Positions 1 through 64,000 of a stretch of 64,000 bases of DNA are shown here, piece by piece. The DNA is from Aristolochia californica (taxonomy: Eukaryota; Streptophyta; Magnoliopsida; Piperales; Aristolochiaceae), in contig JARWKL010000002.1 in the NCBI GenBank assembly GCA_029961685.1, positions 35,060,908 to 35,124,907 on the forward strand. The letters run 5' to 3'. How positions within the stretch are numbered: position 1 is the first letter of the stretch; each line of letters opens with the position of its first letter. The translations under genes and the position numbers were made by a program. The notes below the pieces were generated by a model, which made no database searches, was not told where the DNA came from, and was given only the letters and a program-made list of their open reading frames with translations.

Positions 1-138
1 AGAAAGTTTTGGTGTAATCTATAAAAAAATTGGAATTTTATTTTATCTTATTTTATATATCTATTTAAATCTTATATTAATTAATTTTTAATAAATTTAT
101 TCATTAAATACGGAAAAATATTTAGAGAGGTTGCATCT

Positions 139-509
139 CTACCAACGAATTTATGAAATTCGTTAGCAAAGGATATATTACATAATGGGACCTCCGCCAA
201 CAAAAATGTGAAGTTTGCTCGGTAGGGGTTGGACTCTCTATCGTTCGCAGGCACATATTCAAAATCTCAGCCAATGAAATTAAAAAAAATTCAGTTGCAA
301 GGATTCGACTTCTGTGAGTGAATTTGGGAATTTAGTGATTATTGGTTTTACATGGTGATTAACTTTACATGTTGAAGTTGCCATAGCGAGCGAGGAAGTT
401 CTTTTGACCTGCTATCGGTGGCTGAGGAATCAATAACTTTAAAATTATTTCTTTGATTGCCCATTCTGCCATCCCTTCAGGTTTTACTTAGCAATGACTA
501 GGTCGGGAA
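139..509. repeat. R repeat, copy R1 (left of Copia-1)
   Basis: About 370 bp, repeated at 4163-4530 (R2) and 26696-27046 (R3). It starts at CTACC followed by ACGAATTTATGAAATTCGTT and ends at GACTAGGTCGGGAA. In R2 and R3 it leads straight into the CYP79 promoter; here it is cut off by the LTR start at 510. The GAATTTATGAAATTC palindrome and the TTAGCAAAGG next to it resemble the CACTA-type subterminal motifs seen near 26350 and 47230. No coding sequence is seen. Confidence 0.85.
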
Positions 510-826
510 TGTAAACCGTTTTTATGAGAAACGGTTTTCTCATTACGTGGTCTCAAACTTCTGGCAGTTGCAACTCCCTCGGTAACACGAAACCATGAAC
601 CTTGATGGGAGGTTGGTTTTCGGTTAAGATATGTTTTCGGTCCCCTATCTCGTCACTCTCATTCCCCTTCAGTTCAGTGCCATCGCCGTTGAGTGCTCAG
701 AGATCGGAAGCACCGAGAAAATAGAGCGAAGGAATTTGAAGCGTATGGAAGGAGGTACAATTTATCTTCCGTTTAATTCATAATGAATTTCATATTGTTA
801 TTAGAAACTCATGTTTAAGACTTACA
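510..826 (+). repeat. 5' LTR of Copia-1
   Basis: 317 bp, opening TGTAAACC and closing CTTACA, so it carries the TG...CA ends with a TGTAA/TTACA inverted repeat. It is followed two bases later by a PBS. The left flank GGGAA is a possible target site duplication half; the other half is lost with the 3' LTR. Confidence 0.8.
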
Positions 827-828
827 GT

Positions 829-842
829 TGGTATCAGAGCAG
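829..842 (+). other. Primer binding site of Copia-1
   Basis: TGGTATCAGAGCAG directly downstream of the LTR end. This matches the usual PBS complementary to the 3' end of plant initiator tRNA-Met. Confidence 0.8.
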
Positions 843-1399
843 ACCTCTGATCCAGCGTTTTGATTTCGAGCCTCTCTATTCTGTTTCCGCGCTCACAGGC
901 GTCGGGGTTCTAGCATCGGCGACAGCCAGCGTCGAGCATGCGCCGGCGCCGGCGACCATTCCGCACGGTTGCTGGCGCCAACCGCCGACGGAGGCTGTCG
1001 CACTACACTCTCTGTGAGCTCACTGCAGCGGCTATCTCGTGACGCCTGAGAGCATCGGAGCCTTAGCACCGACGCCGGCGACCATTCCGACAGGTTTGCC
1101 GGCGTCGACGAGTTGAAAGAACGCCGACGGAACGCCGGTGCTTCTTCCTTCTGCGCGTGGCTGGAGGTTGAAGACAACCTCCAGCGCGCAGAAATATAAA
1201 ATTAAAATCATAAGGTATTTCTGTAAATACCGAACGAGTTGGCTCGGGACGAGTTTTCTGCGACTCGCCGTTCCAACTCGGCAACCGCGACTCAGGTCGG
1301 GTTGACTCGAAAAAAAAAAAAAACAAATCAAATCGACTCGGACGAGCTGAGTTGGCTCGCCATTCCTGGGCCGAGCCGACTCGGTGCATAAATTAGATT
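843..1399 (+). other. GC-rich segment of the Copia-1 leader, no gene
   Basis: A GC-rich island in an AT-rich window. GCCGGCGACCATTCCG occurs near 947 and again near 1073. From about 1220 to 1390 it is crowded with ACTCG/CGAGT pentamers on both strands and is split by an A-run at about 1310-1323. Open frames on the minus strand here have low-complexity composition and match nothing I recognise. Confidence 0.5.
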
Positions 1400-1475
1400 T
1401 GCGCCGGCGGGATTCGAACCCGCGGGCAATGGGAAAATCATGTGCGCCAAAGACCATTAGGCCACTGGCCGTCTG
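1400..1475 (-). other. tRNA-like sequence (A box and B box) in the Copia-1 leader
   Basis: Read on the minus strand it has TGGCCTAATGG, a good RNA polymerase III A box, and about 45 bases later GGTTCGAATCC, a canonical B box and T-loop. A five-pair T-stem (GCGGG/CCCGC) and a GCC/GGC D-stem are visible. The acceptor strands do not pair and the anticodon arm is poor. It is therefore a degenerate tRNA, a tRNA pseudogene or a SINE head, and probably not a working tRNA gene. Confidence 0.45.
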
Positions 1476-1565
1476 GTGTTCAGTACATAGGAACATATAA
1501 TTTTATTTCCTGTTACAGTTTTTAACGCAATTTTTGGCATATATGTGAATGCATGAAATTAAAGT

Positions 1566-2185
1566 TATGCATAATATTATAGTTTTTAATTATGCATATC
1601 TTATGAGCATATTTGGTGCATAATGATAACATGTTAGTGTAAGTTACAATTATGCAATTCATGCTATTCTCATATATTTATGAGATTTAATGTCTAGTGA
1701 TCCATATAATTTTTATTAGTTAGAGAGTAGCCACAACATCTTTAATTTAATAAAAATTATATATTATGATTAGGATCACATAAAGAATATTAGACATTAA
1801 TTGTAACTAATTTTACTTGATATAATAAATTTTATCCCATAGGAATTTTTATTATATTTGAGTTTATTAGTTAGGATAAAGTATCAAGTTATTCATAAGT
1901 TACCCACAGGGATTATGAATTCATAAATAACTTGATAGTTTTATCATAAAGAAAAATTAGAAATTAATTGTAATTAATTATACTTAATATAATAAATTTT
2001 ATCCCACAGGAATTTTTTATTATATTTGAGTATATTAATTAGGATAAAATATCAAATTATTCATAATTTACCCACAGGAATTATGAATTCATAAATAATT
2101 TGATAGTTTTATCATCAAGTTTACTCATAAAGAATCTTGAATCTACTTGAATTAAAAAACATTTAGCCCACAGGCAATGTTTTTT
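1566..2185 (+). other. Array of stem-loops in the Copia-1 leader; five loops carry CCCAYAGG
   Basis: Consecutive inverted repeats: 1566-1598, 1668-1685, a long one at 1687-1800 (perfect arms of 10, 7 and 15 bp in register), then five hairpins centred on CCCATAGG at 1836 and CCCACAGG at 1903, 2003, 2071 and 2167. Spacings are 67, 100, 68 and 96 bp, so a two-hairpin unit of about 167 bp is repeated two and a half times. Arms of the two full units differ by matched changes: AACTAAT/ATTAGTT becomes AATTAAT/ATTAATT, and CAAGTTATT/AATAACTTG becomes CAAATTATT/AATAATTTG. The last hairpin is AAAAAACATT/AATGTTTTTT. It ends about 110 bp before recognisable gag. A role in RNA packaging, dimerisation or translation is inference. 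Confidence 0.8.
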
Positions 2186-2297
2186 ATGTCAGTTGATTTG
2201 ATTTTTAAGCATGATTTACATTGGTAAAGCATGATATTTTATTCAGGCCTCAATTTTAACATCGGCATGTAATTTATACTTTTATGCAGTTATACAA

Positions 2298-4162
2298 GCT
2301 GCACATTTCTCTGATTTTCGTTGTGATATCCCTGATCTTAAGGGAGATAACTATAAGGTCTGGAAAGAGAGAATACTTCTTCATTTAGGGTGGATGGACA
2401 TAGATTATGCTATTAGGAAAGACGAACCACCCGTAATTACTGATACCAGCACTGCAGCTGCAATTACACTTTATGAACGATGGGAGCGATCTAATCGCCT
2501 CAGTGTAATGTTCATTAAGACTAAAATTGCTGCTGGTATTCGTGGTTCTGTTGAGCAGTATGAAAATGTCAAAGACTTGCTGAAAGCCATTGACGCTCAA
2601 TTTGTCACTTCAGATAAGGCATTAGCAAGCACCCTAATCATGAAGTTCTCATCCATCAAGCACACCAGTATGAGAGGTGTGCGTGAGCACATCATGCAAA
2701 TGAGGGATATTGCGGCTCAATTGAAAAATCTTGAGGTTGATATGTCAAATCTTTCGTGGTGCATTACATTCTGAATTCCCTTCCGCACCAATATGGACCC
2801 TTCAAAATCTCATACAACACACATAAAGATAAATGGTCAGTTAATGAACTTTTGACCATGTGTGTTCAAGAGGAAGGGAGACTGGTGATGGAACAAGGAG
2901 AAAATGTCATGATGGCAACACATGGAAAGGGCAAGAATCAAGCCAAACAAAAAGGGAAGGGTAAAATATCCCCCCAAGCTGGTATTAAGAAAGATTCCAA
3001 GTGTTTTTTCTGTAAAAAGAGGGAACACATGAAGAAGGAATGTGCCAAGTTTCAGAAATGGCTTGCTGACAAAGGTACACCAACCTCATTTGTTTGTTAT
3101 GAATCTAATATGATTAATGTCAATAATTACACTTGGTGGATTGATTCTGGATCAACAATCCACATCTCGAATTCCTTGCAGGGTTTGCAAAACCTAAGGA
3201 AACCAGTGGGAAGTGAGCATCAAATAATCTCAGGAGATCAGATGAGCTCACATGTGGAAGCTATAGGAACTTGCTATTTAACTTTAAGTAGTGGCTTTGT
3301 TTTAAAATTAGAAAAGACCTTTTATGTTCCAAGTTTCTCCAGAAACTTGATTTCAGTTTCAAGGCTTCAAGGCTTGTACCTTATAGATATTCTTTTAACT
3401 TTTCAGACTCATCTTTCAGTTTATATTATCAGTCTGATTGTGTTGGGAATGATACATTGTCTAATGGTCTTTATAGCATTAATTTACAAAACAATGCCAC
3501 TTACAGTTCAATGCATGTTCACACTGGTAATAAAAGAGGTGTTATTAATGAGGATTCCTCTACATTATGGTACCGGAGATTATGTCATATCTCCATAGAT
3601 AGAATTAAAAGATTAGTGAATGAAGGGGTACTTAATACTCTGGATTTTACTGATTTTAAGACTTGTGTAGACTGCATAAAGGGAAAGCAGACTAACAAGT
3701 CAAAGAAAAGTGTCAATAGGAGTTCAACCATATTAGCGATCATACATACTGATATATGTAGTCCAGACATGGACTCACATGGTCAAAAATACTTCATCTC
3801 TTTTAGAGATGATTCCTCACGATACATGTATCTCTACATGCTTTATAACAAGTATGAAGCCTTAGATGCCTTTAAGATCTTTAAGGCTGAAGCAGAGACA
3901 CAATGCGGTAAGCAAATTAAGATCGTGAGATCAGATAGAGGTGGAGAATACTATGGTAGATACACTGAGAATGGACAAGCACCTAGGCCATTTGCAAAGT
4001 TTCTTCAGGAACATGGGATTGTTGCCCAATATACCATGCTTGGTTCTCCGGACCAAAATGGTGTAGCAGAAAGAAGAAACCGAACATTATTAGGCATGAT
4101 GCGGAGTATGCTTAGCAACTCCAATCTTCCTAGATCCTTGTGGCCTGAAGCACTTAAGACGG
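2298..4162 (+). pseudogene. Copia-1 gag-pol (gag, protease, integrase), frameshifted and truncated
   Basis: The Copia polyprotein normally supplies the capsid, protease, integrase and RT for retrotransposition. Gag-like coding runs from about 2298 (a conserved LKGDNYKVWKERI stretch lies before the first ATG at 2394). The frame breaks near 2755 and resumes. A CCHC zinc knuckle CX2CX4HX4C lies at 3002-3043 and the protease motif DSGST near 3143. A second frame break sits near 3370. Integrase follows: an H/C-rich pre-integrase part, then catalytic Asp near 3751, Asp near 3934 (RSDRGGEY) and Glu near 4069 (NGVAERRNRT). Coding stops at 4162 in mid-domain, so RT and RNase H are lost. It cannot make a full polyprotein. 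Confidence 0.85.
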
Positions 4163-4530
4163 CTACCAACGAATTTATGAAATTCGTTAGCAAAGGATAT
4201 ATTACATAATGGGACCTCCGCCAACAAAAATGTGAAGTTTGCTCGGTAGGGGTTGGACTCTCTATCGTTCGCAGGCACATATTCAAAATCTCAGCCAATG
4301 AAATTAAAAAGAATTCAGTTGGGATTCGACTTTTGTGAGTGAATTTGGGAATTCAGTGATTATTGGTTTTACATGGTGATTAACTTTACATGTTGAAGTT
4401 GCCATAGCGAGCGAGGAAGTTCTTTTGACCTGCTATCGGTGGCTGAGGAATCAATAACTTTAAAATTATTTCTTTGATTGCCCATTCCGCCATCCCTTCA
4501 GGTTTTACCTAGCAATGACTAGGTCGGGAA
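4163..4530. repeat. R repeat, copy R2 (upstream of CYP79 copy 1)
   Basis: Nearly identical to R1 and R3. Unlike R1 it continues into the P450 promoter (TCCATAAACTAAG), exactly as R3 does. It lacks a 5-bp GCAAG present in R1 and R3. R3 alone lacks about 20 bp near its middle. Confidence 0.85.
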
Positions 4531-4659
4531 TCCATAAACTAAGTATAAAGGTCACATTCCGCACCTTCCCCACACGCTCCCGCACTCCACATCTTTTACC
4601 CAGGAGCCGCCTCTCGCCCATCGGCACCGTGAATCGGCCAAGAGTCCGCAGTGTCACCT

Positions 4660-4700
4660 GGTCACGTCAAGCACAAAAACCAAACGTGCGTAGTCCCCTT
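4660..4700 (+). promoter_or_regulatory. CYP79 copy 1 proximal promoter segment that differs from copy 2
   Basis: The segment contains a CACGTC core, then about 24 bp with AACCAAAC and an ACGTGC core, absent from copy 2. Copy 2 (27176-27200) instead has a duplicated CACGT, giving TCACGTCACGTC. ACGT cores are typical bZIP/bHLH sites and AACCAAAC resembles MYB AC-type elements; binding itself is inference. Confidence 0.5.
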
Positions 4701-4755
4701 GATTTCCTAGCTGCTTCCCCCCGTCTCTCGAGAAAACCATCACAATGGTTTCAAA

Positions 4756-4762
4756 TATATAA
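4756..4762 (+). promoter_or_regulatory. TATA box of CYP79 copy 1
   Basis: TATATAA, 65-71 bp before the start codon, in a CT-rich leader context. It is preserved identically at 27254-27260. Confidence 0.65.
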
Positions 4763-4826
4763 GGAAACTAACCTCCTCTCTCACTACTCACCCCCTCTTG
4801 CGCTTCTGTACCGATACTAGTCCCCC

Positions 4827-6686
4827 ATGGCCCAAGTGTTGGCCATGAAGAACAACACCTCTGCAGCTCTCCCCACCTCCTTCCTCACCCTCACATGGGG
4901 CACTTCCTCCGACGTCCTCACCAGCGGCATCACCGCTGGTTTACTGCCTACGCTTCCCACCACCGGCCTCATCTTAGTTGCTTCTTTTCTCTTCGTCCTC
5001 TTGCTGTTTAGATCTGATAACTTGAAGAAGAGCAAGTCAGTAATTGAGCTTCCGCCAGGACCGGCTCCTTGGCCATTTCTTGGTAACCTTCCGGTGATCT
5101 TCTTCAACAGGCCGGCGTTCCGGTGGATCTTGGGACTCATGAAGGATATGAACACAAACATTGCATGCGTCAGGCTTGGGAATGTGCATGTGGTGCCCGT
5201 CACTTGTCCTGAGATAGCTCGGGAGTTTCTGAAAAAGCAGGACGCAATCTTTGCGTCCAGACCGTTCACAATGGGAACGGAGTATTCCAGCCGGGGCTAT
5301 CTCTCCATTGCAGTGACACCATGGGGAGACCAGTGGAAGAAGATGAGGAGGGTCGTGGCATCAGAGATCATGAGCCCCGCCAGACTCCGGTGGCTCCATG
5401 ATAAAAGAACCGAGGAGGCTGATAACCTCGTCAGATACGTTTACAGCAAGTGCAAATCCTCCGAGGAGGGTGCAGTTGTGGATGTTAGGGAAGTAGTGAG
5501 GCAATATAGTGGCAATGTGATCAGGAAAATGATGTTCAACAAGAGATACTTTGGGAAGGGGAGGGAAGATGGAGGGCCCGGAATGGAGGAAGTGGAGCAC
5601 GTCGATGCACTCTTCACTGTGCTCTCCCATGTCTATGCTTTCTGCGTCTCCGATTATATGCCTTGTTTGAGGTGGTTGGACTTGAATGGGCATGAGAAGA
5701 CCATGAAGAAGGCCATCCAGATAGTGAACAAGTACCACGATAAGGTGATTGGGCAAAGAATAAAAGATTGGAGGATTGGACTGAAAAAGGAGCCTGAGGA
5801 TCTTCTTGATGTTCTCATCTCCGTAAAAGACAGCAGTGGGAAACCTTTGCTTACGACGGAAGAAATCAAAGCACAAACAGCGGTAAGTTAGCCAGAACTG
5901 AAGAACCGTATTTGTTTCTGTTATAAATCAATTTTGTTCACATTATCGTGAAAGACACGCCCACTCATCCTTCTTCAAATAAGTAGCATAACTCTGGAAA
6001 TTCCAAACCTGGTTAAACAGAAGAGTTTCTAACGCGTGCTTAATTTGTTGAACTTTCAGGACTTGATCTACGCAGCAGTAGACAACCCATCAAACGCAGT
6101 TGAATGGGCCCTGGCAGAGATGCTGAACGAGCCGGACATGCTTCGCAAAGCGGTGGAGGAAGTAGACCGGGTGGTGGGGAAAGACAGGCTGGTTCAAGAG
6201 TCAGACTTCCTACAGCTGAACTACGTGAAGGCCTGCGCTCGGGAAGCATTCCGTCTCCACCCTATTGCCCCCTTCAACCTTCCGCATGTCTCCAGCTGCG
6301 ACGCCACCGTCGCCGGCTACTTCATACCCAAGGGTACCCACGTTCTGCTAAGCCGAATAGGCCTAGGAAGGAACCCCAAGGTTTGGGATGACCCGCTCAA
6401 GTTCAGGCCGGAGCGTCACATGGGTTCCGCCGAGGTGGACCTGCTGGAGACGGAGCTCCGGTTCATCTCCTTCAGCACCGGGCGCAGAGGTTGCATGGGT
6501 GCTCCCCTCGGCACCGCCATGACCGTCATGCTTCTGGCCAGACTTCTCCAAGGCTTCAACTGGAGCGTGCCGGCCGGCACGTCAAGCATTGATCTCTCGG
6601 AGTCCCCAAATGATCTCTTCCTGGCCAAGGCTCTGCTGGCTCAAACTAAACCTCGGCTGGCTGCACACCTCTATATACCCCACTAG
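4827..6686 (+). CDS. CYP79: CYP79-family cytochrome P450 (amino acid N-hydroxylase), copy 1
   Basis: Two exons, 4827-5882 and 6060-6686, joined in phase 0 at GCG|GTAAGT and TTTCAG|GAC, give 560 residues, normal for the family. CYP79 enzymes N-hydroxylate an amino acid twice, yielding an aldoxime, on the ER with P450 reductase. Visible: membrane anchor about residues 44-61, proline hinge LPPGPAPWP (75-83), C-helix [10 protein letters not shown] (166-175), ExxR at 414-417, PERH (469-472) and heme loop FSTGRRGC with Cys497. The I helix carries NPSN (361-364) instead of the usual oxygen-binding Thr motif, diagnostic of CYP79. The start is the first in-frame ATG after the TATA box. The reading frame is intact. 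Differences from copy 2: V90E, F147L, K208Q, L326Y, S336C, V522A, I558T (copy 1 residue first). The substrate amino acid cannot be told from sequence. Confidence 0.95.
5883..6059 (+). other. Intron of CYP79 copy 1
   Basis: 177 bp, GTAAGT donor and TTTCAG acceptor with a T-rich tract, phase 0. Its position just before the [13 protein letters not shown]-helix is the usual CYP79 intron site. Copy 2 has 176 bp (one C fewer). Confidence 0.9.
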
Positions 6687-7304
6687 AGTGGGTGAGAGCA
6701 TTTCTTTTGACGATTTTTAACTACGTATATATATATGTTATATGTTATAAATAGATTAATTGTCTCTTTCTTTGCTTGCATTGGTGGAGAGTAAGAGAGG
6801 ACGAACATTTGTGGGGGGGAAATGGGAAGTGATTTTTTTTTTTTTTTGGCAATTATGCTCATTTAATTCTGTTTATTTCATTGAAATTTTTAATAAATGT
6901 AGTACTTATAAGGATGGATCATCGATTTGTGTTGGTGGAATTAAAATAAGTCCTAGCGCTCCAAGTTCCAACATAGATGAAATATGCTTGGATGCTGCCT
7001 TGTTAGTAATGATCCCAATTCCCATATAGTCAATGGTGAATTTAGTGGACCAAGCATCTCCTCTAGTATACAACCCATTTTTTTTAAAAAAATAATAACA
7101 CAAATAACCAATTTTTCAACTTAATATCACAAATACCTAATTTTGACCGATCTACTGCACATGTACACAGTCAAAGGTGACATGTAAGCTTTCACCACTG
7201 GTATTTGGCATCAACGTACATTCCCTATCTGGTATTTGGCATCAACGTCTCGGGCATCCTTCAAATAAAGTATCTATTTCATTAATTTATTTTTAATAAA
7301 AACT
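6687..7304 (+). other. 3' flank of CYP79 copy 1, no further gene
   Basis: Includes a (TA)n run near 6723, a T-tract near 6834 and a candidate poly(A) signal AATAAA at 6892-6897. CTGGTATTTGGCATCAACGT occurs twice (7198-7217 and 7229-7248). The same sequence follows copy 2. No coding sequence is seen. Confidence 0.6.
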
Positions 7305-8670
7305 CTTGTAGTTCAAACAATTGTACGATTTTCCCTTAGCTAAATAGACTAGATTGTCATTTTCTTTGAGCATAATCTCTAGTAAATCATCTTTTAAAAT
7401 ATTGCATGTTGATATCTGGGGGGTTACCAAATTATATTTATTTCTAGGCCCCAATATTTCTTCACCATAGTTGATGATTTTACTAGATGCACATGAATTT
7501 ATTTGATGCACCACAAATCTGAAACTCAAACTCACCTGACGAATTTCATTAGCATAGTAGAAACCCAATTTTCTTCCAAGGTGAAAATTGTGCATAGTGA
7601 TAATGACTCTGAATTTATTTTTGCGACTAACTACTTGTCCAAATGCATTGTCCACTAAACAAGTTGTGTTCTCTCTTCACAATAGAACGGGGTAGCACAA
7701 CGTAAACATTAACACCTGCTAAACATGGTCCGAGCCTTGCTTTTCCAAGCCTATCTTCCTAAAAGATTTTAGGGGAATGCCATTATTAACTGTTACTTAT
7801 CTAAAAAATCATACACTTGCAGCAGTTTTGCAAGGTAAAACACATTATGAGTAATTATTTAATATTGTACCCAATTACTCACATTTATGAGTATTTGGAT
7901 GTTTATGTTTTTCCTCCAGTCATGCCCACAAACCATCAAAATTTGATGCGCATGCAATCTGTTACATTTTTCTTAGGTACCCTAAGGATATAGAGTATAT
8001 GATCTTGAAATACATAGAGTGTTTGTCTCCCGAGATGTTACTTTCATTGAAAAAAGAATTCTCTCTTAAACACATTTCCGCTGAAAATAGGACTCCATGA
8101 TTTTTCCACCCATAACATCTAGCTTTTATGATGACCCTATACCAAACTCACCTACTCAGTCAGAAAGTCATGAAATTTTAAATGTTGATAATGCTTCTTC
8201 CCTTAACATACATTCTCCCACTTCCTTGCAACCCTGTGCTCATCGCCTATCTACCAGACCAATTAAGTGATTCGACTTCCTTCAAAATTTTCATGTGGAA
8301 GCGATCCTACTGTCATGACCTGAACAATCATCTGCTTCTGGTGTGGTCACAATATCAAGTATACCTTATGAACTCTCTCAAGTGTTTTCTTATACCCAGT
8401 TATCCTACTCTCATAAAGCTTTTTCCAATTCATTAACCATTACCAAAGAACCAACTGGTTTCTTACAAGCCATACAAAGTGAAGCTAGAGGATCCTAAAT
8501 GGCATCAAACCATGCATGATGAAATTCAAGCATTACAAGCTAATCACACATGGACACTTATCTCTCTTCCACCCGATAAGAAACCCGTTGGATGTAAATG
8601 GGTATACAAAGTGAAGCTCTAGTCTGATGGCACCACGAGTGTTTGCCCTAGTTGCCAAGTTGGTTACTAT
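7305..8670 (+). pseudogene. Decayed Copia pol ('old Copia'), copy 1: integrase to RT N-terminus
   Basis: Across many stops and frame shifts the plus strand reads a Copia pol: HVDIWG of the integrase entry, TIVDDFTRCT, VKIVHSDND, SPQNGVAQRKH, the RISRDV-like VFVSRDVTF, then the RT entry with EIQALQANHTWTL and KPVGCKWVYKVK. The frame is broken throughout, so it is dead. The open frame on the opposite strand at 7293-7655 is a shadow. The segment is cut at 8670 by a TIR element, and matching copies lie at 29803-31167 and 53461-54500. Confidence 0.8.
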
Positions 8671-9302
8671 GCGGCGGTTAGTCCACAATGAACTTGAAAT
8701 GAAGTGAACATTTCAATTCTTCTTAAATGAATTGATTCAACTTCAACTCATCCTAGGGTGTTAGTACAGACGAGTTCAAGTCCACTGGAAAACAAATTCC
8801 AGTGTCAGTGCCCCAAAATGAAAAATATGATATAAACAAGAGAATGAGTAATTTTTTGTAATATACTTAACTAGAACATATGCCGAAATAGATAATTAAC
8901 CAAAATAAGCATGGTTACTACACTTATAAGTGATTTAATGTGTAGTATTAAAATATATTAATAAAATAATTAATGAAATATTATATTATATTACTTAATG
9001 ATTATAGTTTATTATAAATTAATATAATAATTACGTGTGATTAGAATAAATTATAAAAAAATAAATTAAAAAATAACATAAACTAATATAATAAATAAAT
9101 AAATTATTTTTTTAATAACATAAGATATATTTTAACATTAAAAACCACTAATTTAATATAGTAATAAAAAAAATATAATAAATAAATAAATATATTATTT
9201 GATCAATAACATAATATATTTTTACGTATTATTAATTAATAATATATTATCACAAAATTTAAAACCATTGGTTTAATTAATTACAGCAATGGGATAATTA
9301 AA
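8671..9302. mobile_element. TIR element, copy 1, right half deleted
   Basis: Begins GCGGCGGTTAGTCC after TTACTAT, exactly like the element at 31168-32382 (GGGGCGGTTAGTCC). It is AT-rich from 8840 on, with no coding sequence. It is cut at the ATTAAACC microhomology (9297-9304), so the GC-rich part and right TIR are missing. Confidence 0.7.
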
Positions 9303-9304
9303 CC

Positions 9305-12193
9305 ACATCTTGAAGTTGCTAAGACTCACCTTCTTAGCTCTTCCGCGGTTCCCACTTTTGATGATGAATGTGCTACACTTCTCCGTATTCCAGACACTTC
9401 TCCCTCTACTACTGAAATACCATCAGCTATGTACTCTAGACATAGGGGCACACCATCTGACCAAGGCCGAGGTCAAGGTAGATTTTATAGAGGTGGAAGG
9501 ACTGGTTTTGACCGAACAGATGGGAAGCAATGCACCCATTGTAAGGGATGTGGCCACACTAGAGACACATGCTTTCATCTGAAAGAATGCTCTGTATGTG
9601 GTAGATTGGGTCACTCTCGCGAAAGATGTTATAAAGCTAATGAGAATAAGGCTAGCTAATCCTTAGTGAGTGATACAAAAGTAGAGCAGTGTACCTTAAC
9701 AATTGCAAATCATACTTTTACTGAAGAAGATCCTCCCCAAGTACTTCTTCGCCAACCGCTCTCACCACTACTTCAGGAATGTTTTCTGTCTCCTCTTCAT
9801 CGTGGATAATTGACTCAAGAGCCTCCGAGCATCTTACAGGTAATATACTCAAGTTCTCCATGTGCCACAAATAAATACTGCATCCACCTACGACACTGAA
9901 ACTAGGTGATGGCATAACCGGTTGGGACATCTATCCGTCCAATCTCTTCATCATATTTTTCCTAAAGCGTGGTCGGACCTTCATTGTGAAGCATGTCAAA
10001 TGAGTAAACATCAGATGTCTACATACTCACCTCGTCCAGAAATTAAAAGTGTCTCTCCTTTTTTGTTAATTCATACTAATGTTTGGGGACCCTTGAGTGT
10101 CTCCAACATTTCTCAAGTGAAATATTTTATTACATTCATTGATGACTTCACTTGTACCACTTGTATCACATTTTTTGAAGACTCTCCATATTGTTCTGAT
10201 AATGCTCCTCCAGGTTTATCTTCAGTACCAGGTTCTCCTCGATCAATTGTGCCCCGTGTTGCAGAAACTACTCAGCCCTTAGAAACATTGGCTGACACCA
10301 CACCTACTGATTTGTCGGATCCTACCAAAGTATGTCCATCTTCTCCGATTATTTTTGGCCCAGATTATGATACTGGTCCTATTACTATTAGGAAATAGCC
10401 CAGATCATGCACCGTGCCTTCTACTTCTTATCCCATAACAAACTTTGTGTCTCATCATCGTCTATCCCCTGTTTGTTGTCAAATTCTATCGACTATTTCC
10501 TCCGTACCTATACCACAGTCCTATCAAGAGGCTCTCAAACATATAAGGTGGAAGACAGCTATGCATGAAGAAATGCATGCCCTTTATGAAAATCAGACAT
10601 GGCCTCTAGTCCCACTTCCTTCAGATAAGAAAACTGTCAGTTGAAAATTTTATTTACGGTGAAACACAATCCGAATGGGTCCGTGGCTCGGTTGAAAGCT
10701 AACCTTGTTTCTAAAGGCTATACACAATGTTATGGCATTGATTATGATGAAACCTTCTCTCCAGTGGCTAAATTAAACTCGGTACGTTTGTTATTATCTC
10801 TAGCAGCTAACTCTTCCTGGTAGGTCTATCAACTTGATGTCAAAAATATTTTTCTGAATGGGGATATAAAGGAGGACATTTATATGCAGCAACCACTTGG
10901 GTATATGGTTGAGGGGGACGTCGTATGTCGACTAAAAAAATCTATTTATGGTCTCAAACAGTCGTCTCGTGCATGGTTTGGAAATTTTAGCCAAGCACTC
11001 ATATGGGTCGGAATTCACAGATGCTCTGGAGATCACTCTATCTTTATTAAAGACACACTGAAGGGCAAGCTAATTCTAGCCGTATATGTTGATGATATTA
11101 TTATAACTGGCAGTGATCCTGAGGGAATCCAAAAGACAAAAGAAAGGATATGTTTTGAATTCAAGACAAAGGATCTTGAACTGCTCAAATATTTTTTGGA
11201 TATTGAAGTACTACAATCCAGACAGGGAATTATATTATCTCAAATAAAGTATGTCCTTGACCTACTGGAAGAGACCAGAATGCTGGGATGTAGATCAATA
11301 GAAACTCCTATGGACTCGAATACAAAATTATGTGCAAGTATTGGAGAAGAAGTAGATGTCAAAAAATATCAAAAATTGGTGGGAAAACTTATTTATCTCT
11401 GCATAACGAGGCCAGATATTTCATATGCAGTCAATGTGGTAAGTCAATATATGCACAAACCACAACTCGGTCATTGGCAAGCATTAGAATGGATATTACG
11501 ATATCTGAAAGGAGCACCAGGAAGAGGGCTCCTCTATAAAAATCATGGACACTTCAACATCGAAGCATTCTCAAATGCAGACTGGGCCGGATCCCCGAAT
11601 GACAAAAAATCTACTTCGGGATATTGTACGATGATTGGGAAAAACTTGGTTACATGGAGGAGCAAGAAACAAAATGTAGTTGCAATGTCTAGTGCAGATG
11701 CAGAGTACAGAGCCATGACACACACAGTCAGTGAACTCCTATGGATCAGATCTCTCCTAACTGAACTGGGTTTTTACAAAGAAGCTCCTATGAATCTATA
11801 TTGTAATAATCAGGCTGTAATTCACATCACATCAAATCCAATCTTCCATGAGAGAAAAAAGCATATAGAAATAGTTTGCCACTTCATTCGAGAAAAATTC
11901 ACTACCTGCATCTTATCTCTCCTGCATGTATCTTCACAGAACCAGGTTGCAGACATTCTCACTAAACCATTAACTCACAAAATTTAGTCCAACATTTGCA
12001 GCAAGTTAGGTACGACGTTTTCTCACCCCCAGCTTGAGGGGGAGTGTTACAATGTGGGACCCACCATGGCCCCATAGGCTGGTGGTACCCACCATGAGCT
12101 CGAGAGGTGTCAACAAGAGTCCTCATAGAAAGTGGCTCTAGCTAAGATGTAAGGAACATGTACTGGAATTAAATTGAAGATTTGATGATCAAG
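9305..12193 (+). pseudogene. Copia-A copy 1: gag 3' part, RT, RNase H and start of 3' LTR
   Basis: Gag carries two zinc knuckles in tandem (CTHCKGCGHTRDTC and CSVCGRLGHSRERC, about 9530-9630). Protease is lost; a short pre-integrase and integrase entry (HTNVWGPL, first catalytic Asp replaced by Asn) runs 9922-10155, then most of the integrase core is deleted. RT runs from about 10414 to 11300 with YVDDIIITGSD near 11085, and RNase H to 11985 (ADWAGSPNDKKSTSGYC, SSADAEYRAM). In-frame stops lie near 10398, 10644 and 10822. The polypurine tract TTGAGGGGGAG precedes a 3' LTR at 12045 that is cut after about 150 bp. The element is inactive. Confidence 0.85.
12045..12193 (+). repeat. Truncated 3' LTR of Copia-A copy 1
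   Basis: Starts TGTTACAATGTGGGACCC after the polypurine tract and matches the start of the complete LTR at 32452-33058. It breaks at AGACCCACAATTATTG, where the AT-rich X block begins. Confidence 0.75.
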
Positions 12194-13865
12194 TGAGACC
12201 CACAATTATTGATTAGTTATTACATTAAATAAGTCAATTACCTGATTAATTCGCACAAATCATCATGTATTTAATTATTTTTTCCTAATAAGTAATTATC
12301 CAATTAGTAAATGTATTAATTAATAATTTATTAACAAGAATTAGTTGCAATGAAATAGTATACCATTCTGGTTGTTTGAATTGACTCCATTAATTTTACT
12401 AAAAAAATTAATTTAAAAAAATAATTAGTTAATAATAAAATTATAATATGTTCAATTAATTAGTTAATTAAGTACATACTACCTATTTCACTAAATAATT
12501 GATTAGTTATTACATTAAATAGGTCGATTGGTTATTTAATTAGCACAAATCATCAGGTATTCAATTATTTTCTTACCAAATTTTTAATTATTCAATTAGT
12601 AAATGTATTTAATGCTAACTAATTAACTAATATTATAGCTCTGATCAAATAGTTTTGTATTACAACAAGGTTATTTGGTTTTTTAATACAAGAATTAGTT
12701 ATATTATTCGACTTTATTAATTTTTATTGATTAATTCTTCACTAAGTAATAGGTAATTATTACATCGACCGATTAATATTTTCATTAAATTGAAAAAGTT
12801 TTAATTATGTAAGGATTATGAAAATTATGCGAAATATGACAATTAAGATAGTATAGTGGAAATTATGATTAAAAACTTTATTTTCGGTCTATTTGAGATA
12901 AAAATATTATTTTTTATAAATGAAATTAAAATTTAATTTGGAGGTAATTTCTTATCCATTTAGTGCATTTCATTATCATTTTTTCCATATATGAACCTTT
13001 TTTTGAAGTAAAAAAGAACTAAGAAGAATAAGATAGAATTTTTTTTCTTGTCCATAGATTTCAAAAGCTTTTTATTAAATATGTTAAACTAATGGTTATA
13101 CTTATAATATTTTATTTAAATGAAAAGTTACTTAAAAATTGATGCATTTACTTGAAAGATTATTTAAAAGAATCAAGGTTTACAATGTTAATGAAAGTAT
13201 GAAAATTATTTTTTCTTTCATTCTACTTAAATTAGTTAATTAATGATTAGTTACATAAGGATTTATACGCATGAGATGTTAATAAATATGTAAATATGGA
13301 AGAAAAGATTGGAAAGGAATAAGAAAGAAGAAGGAATAGATTTTCAAAGAGAAACATTAAAAAAAAATTCATAGAGAAATTCAAAATTCGCTAAGAGAAC
13401 ATTAAATTAACAATCTTTACTAAATTTATTATCTTCTTTCACAAGGAAAAAAAAGTGAAGAAGGAGAAGAAGAAAACAAGGGGAAGAAGGAAAGGATGAG
13501 AAACAACATAGAGAAAATAAAAGAAAACATTTCCCAACAAGTTTGAAAATTTAGTGGGAGAGGGAACCCTCTCCCAAAATATTTGAAAATTCATTGGGAA
13601 AATATTTTTCTCATCTTTTCAATTTGATTCTCTTCTTTCAATAGGAAAAAAATGAGAATATGGGAAAAAGATGAAAAACAAAGAAAAGGAAAAAAGAGAA
13701 GGGGAGAAAACATCTCCTAGAGAATTTCATAATTCTATGGGATAAATATTATTTTCCAAGTTATTTAGTTGAGTTTCATTCCTCTACACAAGGACAAATG
13801 AAAAGAGAGAAAAAGTATGAAATAAAAAAAATGTAAACGAATAGAAAAATTAAATAAAAATATTT
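12194..13865. repeat. AT-rich X block, copy 1
   Basis: No gene. First half: ATTAATTA-rich sequence with markers such as TTATTTGGTTTGTTAAT. Second half: purine-rich runs interleaved with GAATTCNNTNGG-like short palindromes (CCCTCTCCCAAAATATTT, GAGAATTTCATAATTCTATGG). Nearly the same sequence is at 17790-19450; related copies are at 14705-15790, 25010-26200, 48700-50637 and 52150-53460. The short AAATTC/GAATTT repeats resemble CACTA subterminal repeats, and the related block at 46806-47322 ends in a CACTA terminus. Confidence 0.7.
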
Positions 13866-14306
13866 TCCAACAAACAAGTTGTCCAAATGCATTGTCCACC
13901 AAACAAGTTTTTTTTTCCATATTTCCTCCCCAAAACATAGTAAACTTGATCCCAAATCTATCAAGTGTATCTTTCTAAGATACTCTCGTCCACAAAAGGG
14001 TTATGTTTGCTATAATCTCACTCTTCAACGTTTACTTGTGTCCAAGGATGTCACATTTTTTGAAGACTCTCCATACTACTATGACAATGCTCTTCCAGGT
14101 TTATCTTCAATACCAAGTTCTCCTATCAGGAGGCTCTCAAACATCCAGGGTGGAAGGCAGCAATAGATGAAGAAATGCAGGCACTTTATGAAAATCAGAT
14201 GTGGGTTCTAGTCCTACTTCCATCAGATAGGAAACCCATCGGTTGAAAATGGGTGTTTACTGTGAAACACAATCCGAATGGGTCTGTGGTCTCGTACACA
14301 AAAGGG
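13866..14306 (+). pseudogene. Copia pol scrap: integrase tail fused to RT N-terminus
   Basis: A 35-bp piece of the old Copia (SKCIVHQ) is joined to Copia-A type integrase tail (KLDPKSIKCIFLRYS, VSKDVTFFEDSPYY). It then jumps by internal deletion to the RT entry ([30 protein letters not shown]). At 14290-14306 it is joined to an LTR-B 3' end. Confidence 0.7.
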
Positions 14307-14512
14307 TCTTCTACTATAAATAGAGGTATTGTATTTCAAAATTAATCAAGTTCTACAATTCTTTCTTGAGTAAATCTCTCTCTTTGCTTTGTGCACACCT
14401 TTCTTCTCTTCTTCTTCTCTTCACTCTACCCAAGATCTTTCTTCCCCTTTCCTTTTTCTTCTTTCTCTCTTCTCTTGCTCAGAATATTGGAAAAGGGATC
14501 CTAAATTTAACA
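14307..14512 (+). repeat. LTR-B, 3' third only
   Basis: Starts at TCTTCTACTATAAATAGAGG (promoter-like TATAAATA) and runs to GGATCCTAAATTTAACA, the LTR end. It matches the 3' part of the LTRs at 16322 and 24062. Confidence 0.75.
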
Positions 14513-15790
14513 GAAATTGAGGAGAAAAGGGAAGGAAAGTAAAAGGGAAGAAGAGGGAAGAGGATGGGAAAAAGGAATAAGGTGGAAAAAAAGAGAGAAA
14601 AAGGAGTAAAAGAGAAAGAGGAGAAAATAAGGGAAAAAATAAAAAAGAAAAACATAAAAGGAATAAGGGGGGAAATAAAAAATAATGAGAAAAAGATTAA
14701 GGAAAAGGTTATTTAATTAGCACAAATCATCATGTATTCAATAATTTTCTTACCTAATTTGTAATTATTCAATTAGTAAATGTATTTATTGCTAATTAAT
14801 TAACTAATATTATAGCTCTGATCAAATAGTTATGTATTACAACAAGGTTATTTGGTTTGTTAATACAAGAATTAGTTATATAATTCGACTTTATTAAGTT
14901 TTATTGATTAATTTTGTATTAATTAATAGGTAATTATTACATCGACCGATTAATATTTTCATTAAATTGAAATTAAAATTAAAGGTAAGTTCTTAACAAT
15001 TTAGTGCATTTCAATATCATTTTTTTCATATTTGAACCTTTTTTTGAAGTCAAAAAGAACTAAGAAGAATAAGAAAGAATTTTTTTTCTTGTCCATAGAT
15101 TTCAAAAGCTTTTTGTTAAATATGTTACGCTAATGGTTATACTTATAATATTTTATTTAAAAGAAAACTTACTTAAAAATTGATGCATTTACTTGAAAGA
15201 TTATTTGAAAGAATCAAGGTTTAGAATGTTAATGAAAGTATGAAAGTTATTTTTTCTTTCATTCTACTTAAATTAGTTAATTAATGATTAGTTACATAAG
15301 GATTTATACACATGAGATGTTAATAAAGATGTAAATATGGAAGAAAAGATTGGAAAGGAAGAAGAAAGAAGAAGGAATAGATTTTCAAAGAGAGACTTTA
15401 GAAAAAAATTCATAGCGAAATTCAGAATTCACTAAGAGAACATTAAATTAACAATCTTTACCAAATTTATTATCTTCTTTCACAAGGAAAAAAAAGTGAA
15501 GAAGGAGAAGAAGAAAACAAGGTGAAGAAGCAAAGGATGAGAAACAACAATACAGAAAATAAAAGAAAATATTTCCCAACAAGTTTGAAAATTCAGTGGG
15601 AGAGGGAACCCTCTCCCAAAATATTTCAAAATTCATTGGGAAAATATTTTTCCCATCTTTTCAGTTTGATTCTCTTCTTTCAAAAGGAAAAAATTGAGAA
15701 TATGGAGGAAAGATGAAGAACAAAGAAAACGAAAAAAGAGAAGGGGAGAAAAAGGGAAAAAGGAGAAAAAAGATTGAAATAAAAAAAAAT
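14513..15790. repeat. Y block remnant plus X block, copy 2
   Basis: The purine-rich Y block (about 14513-14705, mostly GGAAAAAG/AGAGAAAA runs) directly follows the LTR-B end, as it does at 16929, 24669 and 51659. From 14706 the X block resumes (TTATTTAATTAGCACAAATC) and runs to a join with Copia RNase H at about 15790. No gene. Confidence 0.65.
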
Positions 15791-16311
15791 CATGAAGAGT
15801 GTTTCTCTATAAAAATGAAGGTCACTTACATATCGAACGATTCTCAAATGTAGACTGGGAAGGATCCCCGGATGGCAGAAAATCTACTTCAGGATTTTGC
15901 ACAATGGCTGGAGGGAATTTGGTTACATGGAGAAGCAAGAAGCAAAATGTAGTAGCACGATCTAGTGCAAAAGCAAAATACAGAGTCATGGCACACACTG
16001 TTAGTGAACTCCTATGGATAAGATCTCTTCTCACTGAATTGGGATTCTACAAAGAAGCTTTGATGGATCTATATTGTGATAATCAACCAGCAATATACAT
16101 TACACCAAATTCAATCTTTCACGAAAGAACAAAGCATATTGAATTGGACTGGCATTTTATACGAAAAAAGTTTCAAATATGTCTTTTATCTCTAAAGCAT
16201 ATATCATCACAAAGTCAAGTTGCAGACATTCTCACCAAACTAGTCACTCATAAAATTTTGTCCACCATCTGCAGCAAGCTAGGCATCTACGATGTTTTCT
16301 CACCCCCAGCT
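15791..16311 (+). pseudogene. Copia RNase H domain and C-terminus
   Basis: Open for 171 codons from 15799: [70 protein letters not shown] and VADILTKLVTHK. This is a Copia RNase H, with the usual CPPA-like tail before the polypurine tract (16309-16321). Its N-terminal RT part is missing, joined instead to X-block sequence. Confidence 0.8.
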
Positions 16312-16321
16312 TGAGGGGGAA

Positions 16322-16928
16322 TGTTACAATGTGGGACCCACCATGGTTCACGAATTGGTGGGACCCACATAAGGACGTGGGATGCCTAGAAGAGTCCTCA
16401 CCCAAGCTAGCACGAGTTAAGAGATAAGAGGCACAAGCTGGAATAAGTTAGATGACTTGAAGATCAAGTGGTATCCACAAAGATACAATAAGTTGGTAAT
16501 CTTATCAATATGAGATGGAAAATCATGTGGGACCCACAAAGATAAGACCACGAGCTAGCCTCCTCTCTTATGTCCACGTGATTGAAGAAGAGTTCGAGTT
16601 CAAGTTATATTAGACCTCTAGTAGATTGTGTCATCTTTTCATGATAGAATTATCTTAGAGAGTTAGAGTTGAAATGTAATTAGGAGACTTAATGGTTGAT
16701 TGTATAAGGACTCTATCACTTCTTCTACTATAAATATAGGTATTGTAATTCGAAATTAATCAAGTTCTACAATTCTTTCTTGAGTAAATCTCTCTCTCTT
16801 TGTTTGGCGCACACCTTTCTTCTCTTCTTCTTCTCTTCTCTCTACTCAAGATCTTTCCTCCCCTTTCCTTTTTCTTCTTTCTCTCTTCTCTAGCTCAGAA
16901 TATTGGAAAATGGATCCTAAATTTAATA
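16322..16928 (+). repeat. LTR-B, complete (3' LTR)
   Basis: 607 bp, TGTTACAATG to TCCTAAATTTAATA (end mutated from AACA), directly after the polypurine tract CTTGAGGGGGAA. Contains repeated GTGGGACCCAC motifs and a TATAAATA-like box near 16732. It is not followed by a PBS but by the Y block, so it is a 3' LTR. Confidence 0.85.
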
Positions 16929-19450
16929 GAAATTGAGGAGAAAATGGAGGGAAAGTAAAAGGGAAGAAGAGGGAAGAGGATGGAAAAAAGGAATAAGGTG
17001 AAAAAAAAAAGGAGTAGAAGAGAAAAAGGAGAAAATAAGAGAGAAAATAAGGGAAAAGGTAAAAAAGAAAAACATAAAAGGAAAAAGAGGGGAAATTAAA
17101 AAAAGAGAAAAATATTAAGGAAAAGGGAATGACAAGAAAATTAAAAAATAAATATAAATATAAATGGATAAATAAATAAATAAAGACAAAAAAATAAAAA
17201 ATAAGAAAAAAATTTAAATTAAAAATTAAAAATATGAAAAGAGTAAATAAAATGAAAAATAAAGGAAAAGGTTAAGTAAAAAAATAAAAAGGAAAATGGA
17301 AAGCATGAAAATTAAAAAGAGAAAAAAATTAAAAAATAAAAATAATTGGAAATAAATTAATTAATTAATAAAAATCTAGAAAAAAAATGAACAATATAAT
17401 TAATCTTACTAAGAAAATTAATTTATCAATTAATTAATTCATTACATAATTATAATGTGTTCAATTAATTAGTTAATTAAGTAATTACTACATGTTTCAT
17501 AAAATAACTGATTCGTTATTACATTAAATAGGTCAATTGTTCAATTAATTATCACGAATCATCACGAAATTAATTATTTTTACCTAATTAATAATTATTC
17601 GATTATTAAATATATTAATTACTAATTAATTAACTAGTATTAGCTGAGATCAATTAGTATATCATTCTTGTTGTTTGCACTGACGCCATTAATTCTTTTA
17701 ACCAAATTAATTGAATCCAATAAGTAGTTAATAGTATAACTAGAATTTGTTTAATTAACTAACAAATTAATTAATTAATTACTACTTGTTCCATTAAATT
17801 ATTGATTAGTTATTACATTAAATAAGTCAATTACCTGATTAATTCGCACAAATCATCATGTATTTAATTATATTTTCCTAATAAGTAATTATCCAATTAG
17901 TAAATGTATTAATTAATAATTTATTAACAAGAATTAGTTGCAATGAAATAGTATACCATTCTGGTTGTTTGAACCGACTCCATTAATTTTACTAAAGAAA
18001 TTAATTTAAAAAAATAATTAGTTAATAATAAAATTATAATATGTTCAATTAATTAGTTAATTAAGTACATACTACCTATTTCAATAAATAATTGATTAGT
18101 TATTACATTAAATAGGTCGATTGGTTATTTAATTAGCACAAATCATCAGGTATTCAATTATTTTCTTACCAAATTTTTAATTATTCAATTAGTAAATGTA
18201 TTTAATGCTAACTAATTAACTAATATTATAGCTCTGATCAAATAGTTTTGTATTACAACAAGGTTATTTGGTTTGTTAATACAAGAATTAGTTATATTAT
18301 TCGACTTTATTAATTTTTATTGATTAATTCTTCACTAAGTAATAGGTAATTATTACATCAACCGATTAATATTTTCATTAAATTGAAATTTTTTTAATTA
18401 TGTAAGGATTATGACAATTATGCGAAATATGACAATTAAGATAGTATAGTGGAAATTATGATTAAAAACTTTATTTTCGGTCTATTTGAGATAAAAATAT
18501 TAATTTTTTATAAATGAAATTAAAATTTAATTTAGAGGTAATTTCTTATCCATTTAGTGCATTTCATTATCATTTTTTCCATATTTGAACCTTTTTTTGA
18601 AGTAAAAAAGAACTAAGAAGAATAAGATAGATTTTTTTTTCTTGTCCATAGATTTCAAAAGCTTTTTGTTAAATATGTTAAACTAATGGTTATACTTATA
18701 ATATTTTATTTACATGAAAAGTTACTTAAAAATTGATGCATTTACTTGAAAGATTATTTAAAAGAATCAAGGTTTAGAATGTTAATGAAAGTATGAAAAT
18801 TATTTTTTCTTTCATTCTACTTAAATTAGTTAATTAATGATTAGTTACATAAGGATTTATACACATGAGATGTTAATAAATATGTAAATATGGAAGAAAG
18901 GATTGGAAAGGAATAAGAAAGAAGAAGGAATAGATTTTCAAAGAGAAACATTAAAAAAAATTTCATAGCGAAATTCAAAATTCGCTAAGAGAACATTAAA
19001 TTAACAATCTTTACTAAATTTATTATCTTCTTTCACAAGGAAAAAAAAAGTGAAGAAGGAGAAGAAGAAAACAAGGGGAAGAAGGAAAGGATGAGAAACA
19101 ACATAGAGAAAATAAAAGAAAACATTTCCCAACAAGTTTGAAAATTTAGTGGGAGAGGAATATTTCAAAATTCATTGGGAAAATATTTTTCTCATCTTTT
19201 CAGTTTGAGTCTCTTCTTTCAATAGGAAAAAATTGAGAATATGGGAAAAGATGAAAAACAAAGAAAAGGAAAAAAGAGAAGGGGACAAAACATCTCCTAG
19301 AGAATTTCATAATTCTATGGGATAAATATTATTTTCCAAGTTATTTAGTTGAGTTTCATTCCTCTACACAAGGACAAATGAAAAGAGAAAAAAAGTATGA
19401 AATAAAAAAAATGTAAACGAATAGAAAAATTAAATAAAAATATTTTCCAA
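16929..19450. repeat. Y block and X block, copy 3
   Basis: Purine-rich Y (16929-17340), then ATTAATTA-type sequence, then an X block from about 17790 that matches 12194-13865 almost base for base apart from small indels. No gene; long open frames here are low-complexity Lys/Glu or Phe/Ser runs. Confidence 0.7.
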
Positions 19451-20449
19451 CAAACAAGTTGTCCAAATGCATGGTCCACCAAACAAGTTTTTTTGTCCAT
19501 ATTTCCTCCCCAAAACATAGTAAACTTGATCCCAAATCTATCAAGTGTATCTTTCTAAGATACTCTCGTACACAAAAGGGTTATGTTTGCTATAATCTCA
19601 CTCTTCAACGTTTACTTGTGTCCAAGGATGTCACATTTTTTGAAGACTCTCCATACTACTATGACAATGCTCCTCCAGGTTTATCTTCAATACCAAGTTC
19701 TCCTCGATCGATTGTGCCCCATGCTATGACAACTTCTTAGCCCCCAAAAACACTAGCTGACGCTACACTTGCTGAGTTTATGGATCCCATCATGGTAAGT
19801 CCATCTTCTCCAGTTGTTTTTGGCCCACAATATGGTACTCGTCCTATTGCACAAAGAAAAGAACCCAGATCATGCACCATACCTTCTACATCTCATCCCA
19901 TATCAAATTTTGTGTCTCATCATCGTTTGTCCCTTACATGTTGTCAATTTTTCTCTACTATTTTTTCCATATTAGTACCACTGTCCTATCAGGAGGCTCT
20001 CAAACATCCAGGGTGGAAGGCAGCAATAGATGAAGAAATGCAGGCACTTTATGAAAATCAGATGTGGGTTCTAGTCCTACTTCCATCAGATAGGAAACCC
20101 ATCGGTTGAAAATGGGTGTTTACTGTGAAACACAATCCGAATGGGTCTGTGGCTCAGCTTAAGGCTCGCCTCGTGGCTAAAGGCTATACACAATGTTATG
20201 GAATTGATTATGAGGAAACCTTCTCTCTAGTGGCAAAAATGAACTCGAGACATGTGTTATTATCTTTGGCAGCTAACTTTTCCTAGTAGGTATATCCACT
20301 TGATGTGAAGAATGTCTTTCTGAATGGGGACATTAAAGAAGAAATTTATATGCAACAACCACCTAGGTATGTGGTTGAGGGGGAGTCAGTATGTTGTATG
20401 GTCTAAACCCCTCCCCTCGTGCATGGCTTGAGAGATTTAGTGAAGCCCT
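19451..20449 (+). pseudogene. Copia integrase tail and RT, left part of an interrupted copy
   Basis: Integrase tail (KLDPKSIKCIFLRYS), then RT entry (SYQEALKHPGWKAAIDEEMQ), [31 protein letters not shown] and VYPLDVKNVFLNGDIKEEIYMQQPPR. Stops at 19738, 20107 and near 20287. It is interrupted at 20449 by element C and continues at 23016. Confidence 0.75.
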
Positions 20450-20873
20450 TGTTAGAAGATAAGCTCAAGTCACACGACTAAGGAAGGCCCACATATCTAA
20501 AATTATTATAATATGGGCCACACGACCAAGGAAGGCCCACAAGATGGACCCAAACCCATAAGAATTAGGACCCACAATGATTACCATGACTTGGCTTGGA
20601 AGATCAAGAATGACTCACAAAAGTATCTTATCTTATGGTCACGTCAAAAAAGAGTTTTAGTTTGAGTTATGTTTGTATTTTATCTATATTGAGTTATTTA
20701 ATTATGTTAGAACTTATCTTTAAGTGTTAGAGTTTGGGTGTAATTGGGACAATGGTAGTTTTATTGTAATTGGACTCTACTACCTTCCTCTATTATAAAT
20801 AGAGGTTCATGTACTCTGATTACAACAAGTGATTGATGTCAATGAAGTATTTTACTTTTTCATAAATTCAACA
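20450..20873 (+). repeat. Element C 5' LTR
   Basis: 424 bp, TGTTAGAAGATAAGC to AAATTCAACA, with TATAAATAGAGG near 20800. A 5' LTR because a PBS follows. Confidence 0.8.
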
Positions 20874-21109
20874 TGGTATCAGAGCAGGTTCTGTGAGTTG
20901 ATTCGGTCAACTCACGGAGGTAATGTGATCCTTTTATCTAAACCCTAAACCCTAAGTCTAGGTTCGTAGTTTTTTTTGTAGTCCCGACACCCGTACTTTG
21001 GTATGCTTTTTTTACCTCTATACGTAGTTTTTTATATTACAAATTATATATTTAGGGAAATATATTTGACTCTAATTTGCATAGAAAACCTATTTGTTCT
21101 GATCTGAAT

Positions 21110-21490
21110 TATCTACAGAGAGATATCAATATTTGAATGAGCGAAGGTCAGATTGCAAAAAGGTTCAAGCATCAGCAATAATCTTCAGATTCCGAGGTAT
21201 TTTTTGCTCTCAAGAACTAGACTTTATATGGAGAAATATATATATCAAAAGAAATATTTGTAAGTCTATTCTCTTACCTATTCAACCAATTTGTTATCTT
21301 AGTTATCCACAAAGAGAAATCGATATTTGAAGCAGCAAAGGTCAGATTGAAAAAGAGGTTCGAGCGACAACAGAAAGCTTCAAATTCTGAGGTATTATAT
21401 GCTATCAAGAAAGAGACTTTATATGGAGAATTATATACCAAATGAAAGATACGTAAGTCTATTTTCTTACCTATTCAACAAAACCTTGGT
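21110..21490 (+). repeat. 193-bp tandem duplication inside element C
   Basis: Matching landmarks lie about 191-195 bp apart: TATTTGAA, GGTCAGATTG (21147 and 21340), ACTTTATATGGAGAA and TTACCTATTCAAC (21278 and 21469). No frame is conserved between the copies. Confidence 0.7.
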
Positions 21491-22577
21491 ATGATCTTTT
21501 CATAAGTAGATATTGATCTTTTAAGAGTCAATGGTCATTCTGGAAAATAGGAGAAACAATATTTAGTTCGACCAGATGACAGAGACCGAAATATATCAGA
21601 TTATTTATCTTCTGAAATTATATTTTATGAAGTTAAGTTATAATTTCATGAAATTTATTTAAGTCTACTTTTAGAAGGAAAAAAATCATGTCAATCTGAT
21701 ATATATTGAAAGATATATTCGAATTGGAAGAATCAAATGTCACGTTGGTATTCAGCTGTATTGAAAAATTTGAATTTATGCCAATTGTTTGCGTCACTTT
21801 TGAGTTGATATATCAAGAAAATATTTCACTTCTCCCTGGTTTGAGGGCTTATTATACATATTTGTTATTTGGGCTTATTTCTACATCTATAATATTTGGT
21901 TTAAGCTGGGATCACTGCCATTACCTCCAAACTTGAGGGGGAGAAGTAGAAGAAGTACAAGAAAGAGGTATTTTATTCCTTATGTGGTGGATAAGTTTAT
22001 GTGACAAAAATATTCAAGAAAGGGGGAGCACAAAAGATGAAGCTTGTGCATCAATGAAGAAATTTTTATACCGGATTATTTCATGGGTTCTTTTACAAAG
22101 TTTATTATTTGGTTCGTGTTATATGTGTTGGAAGATGGTCATGTTATATATAGTCGTTGCTATTATGTCTCTTTGGGGATATTATTATTGAAGAAGAGGT
22201 GGCCTCATACCATCATTTATTTAACCCTATCAAAAAAATATCACAGTTGGGAAACTATGACGGAGGAACTTATTATTACATCTATGTTATCCCCCCTGTA
22301 ATGGCTTTTATGTTTCCTACACTTTAGAGCAATGCCGATAGACACACTACCAATAGAAGACGGAATGTGCCCTACATCCAGCTTTAGGACTGGAGTATGA
22401 AGCAATGACTTATCGGCTAGGAGTGATTTTTACTCTCACTTATGCCACAGGGCCTCATGGAAGGACGCAACTGCATGAGGGAGAGTATTGGAAGATGGGC
22501 CATTTTATATATTCTTCACATCATTTGCAGCAAGTTGGGAGTTCATGTTGTTCTCTCACCCCCAGCTTGAGGGGGAG

Positions 22578-23015
22578 TGTTGGAAGATAAGCTCAAGCCC
22601 ACACGACCAATGAAGGCCCACATATCTAAGATTATTATAAGATGGGCCACACGACCAAGGAAGGCCCACAAGATGGGCTCAAACCCATAAGAATTAGGAC
22701 CCATAATGATTACCATGAGCTGACATCCTTATCACATCAGTTGGAAGATCAATGACTCACAATAGCATCTTATCTTATGGTCACGTCAAAGAAGAGTTTT
22801 AGTTTGAGTTATGTTTGTCTTTTATCTATATTGAGTTATTTAATTATATTAGGACATATCTTTAAGTGTTAGAGTTTAGGTGTAATTGGGACAAGGGTAC
22901 TTTTATTGTAATTGGACTCTACTTCCTTCTTCTATTATAAATAGAGGTTCATATACTCTGATTACAACAAGTTATTGATGTCAATGAAGTATTTCACTTT
23001 TCCATAAATTCAACA
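22578..23015 (+). repeat. Element C 3' LTR
   Basis: 438 bp, TGTTGGAAGATAAGC to AAATTCAACA, right after the polypurine tract. About 14 bp longer than the 5' LTR, largely through a GAGCTGACATCC-type insertion. Confidence 0.8.
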
Positions 23016-24050
23016 CTCATACGGGCAGGATTTTACAGATGCTCTGGAGATCACTCGGTTTTTATTAAAAACACACCTAGAGGCAAGGTAATTCTGGCAG
23101 TATATGTTGATGATATCATTTTAACTGAGAGTGATTCAATGGGCATCCAAGAAACAAAAGAAAAAATATGTGCAGAATTCAAGACAGGATCTTGGACTAC
23201 TCAAATATTTTCTAAGTATTAAAGTATTGCAATCCGAACATGGGATTATACTATCCTAAAGGAAGTATGCCCTTGATCTGCTGGAGGAGACAAGAATGCT
23301 AGGATGCAAACCAAGAGACACTCCTATGGACTCAAATACAAAATTATATGCAGATACTAGTAAAGTGTAGACATCGTAAAATATCAGAGATTAGTGGGAA
23401 GACTTATTTACGTGTGTAACAAAGGCCGGATATATCGTATGTAGTAAGTGTGGTGAGTCAATACATGCACAAACCACAACTTTGTCATTCACAAGCACTT
23501 GAAAGGATATTATGATATCTGAAAGGAGCACCAGGAAGAGGGCTTCTCTATAAAAATCATGGTCACTTCAATATCGAAGGATTCTCAAATGTAGACTGGG
23601 CAGGATCGCCGGATGACAAGAAATCTACTTCAGGATTTTGTATGATAGTTGGAGGAAATTTGGTTATTTGGAGAAGCAAGAAGCAAAATGTTGTAGCACG
23701 GTCTAGTGCAGAAACAGAATACAGAGTCATGACACACACTGTTAGTGAACTCTTATGGATAAGATATCTTCTCAGTGAATTGGGATTCTACAAAGTAGCT
23801 TTGATGGATCTATATTGTGATAATCAACCAGCAATACACATTACATCAAATCCAATCTTCTATGAAAGAACAAAACATATTGAAGTGGACTGGCATTTTA
23901 TACGAGAAAAGTTTCAAGCATGCCTTTTATCTCTAAAGCATATATGATTACAAATTCAAGTTGCAGACATTCTCACTAAACTAGTCACTCATAAAATTTC
24001 GTCCACCTTCTGCAGCAAGCTAGGCATCTACGATGTTTTTTACCCCCAGC
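23016..24050 (+). pseudogene. Copia RT C-terminus and RNase H, right part of the interrupted copy
   Basis: Continues the RT broken at 20449: AVYVDDIILTESD near 23100, PRDTPMDSNTKLYA, then RNase H (DWAGSPDDKKSTSGFC, LVIWRSKKQNVVARSS, YCDNQPAIHI, HIEVDWHFIREKF). Several frame breaks between 23180 and 23470 and a stop at 23948. A polypurine tract and LTR-B follow. Confidence 0.75.
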
Positions 24051-24061
24051 TTGAGGGGGAA

Positions 24062-24668
24062 TATTACAATGTGGGATCCACCATGGTTCACGAGCTGGTG
24101 GGACCCACTATCAGGATGTGGTATGCCTAGAAGAGTCCTCACCCAAGCAAGCACGAGTTAAGAGATAAAAGGCACAAGCTGGAATAAGTTAGAAGAGTTG
24201 AAGATCAAGTGGGACCCACAAAGATACCACGAGCTAGTAATCTTATCAATATGAGATGGAAGATCATGTGGGACCCACAAAGATAAGACCACGAGCCAGC
24301 CTCCTCTCTTATCTCCACGTGATTGAAGAAGAGTTGGAGTTCAAGTTATATTAGACCTCTAGTGGATTGTGTTATCTTTTCATAATAGAATTATCTTAGA
24401 GAGTTAGAGTTGGAATGTAATTAGGAGACTTAAAGGTTGATTGTATAAGGACTCTATCACTTCTTCTACTATAAATAGAGGTATTGTATTTCAAAATTAA
24501 TCAAGTTCTACAATTCTTTCTTGAGTAAATCTCTCTCTCTTTGCTTGCGCACACCTTTCTTCTCTTCTTCTTCTCTTCACTCTACCCAAGATCTTTCTTC
24601 CCCTTTCCTTTTTCTTTTTTCTCTCTTCTCTTGCTCAGAATATTGGAAAAGGGATCCTAAATTTAACA
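24062..24668 (+). repeat. LTR-B, complete (3' LTR of the interrupted copy)
   Basis: 607 bp, first bases mutated (TATTACAATG), ending CCTAAATTTAACA. Same length as the LTRs at 16322 and 51052. Confidence 0.85.
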
Positions 24669-26200
24669 GAAATTGAGGAGAAAAGAGAAGGAAAGTAAAA
24701 GGGAAGAAGAGGGAAGAGGATGGGAAAAAGGAATAAGGTGGAAAAAAAGAGAGAAAAGGGAGTAAAAGAGAAAGAGGAGAAAATAAGAGAGAAAATAAGG
24801 GAAAAAATAAAAAAGGAAAACATAAAAGGAATAAGGGGGGAAATAAAAAATAATGAGAAAAAGATTAAGGAAAAAGGAATAACAAGAAAATTAAAAAAAA
24901 TATAAATATAAAAGGATAAATAAATAAAAATAGACAAATAGATAAATATTAAAGACAAAATAATAAAAAGGAAAAATATTTAAAAAATTAAAATATAAAA
25001 TAACGGGAAATAAATTAATTAATTATTAAAAATCAGGGAAATGAAAAGAAAACGAACAATATAATTAATCGTACTAAAAAAATTAATGTATCAATTAATT
25101 AATTCATTATATAATTATAATGTGCTCAATTAATTAGTTAATTAAGTAATTACTACATGTTTCACAAAATAATTTATTCGTTATTACATTAAATGGGTCA
25201 ATTAATCAATTAATTATCACGAATCATCACGTAATTAATTTTTTACCTAATTAAAAATTATTCAATTATTAAATAAATTAATTACTAATTAATTAACTAG
25301 TATTAGTTGCGATCAAATAGTATATGATTCTTGTTATTTGCATTGACTGCATTAATTCTACTAACAAAATTAATTGAATCAAATAATTAGATAATTTTAA
25401 AATTATAATATGTTCAATTAACTAGTTAATTCTATTAACCAAATTAATTGAATCCAATAACTTGTTAATAGTATATGATTCTTGTTGTTTGCATTCACTC
25501 CATTAATTCTATTAACCAAATTAATTAAATCCAATAACTAGTTAATAGTATAACTAGAATTTGTTTAATTAACTAACAAATTAATTAATTAATTACTACT
25601 TGTTCCATTAAATTATTGATTAGTTATTTCATTACAAATCATTAGGTATTTAATTATTTTTTACCTAATAAGTAATTATTCAATTAGTAAATGTATTAAT
25701 TACTAATTAATTAACGAGAATTGGTTGCAATGAAATAGTATATCATTTTGGTTGTTTGAATCGACTCCATTAATTCTACTAACAAAATTAATTGAATCAA
25801 ATAATTAGATAATAATAAAATTATAATATGTTCAATTAATTATTTAATTAAGTACCTAATTTTTAATTATTCAATTAATTAATGTATTTAATGCTAATTA
25901 ATTAACTAATATTATAGCTCTGATCAAATAGTTTTGTATTACAACAAGGTTATTTGGTTTGTTAATACAAGAATTAGTTATATAATTCGACTTTATTAAG
26001 TTTTATTGATTAATTATTCACTAATTAATAGGTAATTATTAATAAAAGAATTTCATAATTCTCTGGGATAAATATTATTTTCCAGGTTATTTAGTTGAGT
26101 TTCATTCCTCTACCCAAGGACAAATGGAAAGAGAAAAAAAGTATGAAATAAAAAAGAAAGAGGAAAAAGTACAGAAAAATTAAATAAAAATATTTTCCAA
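24669..26200. repeat. Y block and rearranged X block, copy 4
   Basis: Purine-rich Y to about 25010, then ATTAATTA-type DNA in which the GAATCCAATAACTAGTTAATAGT segment is repeated (near 25440 and 25530). X markers follow, with an internal deletion at about 26040. No gene. Confidence 0.65.
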
Positions 26201-26484
26201 CAAATTGAAAATTTATTTGTGAAGGTTTTAAGAGTTTTTACAATGAATTTGGTAAAATTCATTTGGAGAGGTTTTTTTCGAGATGGAGGAAAATTCACGA
26301 GAAGAGATCTCCCAACGAATTTTTAAATTCACTTGGAGAAACTTTACTTCTCCCAATTAATTTCAGATTCGCTAGCAAAAGTCCACTTTTGCTAGCAAAT
26401 TTGTGTGAGCATCATATTGAGGAGCAGGATTGTAAGATGAAGAACTTTGAGATGACTATGTTATGGTTCTTTCAACAAATGTAG
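26201..26484 (+). repeat. CACTA-type subterminal remnant joined to a coiled-coil-like coding scrap
   Basis: GAATTTTTAAATTCACTTGG, TTTCAGATTCGCTAGCAAAAG and TTTGCTAGCAAATTT match 47160-47260, but the terminal CTTGTAGTG present there is missing here. From about 26405 a short frame reads IEEQDCKMKNFEM, homologous to 47335-47385. It is probably a fragment of a transposon protein; the family is not certain. Confidence 0.45.
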
Positions 26485-26564
26485 ACTAAGAGGCAGTCAC
26501 CCCTACTTTTTCGTATATTTTTAATTTATTTTTATAATTATAGTTTTTTTCTATTTTTAAAATT
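26485..26564. other. AT-rich spacer at the left edge of duplication copy 2
   Basis: T-rich sequence with no gene. Homology with the window start begins at TTTTGGTGTAATC (26565, matching position 7). Confidence 0.5.
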
Positions 26565-26695
26565 TTTTGGTGTAATCTATAAAAAAAATTGGGATTTTAT
26601 TTTATCTTATTTTATATATATTTAAATCTTATATTAATTAATTTTTAATAAATTTATTCATTAAATACGAAAAAATATGTAGAGAGGTTGCATCT

Positions 26696-27046
26696 CTACC
26701 AACGAATTTATGAAATTCGTTAGCAAAGGATATATTACATAATGGGACCTCCGCCAACAAAAATGTGAAGTTTGCTCGGTAGGGGTTGGACTCTCTATCG
26801 TTCGCAGGCAATGAAATTAAAAAAAATTCAGTTGCAAGGATTCGACTTCTGTGAGTGAATTTGGGAATTCAGTGATTATTGGTTTTACATGGTGATTAAC
26901 TTTACATGTTGAAGTTGCCATAGCGAGCGAGGAAGTTCTTTGAACCTGCTATCGGTGGCTGAGGAATCAATAACTTTAAAATTATTTCTTTGATTGCCCA
27001 TTCCGCCATCCCTTCAGGTTTTACTTAGCAATGACTAGGTCGGGAA
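26696..27046. repeat. R repeat, copy R3 (upstream of CYP79 copy 2)
   Basis: 351 bp, single copy at this locus and continuous with the P450 promoter. It represents the unoccupied arrangement with no Copia insertion. Confidence 0.85.
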
Positions 27047-27253
27047 TCCATAAACTAAGCATAAAGGTCACATTCCGCACCTTCCCCACACGCTCTCGCA
27101 CTCCACATCTTTTACCCAGGAGCCGCCTCTCGCCCATCGGCACCGTGAATCGGCCAAGAGTCCGCAGTGTCACCTGGTCACGTCACGTCAAGCACCTTGA
27201 TTTCCTAGCTGCTTCCCCCCGTCTCTCGAGAAAACCATCACAATGGTTTCAAA

Positions 27254-27260
27254 TATATAA
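27254..27260 (+). promoter_or_regulatory. TATA box of CYP79 copy 2
   Basis: TATATAA, 65-71 bp upstream of the start codon, same context as copy 1. Confidence 0.65.
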
Positions 27261-27324
27261 GGAAACTAACCTCCTCTCTCACTACTCACCCCCTCTTGCG
27301 CTTCTGTACCGATACTAGTCCCCC

Positions 27325-29183
27325 ATGGCCCAAGTGTTGGCCATGAAGAACAACACCTCTGCAGCTCTCCCCACCTCCTTCCTCACCCTCACATGGGGCA
27401 CTTCCTCCGACGTCCTCACCAGCGGCATCACCGCTGGTTTACTGCCTACGCTTCCCACCACCGGCCTCATCTTAGTTGCTTCTTTTCTCTTCGTCCTCTT
27501 GCTGTTTAGATCTGATAACTTGAAGAAGAGCAAGTCAGTAATTGAGCTTCCGCCAGGACCGGCTCCTTGGCCATTTCTTGGTAACCTTCCGGAGATCTTC
27601 TTCAACAGGCCGGCGTTCCGGTGGATCTTGGGACTCATGAAGGATATGAACACAAACATTGCATGCGTCAGGCTTGGGAATGTGCATGTGGTGCCCGTCA
27701 CTTGTCCTGAGATAGCTCGGGAGTTTCTGAAAAAGCAGGACGCAATCTTTGCGTCCAGGCCGCTCACAATGGGAACGGAGTATTCCAGCCGGGGCTATCT
27801 CTCCATTGCAGTGACACCATGGGGAGACCAGTGGAAGAAGATGAGGAGGGTCGTGGCATCAGAGATCATGAGCCCCGCCAGACTCCGGTGGCTCCATGAT
27901 AAAAGAACCGAGGAGGCTGATAACCTCGTCAGATACGTTTACAGCCAGTGCAAATCCTCCGAGGAGGGTGCAGTTGTGGATGTTAGGGAAGTAGTGAGGC
28001 AATATAGTGGCAATGTGATCAGGAAAATGATGTTCAACAAGAGATACTTTGGGAAGGGGAGGGAAGATGGAGGGCCCGGAATGGAGGAAGTGGAGCACGT
28101 CGATGCACTCTTCACTGTGCTCTCCCATGTCTATGCTTTCTGCGTCTCCGATTATATGCCTTGTTTGAGGTGGTTGGATTTGAATGGGCATGAGAAGACC
28201 ATGAAGAAGGCCATCCAGATAGTGAACAAGTACCACGATAAGGTAATTGGGCAAAGAATAAAAGATTGGAGGATTGGACTGAAAAAGGAGCCTGAGGATT
28301 ATCTTGATGTTCTCATCTCCGTAAAAGACTGCAGTGGGAAACCTTTGCTTACGACGGAAGAAATCAAAGCACAAACAGCGGTAAGTTAGCCAGAACTGAA
28401 GAACCGTATTTGTTTCTGTTATAAATCAATTTTGTTCACATTATCGTGAAAGACACGCCACTCATCCTTCTTCAAATAAGTAGCATAACTCTGGAAATTC
28501 AAAACCTGGTTAAACAGAAGAGTTTCTAACGCGTGCTTAATTTGTTGAACTTTCAGGACTTGATCTACGCAGCAGTAGACAACCCATCAAACGCAGTTGA
28601 ATGGGCCCTGGCAGAGATGCTGAACGAGCCGGACATGCTTCGCAAAGCGGTGGAGGAAGTAGACCGGGTGGTGGGGAAAGACAGGCTGGTTCAAGAGTCA
28701 GACTTTCTACAGCTGAACTACGTGAAGGCCTGCGCTCGGGAAGCATTCCGTCTCCACCCTATTGCCCCCTTCAACCTTCCGCATGTCTCCAGCTGCGACG
28801 CCACTGTCGCCGGCTACTTCATACCCAAGGGTACCCACGTTCTGCTAAGCCGAATAGGCCTAGGAAGGAACCCCAAGGTTTGGGATGACCCGCTCAAGTT
28901 CAGGCCGGAGCGTCACATGGGTTCCGCCGAGGTGGATCTGCTGGAGACGGAGCTCCGGTTCATCTCCTTCAGCACCGGGCGCAGAGGTTGCATGGGTGCT
29001 CCCCTCGGCACCGCCATGACCGTCATGCTTCTGGCCAGACTTCTCCAAGGCTTCAACTGGAGCGCGCCGGCCGGCACGTCAAGCATTGATCTCTCGGAGT
29101 CCCCAAATGATCTCTTCCTGGCCAAGGCTCTGCTGGCTCAAACTAAACCTCGGCTGGCTGCACACCTCTATACACCCCACTAG
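27325..29183 (+). CDS. CYP79: CYP79-family cytochrome P450 (amino acid N-hydroxylase), copy 2
   Basis: Exons 27325-28380 and 28557-29183 encode 560 residues with every landmark of copy 1: anchor, LPPGP hinge, NPSN I-helix, ExxR, PERH and FSTGRRGC with Cys497. Against copy 1 there are 8 nonsynonymous base changes in 7 codons and 6 synonymous ones. At residues 90 (Glu, GNLPE), 147 (Leu, SRPLTM) and 208 (Gln) this copy carries what I recall as the usual CYP79 residue, whereas at 326 it has Tyr where Leu is usual. Residue 147 lies in the B-C loop that contributes to substrate recognition in P450s. Expected to be an ER enzyme making an aldoxime; the substrate is unknown. The frame is intact and the gene probably functional. 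Confidence 0.95.
28381..28556 (+). other. Intron of CYP79 copy 2
   Basis: 176 bp, GTAAGT to TTTCAG, phase 0, nearly identical to the copy 1 intron. Confidence 0.9.
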
Positions 29184-29802
29184 AGTGGGTGAGAGCATTT
29201 CTTTTGACGATTTTTAACTACGTATATATATATGTTATATGTTATAAATAGATTAATTGTCTCTTTCTTTGCTTGCATTGGTGGAGAATAAGAGAGGACG
29301 AACATTTGTGGGGGGAAATGGGAAGTGATTTTATTTTTATTTTTGGCAATTATGCTCATTTAATTCTGTTTATTTCATTGAAATTTTTAATAAATGTAGT
29401 ACTTATAAGGATGGATCGTCGATTTGTGTTGGTGGAATTAAAATAAGTCCTAGCGCCCCAAGTTCCAACATAGATGAAATATGCTTGGATGCTGCCTTGT
29501 TAGTAATGATCCCAATTCCCATATAGTCAATGGTGAATTTAGTGGACCAAGCATCTCCTCTAGTGTACAACCCATTTTTTTTTTAAAAATAATAACACAA
29601 ATAACCAATTTTTCAACTTAATATCACAAATACCTAATTTTGACCGATCTACTGCACATGTACACAGTCAAAGGTGACATGTAAGCTTTCACCACTGGTA
29701 TTTGGCATCAACGTACATTCTTCATCTGGTATTTGGCATCAACGTCTCGGGCATCCTTCAAATAAAGTATCTATTTCATTTATTTATTTTTAATAAAAAC
29801 TC
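29184..29802 (+). other. 3' flank of CYP79 copy 2, no further gene
   Basis: Same content as 6687-7304: TA run, candidate AATAAA near 29391, and the duplicated CTGGTATTTGGCATCAACGT. No coding sequence is seen. Confidence 0.6.
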
Positions 29803-31167
29803 TTGTAGTTCAAACAATTGTACGATTTTCCCTTAGCTAAACAGACTAGATTGTCATTTTCTTTGAGCATAATCTCTAGTAAATCATCTTTTGAAATATT
29901 GCATGTTGATACCTGGGGAGTTACCAAATTATATTTATTTCTAGGCCCCAATATTTCTTCGCCATAGTTGATGATTTTACTAGATGCACATGAATTTATT
30001 TGATGCACCACAAATCTGAAACTCAAACTCACCTGACTAATTTCATTAGCATAGTAGAAACCCAATTTTCTTCCAAGGTGAAAATTGTGCATAGTGATAA
30101 TGACTCTGAATTTATTCTTGCGACTAACTACTTGTCCAAATGCATTGTCCACTAAACAAGTTGTGTTCTCTCTTCACAATAGAACGGGGTAGCACAACGT
30201 AAACATTAATACCTGCTAAACATGGTCCGAGCCTTGCTTTTCCAAGCCTATCTTCCTAAAAGATTTTAGGGGAATGCCATTATTAACTATTACTTATCTA
30301 AAAAATTAGACACTTGCCGCAATTTTGCAAGGTAAAACACGTTATGAGTAATTATTTAATATTGTACCCAATTATTCACATTTATGAGTATTTGGATGTT
30401 TGTGTTTTTCCTCCAGTCATGCTCACAAACCATCAAAATTTGATGTGCATGCAATCTGTTACATTTTTCTTTGGTACCCTAAGGATATAGAGTATATGAT
30501 CTTGAAATACATAGAGTGTTTGTCTCCCGAGATGTTACTTTCTTTGAAAAAAGAATTCTCTCTTAAACACATTTCCGCTGAAAATAGGACTCCATGATTC
30601 TTTCACCCATAACATCTAGCTTTTATGATGACCCTATACCAAACTCACCTACTCAGTCAGAAAGTCATGAAATTTTAAATGTTGATAATGCTTCTTCCCT
30701 TAACATACATTCTCCCACTTCCTTGCAACCCTGTGCTCATCGCCTATCTACCAGACCAATTAAGTGATTCGACTTCCTTCAAAATTTTCATGTGGAAGCG
30801 ACCCTACTGTCATGACTTGAACAATCATCTGCTTCTGGTGTGGTCACAATATCAAGTATACCTTATGAACTCTCTCAAGTGTTTTCTTATACCCAGTTAT
30901 CCTACTCTCATAAAGCTTTTTCCAATTCATTAACCATTACCAAAGAACCAACTGGTTTCTTACAGGCCAATCAAAGTGAAGCTAGAGGATCCTAAATGGC
31001 ATCAAACCATGCATGATGAAATTCAAGCATTACAAGCTAATCACATATGGACACTTATCTCTCTTCCACCTGGTAAGAAACTCGTTGGATGTAAATGGGT
31101 ATACAAAGTGAAGCTCTAGTCTGATGGCACCACGAGCATTTGCCCTAGTTGCCAAGCTGGTTACTAT
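29803..31167 (+). pseudogene. Old Copia pol, copy 2
   Basis: Same integrase-to-RT remnant as 7305-8670 with the same lesions plus a few private ones. It is interrupted after TTACTAT (31167) by the TIR element and resumes at 32386. Confidence 0.8.
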
Positions 31168-32382
31168 GGGGCGGTTAGTCCACAATGAACTTGAAATGAA
31201 GTGAAGATTTCAATTCTTCTTAAATGAATTGATTCAACTTCAACTCATCCTAGGGTGTTAGTATAGACGAGTTCAAGTCCACTGGAAAACAAATTCCAGT
31301 GTCAGTTGCCCAAAATGAAAAATATGATATAAACAAGAGAATGAGTAATTTTTTGTAATATACTTAACTAGAACATATGCCGAAATAGATAATTAACCAA
31401 AATAAGCATGGTTACTACACTTATAAGTGGTTTAATGTGTAGTATTAAAATATATTAATAAAATAATTAATGAAATATTATATTATATTACTTAATGATT
31501 ATAGTTTATTATAAATTAATATAATAATTACGTGTGATTAGAATAAATTATAAAAAAAATTAAATTAAAAAATAACATAAGCTAATATAATAAATAAATA
31601 AATTATTTTTTTAATAACATAAGATATATTTTAACATTAAAAACCACTAATTTAATATAGTAATAAAAAAATAATATAATAAATAAATAAATATATTAGT
31701 TGATCAATAACATAATATATTTTTACGTATTATTAATTAATAATATATTATCACAAAATTTAAAACCATTGGTTTAATTAATTACAGCAATGGGATAATT
31801 AAACCAAAAAATATTATCAAATATTTATTTTAATAATATTTTAATCATGACTATTAAATCACTAATTTAATACAGTAATTATAAAATGAATATATTGAAT
31901 AAAAAAATAATTATTTTATAAAAAAATATGTATAAATTTTTATTTTTATGACGCTGGTTTAATTTTTCCTAACTTAGGTCTTCGTCTTCCTCACGGCGCA
32001 CGTCGTCTTCCTCAGTGTCTGTAAGAGACTATGACGGTCCAGAGGGCAACGGCGACGGAGGCGACACTCCGACGGTACACCAAGAGGGAGAAGAGAGGGA
32101 GGCCGGGAGGGAGAGGAAGGCCGAGGGAAAGGGAAATGAGGGTTTTTTTTTTGTTCGAGGGGGGGGGGGGGGGGGGGGGGGGGGGAGGGGGAAACGTGGG
32201 ACACGCGATTCATTAAGATGATTCACAAAATAGGTCTGACTCTGATTTCCCTCATTTTTGCCTGATTGAATTACCTTACATGTTTCAAATGAACTGGAAA
32301 TCATTCTACACTAACAACTTAATCTAATGAACTGAGTAATACTGGAGTAATTAGTGTTCAATTCATTTTGGACTACTCTCCC
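31168..32382. mobile_element. TIR DNA element (1,215 bp) with an empty site elsewhere in the window
   Basis: Left end GGGGCGGTTAGTCCACAATG; the reverse complement of the right end reads GGGAGAGTAGTCCAAAATG. These are imperfect terminal inverted repeats of about 28 bp. It is flanked by TAT on both sides (31165-31167 and 32383-32385). The third copy of this locus reads GTTACTATATGTG at 54495-54507 with a single TAT and no insert, so the element boundaries are fixed by an empty site. Inside are AT-rich DNA, then a GC-rich segment (31980-32215). No transposase is seen. The superfamily is uncertain: a 3-bp duplication suggests PIF/Harbinger-like or CACTA-like, but TAT is not the usual TWA. Confidence 0.75.
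31980..32215. other. GC-rich insert within the TIR element, including a 27-base G run
   Basis: Sharply GC-rich compared with the AT-rich rest of the element. It includes G27 at 32159-32185, then A, then G5, preceded by a T-run. Open frames exist on both strands but are low complexity (Pro/Gly/Arg). It may be a captured genic or promoter fragment; the origin is not recognised. Confidence 0.5.
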
Positions 32383-32451
32383 TATATGTGTTCTACTGAG
32401 TGTTTTTGCTATTCAAGGATGTCATCTTCACCAACTCGATGTCAATAATGC
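32383..32451 (+). pseudogene. Old Copia RT fragment left of the Copia-A insertion
   Basis: Reads a Copia RT motif, GCHLHQLDVNNA, and is broken exactly at NNA by the LTR starting at 32452. The continuation [13 protein letters not shown] is at 40566. Confidence 0.8.
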
Positions 32452-33058
32452 TGTTACAATGTGGGACCCACCATGGCCCCTACAAGTTGGTGGGACCCAC
32501 CATGAGGTCGAGAGGTGTCAACAAGAGTCCTTATACAAAGTGGCTCTAGCTAAGAGATAAGGAACATGTGTTGGAATTAAATAGAAGATTTGAAGATCAA
32601 GTGAGATCCAAAAAGATACTAGGAGCTGGTATCTCTATCTACATGAGATGGAAGATCATGTGGGACCCACAAGATAAGACCAAGAGCTGGCTCTCTAGCT
32701 TGATTCTCGTCCTTAAAGAAGGTGTTTGTAGTTGAGTTAAATTAGTCTCTTAAATAGATAATGTAATCTTATTATAATAGACTTACCTTAGAGAGTTCTA
32801 GTTGGAATGTAATTAGGAGTCCTAAGGTTAGTTGTACATGGACTCGATCACCTCCTCAACTATAAATAGAGGTGATTGTAACTCGGAATTATTCAAGCAA
32901 GATACTTCTTTTTTTTCTCCTCTCTTGTGTGAAGTTCTCTCTCTCTAATCTCTCTTATTTTCCTTCTCTTATTTCTCTACCCGAGAGCTTTTTTTTAATC
33001 TTTTTTATTTCTCTCTCCCCTTGCTCGAGGTATTATTCATGGGGTCCTAAATTCAACA
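32452..33058 (+). repeat. Copia-A 5' LTR, complete
   Basis: 607 bp, TGTTACAATG to AATTCAACA, with TATAAATAGAGG (32861) as likely core promoter. It is followed directly by TGGTATCAGAGC (33059). It shares its first ~40 bp and overall plan with LTR-B but differs clearly in the 3' half. Confidence 0.9.
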
Positions 33059-33562
33059 TGGTATCAGAGCTACCAATTTTGGATCCCCATTATGCTCTAT
33101 GAAGATATGATTAAAAACTGCTCATAGAAGGCTCCTTATGAAGCAAGATTGAAGCTCATGAGATAAGTATTTATTTCTCATATTATTAAATTTATGGTAT
33201 TGGTTTTTGGTATTAAGAGATGTTTTATAGATGTCCTTATGCATGTTTTCATCTTATGAAAATGTGAGAATATTTGCATCTTGGATTATCTTTGATTAGA
33301 AGAGATTATCAAGGTAGTTTTTATCGGTTCGCACAATACTGTGATCGAGACCAGTGCTTATTGGAATTTTTTTATAAATTTGTGGGAAAAAGATTTTGGG
33401 ATAAATAAGGATCATATTGAGCCTTTAATGAGTCATTATCCATTAAAATTATTTACTTAGCTTTTATGCTATGCATCTCCATTAACCAAGTTGGTTAAAG
33501 CCTTCCACTTGGTCATATTTTGATTACTTGATTAGAGAACTATTTTACTTGATTTGTCTACT
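33059..33562 (+). other. Copia-A PBS and leader
   Basis: PBS TGGTATCAGAGCTACC at 33059, then about 490 bp of non-coding leader up to the first gag ATG (33563). The same leader is at 55179-55680 in copy 3. Confidence 0.7.
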
Positions 33563-34598
33563 ATGGTTGAAGATAATATACGTCACAAGAGTGACATACT
33601 CAGAATCACCACTGTACCTTACGAGGGTATCAAATTTTATGAACTGGTTCACATCAGTTCGTCGGTTTTTTATCACAAAGGACGTAGTTGGTCATCTCAC
33701 CAACCGTGGACCACATATTGATGAAGATGATATATTCCATACCTAATGGTTAAAGGAGGATACATTGGTTATTAGTTGGCTAATCAATAGTATGGAAGAA
33801 CATGTCTCCAATAATATCATTCATCTAGAGACGGCTAAACAAATTTGGGAGACATGCGCCAAGTTGTATTCAAGCTCTGACAATTTACAAAGGTCATATG
33901 ACATGTTATAACAGATGCTTACCACCAAACAAGGAGAAAATATACATGAATATTTGGCCCACTTTCGAGGCTTTCTTCAAGAATGGAAACTTGCCCAGTC
34001 AACCTCTACAAATATCTATGTCCAAGATAAACAGAAAGAGGCTTTGATAACTGTCATATGCCTTGCTAACATTAAACCTCATCTTGAAGTTGCTAAGACT
34101 CACCTTCTTAGCTCTTCCACGGTTCCCACTTTTGATGATGAATGTGCTACATTTCTCCGTATTCCAGACACTTCTCCCTCTACTACTGAAATACCATCAG
34201 CTATGTACTCTAGACATAGGGGCACACCATTTGACCAAGGCCGAGGTCGAGGTAGATTTTATAGAGGAGGAAGAGGAAGAGGTGGAAGGACTGGTTTTGA
34301 CCGAACAGATGGGAAGGAATGCACCCATTGTAAGGGATGTGGCCACACTAGAGACACATGCTTTCATCTGAAAGAATGCTCTGTATGTGGTAGATTTGGT
34401 CACTCTCGCGAAAGATGTTATAAAGCTAATGAGAATAAGGCTAGCCAAGCCTTAGTGAGTGATACAAAAGTAGAGCAGTGTACCTTAACAATTGCAAATC
34501 ATACTTTTACTGAAGAAGATCCTCCCCGAGTACTTCTTCGCCAACCGCTCTCACCACTACTTCAGGAATGTTTTCTGTCTCCTCTTCATCATGGATAA
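33563..34598 (+). pseudogene. Copia-A gag, copy 2
   Basis: Starts MVEDNIRHKSDILRI. Frame breaks and stops (33744, 33910) interrupt the capsid part. From 33915 it is open for 227 codons, with the capsid C-terminus (LTTKQGENIHEYLAHFRGF), an RG-rich linker (GRGRGRFYRGGRGRGG) and two tandem CCHC knuckles (CTHCKGCGHTRDTC, CSVCGRFGHSRERC). Gag packages element RNA; this copy is defective. Confidence 0.8.
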
Positions 34599-34710
34599 TT
34601 GACTCAAGAGCCTCCGAGCATCTTACAGGTAATATACTCAAGTTCTCCATGTGCCACAAATAAATACTGCATCCACCTACGACACTGAAACCAGGTGATG
34701 GCATAACCGG

Positions 34711-34914
34711 TTGGGACATCTATCCGTCCCATCTCTTCATCATATTTTTCCTAAAGCGTGGTCGGACCTTCATTGTGAAGCATGTCAAATGAGTAAACAT
34801 CAGATGTCTACATACTCACCTCGTCCAAAAATTAAAAGTGTCTCTCCTTTTTTGTTAATTCATACTAATGTTTGGGGACCCTTGAGTGTCTCCAACATTT
34901 CTCAAGTGAAATAG
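34711..34914 (+). pseudogene. Copia-A pre-integrase and integrase entry, copy 2
   Basis: GHLSVPSLHHIFPKAWSDLHCEACQMSKHQ is the H/C zinc-binding entry, ending HTNVWGPLSVSNISQVK with Asn at the first catalytic Asp. At 34914-34919 the reading jumps into LTR sequence, so all downstream pol is deleted. Confidence 0.75.
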
Positions 34915-34918
34915 CCAC

Positions 34919-35161
34919 AAGATCATGTGGGACCCACAAGATAAGACCAAGAGTTGGTTCTCTAGCTTGATTCACATCCTTAAAGAAGGTGTTTATAGTT
35001 GAGTTAAATTAGTCTTTTAAATAGATAATGTAATCTTATTATAATAGGCTTATATTAGAGAGTTCTAGTTGGAATGTAATTAGGAGTCCTAAGGTTAGTT
35101 GTACATGGACTCTATCACCTCCTCAGCTATAAATAGAGGTGATTGTAACTCGGAATTATTT
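34919..35161 (+). repeat. Copia-A 3' LTR, left part
   Basis: From AGATCATGTGGGACCCAC to CGGAATTATTT, matching 32649-32890 of the 5' LTR. The first third of the LTR and the polypurine tract are deleted. The right part lies at 40390-40560. Confidence 0.8.
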
Positions 35162-35401
35162 TGTTAAGCACCTAGCCAATACTACCCAAAAGACCGGCCT
35201 GTTAGGAGCGGAAGACCTAGGTACTTAACCCAGGACCCTAACAGTACCCCACCCTTCCCCGAGCTGACGACCGTGGAGGCTACCACAACAGAGCAACCGA
35301 AGTGGGTCAAACCCGGTCAGTCCAGGCGCGTGACCACCCACATCCATTTTTGGGGGCATCGGGATTCGAAGTCGGGACGCAGCGCTAGCTCTGATACCAA
35401 A
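35162..35401 (-). mobile_element. Left TRIM unit (one LTR plus interior)
   Basis: 82-bp LTR (35162-35243, TGTTAAGCACC to CCCTAACA) plus a 158-bp interior (35244-35401). On the minus strand the interior begins TTTGGTATCAGAGC (PBS) and ends in a GGGTGGGGTAC polypurine tract. It contains a CTTCGAATCCCG B-box-like stretch. In place of a second TRIM LTR it abuts the Gypsy LTR. Confidence 0.75.
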
Positions 35402-35850
35402 TGTTAGGTTCTTCCCTTGCCATGGATCGAGTCACTCTTCTTTCCTCTCTTCCCTCCATGGATGATCTTGACGTTGGAAGAGAATTCTTGTTTCTTGAAC
35501 GAGTAATGCTGGAACTCAATTAGAACAAAGGAGCTTTGGAGAAAGCTCAACCTTGGACCTCAAAGGGAGAAATCCGACCTAGACCTCTGAGAGAGAATCT
35601 GACCTGTAAAATATAATTTTCTCAATACTTGCCTCTCTTCTCCTTCACGTTCCCCTAAATAGGGTTGAGGACGAAAATACAAAGATGACCCATAGGTCAA
35701 GTGGTTAACGCCACATTACATTGAACCAACCCAAAGTAAACGAAACCAAATAAAGTAAACCAAACCGAATTAAAATTACATGAAAAGTAAATTGACATAA
35801 TTTAATTCCTATGCCTATGGATAACTCGTGATGCTATGGAGTACATAACA
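35402..35850 (-). repeat. Gypsy LTR (3' LTR in minus orientation)
   Basis: 449 bp, TGTTAGGTTC to GTACATAACA. A polypurine tract (minus strand G-run then GCGGGGTGA) lies on its inner side, so it is the 3' LTR. No second copy of this LTR is present at the other end. Confidence 0.8.
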
Positions 35851-35858
35851 TCACCCCG

Positions 35859-35879
35859 CCCCCCCCCCCCCCCCCCCCC
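35859..35879 (-). repeat. C21 run, expanded polypurine tract of the Gypsy element
   Basis: 21 consecutive C on the plus strand, at the polypurine tract position next to the 3' LTR. Length may be affected by sequencing. Confidence 0.6.
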
Positions 35880-35889
35880 TGGAGAAAGA

Positions 35890-38800
35890 GCTTGTCCTCA
35901 AGCTCAAAGTATGGGTAGAGGGTGCGAATCACCTTGGAAGGCCTTTAATTGTGAGACATGAAAGACGTTGTGAATTCTGGCCTCTGGCAGAAGTTGCAAT
36001 CTGTAGGCCACTGTCCCAATGCGGTCCATCACCTGAAAGGGACCATAATATTTAGGACAGAGCTTGTGACGTTTGGAGGCTGTCAACGACAGCTGCCTGT
36101 AGTGTTGGAGACGCAACCAAACATAATCTCCAGGAAAAAAGAAGACTTCCCGACGCTTCTTGTCATAATATTTTTTCATAGAATGTTGTGCCTCCTATAG
36201 ATGAGTGCGCCCCTCAGTGATGAATGTGTCTCTTTCAGCTAATGCTTGGTCCAAAGTGGAGACTTTAGAGGCCCCTAGTTCATAGGCTAAAAGACGTGAA
36301 GGTCCTCTACCATATACCACCTTGAATGGGGTTGTGCCGAGTGCGCTGTGGTAGGAGGTGTTGTAACAGAACTCGGCCCAGGCAAGCCACTTAACCCACC
36401 TCTTAGGTGAGTCCCCCACGAAACAGTAGAGATACATTTCACTGGTTCTGTTGACGACCTCTATCTGACCATCAGTCTGCGGATGGTAGGTTGAAGAAAA
36501 GGCTAACGTTGTGCCCTATAACTTGAAGAGTTCTTTCCAGAAGGTACTTGTAAAGATTGCATCCCTATCACTGATAATTGAATTAGGCATCCCATATAAA
36601 CGGACAATGTTCATCACGAAAAGTTGAGCGACCTGAGTTGCAGTGTAAGGATGTGCCAGAGGAATGAAATGCCCATACTTAGAGAAACGATCCACCACTA
36701 CAAGGATAACAGATTTACCCGATGAAGAGGGAAGTCCATCTATGAAGTCCATAGAAATATCAAACCAGACCTGTGACGGAAGCTGAAGTGGTTGGAGCAA
36801 CCCAGCTGGACTTAATGTTTCAGCTTTATTCCGTTGACAAGTCTGACAAGCCGCCACATAATCAGCTATACTGCGCTTGATGCCCCTCCAATAAAATTCC
36901 CTACTGATCCGAAAATATGTTTTTTGTCGGCCCTCATGTGTACTGTCATGGAAGGAGGCTAAAATGTTGTTAATCAGAGGTGTGGAATAGAAAAATTATA
37001 CTTTTTAAGAGGACAAGATTGTCCTAAACCCTCCAATGGTTTGCCGATGGCCCCTACTGGATGTCCTGGCATAAGGAGATAATATCCAGGTACTGTTTTG
37101 CCTCTTCTCGTATAGAATCCAACAAGAGAGCTCTGGGCTGACAGATGGCATTTAATTGCGGCTCTAGAACGTCCCAGCGAGATAATGCATCAGCCCCTAC
37201 ATTCAAACTTCCCGGTTTATACTCGACAGAAAAGTCAAACCCCATAAGCTTACTTAACCAATGCTGTTGTGGTGAAGTAGAGAGACGCTGCTCAAGAAGA
37301 TACTTGAGGCTGCAATGATCTGTACGAATCAAAAAAGAATGTCCCCATAGATAAGGGTGCCAATGCTATATAGCTTTCGCCAATCCGATCAATTCCCTCT
37401 CATAAGCTGCCAACTTGTGGTGGTGTTGGCCCAGTTGACGGCTAAAATAAGCAATCGGGTGGCCCTGTTGGTGCAACACTGCGCCAATACCGCCCCCCGA
37501 AGCATCACATTCCCCTACAAACGACTCCTCAAAGTCGGGGAGCTACAAAACTGGGGCTGATGATAAGGCATCTTTCAATTGCTGAAAGGAATGTGCTGCT
37601 GTCTCTGACCAGGTAAAAGCATTTTTCTTGAGGAGATTGTTGAGCGGAGCTACAAGCTGGCCATAGCTACGAATAAATTTTCTATAATATCCAGCTAGGC
37701 CCAAAAATCCTCTTAAGGCTGTAATAGATGTAGGAATAGGCCAATCTATGATCGCATGTATCTTACTCTGGTCTACCTTCACCCCCGCTGCTGAAATAGC
37801 GTGGCCCAAGTATGCCACTTCTGATGTGCCCATAGAACATTTTGACCGATTTAAAACCAAATGATGTGAACGTATAAGAGAAAATACCGGGTGAAGGTGC
37901 TGAAGATGTTCTTCCCAGCTGTTGCTATAGACCAAAATATCGTCGAAAAATACCAATACATATTTTCTCAAGAGAGGAAAATACCTCATTCATGAGGGCC
38001 TGGAAGGTGGAAGGAGCATTTGACAGACCAAATGGCATTACGAGGAATTCAAAATGGCCGTGAATCTTGCGGAACGCTGTTTTCTCCACATCTGATGGAT
38101 GAACTCGAATTTGATGATAGCCAGATTTCAAATCGATTTTAGTAAAAATAGTAGCTCCATGTAGCTCGTCTAACAACTCGTCCACTACTGGAATAGGAAA
38201 TTTATCTTTAATCGTATGGGCATTGAGTTGTCGGTAATCCACACAGAAACTCCATGACTTATCATGCTTGCGGACTAGTATTACCGGTGAAGAAAAAGGA
38301 GACCTGCTGGGCTGAATAATACCCTGTGCTAACATTTGCTGGCACTGCCTTTCAATCTCATCCTTCTGTAAGTGAGGGTAATGATACGGACGCACCACTA
38401 CTGGCTCGGTACTCGATTTCAAACGGATACGGTGATCAAAGGGTCTTGAAAGATATCTTCAAATTCTGTAAGTAAGTGATATAACTTACATGTGTTTGTG
38501 GACTGGACCTGGGCAACCTGTAGTGCGCAGGTGAGTGGTGCTTATGTGCCATGCAATATAATCTGATGTTGGTAATCCCATAGTATTGGTCCCAACAATT
38601 GTAGCCATTTAATTCCTAGCACCAAATCGAATCCTGATAATGGAATCACCAGAAAATCTGCAACAAATGCATATCCCTCAATATCAAAGTGCGTGGCTGG
38701 AGATATGCCTACACTAGTAATTTTAGCCCCATTGGCTACTGATACAAAAAGACCAGTCTGTTGCTGTACTACTAACCCAAGTTGTTCTGCCGCCAGCTGA

Positions 38801-40050
38801 CTAATGAAATTATGTGTACTGCCCGAGTCAACTAAAGCCAGTAACTGTAAATGATGTAATTGGGCTTTAACCTGCATTGTGCTTGAACTGCGTAGACCAG
38901 TCATAGCATGAAGGGAAATCTCTGGACCTTCTTGGTCAGTTTCCACAATTTCTTCCTCTGGTGGTATTTCTTCTCCATCCTCCCACAGACATATACTGAA
39001 TAATCGTTTGCAGTGGTGTCCAATGACATACTGTTCATCACAGTTAAAACAGAGGCCCTTGGCCTTTCTCTGGTCCATTTCCTATCTAGTAAGTTTTTTA
39101 AAGTAAGGAGCAGGTGGAGCCGAATTAGATATGTCTGGGCGTGGGGCTGCACTGTCTCTAAATCTTGGAGGTTCATAGGAAGGGTTTGGCGTTGAGGCAT
39201 TGTGCCTCCCTGGCCAAGCTGGTTTTCTGACCAGTGACTCCTTTAGAACACGCTGATTATGCTCAATTGCCCTGGCTAAATTCATAGCGTGGTCTAAATC
39301 TGTAGGAGCATGTAATTCAACTTCTAATCGCAGAGCTTCTGTCAAACCAGTAGTAAAAATATGAACATACTGTGTGTGGCTAACAAACTGGTTTGCTCGG
39401 GCTAACCTTTCCTGGAAGGTCTTTTGGTACACCTCTAGTGTTCCAGTTTGTTTGTAATTGATTAATTCTCCCAATGGATTGCTACTAGCTGGAGGACCAA
39501 ATCTCATCATGCAAGACTGTCTAAAAGTTGCCCAATCCTAAACCACTTGGTCATTTCAGAATTGGTGGTACCATAGAAGCGCTTCATCGAGCATGTGGTA
39601 GGCGGCCAAATACACTTTCTCATCCGCAGGTGTTTTTAGATGATAAAAGAACTGATCACACTTGGCTAACCAAATCAAAGGGTCCTTAGACCCATCATAT
39701 GTAGGAAAGTCAAGTTTTAAATACCTGGGCACAGTGTTTGGTCCTTGAACGGAAGGCCCCAGATGGGGATGGTGTTGACGCATTGGTGGTTGTGGGGGAG
39801 GTGGTGGGTGGAATTGATGGTGGTCGACCGGTGGAGAGTAGGCAGCTGGTGGTTGGGCTGGTGTATCATGGTCCTCTTGTCGCCGGAGGAGAGCTTGGAT
39901 GGCAGCATCCATTGATTTTATTGCCTCACGCAAATCAAAGGTTGTTTGACGCACCTCTTCCAGGGCATGAGCCTGGTTATCTGTCCTCTGCCTAGTATCT
40001 TCCACTAACTGTCTCAAATCGTCAGGGGAAGAGGAATCCCCAAGGGTGGA
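35890..40050 (-). pseudogene. Ty3/Gypsy gag-pol, interrupted by stops
   Basis: On the minus strand, in order: gag (from about 40050; capsid LDFPTYDGSKDPLIWLAKCDQFF; stops near 39555 and 39080), zinc-knuckle-like CFNCDEQYVIGHHC (39050), protease LVDSGSTHNF (38830), RT (38422-37543; VDYRQLNAHT, FTKIDLKSGYHQI, MPFGLSNAPSTFQ, active site FFDDILVYSN), RNase H tail (37332-37054; DHCSLKYLLEQ, GADALSRW), and integrase with CQTCQRNK zinc binding (36840), DFIDGLP, VVVDRFSKYGHF and SDRDAIF. It ends in an AYRLQLLPEARIHNVFHVSQLK C-terminal stretch (36179-35904). Domain order RT-RNase H-integrase marks Ty3/Gypsy; the tail resembles chromovirus-type elements but no chromodomain is visible. Dead by several stops and frame breaks. 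Confidence 0.85.
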
Positions 40051-40067
40051 CCTGTCTGATACCAAGA

Positions 40068-40389
40068 TGTTAAGCACCTAGCCAATACTACCCAAAAGAC
40101 CGGCCTGTTAGGAGCGGAAGACATAGGTACTTAACCTAGGACCATAACATCACACCCCACCTTCACGAGCCGATGACCACGGCGACGCAACGACACTGGC
40201 CCGACCGCAGCATCGCAACAGTGGCGCGACCTACCAATATTTTAATCTAGCCTCTGCGCCGTTGCCGGGATTCGAACTCGCGACCGAGCACTAGCTCTGA
40301 TACCAAATGTTAAGCACCTAGCCAATACTACCCAAAAGACCGGCCTGTTAGGAGCGGAAGACATAGGTACTTAACCCAGGACCCTAACA
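40068..40389 (-). mobile_element. Right TRIM element, complete (322 bp)
   Basis: Two 82-bp LTRs (40068-40149 and 40308-40389) flank a 158-bp interior. On the minus strand the PBS TTTGGTATCAGAGC follows one LTR and the polypurine tract GGTGGGGTGTGA precedes the other. The interior has GAGTTCGAATCCCGG, a good B box. This is the size class of terminal-repeat retrotransposons in miniature (TRIM/SMART). No coding capacity. Confidence 0.8.
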
Positions 40390-40560
40390 TATTCAAGCAA
40401 GATACTTCTTTTTTTATCCTCTCTTTTGTGAAGTACTCTATCTCTAATCTCTCTTATTTTCCTTCTCTTCTCTCTCTACCCAAGAGTTTTTCTATTTTTC
40501 TCTTTTTTCTTTCTCTCTCCCCTTGCTCGAGGTATTATTCATGGGGTCTTAAATTCAAAA
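40390..40560 (+). repeat. Copia-A 3' LTR, right part
   Basis: From TATTCAAGCAAGATAC to GGGGTCTTAAATTCAAAA, matching 32888-33058. The terminal CA is mutated to AA. Confidence 0.8.
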
Positions 40561-40565
40561 AATGT

Positions 40566-40692
40566 GTTCTTACATGGTGATCTTGATGAAGATGTATACA
40601 TGTCCTTACCTCCAGGTTTTGGACGAAAAGGGGAGACTCAAGTGTGCAAACTCAACAAGTCCTTATACGCCTCAAAACAAGCTTCTAGACAG
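40566..40692 (+). pseudogene. Old Copia RT fragment right of the Copia-A insertion
   Basis: Continues 32451: [19 protein letters not shown], then [19 protein letters not shown]. It is cut at 40692 by the LTR of a minus-strand Copia. Confidence 0.8.
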
Positions 40693-41062
40693 TGAGTCTC
40701 AATATAAGTAAGTCTATTCAAACTAGAACTCCTAGAAGACTAATTGGAGTAGAACTAGGAGTTCTTTATTATCCACATGAATATAAGGGATAAGCCAGCT
40801 CGTGGCCTTATCCTAGTGGGCCCCTCATGATTCTCCAGTGCACCTTGATAATTGTGCCAGGTCGTGAGATCTTGTGGGCCCTACTTGATCTTCAAGTCTT
40901 CTAAATCAACTCAGCTTGTGCTTCTTGATTCCTTTACTCGAGCTTGCCTATGGAGAGGACTCTTCTTGGTGTCACAAGTCCACTAAGATTCTTCTTGATG
41001 ACCTACGTCCTCATGGTGGGTCCCACCAGCTCGAGCACCATGGTAGGCCCCACATTGTAATA
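40693..41062 (-). repeat. Copia-D 3' LTR
   Basis: 370 bp. On the minus strand it starts TATTACAATGTGGGG (from TGTTACA) after the polypurine tract CTTGAGGGGGAG and ends GAGACTCA. It is related to LTR-A/B in the first 60 bp and in the GTGGGACCCACC motif only. Confidence 0.75.
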
Positions 41063-41075
41063 CTCCCCCTCAAGC

Positions 41076-43042
41076 TGGGGGTGAGAAGACGTCATAAACA
41101 CCCAATTTGCTGCATATGGTACACATGATCTTGTGAGTGACTGGTTTGGTGAGGATGTCTGCAACTTGAATTTTGTGAGGAGATGTGCTTCAGGGTAAGA
41201 GACCAGCTTGGAATATTTCTCGTATAAAGTGGCAATCAACTTCAATGTGCTTTGTCCTCTCATGGAAGTCTGGATTTGATGCAATATGTATTGCTGCTTG
41301 GTTGTCACAATTTAGATCCATTGGAAATTATTTATAAAATCCCAATTCAGTGAGAAGGGACCTTATCCATAAAAGTTCACTTACAGTGTGCGTCATGGCT
41401 CTGTATTCTGCTTCTGCACTGGACCGTGCTACCACATTCTATTTTTTGCTTTTCCATGTAACCATATTTCCTCCAACCATCGTGCAAAATCCAGAAGTAG
41501 ATTTTCTATCATCTGGGGATCCAGCCCAGTCTGTATCCGCAAATCCCTCAATGTTGAAGTGCCCATGTTTTTTTACAGAGAAGCCCCTTTCCAAGAGTCC
41601 CTTTCAGATAACGTAGAATCCTCTCAAGTGCTTGCCAATGACTAAGTTGTGGCTTGTGCATGTACTGACTTACTACACTTACTGGATATGAAATATCTGG
41701 CCTCGTTACACATAGGTAAATAAGACGCCCTACTAACCCTTGATATTTGCCAATATCCACGTCTTCTCCAGTGCCTCCACATAACGTTGTATTTGCATCC
41801 ATAGGAGTGTCTACCGGTTTGCATGCCAACATACCTGTTTCTTCTAGTAGATCAAGGGCATATCATGTCTAGATTGTAAGGCCTCAATACAAAAAAAGTA
41901 TTTCAGTAACCCAAGATCCTTTGTCTTGAATTAAACACATATTTTTCTTTTATTTTTTGAACGCCCTCAGAGTCACTTCCAGTTAAAATGATATCATCAA
42001 CAAAAACAGCTAGAATCACCTTACCTCTTGCTGTGTTCTCAATGAATACTGAGTGGTTTACAGAGCATCTTTAAAACCCTGCCCGTTTGATGGCTTGACT
42101 AAAATTTTTAAACCATGCCCGTGGGGATTGCTTTAGCCCATATAGAGATTTTTTAAGGTGACATACGGACTCCCCCTCAACCACATATCCAGGTGGTTGT
42201 TGCATATAAATTTCTTCTTTTATATCACCATTGAGAAAGGCATTTTTGGCATCCAGTTGATTTTTTGGCATTTTTGCCACTGGAGAGAATGTCTCATCGC
42301 AATCAATGCCATAGCATTGAGTGTATCCTTTAGCAACCAGTCAAGCTTTCAGTCGTGCAATAGTCCCATCCGGATTATGTTTAATTGTATAAACCCACTT
42401 GCAACCAACGGGTTTTTTGTCTGTAGGTAGAGGAACCAGTGGCCATGTATGATTCTCATTGAGTGCCTTCATTTCTTCATCCATTGCTGCCTTCCACCCT
42501 AGATGTTGTAGAGTCTTCTGATATGACTGTGGAACATATATGGAGTAAATAGAAGAAAGAAACAGACAACATAAAGGTGAGAGGTGATGATGAGACACAA
42601 AATTGGAGATAGGATGAGAAGTAGAAGGTTGAGTGCATGAACGGGGTTCTTTTCTTATAGCAATAGGACGAGTATCCAATTGAGGACCAAAAACGACTGG
42701 TGATGAAGGACTTACCTCTTCATCAGTAATACTTTTTTGTGTAGCTGGGGGATTGTTTTCTTGTGCATTACTTATGAGGGCTTGATTAGCCCTTGTCAAT
42801 TCTGACTTGTCATTCGCTTTGTAGCATATTTCTTTATTGTGACCATATCTACCACAGTAAGTGCATGACCTATAACGGCACTGGTCTATAGTGTGGCCCC
42901 AAAATTTACAATGAGTACATTTAATATCATCCATTCGGCCATCACTATAACCGCTTCTTTTTCTCATATTCTCATTAGCCATGATAGGCTCTTCTTTTTC
43001 AAAAAAATCTTCAAATAATTTCACCAAGTAGCACTTCTTCAA
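41076..43042 (-). pseudogene. Copia-D gag remnant, RT and RNase H
   Basis: Minus strand from 43042: EEPIMANENMRKRSG, CCHC pair (CTHCKFWGHTIDQC, CTYCGRYGHNKEIC), then a jump over protease and integrase to the RT entry (SYQKTLQHLGWKAAMDEEMKAL, GCKWVYTIKHNPDG). RT follows with LDAKNAFLNGDIKEEIYMQQPPG, VFVDDIILTGSD near 42005 and ITRPDISY-like RPDISYPVSVVSQYMHKPQL. RNase H to about 41080 is read only across frame breaks. Stops near 42350 and 42070. Confidence 0.8.
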
Positions 43043-43589
43043 TCAACTCGGTATATGTAAATATAGCATCAATGCTAATTAATTTTTTTTTCAAGAAAGC
43101 CACTCATAAGAGGCTCAATAGAAATCTTCAATATCAGGGAAATCTTATCCCACGAAAAAATTTTTGTGGTGATGCAAAAACATTGGCATAAATTCGAATT
43201 TTTCAATACAATAGATTACCAGCATGACCTGTGATTCTTCCAATTCAAATATATCTTTCAATATAGATCATATTGACATGAAATTTTTTCCCTCTGAAAG
43301 TAGACTTAAATAAACTTCATCCAAGTATAACATCACTTCATAAAATATAATTATCAGAAGATAAATATTCTGATAGTTTTCGGTCTCTATCATCTGGCCT
43401 AACTAAGTTCTGTTTCTCCTGTTTTTCCAGAACGACCATAGACTCTTCCAAGATCAATATCTCCTTATAAAAATAATCATATTAAGAATTGGTTGAATAG
43501 GACAGAAAATAGACTTACATATATTTCTTTTGATATATATTTCTTTTAATTTGCAGTGATGAAAATTGCTTAGTTTTGGATTTCTTAAT

Positions 43590-44340
43590 TTTTAAGAATT
43601 TATCTCAATAGGTCTTTCTAGGGACTCCTTTCCTTAGAAAAAGCATGCCAATTACAGGCATCACCAACAAATGAATAGAAGGACATATTAAAGATGTTAT
43701 GATATTCTTCCCTTTTGAATATGGTCCTCAAACTAGTTTCTTCAATGAACTCAAAATTATATCTTTTCAAAAAGAAAAGCAAATCAATAATTTACAAGAA
43801 GAAATTTTTATCTGTCAATTGAACAAAGGTTAGCATCCTATGAGATTAAAGATTAGATAGAATTAATATACAAACAATTTACTTCTAAAATTTGTAGTGA
43901 TAACTCCTAGTGCATTTTGGAAGGGAAAGAAACTTATTGTTTCTTTACCTTATGTTGACAATTTTGATGAAAAAAATATTCCGACTAAAGCTGAACCAAG
44001 TCAAATGAAGAAGGAGTATCTAGATCTCTGCAAACAAGAAATTACAATCTTGTTAGAAAAAGAATTAATTAGAAAAACCTACTCTCCTTGGAGTTGTACA
44101 TCATTTTATGTTAATAAAAATGTTGAAGAAGAAAGATTACCTCTTTTAAAGGTCAATTATAAGCCACTTAATGACTGCCTTAAATGGATTAGATATCCTA
44201 TCCCCAATAAAAAGGATCTTTTAGACAGATTGCATTCTGTAAAAATGATGAAGAACTTTCAATATAACAACAACTTCATTGCAGCATCTATTAAAAAAGG
44301 AAAGAAAATAAAGAAAGACTTACAATTGGAGAAACCTTGA
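43590..44340 (+). pseudogene. Endogenous caulimovirid fragment: protease end and RT N-terminal part
   Basis: Plant pararetrovirus relic. FLGTPF and ITGIT of the protease end lie near 43620-43670, with stops. From 43897 an open frame of 147 codons has the caulimovirid RT entry: LPYVDNF, IPTKA, LCKQEI, the SPWSC-FYVN pair, VNYKPLN, WIRYPIPNKKDLL. It diverges from the family before the catalytic FxDD box, near 44260, so the polymerase is incomplete. Family assignment rests on these motifs; the genus (petuvirus or florendovirus-like) is inference. Not infectious as it stands. Confidence 0.75.
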
Positions 44341-44990
44341 AGCAACCTTGGAGACAACTTCCGATCTTTTCAAGTGATGCCTAAACACACAAACTGGTTC
44401 CCTATTTGTAGCTTTTGGAACCTAGATTTTTAATTAGAAATTACATTAATTTCAACTTCTTTTGAAATCCAACGATGAAAATTTGTCGCGCGTCTTCCAT
44501 TATTGTAGACACTGTGGTGGTGTCTTCTGATGTGTCTTCTATTATTGTAGACATTGGGGTGGTGGTTGATGTCGATGTTGCGATATTGTAGTTGATGTGA
44601 CTTTCCAGGCGATACTGTAGCTAATGTGACCTACCGGTAAATGAAATTTTTTCTTTTGATGTGATGTAGTCAATTTTTACTTTCTTTAAGTCATCAATTT
44701 TATGCTCTAGCTTTTTTATTACAGTGATTTGACTATATGACATTTAGATTTCTTTGCCATTGTAATCAAGAGATGTTTCTTTTATGACCCTGATTGGTCA
44801 ATTGTAGCGTTCTTCCATTATGAGTTTGCTGATTTGACACCTTTGTTGTTTTCCCCGAAGATTAGGAAGTCCTATTGTATGCATCCTATGCTTTGATTCT
44901 TTTCCTTCTCTTCAATATTTCACAGGATTCAAAAATAGATGTCTTGTTCTTGTATCAAGACTAAGATAAGCATTGATCAGTGGATTGGAG
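44341..44990. other. Unassigned stretch between caulimovirid fragments
   Basis: Contains imperfect internal repeats: ATTATTGTAGACA twice near 44490-44560 and CGATATTGTAG/CGATACTGTAG near 44580-44620. No clear coding on either strand; short minus-strand pieces may be very decayed viral sequence. Confidence 0.4.
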
Positions 44991-46790
44991 ATCTGATAAT
45001 CGTTTTGTTTGTTCATCTGTAAGAAATTTTTTTTCTTAGTTCATGATTGAACTTTGTGAATCATGGCCTCTCAGTAGTCACCAAGCGATGCATCATGGTC
45101 TTCGGGTTGTGATTATGGATTAAAACCCATTTCTTCATCCTGATTACCATCTTGACTGCTTTCCTTGGAGGACTCATGGGCAGAGATTAACATATTGTCA
45201 TCTTTATAATTTTTATTTAATTCTGAAAAAAATTATCTTCAATAGAGTCAAGAGCTTTGATGAGTAGCTCTTCTTCAGATATGTTAGGAAATTTTTTTTT
45301 TTAATTGCGCTTTGATAATATCAAATGGTGACATCTTTGTCACAAGCTCCACATATTGAGGAGTTAAATTTTTATATTTGAGAATTACAGCCTTAATTTC
45401 TGTAATCTTTTCTTCCATGGTTGTAGTGGGAAATTTTCCCCACATACGTACATGGAAATTATGCTGCAAGATTGGTAGCTATGGTTCATTGAAAGCAATT
45501 TTTAAACCCTATTTTCATATCCATGAAAGAGAAAATTCTAGAAAGAAAAAGAATGTATCCGATCCTTTCACCAAGTTCTGGACATCCTTAATATTAGGAT
45601 GAATGACTCACCATTGACCATATAAATCCTGAATGGGTTCAGAAAGAATAGAGATTGGAAGCCCCAATTTAGCCCACCATTTTTACACCCATAAAGGAAT
45701 TGGTATTTTATTTGTAGGTGGTTCTTAATTTCAACACCGAGTGCAATAAACCTGGTATGTTTATGTGTAGGATTTTGGTAATAAAACATGTTGGACCACG
45801 CATTAACATAATCCCAGTAATAGTACCCCTTATTATTAGGAGTAATTTCTTCATCAGAAAGATTATGCTTACCCTAAATCATCTGAGAGATAAACTTAAT
45901 TATTGTGCAACTACTATAGGAAATTGGACTATCCATTTTGTTAATATTGGACGAAGTGTGATGATAGGTCATAGATTGGGTATGAGCTCATATTGCCTCA
46001 TAATCAAACCATGATTTGTGGTTGGTTATTGGGAGGAAGGATTCTCTTAACCACTTGGAACATATTTTCCAAGGATCAGTTGTCACAACTATATCCTCAC
46101 GATTGATGACTGGAATTTCTTCCGTAATTGGAAGGGTGTTAAAAATGGAGTTTGCTAGAACCGTGTCCTTCATTGATGTGGAGGATGCTTCGGGAACTTT
46201 ATTTTTCCATTTATTTATCCCTTTATTTGGATTGAACTTGCCAAGGCATGTTCCTCCTCTAGCAGAGAGAGGATGTCCCATGTAAGGAAAATGTGACATT
46301 TTGTTATCCTTGCAAGAATTCACAAGTGAGAAAATAAGGTAGAGAGTTATTTTCTACCTTGATATATTCAATATCAAAATCAAAGGCGCTTAAATCCACC
46401 TGTCATTGTGCAAATATTTGTTTCGATGCCAAAATTTTTATATCTTTTTAAGAATTTGTTTGACAGTAGAACAATATACTCTTAGAATGAATTGTTGATT
46501 AAGTAGATCGTCCTGAAATTTACCAATACATTTAAGAATAGCAAAAATTTCTTGCTTAACAATTGAATAATTCAATTACGCTTGTTTCCAAAGGCCAAAA
46601 TTCGTACCAATTCTTCTTTATTAGATTTTGGATTTAATTGTTTAAATATTCCCCCATATCCAATATGTGAGGCATCGGTTTCAAAATGCCTTCTTCCATT
46701 GAGGGTTGGCCAAGGTAAGACAAAGTAACAGTCTAACTCGAGCTTTAATGTTTTTGACGGCCATAATATGCTTTACGGTCCAAGGAGTAC
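44991..46790 (-). pseudogene. Endogenous caulimovirid fragment in opposite orientation: RNase H and following region
   Basis: Minus strand from 46790: LWPSKTLKLELDC, the RNase H motif FETDASHIGYGG, and, across frame breaks, ILKC, KFQDD, DIKILASKQIFARWQ and FDFDIEY, all in caulimovirid RNase H order. From 46323 an open frame of 111 codons follows (GHPLSARGGTCLGKF, WKICSKWLRESF). Further frames continue to about 45000 (YYYWDYVNAWSNMFYYQNP, SPFDIIKAQLKK). The orientation is opposite to 43590-44340, so this is a rearranged insertion. Stops throughout. Confidence 0.7.
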
Positions 46791-46805
46791 GGTTCTTTTG
46801 TAGTC

Positions 46806-47322
46806 TTTCATTGGGAAAATATTTTTCCCATCTTTTTAATTTGATTATCTTCTTTCAAAATGAATAAATAGAGAATATGGGAAAAAAGGTGAAGAATGAA
46901 GAAAAGGAAAAAAAGAAAAGGAGTGAAAACTTCTCCTAGTGAATTTCATAATTCTCTAGGAAAAATATTATTTTCCAAGTTATTTTGTTGAGTTTTATTC
47001 CTGCAAAAGGACACATGAAAAGAGGAAAAAAGAGTATAAAATAAAAAAAGATAAAAATACAAAAAAATAAATACAAAATCTTTTCCAACAAATTGAAATT
47101 CGCTAGAAAAGGTTTTAAGATTTCTCGCATTGAATTTTGGGAGAAGCATTTTTCGAGAAGGATAAAAATTCGTGAGAAGAGATCACCCAACAAATTTTTA
47201 AATTCACTTGGAGAAACTTTATTTTTCCCAAGGTCAGATTCGCTAGCAAAAGTCCACTTCTACTAGTAATTTTGATTTCGATGTTGGGTTTTTTATTGGC
47301 TAAACATGTTTTTCTTGTAGTG
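46806..47322. mobile_element. CACTA-type transposon end
   Basis: The right edge reads TTTTTCTTGTAGTG, the reverse complement of the CACTACAAGAAA terminus typical of plant CACTA (En/Spm) elements. The preceding ~500 bp carry short inverted subterminal motifs (GATTCGCTAGCAAAAG, AATTTTTAAATTCACTTGG). The left part (46806-47080) is X-block type sequence. No transposase. The opposite end is not found in the window. Confidence 0.65.
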
Positions 47323-48255
47323 TGTGCGACGTATTGAGGAGCAAGATCGTAAGATGAAGAACTTTGAAATCGCTATGCAATGGTTCTGTCTGGTCGATCA
47401 ATCATGTGGGATGATCGAACAATCCTTGTGAAATTTACTTGCCTGGACAAAAGTTGATCGATCATTCCAGTGCTAGTTCAACTAAGTTGACTCTAAAAGC
47501 ATAAGAATGATTTTGTCTTAGTGCTCTAACATATTCTAAGGGATGTTTATGATGTTCCTAAACTTGTTTGTATGCATTGGATGACCTAAAGCTCCATATT
47601 CACTATTGTACTTAAAGAATGGAGTTAGGAATTCTCTCTAACATTTGTGACTGACTTTTGACATATGACTTTGATACTTGAACTCTAGTATTCTCATTGT
47701 CTTCTTCTTTGTGGGTGTTTCTTCAAGAGACGTCCATCAATGTTTCTTAAGATCTTGAGTAGGCTTGATTGTTTTGAATCTTTTGAAATTAAGATGCATT
47801 GACTCTTGAAGGTAAAGTATCTAAACTACTTAGTTTTGCAAGTTGTTAGATCTATTAAATTTTTTTATCATCAAAAGCAATAAGGGAGTCAACATATGGT
47901 CAACACTCAATTCACGCCACCCATCCCCTGAGAAGCCACTTGGGCCGACACAAATTTATCTAAATGCTCTACCCTCCCTAGACAACCCAACCTAGTAAAC
48001 GATTATAATAAAATCCATACAACGGTCCCATCGTATTCCCCCTCCTTCATGATGAGTTTTTTTCTCCTTGCTACATGAAAAATATTTTATAGCACTTCAA
48101 TGTCTCAAGCAACATCATTAAAAATCAAAACAGAACATAAACATTATTAAACATTAGTAAAAGTATGATTAAACAATATGATTAAAAGTACGATTAAAGC
48201 ATGATTAAAAACATGATTAAACATAAAATTAAACTAGATCAAACTGGAATGGACA
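47323..48255. other. Unassigned sequence right of the CACTA end
   Basis: 47335-47385 reads IEEQDRKMKNFEIAMQWF, homologous to 26405-26480. The rest has no convincing coding. On the minus strand GAAGGAGGGGGAA TACGATGGG (about 48030-48055) looks like a polypurine tract before an LTR start, unproven. 48150-48240 is a run of degenerate ATGATTAAAA repeats. Confidence 0.4.
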
Positions 48256-50637
48256 AGACCCCAAGGGAGGGAAAGTAAAAGGGAAGAAGAGGGAAGAGGA
48301 TGGGAAAAGGAAAAGGTGAAAAAATAGAGAAAAGGGAGAAAATAAGAGAGAAAATTAAGGAAAAAGAAAAAAGAAAAAGATAAAAAGAAAAAGGGGGAAA
48401 ATAAAAAATAAAGAGTAAAAGAATAAGGAAAAAGGAATAAAAGGAAAATTTAAAATTTAAAATAAATATAAAAGGAAAATTAAGTAAAAATAAAAATAAA
48501 AATATATAAATATTAAAGACTAAAATAATAATAAAATAATAATAAATTAAAATATGAAAAGAGTAATAAAAGGAAAAATAAAGAAAAGAGTTAAGAAAAA
48601 AATTAAAAAGGAAAAATATTTAAAAAACTAAAAAATAAAAATAATTTGAAATAAAATATTTAATTATTAAAAATCCTGAAAATGAAAGGAAAAAGGACCA
48701 ATATAATTAATCGTACTAAGAAAATTAATGTATCAATTAAATAATTCATTATATAATTATAATGTGTTCAATTAATTAGATAATTAAGTAATTACTACAT
48801 GTTTCATAAAATAATTGATTTGTTATTAAATTAAATGGGTCAATTGGTCAATTAATTATCATGAATCATCACGTAATTAATTATTTTTTACCTTATTAAT
48901 AATTATTCAATTATTAAATACATTAATTACTAATTAATTAACTAGTATTAGCAAAGATCAAATAGTATATGGTTCTTATTGTTTGCACTAACTGCATTAA
49001 TTCTATTCACCAAATTAATTGAATCCAATAACTAGTTAATAGTATAACTAGAATTTGTTTAATTAACTAAAAAATTAATTAATTAATTACTACTTGTTCC
49101 ATTAAATTATTGATTAGTTATTACATTAAATAACTCAATTACAGGATTAATTCGCACAAATCATCTGATATTTAATTATTTTTTACATAATAAGTAATTA
49201 TTCAATTAGTAAATTTATTAATTACTATATAATTAACAAGAATTAGTTGCAATGAACTAGTATATCATTCTGGTTGTTTGAACCGACTCCATTAATTCTA
49301 CTAATGAAATTAATTGAATCAAATAATTAGTTAATAATATAATAAGAATATGTTCAAGTAATTAGTTAAGTACTCACTACCTATATCATTAAATAATTGA
49401 TTAGTTATTACATTAAATAGGTCGATTGGTTATTTAATTAGCACAATTCATCATGTATTCAATTATTTTCTTACCTAATTTGTAATTATTCAATTAGTAA
49501 ATGTATTTATTGCAAGTTAACTAACTAATATTATAGCTCTGATCAAATAGTTATGTATTACAACAAGGTTATTTGGTTTGTTAATACAAGAATTAGTTTT
49601 ATTGATTAATTCTTCACTAATTAATAGGTAATTATGCAAAATATGACAATTAAGATAGTATAGTGGCAATTATGATTAAAAAATTTATTTTTGGACAATT
49701 TTAGATAAAAAATATTATTTTTTTATAAATAAAATTAAAATTAAAATTAAAGGTAACTTCTTAACCATTTAGTGCTTTTCAATATCATTTTTTCCATATT
49801 TAAACCTTTTTTTGAAGTAAAAAGAACTAAGAAGAATAAGACAAAATTTTTTTCTTGTCCATAGATTTCAAAAGCTTTTTGTTAAAAATGTTACACTAAT
49901 GTTTATACTTATAATATTTTATTTAAAATAAAAATTACTTAAAAATGGATGCATTTACTTGAAAGATTATTTGAAAGAATCAAGGTTTAGAATGTTAATG
50001 AAAGTATGAAAGTTATTTTTTCTTTCATTCTACGTAAATTAGTTAATTAACGATTAGTTACATAAGGATTTGTACACATGAGATGTTAATAAATATGTAA
50101 AAATGGAAGAAAAGATTGGAAGGGAAGAAGAAAGAAGAAAGAATAGATTTTTGAAGAGAGACTTTAAAAAACTTTTCATAGAGAAATTCAGAATTTGCTA
50201 AGAGAACATTAAATTAACAATCTTTACCAAATTTATTATCTTCGTTCACAAGGAAAAAAAAATGAAGAAGGAGAAGAAGAAAACAAGGGGAAGAAGGAAA
50301 GGATGAGAAACAACATAGAAAATAAAAGAAAACATTTCCCAACAAGTTTGAAAATTCAGTGGGAGAGGGAACCCTCTCCCAAAATATTTCAAAATTCATT
50401 GGAAAAATATTTTTCCCATCTTTTCAGTTTGATTTTCTTCTTTCAAAAGGAAAAAATTGAGAATATGGGAAAAAGATGACGAACGAAGAAAAGGAAAAAA
50501 GAAAAAGGGAGAAAACTTCTAGCGAATTTCATAATTCTCTGGGATAAATATTATTTTCCATGTTATTTAGTTGGGTTTCAATCCTCTACACAAGGAAAAA
50601 TGGAAAGAGAAAAAAAGTATGAAATAAAAAAAATTAT
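48256..50637. repeat. Y block and X block, copy 5
   Basis: Starts AGGGAGGGAAAGTAAAAGGG (Y) without an LTR-B in front, then the ATTAATTA and X parts as elsewhere. No gene. Confidence 0.65.
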
Positions 50638-51041
50638 GGTCACTCCAATATCGAACGATTCTCAAATGTAGACTGGGCCGGATCCCCGGATGACAGGAAA
50701 TCTACTTCAGGATTTTGTACGATGGTTGGACGGAATTTGGTTACATGGAGAAACAAAAGCAAAATGTAGTAGCACGGTCTAGTGCAGAAGCAGAATACAG
50801 AGTCATGGCACACACTGTTAGTGAACTCCTATGGATAAGATATTTTCTCACTGAAAGACTAAAGCATATTGCAGTGGACTGGCATTTTATGCGAGAAAAG
50901 TTTCAAGCATGTCTTTTATCTCTAAAGCATATATGATCACAAAGTCAAGTTGAAGGCATTCTCACCAAACCAGTCACTCATAAAATTTCGTCCACCATCT
51001 ACAACAAGCTGGGTATCAACGATGTTTTCTTAGCCCCAGCT
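50638..51041 (+). pseudogene. Copia RNase H, internally deleted
   Basis: [47 protein letters not shown], then a deletion of the YCDNQPAI segment, then HIAVDWHFMREKF. One frame break near 50750 and a stop at 50934. A degraded polypurine tract (TTGTGGGGTAA) precedes the LTR. Confidence 0.75.
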
Positions 51042-51051
51042 TGTGGGGTAA

Positions 51052-51658
51052 TGTTACAATGTGGACCCACCATGGTCACGAGCTGGTGGGACCCACCATA
51101 AGGACGTGGGATGCCAAGAAGAGTCTTCACCCAAGCTAGCACGAGTTAAGAGACAAGAGGCACAAGCTGGAATAAGTTAGAAGACTTGAAGATCAACTGG
51201 GACCCACAAAGATACCACGAGCTGGTAATCTTATCAATATGAGCTTGAAGATCATGTGGGACCCACAAAGATAAGACCACGAGCCAGCCTCCTCTCTTAT
51301 GTTCACGTGATTGAAGAAGAGTTGGAGTTCAAGTTATATTAGACCTCTAGTAGATTGTGTTATCTTTTCATGATAGAATTATCTTAGAGAGTTAGAGTTG
51401 GAATGTAATTAGGAGACTTAAAGGTTGATTGTATAAGGAGTCTATCACTTCTTCTACTATAAACAGAGGTATTGTAATTCGAAATTAATCAAGTTCTACA
51501 ATTCTTTCTTGAGTAAATCTCTCTCTCTTTGCTTGGCGCACACCTTTCTTCTCTTCTTCTTCTCTTCTCTCTACTCGAGATCTTTCTTCCCCTTTCCTTT
51601 TTCTTCTTTCTCTCTTCTCTTGCTCAGAATATTGAAAAAAGGGATCCTAAATTTAATA
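51052..51658 (+). repeat. LTR-B, complete
   Basis: 607 bp, TGTTACAATGTGG to CCTAAATTTAATA, with ATAAACAGAGG in place of the usual TATAAATAGAGG. Confidence 0.85.
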
Positions 51659-53460
51659 GAAATTGAGGACAAAAGGGAGGGAAAGTAAAAGGGAAGAAGA
51701 GGGAAGAGGATGGGAAAAAGAAATAAGGTGACAAAAAAGAGAGAAAAAGGAGTAAAAGAGAAAAAGGAGAAAATAAGGGAAAAGATAAAAAATAAAAACA
51801 TAAAAGGAATAACGGGGGAAATAAAAAATAAAGAGAAAAATATTAAGGAAAAAGGAATAACAAGAAAATTAAAAAATAAATATAAATATAAATGGATAAA
51901 TAAATAAAAATAGACAAATAGATAAGTATTAAAGACAAAATAATAAAAATAAAAAATAAGGGAAAATTTTAAAATAAAAATTAAAAATATGAAAAGAGCA
52001 AAGAAAATGAAAAATAAAGAAAAGGTTAAGTAAAACTAATAAAAAAGGAAAATGGAAAGCATGAAAAGAAAAAAGAGTAAACAAATTAAACAATAATAAT
52101 AATTGAAAATAAATAACTTAATTATTAAAAATCTGGAAAATAAATAAAAAATAAACAATATAATTAATCGTACTAAGAAAATTAATGTATCAATTAATTA
52201 ATTCATTATATAATTATAATGTGTTCAATTAATTAGTTAATTAAGTACGTACTACATGTTTCATAAAATAACTTATTCGTTATTACATTGGATAGGTCAA
52301 TTGCTCAATTAATTATCACGAATCATCACGAAATTAATTTTTTTTACCTAATTAATAATTATTCAATTAGTAAATATATTAATTACTAATTAATTAACTA
52401 GTATTAGCTGAGATCAAATAGTATATCATTCTTGTTGTTTGCACTGATGCCATTAATTCTTTTAACCAAATTAATTGAATCCAATAACTAGTTAATAGTA
52501 TAACTAGAAATTGTTTAATTCTTTAAAAAATGAATTAACTAATTACTACTTGTTTCATTAAATTATTTATTAGTTATTAAATTAAATAAGTCAATTACAT
52601 GATTAATTCGCACAAATCATCATGTATTTAATTAATATTTGCCTAATAAGTAATTATCCAATTAGTAAATGTATTAATTACTAATTAATTAAAAATAATT
52701 AGTTGCAATGAAATAGTATATCATTCTGGTAGTTTGAACCAACTCCATTAATTCTACTAACGAAATTAATTGAATCAAATAATTAGTTAATAATAAAATT
52801 ATAATATGTTCAATTAATTAGTTAATTAATTACTTACTACCTATTTCATTAAGTAATTGATTAGTTATTACATTAAATAGGTCGATTGGTTATTTAATTA
52901 GCACCAATCACCATGTATTCAATTATTTTCTTAGCTAATTTTTAATTATTCAATTAGTTGATGCATTGAATGCTAATTAATTAACTAATATTATAGCTCT
53001 GATTAAATAGTTTTGTGTTACAACAAGGTTATTTGGTTTGTTAGTACAAGAATTAGTTATATAATTTGACTTTATTAATTTTTATTGATTAATTCTTCAC
53101 TAATTAATAGGTAATTATTACATCGAAGAAAACATTTTCCAACAAGTTTGAAAATTCAGTGGGAGAGGGAACCCTCTCCCAAAATATTTCAAAATTCATT
53201 GGGAAAATATTTTTCCCATCTTTTCAGTTTGATTCTCTTCTTTCAAAAGGAAAAAATTGAGAATATGGGAAAAAGATGAAGAACGAAGAAAAGGAAAAAA
53301 GAGAAGGGGAGAAATTCATAATTCTATGGATAAATATTATTTTCCAAGTTATTTAGTTGAGTTTCATTCCTCTACACAAGGACAAATGAAAAGAGAAAAA
53401 AAGTATGAAATAAAAAAAAAGGTAAAAGTACAGAAAAATTAAATAAAAATATTTTCCAAC
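51659..53460. repeat. Y block and X block, copy 6
   Basis: Y from 51659, ATTAATTA part from about 52140, X part with an internal deletion at about 53125 (CATCGAAGAAAACATTTTCC). It ends at CCAACAAACTAGTTGTCC, the same join to old Copia integrase as at 13866 and 19451. No gene. Confidence 0.65.
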
Positions 53461-54567
53461 AAACTAGTTGTCCAAATGCATTGTCCACCAAACAAATTGC
53501 GTTCTCTCTCCACAATAGAACGGGGTAGCAGAACGCAAACATTGACACTTGCTAAACATGGCCCTAGCCTTGCTTTTTCAAGCCTATCTTCCTAAGAGGT
53601 TTTGGGGGAATGCCATTATTAACTGTTACTTATATAAAAAATCAAACACTTACCCTAGTTTTTCAAGGTAAAACATATTATGAGTAATTATTTAATATTT
53701 TACCCAATTACTCACATTTATGAGTGTTTGAATGTTTATGTTTTGCCTCCAGTCATGCCCACAAACCATCAAAATTTGATGCACACGCAATCCGTTACAT
53801 TTTTCTTTGGTACCCTAAGGATATAGAGTATATGATCTTGAAATACATAGAGTGTTTGTCTCCCGAGATGTTACTTTCTTGAAAAAAGAATTCTCTTAAA
53901 CACATTTCCACTGAAAATAGGGCTCCCATGATTCTTCCACCCATAACATTTGGCTTTTATGATGACCCTATACCAAACTCACCTACTCAGTCAAAAAGTC
54001 ATGAAATTTTAAATGTTAATAATGCTTCTTCCCTTAACATACCTTCTCCCACTTCCTTGCAACCCTATGCTCATCGCCTATCTACCAGACCAATTAAGTG
54101 ATTCAACTTCCTTCAAAATTTTCATGTGGAAACGACCCTACTGTCATGACCTGAACAATCATCTGCTTTTGGCATGGTCACAATATCAAGTATACCTTAT
54201 CAACTCTCTCAAGTGTTTTCTTATACGCAGTTATTCGACTCTCATAAAGTTTTTTCCAATTCATTAACCACTACCAAAGAACCAACTGGTTTCTTATAGG
54301 CCATACAAAGTGAAGCTAGAGGATCCTAAATGGCATCAAACCATACATGATGAAATTCAAGCATTACAAGCTAATCACACATGGACACTTATCTCTCTTC
54401 CACCCAGTAAGAAACCCGTTGGATGTAAATGGGTATAAAAAGTGAAGCTCTAGTTTGATGGCACCATGAGTGTTTGCCCTAGTTGCCAAGCTGGTTACTA
54501 TATGTGTTCTACTGAGTGTTTTCGCTATTCAAGGATGACATCTTCACCAACTCGATGTCAATAATGT
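53461..54567 (+). pseudogene. Old Copia pol, copy 3 (without the TIR element)
   Basis: Integrase from SKCIVHQ on, then the same path as copies 1 and 2 through the RT entry (KPVGCKWV) to TTACTATATGTG, where no TIR element is present. It runs on to HQLDVNNV, interrupted by Copia-A at 54568. About 350 bp of 5' integrase found in copies 1 and 2 is replaced here by X block. Confidence 0.8.
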
Positions 54568-55178
54568 TGTAACAATGTGGGATCCACCATGGCCCCACAA
54601 GTTGGTGGGACCCACCATGAGCTCGAAAGGTGTCAACAAGAGTCCTTATACAAAGTGGCTCTAGCTAAGAGATAAGGAACATGTGCTGGAATTAAATAGA
54701 AGATTTGAAGATCATGTGGGACCCACAAAGATACCACGAGCTGGTATCTTTACCTACATGAGTTGGAAGATCATGTGTGATCCACAAGATAAGACCAAGA
54801 GCTGGCTATCTAGCTTGATTCACGTCCTTAAAGAAGGTGTTTGTAGTTGAGTTAAATTAGTCTCTTAAATAGATAATGTAATCTTATCTTAATAGGCTTT
54901 TCTTAGAGAGTTCTAGTTGGAATGTAATTAGGAGTCCTAAGGTTAGTTGTACATGGACTCTATCACCTCCTCAACTATAAATAGAGGTTATTGTAAATCG
55001 GAATTATTCAAGCAAGATACTTCTTTTTTTTCTCCTCTCTTGTGTGAACTTCTCACTCTCTCTAATCTCTCTTATTTTCCTTCTCTTCTCTCTCTACCCG
55101 AGAGCTTTTCTCTTTTCCTCTTTTTTATTTCTCTCTCCCCTTGCTCGAGGTATTATTCATGGGGTCCTAAATTCAACA
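54568..55178 (+). repeat. Copia-A copy 3, 5' LTR
   Basis: 611 bp, TGTAACAATG to AATTCAACA, with TATAAATAGAGG near 54977, followed by a mutated PBS TGGTATCAGATC. Confidence 0.85.
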
Positions 55179-55682
55179 TGGTATCAGATCTACCAATTTA
55201 GGATCCCCATTATGCTCTATGAAGATATGATTAAAAGCTGCTCATAGAAGGCTCCTTATGAAGCAAGATTGAAACTCATGAGATAAGTATTTATTTCTCA
55301 TATTATTAAATTTATGGTAATGGTTTTCGGTATTAAGAGATGTTTTATAGATGTCCTTATGCATGTTTTCATCTTATGAAATTGTGAGAATATTTCTATC
55401 TTGGATTATCTTTGATTAGAAGAGATTATCAAGGTAGTTTTTATCGGTTCACACAATACTGTGATCGAGACCAGTGTATATTGGACTTTTTTTATAAATC
55501 TGTGGGAACAAGATTTTGGGATAAATAAGGATGATATTGAGCCTTTTATGAGTCATTATCCATTAAAATTATTTACTTAGCTTTTATGCTAAGCATCTCC
55601 ATTAACTGAGTTGGTTAAAGCCTTCCACTTGGTCATATTTTGATTACTTGATTGGAGAACTATTTTACTTGATTTGTCTACT

Positions 55683-58326
55683 ATGGCTGAAGATAATATG
55701 AGTCACAAGAGTGACATACTCAGAATCACCACTGTACCCGTACGAGGGGGTATCAAATTTTATGAACTGGTCCACTATGAACTATTCCAGAAAATAAAGA
55801 CCATGATGGGGTCCTCCCAAGTACTTCTTCACCAACCGCTGCCACCTCCACTTCAGGTATGTTTTCTGCCTCCTCTTCATCCTAAATAATTGACTTAGGA
55901 GCCTCCGAGCATCTTATAGGTAATAGACTTCTACTATACTTAGTTTCTCCATGTCTTTCACCTAAATTTGTTACCATTGCTGATGGTTCACAAACTACAG
56001 TTCAAGGGAAATGATCCACTTTTGTTACACCATCACTTCCGCTAACTAATATCCTTTGTGTTCCTACTTTCCCTTTGAATCTTTTATCGATTAGTCAGCT
56101 CACCAAACATTTTAATATCTCTCTCACTTTCTCACCCATTTCATGTGTGTTTCATGATCTTACAACGAAGCGGGTGATTGTTGGAGGCAACAAGGGGGGC
56201 TCTACTACCTGGATGTACCAAAAATAAATACTGCATCCACCTGCGACACTGAAACCAGGTTATGGCATAACCGGTTGGGGCATCCGTCCACCCAATCTCT
56301 TCATCATATTTTTCCTAAAGCGTTGTCGGACCTTCGTTGTGAAGCATGTGAAATGAGTAAACATCAGAGGTCTACATACTCACCTCGTCCGAAAATTAAA
56401 AGTGTCTCTCCTTTTTTGTTAATTCATACTGAAGTCTGGGAACCCTTGAGTGTCTCCAACATTTCTCATGTGAAATATTTTATTTCATTGATGACTTCAC
56501 TCGTACCACTTGGTTTATTTTGTTTAAAGAGCGTTCTGAAATACCATTGATATTTAAATATTTTTATGCAATGGTACTCACTCAGTTTGGGTAGAAAATT
56601 AAAGTCCTTCGGTCGGATAATGCCAAAGAATACACGTCCAAAGATCTTGACTCATATTGTCAAGAAAATGGCATTATTCATCGGACATCATGTGCCTACA
56701 CCCCTCGACAAAATGGTGTAGCAGAACAGAAGAACTGTCATATTCTTGAGGTAGCTCGCGGTTTACTATATGACATGCAAGTTCTATATTTTTATTGGCC
56801 GCATGCAGTTCTTACTGAATGTTTCCTTATAAACCGGTTACCCTCTTCCGTTCTTGGTAAAAAATCTCCCTACTCTCTATTATTACCTGATGATGATCCT
56901 TTTTCACTGCCCTTGAGAGTAATGATTTGTCCATATTTCTTCCCTAAAACACAGTAAACTTGATCCCAAATTTTTGAAGTGTATCTTCTTAGAATACTCT
57001 TGCACACAAAAGGGTTTGCTATAATCCCTCTCTTCAGCGTTTACTTGTGTCGAGGGATGTCACATTTTTTGAAGACTTTCCATATTGTTCTGATAATGCT
57101 CCTCCAGGTTTATCTTATGTAGCAGGTTCTCCTCGATCGGTTGTGCCCTTATTTGCAGAAGCAACTCAACCCCCAGAAACACTGGCTGACACCACACCTA
57201 CAAAGTTGTCGGATCCTACCGAAGTAAGTCCATCTTCTCCGATTATTTTTGGCCCAAAATATGATACTCGTCCTATTACTGTTAGGAAAGAGCCCAGATC
57301 TTGCACCATGCCTTCTACTTCTCATCCCATAACAAACTTTGTGTCTCATCATCGTCTATCCCCTGTTTGTTGTCAATTTCTATCGGCTATTTCCTCCGTA
57401 CCTATACCACTGTCCTATCAGGAGGCTCTCAAACATCTAGGGTGGATGGCGGCTATGGATGAAGAAATGCAGGCCCTTTATGAAAATCAGACATGGGCAC
57501 TAATCCCACTTCCTTCAGATAAGAAACATGTTGGTTGCAAATGGGTATTTATGGTGAAACACAATCCGGATGGATCCGTGGCTCAGTTGAAAGCTAACCT
57601 TGTTTCTAAAGGCTATACACAATGTTATGGCATTGATTATGACGAAACCTTCTCTCTAGTGGCTAAATTAAACTCGGTACATTTGTTAGTATCTCTAGCA
57701 GCTAACTCTTCCTGGCAGGTCTATCAACTTGATGTCTAAAATACTTTTTTGAATGGGGATATAAAGGAGGGCATTTATATACAGCAACCACCTGGGTATG
57801 TGGTTGAGGGGGAGTTCGTATGTCGACTACAAAAATCTATTTATGGTCTCAAATAGTTGCCTCGTGCATGGTTTGAAAATTTTAGCCAAGCACTCATATG
57901 GGCCGAATTAAACAAATGCTTTGGAGATCACTCTATCTTTATTAAAGACAGACTGAAGGGCATGGTAATTCTAGCCGTATATGTTGATGATATTATTATA
58001 ACCGATAGTGATCCCGAGGGAATCCAAAAGACAAAAGAAATGATATGTACTAAATTCAAGAAAAAAGATCTCAGACTGCTCAAATAGTTTTTGGCTATTG
58101 AGGTACTATAATTCAGATATGGAATTATACTATCTCAAAGGAAGTATGTCCTTGACCTACTGGAGGAGACCGGAATGCTGGGATGTAGACCAACAGAAAC
58201 CCCTTTGGACTCGAATGCAAAATTATGTGCAGGTACTAGAGAAGAAGTAGATGTCGGAAAATATCAAAGATTGGTGGGAAGACTTATTTATCTCTGCGTA
58301 ACGAGGCCATATATTTCATATGCAGT
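55683..58326 (+). pseudogene. Copia-A copy 3 gag-pol
   Basis: Gag starts MAEDNMSHKSDILRI (55683) but about 750 bp of gag including the zinc knuckles is deleted near 55800. Protease segment 55895-56230 (FVTIADGSQTTVQGK, LSISQLTKHFNISLTFSP). Pre-integrase GHPSTQSLHHIFPKA with CEACEMSK (56275). Integrase: HTEVW has Glu at the first catalytic Asp, then VLRSDNAKEY and NGVAEQKN retain the other two. RT 57047-58326: EALKHLGWMAAMDEEMQAL, GCKWVFMVKHNPDG, AVYVDDIIITDSD (57985). Stops near 57737, 57856 and 58086. Truncated before RNase H. Confidence 0.8.
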
Positions 58327-59671
58327 TGATAGATGCCAGATTCTGACATGAGAACTAGGTTAATTATAATAGAATAACCCTTATTTTTGTGTTATAGGTG
58401 GTTATTTATTGGTATTCAAATGAAAAGTGCATTTATTGAATTTTGCATTGATCATTGCTTATATTACATATTTTTCCCTCCTGAATTATATTTCATTGCT
58501 TTCAAGGTTTATTTCTTCCTGAAATGATTTTTATGGATTCAATTATGGAATTTTAGGATAATTTCGTGTGAAGAAGGAGATATTTACAAACATGCCATTA
58601 GTGAAAGGGAGAGGTATTTTTAGGGCAAAATCGTTTTGAAACGGGGAGAGAAGAGAGCTGGAGAGAGTCTCCAACCAGCCGCCGACTGAAAGAAGAGAGA
58701 CCCGAGAGCGCTCCCTCCAGCCGTCATTCGCCGCGCACCACAGTCGTCCACCGCCGTCCGGCAACCGAGAACAAACCCGAGGAGAGCTTGAGAGAGTCTC
58801 CATCTCGGCGAGTTCAACACTGCCATTTTCTGCTCGCCAGGTCGAGAGGTGACCCGAGAGGGCTCCTCTGGCTCCGATTCCGCATTCCAAACATCCTCCG
58901 GCATCGATTACGTATTTTCGACCACTTCCCTAGCCTAGTCCTACTCCGACCGAGACTCGTGAGAGCCGGTCAGAGGATTTCGCTTCCATCCCATCTTCCG
59001 CCGCACCACCTCCTCCGGCGCCGATTTCAATTCCTCTTCGCCGGCGTCGCTTCCACTTCCGGTCGCTCGCTCCTGCAACCCGAAGCCCTTAATTTCTGGA
59101 AATCGCAACAACCATGAGAACGGAATTGCTGCCTGAGCGAGAGGAAGAAGAAGGAGAGTAATCCATCATTTGTAATTTAATTAGTTTCCTATAGTTTGAA
59201 CATAGGTTTGAATGCTTATTAAATTTGATTTGAGAATTGATGTTTATCGAATATTTGTTTTTCAAATTTTCTGAGTAATTAGCTAGTTAGGGTAGGATTA
59301 TAATTTAGGTTGGATTTTGGTATTATAATTCGATCTTTGTCCTTAACTCTAGGCGCCCGAGAGGGGCTAGACGCAAGGATTGAGAATCCGAATTCGTGGT
59401 TACATGGTACTTGAGAGAGGCACAAATCACTGTAAAATCTAGAGTTGACGTTTCCTATTGTGCAAGTAGTTAATTAGATCATTGCTTGATAATTTAGGAT
59501 ATAATCGGTGTTTAGTTCAGATTAATTCATCATATTTGGTTAGGGTAGTTGACTGAAGAATACACAAAATTCAGTCCTCCCTGTGGGTATGACCCTCGCT
59601 TCCCTCTAGATTACATGAACAATTCGTACGCTTGTGAGGTATAAAAGCCGATGTAATTAAATTTCACATCA
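58327..59671 (+). repeat. Athila-like 5' LTR
   Basis: 1,345 bp, TGATAGATGCC to TTTCACATCA, so TGAT/ATCA ends. It has a GC-rich centre (58640-59110) in an otherwise AT-rich LTR. Open frames across it are on both strands and not conserved-looking. Confidence 0.8.
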
Positions 59672-59674
59672 ATT

Positions 59675-59695
59675 TTTTGGCGACGTTGCTGGGGT
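59675..59695 (+). other. Primer binding site of the Athila-like element
   Basis: TTTGGCGACGTTGCTGGGG, a two-mismatch version of the usual TGGCGCCGTTGCCGGGG found after LTRs of Athila-type and related plant Gypsy elements. Confidence 0.75.
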
Positions 59696-59990
59696 TGCAC
59701 GTGTTAAGTGTATTTCTTTGTTCTTCATGGTCTTAGGTTAGATTTATTTTTCTGCTTTCATAATTTTATTTTTTTGTTTTATCTTGATGATTTTGTATGA
59801 AGTTATTTTTATTTCTTCTAGTTAGTTCGTATTTTCAGTAATTAGTTTGTTAGCATAATTTGATAGTTAGTTTTGTTTCTTTTGTGTTTTTATGCACGGG
59901 CGCCGCTCCCTAGGCGAACCATTAGCTCCCTTTGTTGAAGAGGTGGAACATATTTGTAGGAAAACACCAGAAGTCAAGTTAGCAGCTACT

Positions 59991-60960
59991 ATGGCCAATT
60001 AGGGTGAACCATTACAGTTACCTGTAGCAGGTGACTGTAGAGCCCTGAGGGATTATTCTATCCCATCCAACTTCACATCACCTTCTTGCATTATATTGCC
60101 ACCCACTACTGCAGCCAGTTATGAGTTGAAACCGGGTGTGATCCAACTCCTCCCTACATTCTATGGGTCGGAGAAGGAGGGCCCTTATTACCACATCAAG
60201 GAATTCTTAGATATCAGTGCGACTTTCAAATTCCAGAATTTCTCAGATGACTCTATCCGGTTAAGAATTTTTCAATTTTCACTTAAGGATAAGGCCAAGT
60301 CTTGGCTCAATTCCTTAAAGGTGGGTAGCATTACTTCATGGGACACATTAGTCACGAAATTTTTGTCCAAGTACTTTTCCATTCAGAGAACTACAGCCCT
60401 CAGGAGAGAAAACTCCAACTTTATGCAGCAGAAGGGTGAACACTTTTATGAGGCTTAGGAGAAATGGAAGGATTTGTTCCGTAGGTGTCCGCATCATGGG
60501 TTTGAGAAATGTCATTTAGTGCAATACTTTTCTCAAGGACTTACACCCCAAGTTAGATCCATGGTAGTTGCAACGAGTGGTGGGAGTTTGATGGGTAAGA
60601 GTGCTAGTCAGGCGTGGGACTTCTTTGAAACGTTGAGTGATCAATCTCAGCAATGGGGTTCGTCATTTAATGTTGATAGGAGATCCCATGAAGCCAAAAG
60701 AGGGGGTCTCTAGGTTAGTGAAACACCCATGCTCATGGCCAAGATTGAGGGGTTGACTAGAAAAATTTATGCCCTTATGGTGTCCAGGAGTTCACCTGCT
60801 CCTAACCCATCTACTATTTGTGCTATATGCTCTAGTTCATCTCATCCCACACAAATGTGTCCATCTGGTTCATCCTACCCGAAGCTCATTGAGGACTTGA
60901 ATGCAGTCCAGAATTTTCATAGACCAAACCGGAACGATCCTTTTTTTGGAAACATATAAT
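59991..60960 (+). pseudogene. Athila-like gag
   Basis: ATG at 59991, then an in-frame TAG at 60000 where CAG is expected. Capsid: FYGSEKEGPYYHIKEFLDI, IRLRIFQFSLKDKAKSWLNSL, WDTLVTKFLSKYF, then HFYEA-stop-EKWKDLFRRCPHHG with TAG where TGG (Trp) is expected (60457). CxxC-type CAICSSSSHPTQMC near 60820 is the zinc knuckle. Further stops near 60711 and 60957. Confidence 0.8.
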
Positions 60961-61110
60961 CTGGGTTGGGCTAGGCACCCAAATTTCTCATGGTCCAAGG
61001 GCCCACAGGTTGGGGGTCCTCCAGGGTTTACTCAACCCCAAGCTCCACGCCCACACTTCGCTCAACAACCATTGATTCCATAAAAACCTTCACTTGAGGA
61101 TACACTTCAA

Positions 61111-62190
61111 TTATTCATGCAGGATACACAGTCCTTCATTGCTAAACTTGAAATGCAAGTTAGTCAGTTGGCCAGCCACATGAGTGAACATGCACAAAAT
61201 AGACTCCCGAGTCCAACCATTCCTAACCCCAAAAGCACACATGAGAGTGGGTCGAGTTCCAATCCCCACCATGAGCAAGCCAAAGCCATAACCACCCTTA
61301 GGAGTGGTCGTGAGTTGAACAATGGGGACACATCGTTGAGTGAAGAACCTCCAAGTTCTCCACCAACAGCCAGGCAAATCCCTAACCAAGTCCCAACAAC
61401 TGCTTATCCGTAGAGGTGATCGGGCTCACCTAGGAAAGGAGATAGCATGCATGAAACGTTGGAACTGTTTAGTAAGGCTCACATTAACATTCCACTTTTT
61501 GATGCTATTAGGCAAGTCCCTGCTTATGCCCGATTTTTGAAAGACCTTTGTACACAGAAGAGAAAACAACATGTTAACAAAAAGGTTTTTCTTACTGAGA
61601 ATGTAAGCTCAATTTTGAAGCACAACACTCCTAAAGTTAAAGATCCTGGATGCCCCACAATTTCATGTGTCATTGGTGAACATACCATCCAGAGAGTTCT
61701 TCTTGACTTAGGGGCAAGTGTGAATTTGCTTCCTTTCTTTGAGTACCAGCAATTAGGTTTGGGGGAATTGAAGCCTACCCCCATCACACTTCAACTAGCT
61801 GACTGTTCTATCAAGATACCACGAGGTATAGTTTAAGATGTTTTGATAAAAGTGGAAAAAATTCTATTCCCGGTTGATTTCATTGTTCTCGATACAGAAC
61901 CACTAGTCAATGTGACCAACCAAATTTCTGTCATCCTAGAACGTCATTTCTTAGCCACATCTAATGTTGTCATTCATTGTAAAAGTGGTGAGTTGGAGTT
62001 GTCTTTTGGAAGTTTTAAGGTCTCGTTGAATGTGTTTAATGTCGGACACCATCCACTTGAGTCTGATGATCTGGGTCCTGCATTTAAGATAGAGACTGTT
62101 ATACTTGATGACGAATCCACTTTTGAATCTTTTGAGTCTTACATAACATCTTTAGACATGGACTATTTTGATGAGGAAACATATTTTTGA
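61111..62190 (+). pseudogene. Athila-like gag-pol linker and protease
   Basis: Linker with coiled stretch (IAKLEMQVSQLASHMSE) and TLRSGRELNN, typical of the Athila gag-pol junction. Protease 61447-62190: CVIGEHTIQRVLLDLGASVNLLP with the DLGAS active site, YQQLGLGELKPTPITLQLADCS, then a stop at 61834 where Glu is expected, then FPVDFIVLDTE. Confidence 0.8.
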
Positions 62191-62415
62191 GAGGTTGACT
62201 CTTAACTCAGTTCTGTACCTCTGTTGGAGGACGCTTATGAGGTTGTCACAATTGATCATCCATAGGATCTTCATCTTGACTTAGACAAAACCTCTTGAAA
62301 CTTCCAAGCTAGATCTTGAGACACATCTCCCACATTGAAGTATGCGTTCTTGGGGCCCATGAACTCATTTCCAGTCATTATTGCCTCAAATTTGAGTACT
62401 GAGTAGGAGGAACAA

Positions 62416-64000
62416 TTGACTGAAGTTTTACAAGCACACAGAGATGCATTGGGGTGGACTCTTGATACCTTAAATGGGATTAGCCCCTCCATATGCATGC
62501 ATCGTATTCATTTGGAGGAGGAGACTAAAGCTTCACGTGAGATGCAACATAGATTAAATCCCCATATGCAGGAGGTTGTGAGAGAAGAAGTCATCAGGTT
62601 GCTTGTGTCAGGCATCATTTACCCTATTTCTGATAGCACCTGGGTGAGTCCCATTCAAGTTGTCCCTAAGAAAGGGGGGATAACGATAATGAAAAATGAG
62701 AGTGGTGAATTGATTCCCACAAGAACTACCACCAAGTGGCGTGTCTACATTGACTATAGAAAACTTAATTCCGCCACTAGGAAGGATCACTTCCCACTAC
62801 ATTTCAAGGATCAGATGCTAGAGCGATTGGTCGGCCATAGTTTTTATTGCTTCTTAGATGGATACTCCGGCTACAATCAAATTCCCATTGCTCCAGAAGA
62901 CCAGGAAAAGACCACATTCACGTGTCCGTTTGGCACCTTTGCTTAAAAACGCATGCCTTTTGGTTTATGCAATGTGCCTGCCACTTTCCAACAGTTCATG
63001 ATGAGTATCTTTTTTGACATGATTGGTGACTTTTTAGAGGTTTTTATGGATGACTTTTCTGTGTTTGGCTCTAGCTCTGAGACATGTCTGCACAATCTTT
63101 CACTCGTATTGTCCCGTTGCATTAAGTCCAATTTAGTCTTGAATTGGGGAAAATGCCACTTCATGGTAAAAGAAGGAATTGTTTTAGGACATGTAGTGTC
63201 TGAGAGGGGTATAGAAGTGGACATAGCCAAGGTTGATCTAATTTCCAATCTGCCACCACCTACTTCTGTGAAGGGGTGCATTCTTTCCTCGGCCATGCTG
63301 GGGTTCTATAGGCACTTCATTAACGACTTTAGAAAATTTTCTCGTCATTTGACGAATTTTCTTGCTCAAGATGTTGCTTTTGCCTTTGATGATGCCTGTA
63401 TTCATGCTTTTGAGACACTGAAGAAATGTTTGTCCATTGCACCCATTGTCCAACCCCCTACTTGGTCTTGCCTTTTGAGTTGATGTGTGATGCCTCTGAT
63501 TATGCATTGGGGGTTGTTTTGGGGCAAAAGGCAGATAAAATTCCCTATGTCATTCAGTATGCTAGCTGCACTCTTCATGATGCTCAATTGAATTACACTA
63601 CCACTGAAAAGGAGTTGCTAGTTGTTGTGTTTACCTTGAACAAATTCAGATCATATCTGTTAGGGTCAAAGGTTATAGTTTTTATTGATCATTCTGCTTT
63701 GAAGTACTTATTATCCATCAAGGACACTAAACCTCGCTTGATTAGATGGATCTTGCAATTGCAAGAATTTGACCTTGAGATTCGAGATAAGAAGGGTTGT
63801 GAGAATGTTGTTGCTAATCATCTATCTAGGATTTGTGTAGCACCTCAGGAAGGATCCCTTCCTTTAAATGATTCCTTCCCTGATGAACAACTTCTCCAAG
63901 TATCCCAGTTGCCTTGGTTTTCTGACATGGTCAACTATCTTGTTACTCGTAAGATTCCTGATTATTGGAGTAAACAAGATCGGTTGAAATTCTTTTCCTA
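62416..64000 (+). pseudogene. Athila-like RT and RNase H (3' end outside window)
   Basis: RT: GWTLDTLNGISPSICMHRI, WVSPIQVVPKKGG, RVYIDYRKLNSATRKDHFPL, FLDGYSGYNQIPI, then a stop at 62943-62945, MPFGLCNVPATFQQFM, active site VFMDDFSVFG (near 63045). One frame break near 63470, then RNase [56 protein letters not shown]. Reverse transcription of element RNA is the normal role; this copy is disabled. Confidence 0.85.

Follow-up and report, generated by a model that had tools for sequence, protein, structure and literature searches.

A repeated-loop hairpin array, a candidate leader intron and a hypermutable loop base in a Copia element of Aristolochia californica

How plant LTR elements separate the RNA that is translated from the RNA that is packaged is an open question. 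The window analysed here, a stretch of 64,000 nucleotides from A. californica, holds a Copia element in which a row of hairpins presenting one loop motif stands between the primer binding site (PBS) and gag, and this raises the question of what such an array may be doing in the leader. Judging from the sequence, we consider it evenly balanced whether the array is a cis-acting handle by which a Ty1/copia element would mark its unspliced genomic RNA, with the Gag AUG being spliced in and base 7 of the loop being misread.

The Copia fragment and its row of hairpins

The element is present in the window as a 5′ fragment on the forward strand, with an LTR at 510–826, a PBS at 829–840 and gag and integrase sequences up to 4162. 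The 3′ edge of the 5′ LTR (TG...CA) was placed from the PBS and its 5′ edge from the end of the similarity to a host promoter, and no 3′ LTR was found within the window. Two copies of this host promoter piece flank the fragment (139–510 and 4163–4531), one further copy lies near 26565–27116, and a cytochrome P450 gene follows after 4827. The PBS, TGGTATCAGAGC, lies inside the candidate intron discussed below and was assigned to the initiator-tRNA-Met type by a 12-nt match to the 3′ end of that tRNA. It falls within a predicted hairpin (829–851, ATCAGAG...CTCTGAT), the 3′ arm of which presumably repeats the acceptor strand of the initiator tRNA.

The Gag reading frame, which would start in exon 2 (2290–2771), was recognized by profile and similarity (Retrotran_gag_2). 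The copia-type Gag domain PF14223 scored 30 bits, above its cut-off of 27, the GAG-pre-integrase domain PF13976 reached its cut-off, and rve scored 30.3 bits, under the cut-off of 32.6; as the element is broken at 4162, the window copy has no reverse transcriptase to place in the domain order. The N terminus of Gag (2292–2771) shares 69–84% identity with relatives in legumes, Pistacia, Curcuma and the record PITA_11797, values that are rather even across distant plants, so that horizontal transfer is possibly worth testing. No locus encoding a relative was found in the viral contig or genome contig collections. A tRNA scan of the 64-kb window gave no tRNA; with relaxed ARAGORN settings a weak tRNA-Thr-like remnant was seen in the leader (about 1399–1487, minus strand), and the plant snoRNA snoR71 (Rfam RF00097) lies at 60396–60502 on the minus strand.

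The original prediction had placed a row of at least eight hairpins upstream of gag. The array itself is real, whereas the hairpins further upstream lack the octamer and the segment of the first repeat folds within chance. The octamer CCCAYAGG occurs at 1836 (as CCCATAGG), 1903, 2003, 2071 and 2167 (as CCCACAGG), which confirms five octamer loops with spacings of 67/100/68/96 bp. These loops belong to hairpins 1a (1804–1873, octamer 1836–1843), 1b (1875–1945, octamer 1903–1910), 2a (1971–2041, octamer 2003–2010), 2b (2043–2113, octamer 2071–2078) and 3 (2148–2191, octamer 2167–2174), all on the forward strand; base 5 of the octamer in 1a is C in 68 of the 78 genomic copies compared. A two-hairpin unit of about 167 bp is indeed repeated, its two full versions differing by 14 substitutions and one indel. 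The paired stem changes quoted in the prediction are present in the unit alignment, and two T>A changes between the units turn two T.T mismatches into pairs, the pairing being judged by eye in both cases.

The fold of 1566–2185 reached -158.4 kcal/mol, compared with a mean of -100.4 in 20 shuffles (z -8.1). Taken separately, the segments 1687–1805 (z -6.6), 1806–1952 (z -4.3), 1953–2120 (z -5.6) and 2121–2200 (z -4.4) were each matched by none of 100 shuffles. The fold of 1501–1686, which holds the first inverted repeats, was not beyond chance (z -1.3, 9 of 100 shuffles equally good), and the inverted repeat without octamer at 1562–1602 lies in this segment. A long upstream hairpin, likewise without octamer, occupies 1687–1796 and has a perfect 15-bp core (1704–1718/1748–1762). 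The G+C-rich 5′ half of the leader (841–1500) is highly structured (z -9.7), and it is a fast-evolving stretch that aligns poorly among copies.

No site fully complementary to the octamer, G-U pairs allowed, was found within 501–4162, and the four other CCCAYAGG sites of the window (12071, 35689, 59580 and 61002) were set aside, being single and having local folds unlike the array hairpins. The octamer CCCACAGG (1836–2174) equals bases 39–46 of the plant initiator tRNA-Met, the element's own primer, in the same sense, a match that is reached by 0.25% of letter permutations of the octamer. No mechanism was drawn from this likeness, since the base that is hypermutable in the loops is not known to be a modified position in that tRNA. 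In keeping with the claim that no counterpart had been described, nothing like the array or the intron was found in open-licence papers, and no Rfam family reached its gathering cut-off over the array, with three sub-threshold matches in 827–2300 and none in 1804–2191. Two literature matches to the octamer (PMC4163409 and PMC2647555) were discarded, being PCR primers in the passages concerned, one in a Cassandra element and one in a GUS construct.

A candidate intron between LTR and gag

The leader between the LTR and gag is probably an intron, as suggested by the signals at its two ends. The candidate (755–2289, 1,535 nt), which would include the PBS and the whole hairpin array, was deduced from a donor, an acceptor and a first exon. 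Exon 1 would end inside the LTR, 84 nt before the PBS, in a stretch that carries the candidate Gag start codon (ATG GAA GGA G, 745–754), and the exon 1/donor junction reads ATGGAAGGAG directly followed by GT at 745–756. The candidate donor of the window copy, GTACAA (755–760), is less common among copies than GTATGA, the commonest form with 28 of 55 scorable copies, and the candidate acceptor TTTTATGCAG (2280–2289) keeps its AG in 69 of 78. The single ATGNNNGGNGGT of the whole 64 kb is ATGGAAGGAGGT at 745, within the LTR; because 1.27 would be expected by chance in 64 kb, its location and not its presence counts as evidence. Copies were scorable (55 of 78) when exon 1 and the PBS were each recognisable with at most two mismatches, and among them the donor GT is kept in 52 and the ATG in 48, counts that lean towards the motif because the search used the motif itself. 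In 30 of these copies 83 or 84 nt separate the exon 1 motif from the PBS.

Without splicing, an in-frame AUG ahead of Gag is present in 1 of the 78 copies, and for this reason cap-independent translation of gag, one of the roles suggested earlier for the hairpins, is unlikely. The start predicted by the splice, M-E-G-V, is like the M-A-G-V of relatives. In a hand-picked part of the 120 matches listed out of 1,044, plant relatives start MAGV- or MAGAS-QPANFSD, and other frames show FAVIQ, FSASQ, FAVLLP or FCAVLP at the same point; set side by side, some of these records have MAGVIQ, MAGASQ and MAGVVLP where the read-through relatives show FAVIQ, FSASQ and FAVLLP. Frames of the FAVIQ/FSASQ type are what read-through of an NCAG acceptor would produce. 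Against splicing counts the gene model P0007, labelled A. californica, which has leader-like sequence before Gag and not the predicted start.

If this model holds, a splice between the LTR donor and TTTTATGCAG at 2289 would take out the entire leader, PBS included, and would join the AUG to Gag, giving the Gag mRNA, and the unspliced RNA would retain the PBS together with a row of hairpins presenting one loop several times. Hairpins and PBS would then be confined to the unspliced genomic RNA, which would suit a handle for packaging or export. Most likely the repeated loop would be bound by the Gag nucleocapsid for packaging, although repeated identical loops could equally go with export or RNA stability. 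Foamy virus and HTLV-1 have a splice donor in the R region, upstream of the PBS, and make spliced RNA without the PBS; they differ in being animal retroviruses that make Gag from unspliced RNA. In Ogre, the intron follows gag. Several hairpins with one identical loop in a packaged RNA are known from the GACG loops of gammaretroviruses and the SL5 loops of alphacoronaviruses, which differ from the array in loop sequence and hosts, the packaging role of the array being putative.

The main rival is nuclear export. The MPMV CTE is a repeated-loop element that serves unspliced RNA, and by analogy with it and with the IAP and MusD transport elements the array might be a nuclear export or retention element for unspliced RNA, a reading that we regard as rather unlikely. 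The position of the array between the candidate donor and acceptor and its repeated identical loops would fit such an element. However, the MPMV CTE, the IAP RTE and the MusD MTE act by NXF1-based export in animals and are likened to the array by description. The latter two are presented in sections of a 2025 review as structured transport elements serving unspliced RNA (PMC12786077), where it is also stated that plants use TREX and not the TAP/NXF1 receptor that the mouse IAP and MusD elements engage (PMC12786077).

Returning to a spliced Gag mRNA and a packaged unspliced RNA, the nearest described case is that of BARE, a barley Ty1/copia element with distinct RNA pools for Gag translation and for packaging, in which splicing is involved (PMC3735527). 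The likeness lies in a plant copia element having separate translated and packaged RNAs, the pools of the window element being predicted from sequence. As described in part of that paper, BARE has a 104-nt intron just after gag, and its packaged pool comes from another promoter (PMC3735527), whereas the candidate intron in the window would lie upstream of gag, hold the PBS and supply the Gag AUG by splicing. The 2025 review names EVD/ATCOPIA93 shGAG and Ogre as exceptions among plant LTR elements in having functional introns (PMC12786077). In EVD it is the protease region downstream of gag that the intron takes out (PMC12786077). A spliced short Gag of the BARE/EVD type has its intron after or within the 3′ part of gag, and the window candidate ends at 2289, upstream of gag. 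The passages on EVD and Ogre in that review describe no intron with both a PBS and a hairpin array (PMC12786077). With a Gag AUG contributed by the LTR through splicing, and with PBS and array intronic, the element would separate its RNAs by splicing alone, and, should the intron model be true, the array would provide a compact target for packaging or export tests.

Persistence of the array and constraint on its structure

At least 40 copies of the 707-base query are found at 96–100% identity in the same genome, the window copy included (40 of 269 candidates scored), and the 150 Gag loci scored out of 1,203 candidates have 73–100% identity. Altogether 98 loci were gathered and identical ones dropped, leaving 78 copies for comparison; these are a sample, made up of 27 near copies, 11 further Gag loci and 40 more diverged loci that were hand-picked, partial matches being skipped. 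Even copies with a Gag identity as low as 73% keep the array. Among the 40 diverged loci, 39 have one or more octamer variants in the array stretch, L070 having none, and these diverged copies support the original proposal that the Copia leader is structured and carries a repeated loop motif. In the local fold, the octamer occupies the tip in 181 of 183 loops from 37 near copies and in 162 of 188 loops from 41 diverged copies, compared with 52 of 183 and 49 of 188, respectively, for control sites 33 nt off the octamer. Eight of the 78 copies are gapped at the second octamer. The diverged loci L061, L062, L064, L065, L067, L073, L074 and L080 are gapped at octamers two and three, as if array units had recombined.

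Paired stem changes around an unchanged loop had been taken to suggest selection on structure. Support for such selection is moderate and mixed: the substitutions between units keep the fold and the octamer outside bases 5 and 7 looks constrained, whereas the covariation result is null and the stems show no extra constraint. When the unit substitutions were placed at random (1000 trials each), an equally stable fold resulted in 0.3% of placements starting from unit 1 and in 5.1% starting from unit 2. Covariation was examined with our own test, modelled on R-scape and using a tree-based null with 40 null alignments over 509 columns and 78 copies; none of 178 pairs was significant and none had E < 10, the power of the test being low because the copies are close.

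With the fold of L001, and averaged over ten reconstructions, pairing survived 101 of 130 stem changes on internal branches and 91 of 314 on terminal ones, a comparison that is biased because the fold was taken from one copy. With the reference path excluded, the branch pairing test gave p < 0.05 for three of nine fold references, namely L059 (23/41, 5e-4), L066 (23/44, 5e-3) and L076 (26/60, 0.03). The other six were not significant: L001 (16/42, 0.28), L087 (0.052), L022, L079, L084 and L075. Six slid-partner controls on L001 had p values from 0.075 to 0.91 for the main counts, and in the parent-paired subset two of the six fell under 0.05 (shift -3, 0.046; shift +1, 0.007).

When changes on internal branches were divided by those on terminal branches, stems gave 0.42, unpaired array positions 0.35, the octamer minus bases 5 and 7 0.21, and gag 0.14–0.20. 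Apart from bases 5 and 7 the octamer looks constrained while the element was active, near the level of gag, and no added constraint is seen in the stems relative to unpaired array positions. Compared with its flanks, the octamer is the more variable (mean minor frequency 0.053 versus 0.008 in 28 near loci, two of them identical), mainly because of base 7. Taken literally, this variability and the null covariation both speak against the original prediction, yet they carry limited weight because most copies are close and have been decaying after insertion.

It is also conceivable that the array has no RNA-level function and arose when an A+T-rich inverted repeat was duplicated in tandem, folding by accident and being inherited by descent. 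The null covariation, the stems evolving like unpaired array positions and the six of nine references without a significant branch test would all agree with this. On the other hand, accidental folding accounts poorly for unit-to-unit substitutions that preserve the fold, for an octamer still at the tip in most diverged loops, for octamer bases besides 5 and 7 that are constrained about like gag, and for pairing kept on lineages away from the three diverged fold references, and we think this explanation unlikely.

A hypermutable base in the loop

The loop was originally described as invariant. Across copies it is not, and the changes are found chiefly at base 7, a hypermutable G in all five loops (1842, 1909, 2009, 2077 and 2173). 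In the 78 copies, the counts by loop are 44/55/35/46/42 for G, 17/8/17/11/14 for A, 12/6/15/20/20 for T and 3/0/1/0/2 for C. On a tree of these copies built without the octamers, base 7 required 30, 27, 26, 24 and 14 parsimony steps, ranking first to fourth and seventh of 590 columns (1700–2291), with a mean of 2.3 steps over the 590 columns and 4.6 at other G columns. When viewed by allele frequency, no octamer base is among the 45 most variable sites of 813–4097 in 34 near copies; many of those sites lie in 841–1500 or are shared two-allele differences.

A large part of the change at base 7 arises around retrotransposition, since a large share of it is independent of copy age. Among the 29 youngest copies, base 7 has 7, 7, 4, 3 and 3 terminal changes, and the 752 other columns have a mean of 0.17 and a maximum of 4 (at 1970, above base 7 in two loops). 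The 31 columns of similar polymorphism have at most two such changes each, and inherited polymorphism shuffled by recombination is ruled out by these control columns as the main cause of the hotspot. Regression on age over 75 copies gave 0.13 changes per loop per copy at age zero plus an age-dependent part, with a likelihood ratio for the age-zero intercept of 52 at base 7, 1.6 at base 5 and 0.15 at base 8. It supersedes a first regression (intercept 0.215, ratio 77.7) that included L061, L097 and L070, which have very many changes and were taken as misaligned. With the same three excluded, copy pairs 0.5–2% apart, which are not independent of each other, differ at base 7 in 31–44% and at other G in 2–4%; two pairs less than 0.5% apart, probably segmental duplicates, differ at 0/3 and 1/5 loops (12.5%). 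That a single loop base should be a hotspot in five hairpins, and in part independently of age, was unexpected; through it, genome sequence would give a readout of an RNA modification or of an error that reverse transcription makes at a specific site.

Decay of the DNA after insertion was weighed first among the causes, as the CAG of the octamer is a CHG methylation site at which methylated C would deaminate. Relative to CHG sites elsewhere, there is 1.3 to 2.1 times as much C5>T and 1.9 to 3 times as much G7>A, and base 7 does have an age-dependent part, so CHG methylation can account for C5>T and part of G7>A. It is unable to explain G7>T, however, which stands at 0.084 compared with 0.006–0.014 at other CHG guanines. 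For base 5, which belongs to that CAG too, no significant age-independent part was obtained, and the two closest copy pairs differ at hardly any loop, so that decay as the source of the hotspot appears improbable to us.

Perhaps the fault lies with the reverse transcriptase alone, either through pausing at the tip with misinsertion or through template jumps between equal loops with the addition of untemplated bases; this is a possibility that we entertain with reserve. The age-independent part, a tip geometry common to all five loops and the existence of arrays without inner hairpins, as in the copies gapped at the second octamer, would be expected from such a fault. Yet base 8, which is likewise in the tip, is not hot, and base 7 is hot in every loop despite flanking pairs that differ from one loop to the next, which would argue against a purely structural pause.

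Our leading guess is a modified base that is misread by the reverse transcriptase. The G at base 7 of the loop would frequently be misread around the time of reverse transcription, and the simplest cause would be a modification or some other alteration of this G in the genomic RNA. That this G is enzymatically modified, for example N1- or N2,N2-methylated, at each of several identical loops and misread in each cycle is advanced here tentatively. In tRNA sequencing, m1G and m2,2G cause misincorporation by reverse transcriptases, according to sections of one report (PMC12140624); the likeness is that of a modified G misread at a fixed place, the difference being that there tRNA and laboratory enzymes are concerned and here the misreading is deduced from genomic copies. 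If true, the genomic copies would be a fossil record of RNA modification on a retrotransposon leader, in an intron that holds the PBS.

Guanines between the hairpins, at 1951, 1960 and 1970, have a weaker excess of G>T/A changes, T-rich and akin to that of base 7, and the cause may therefore not be unique to the octamer.
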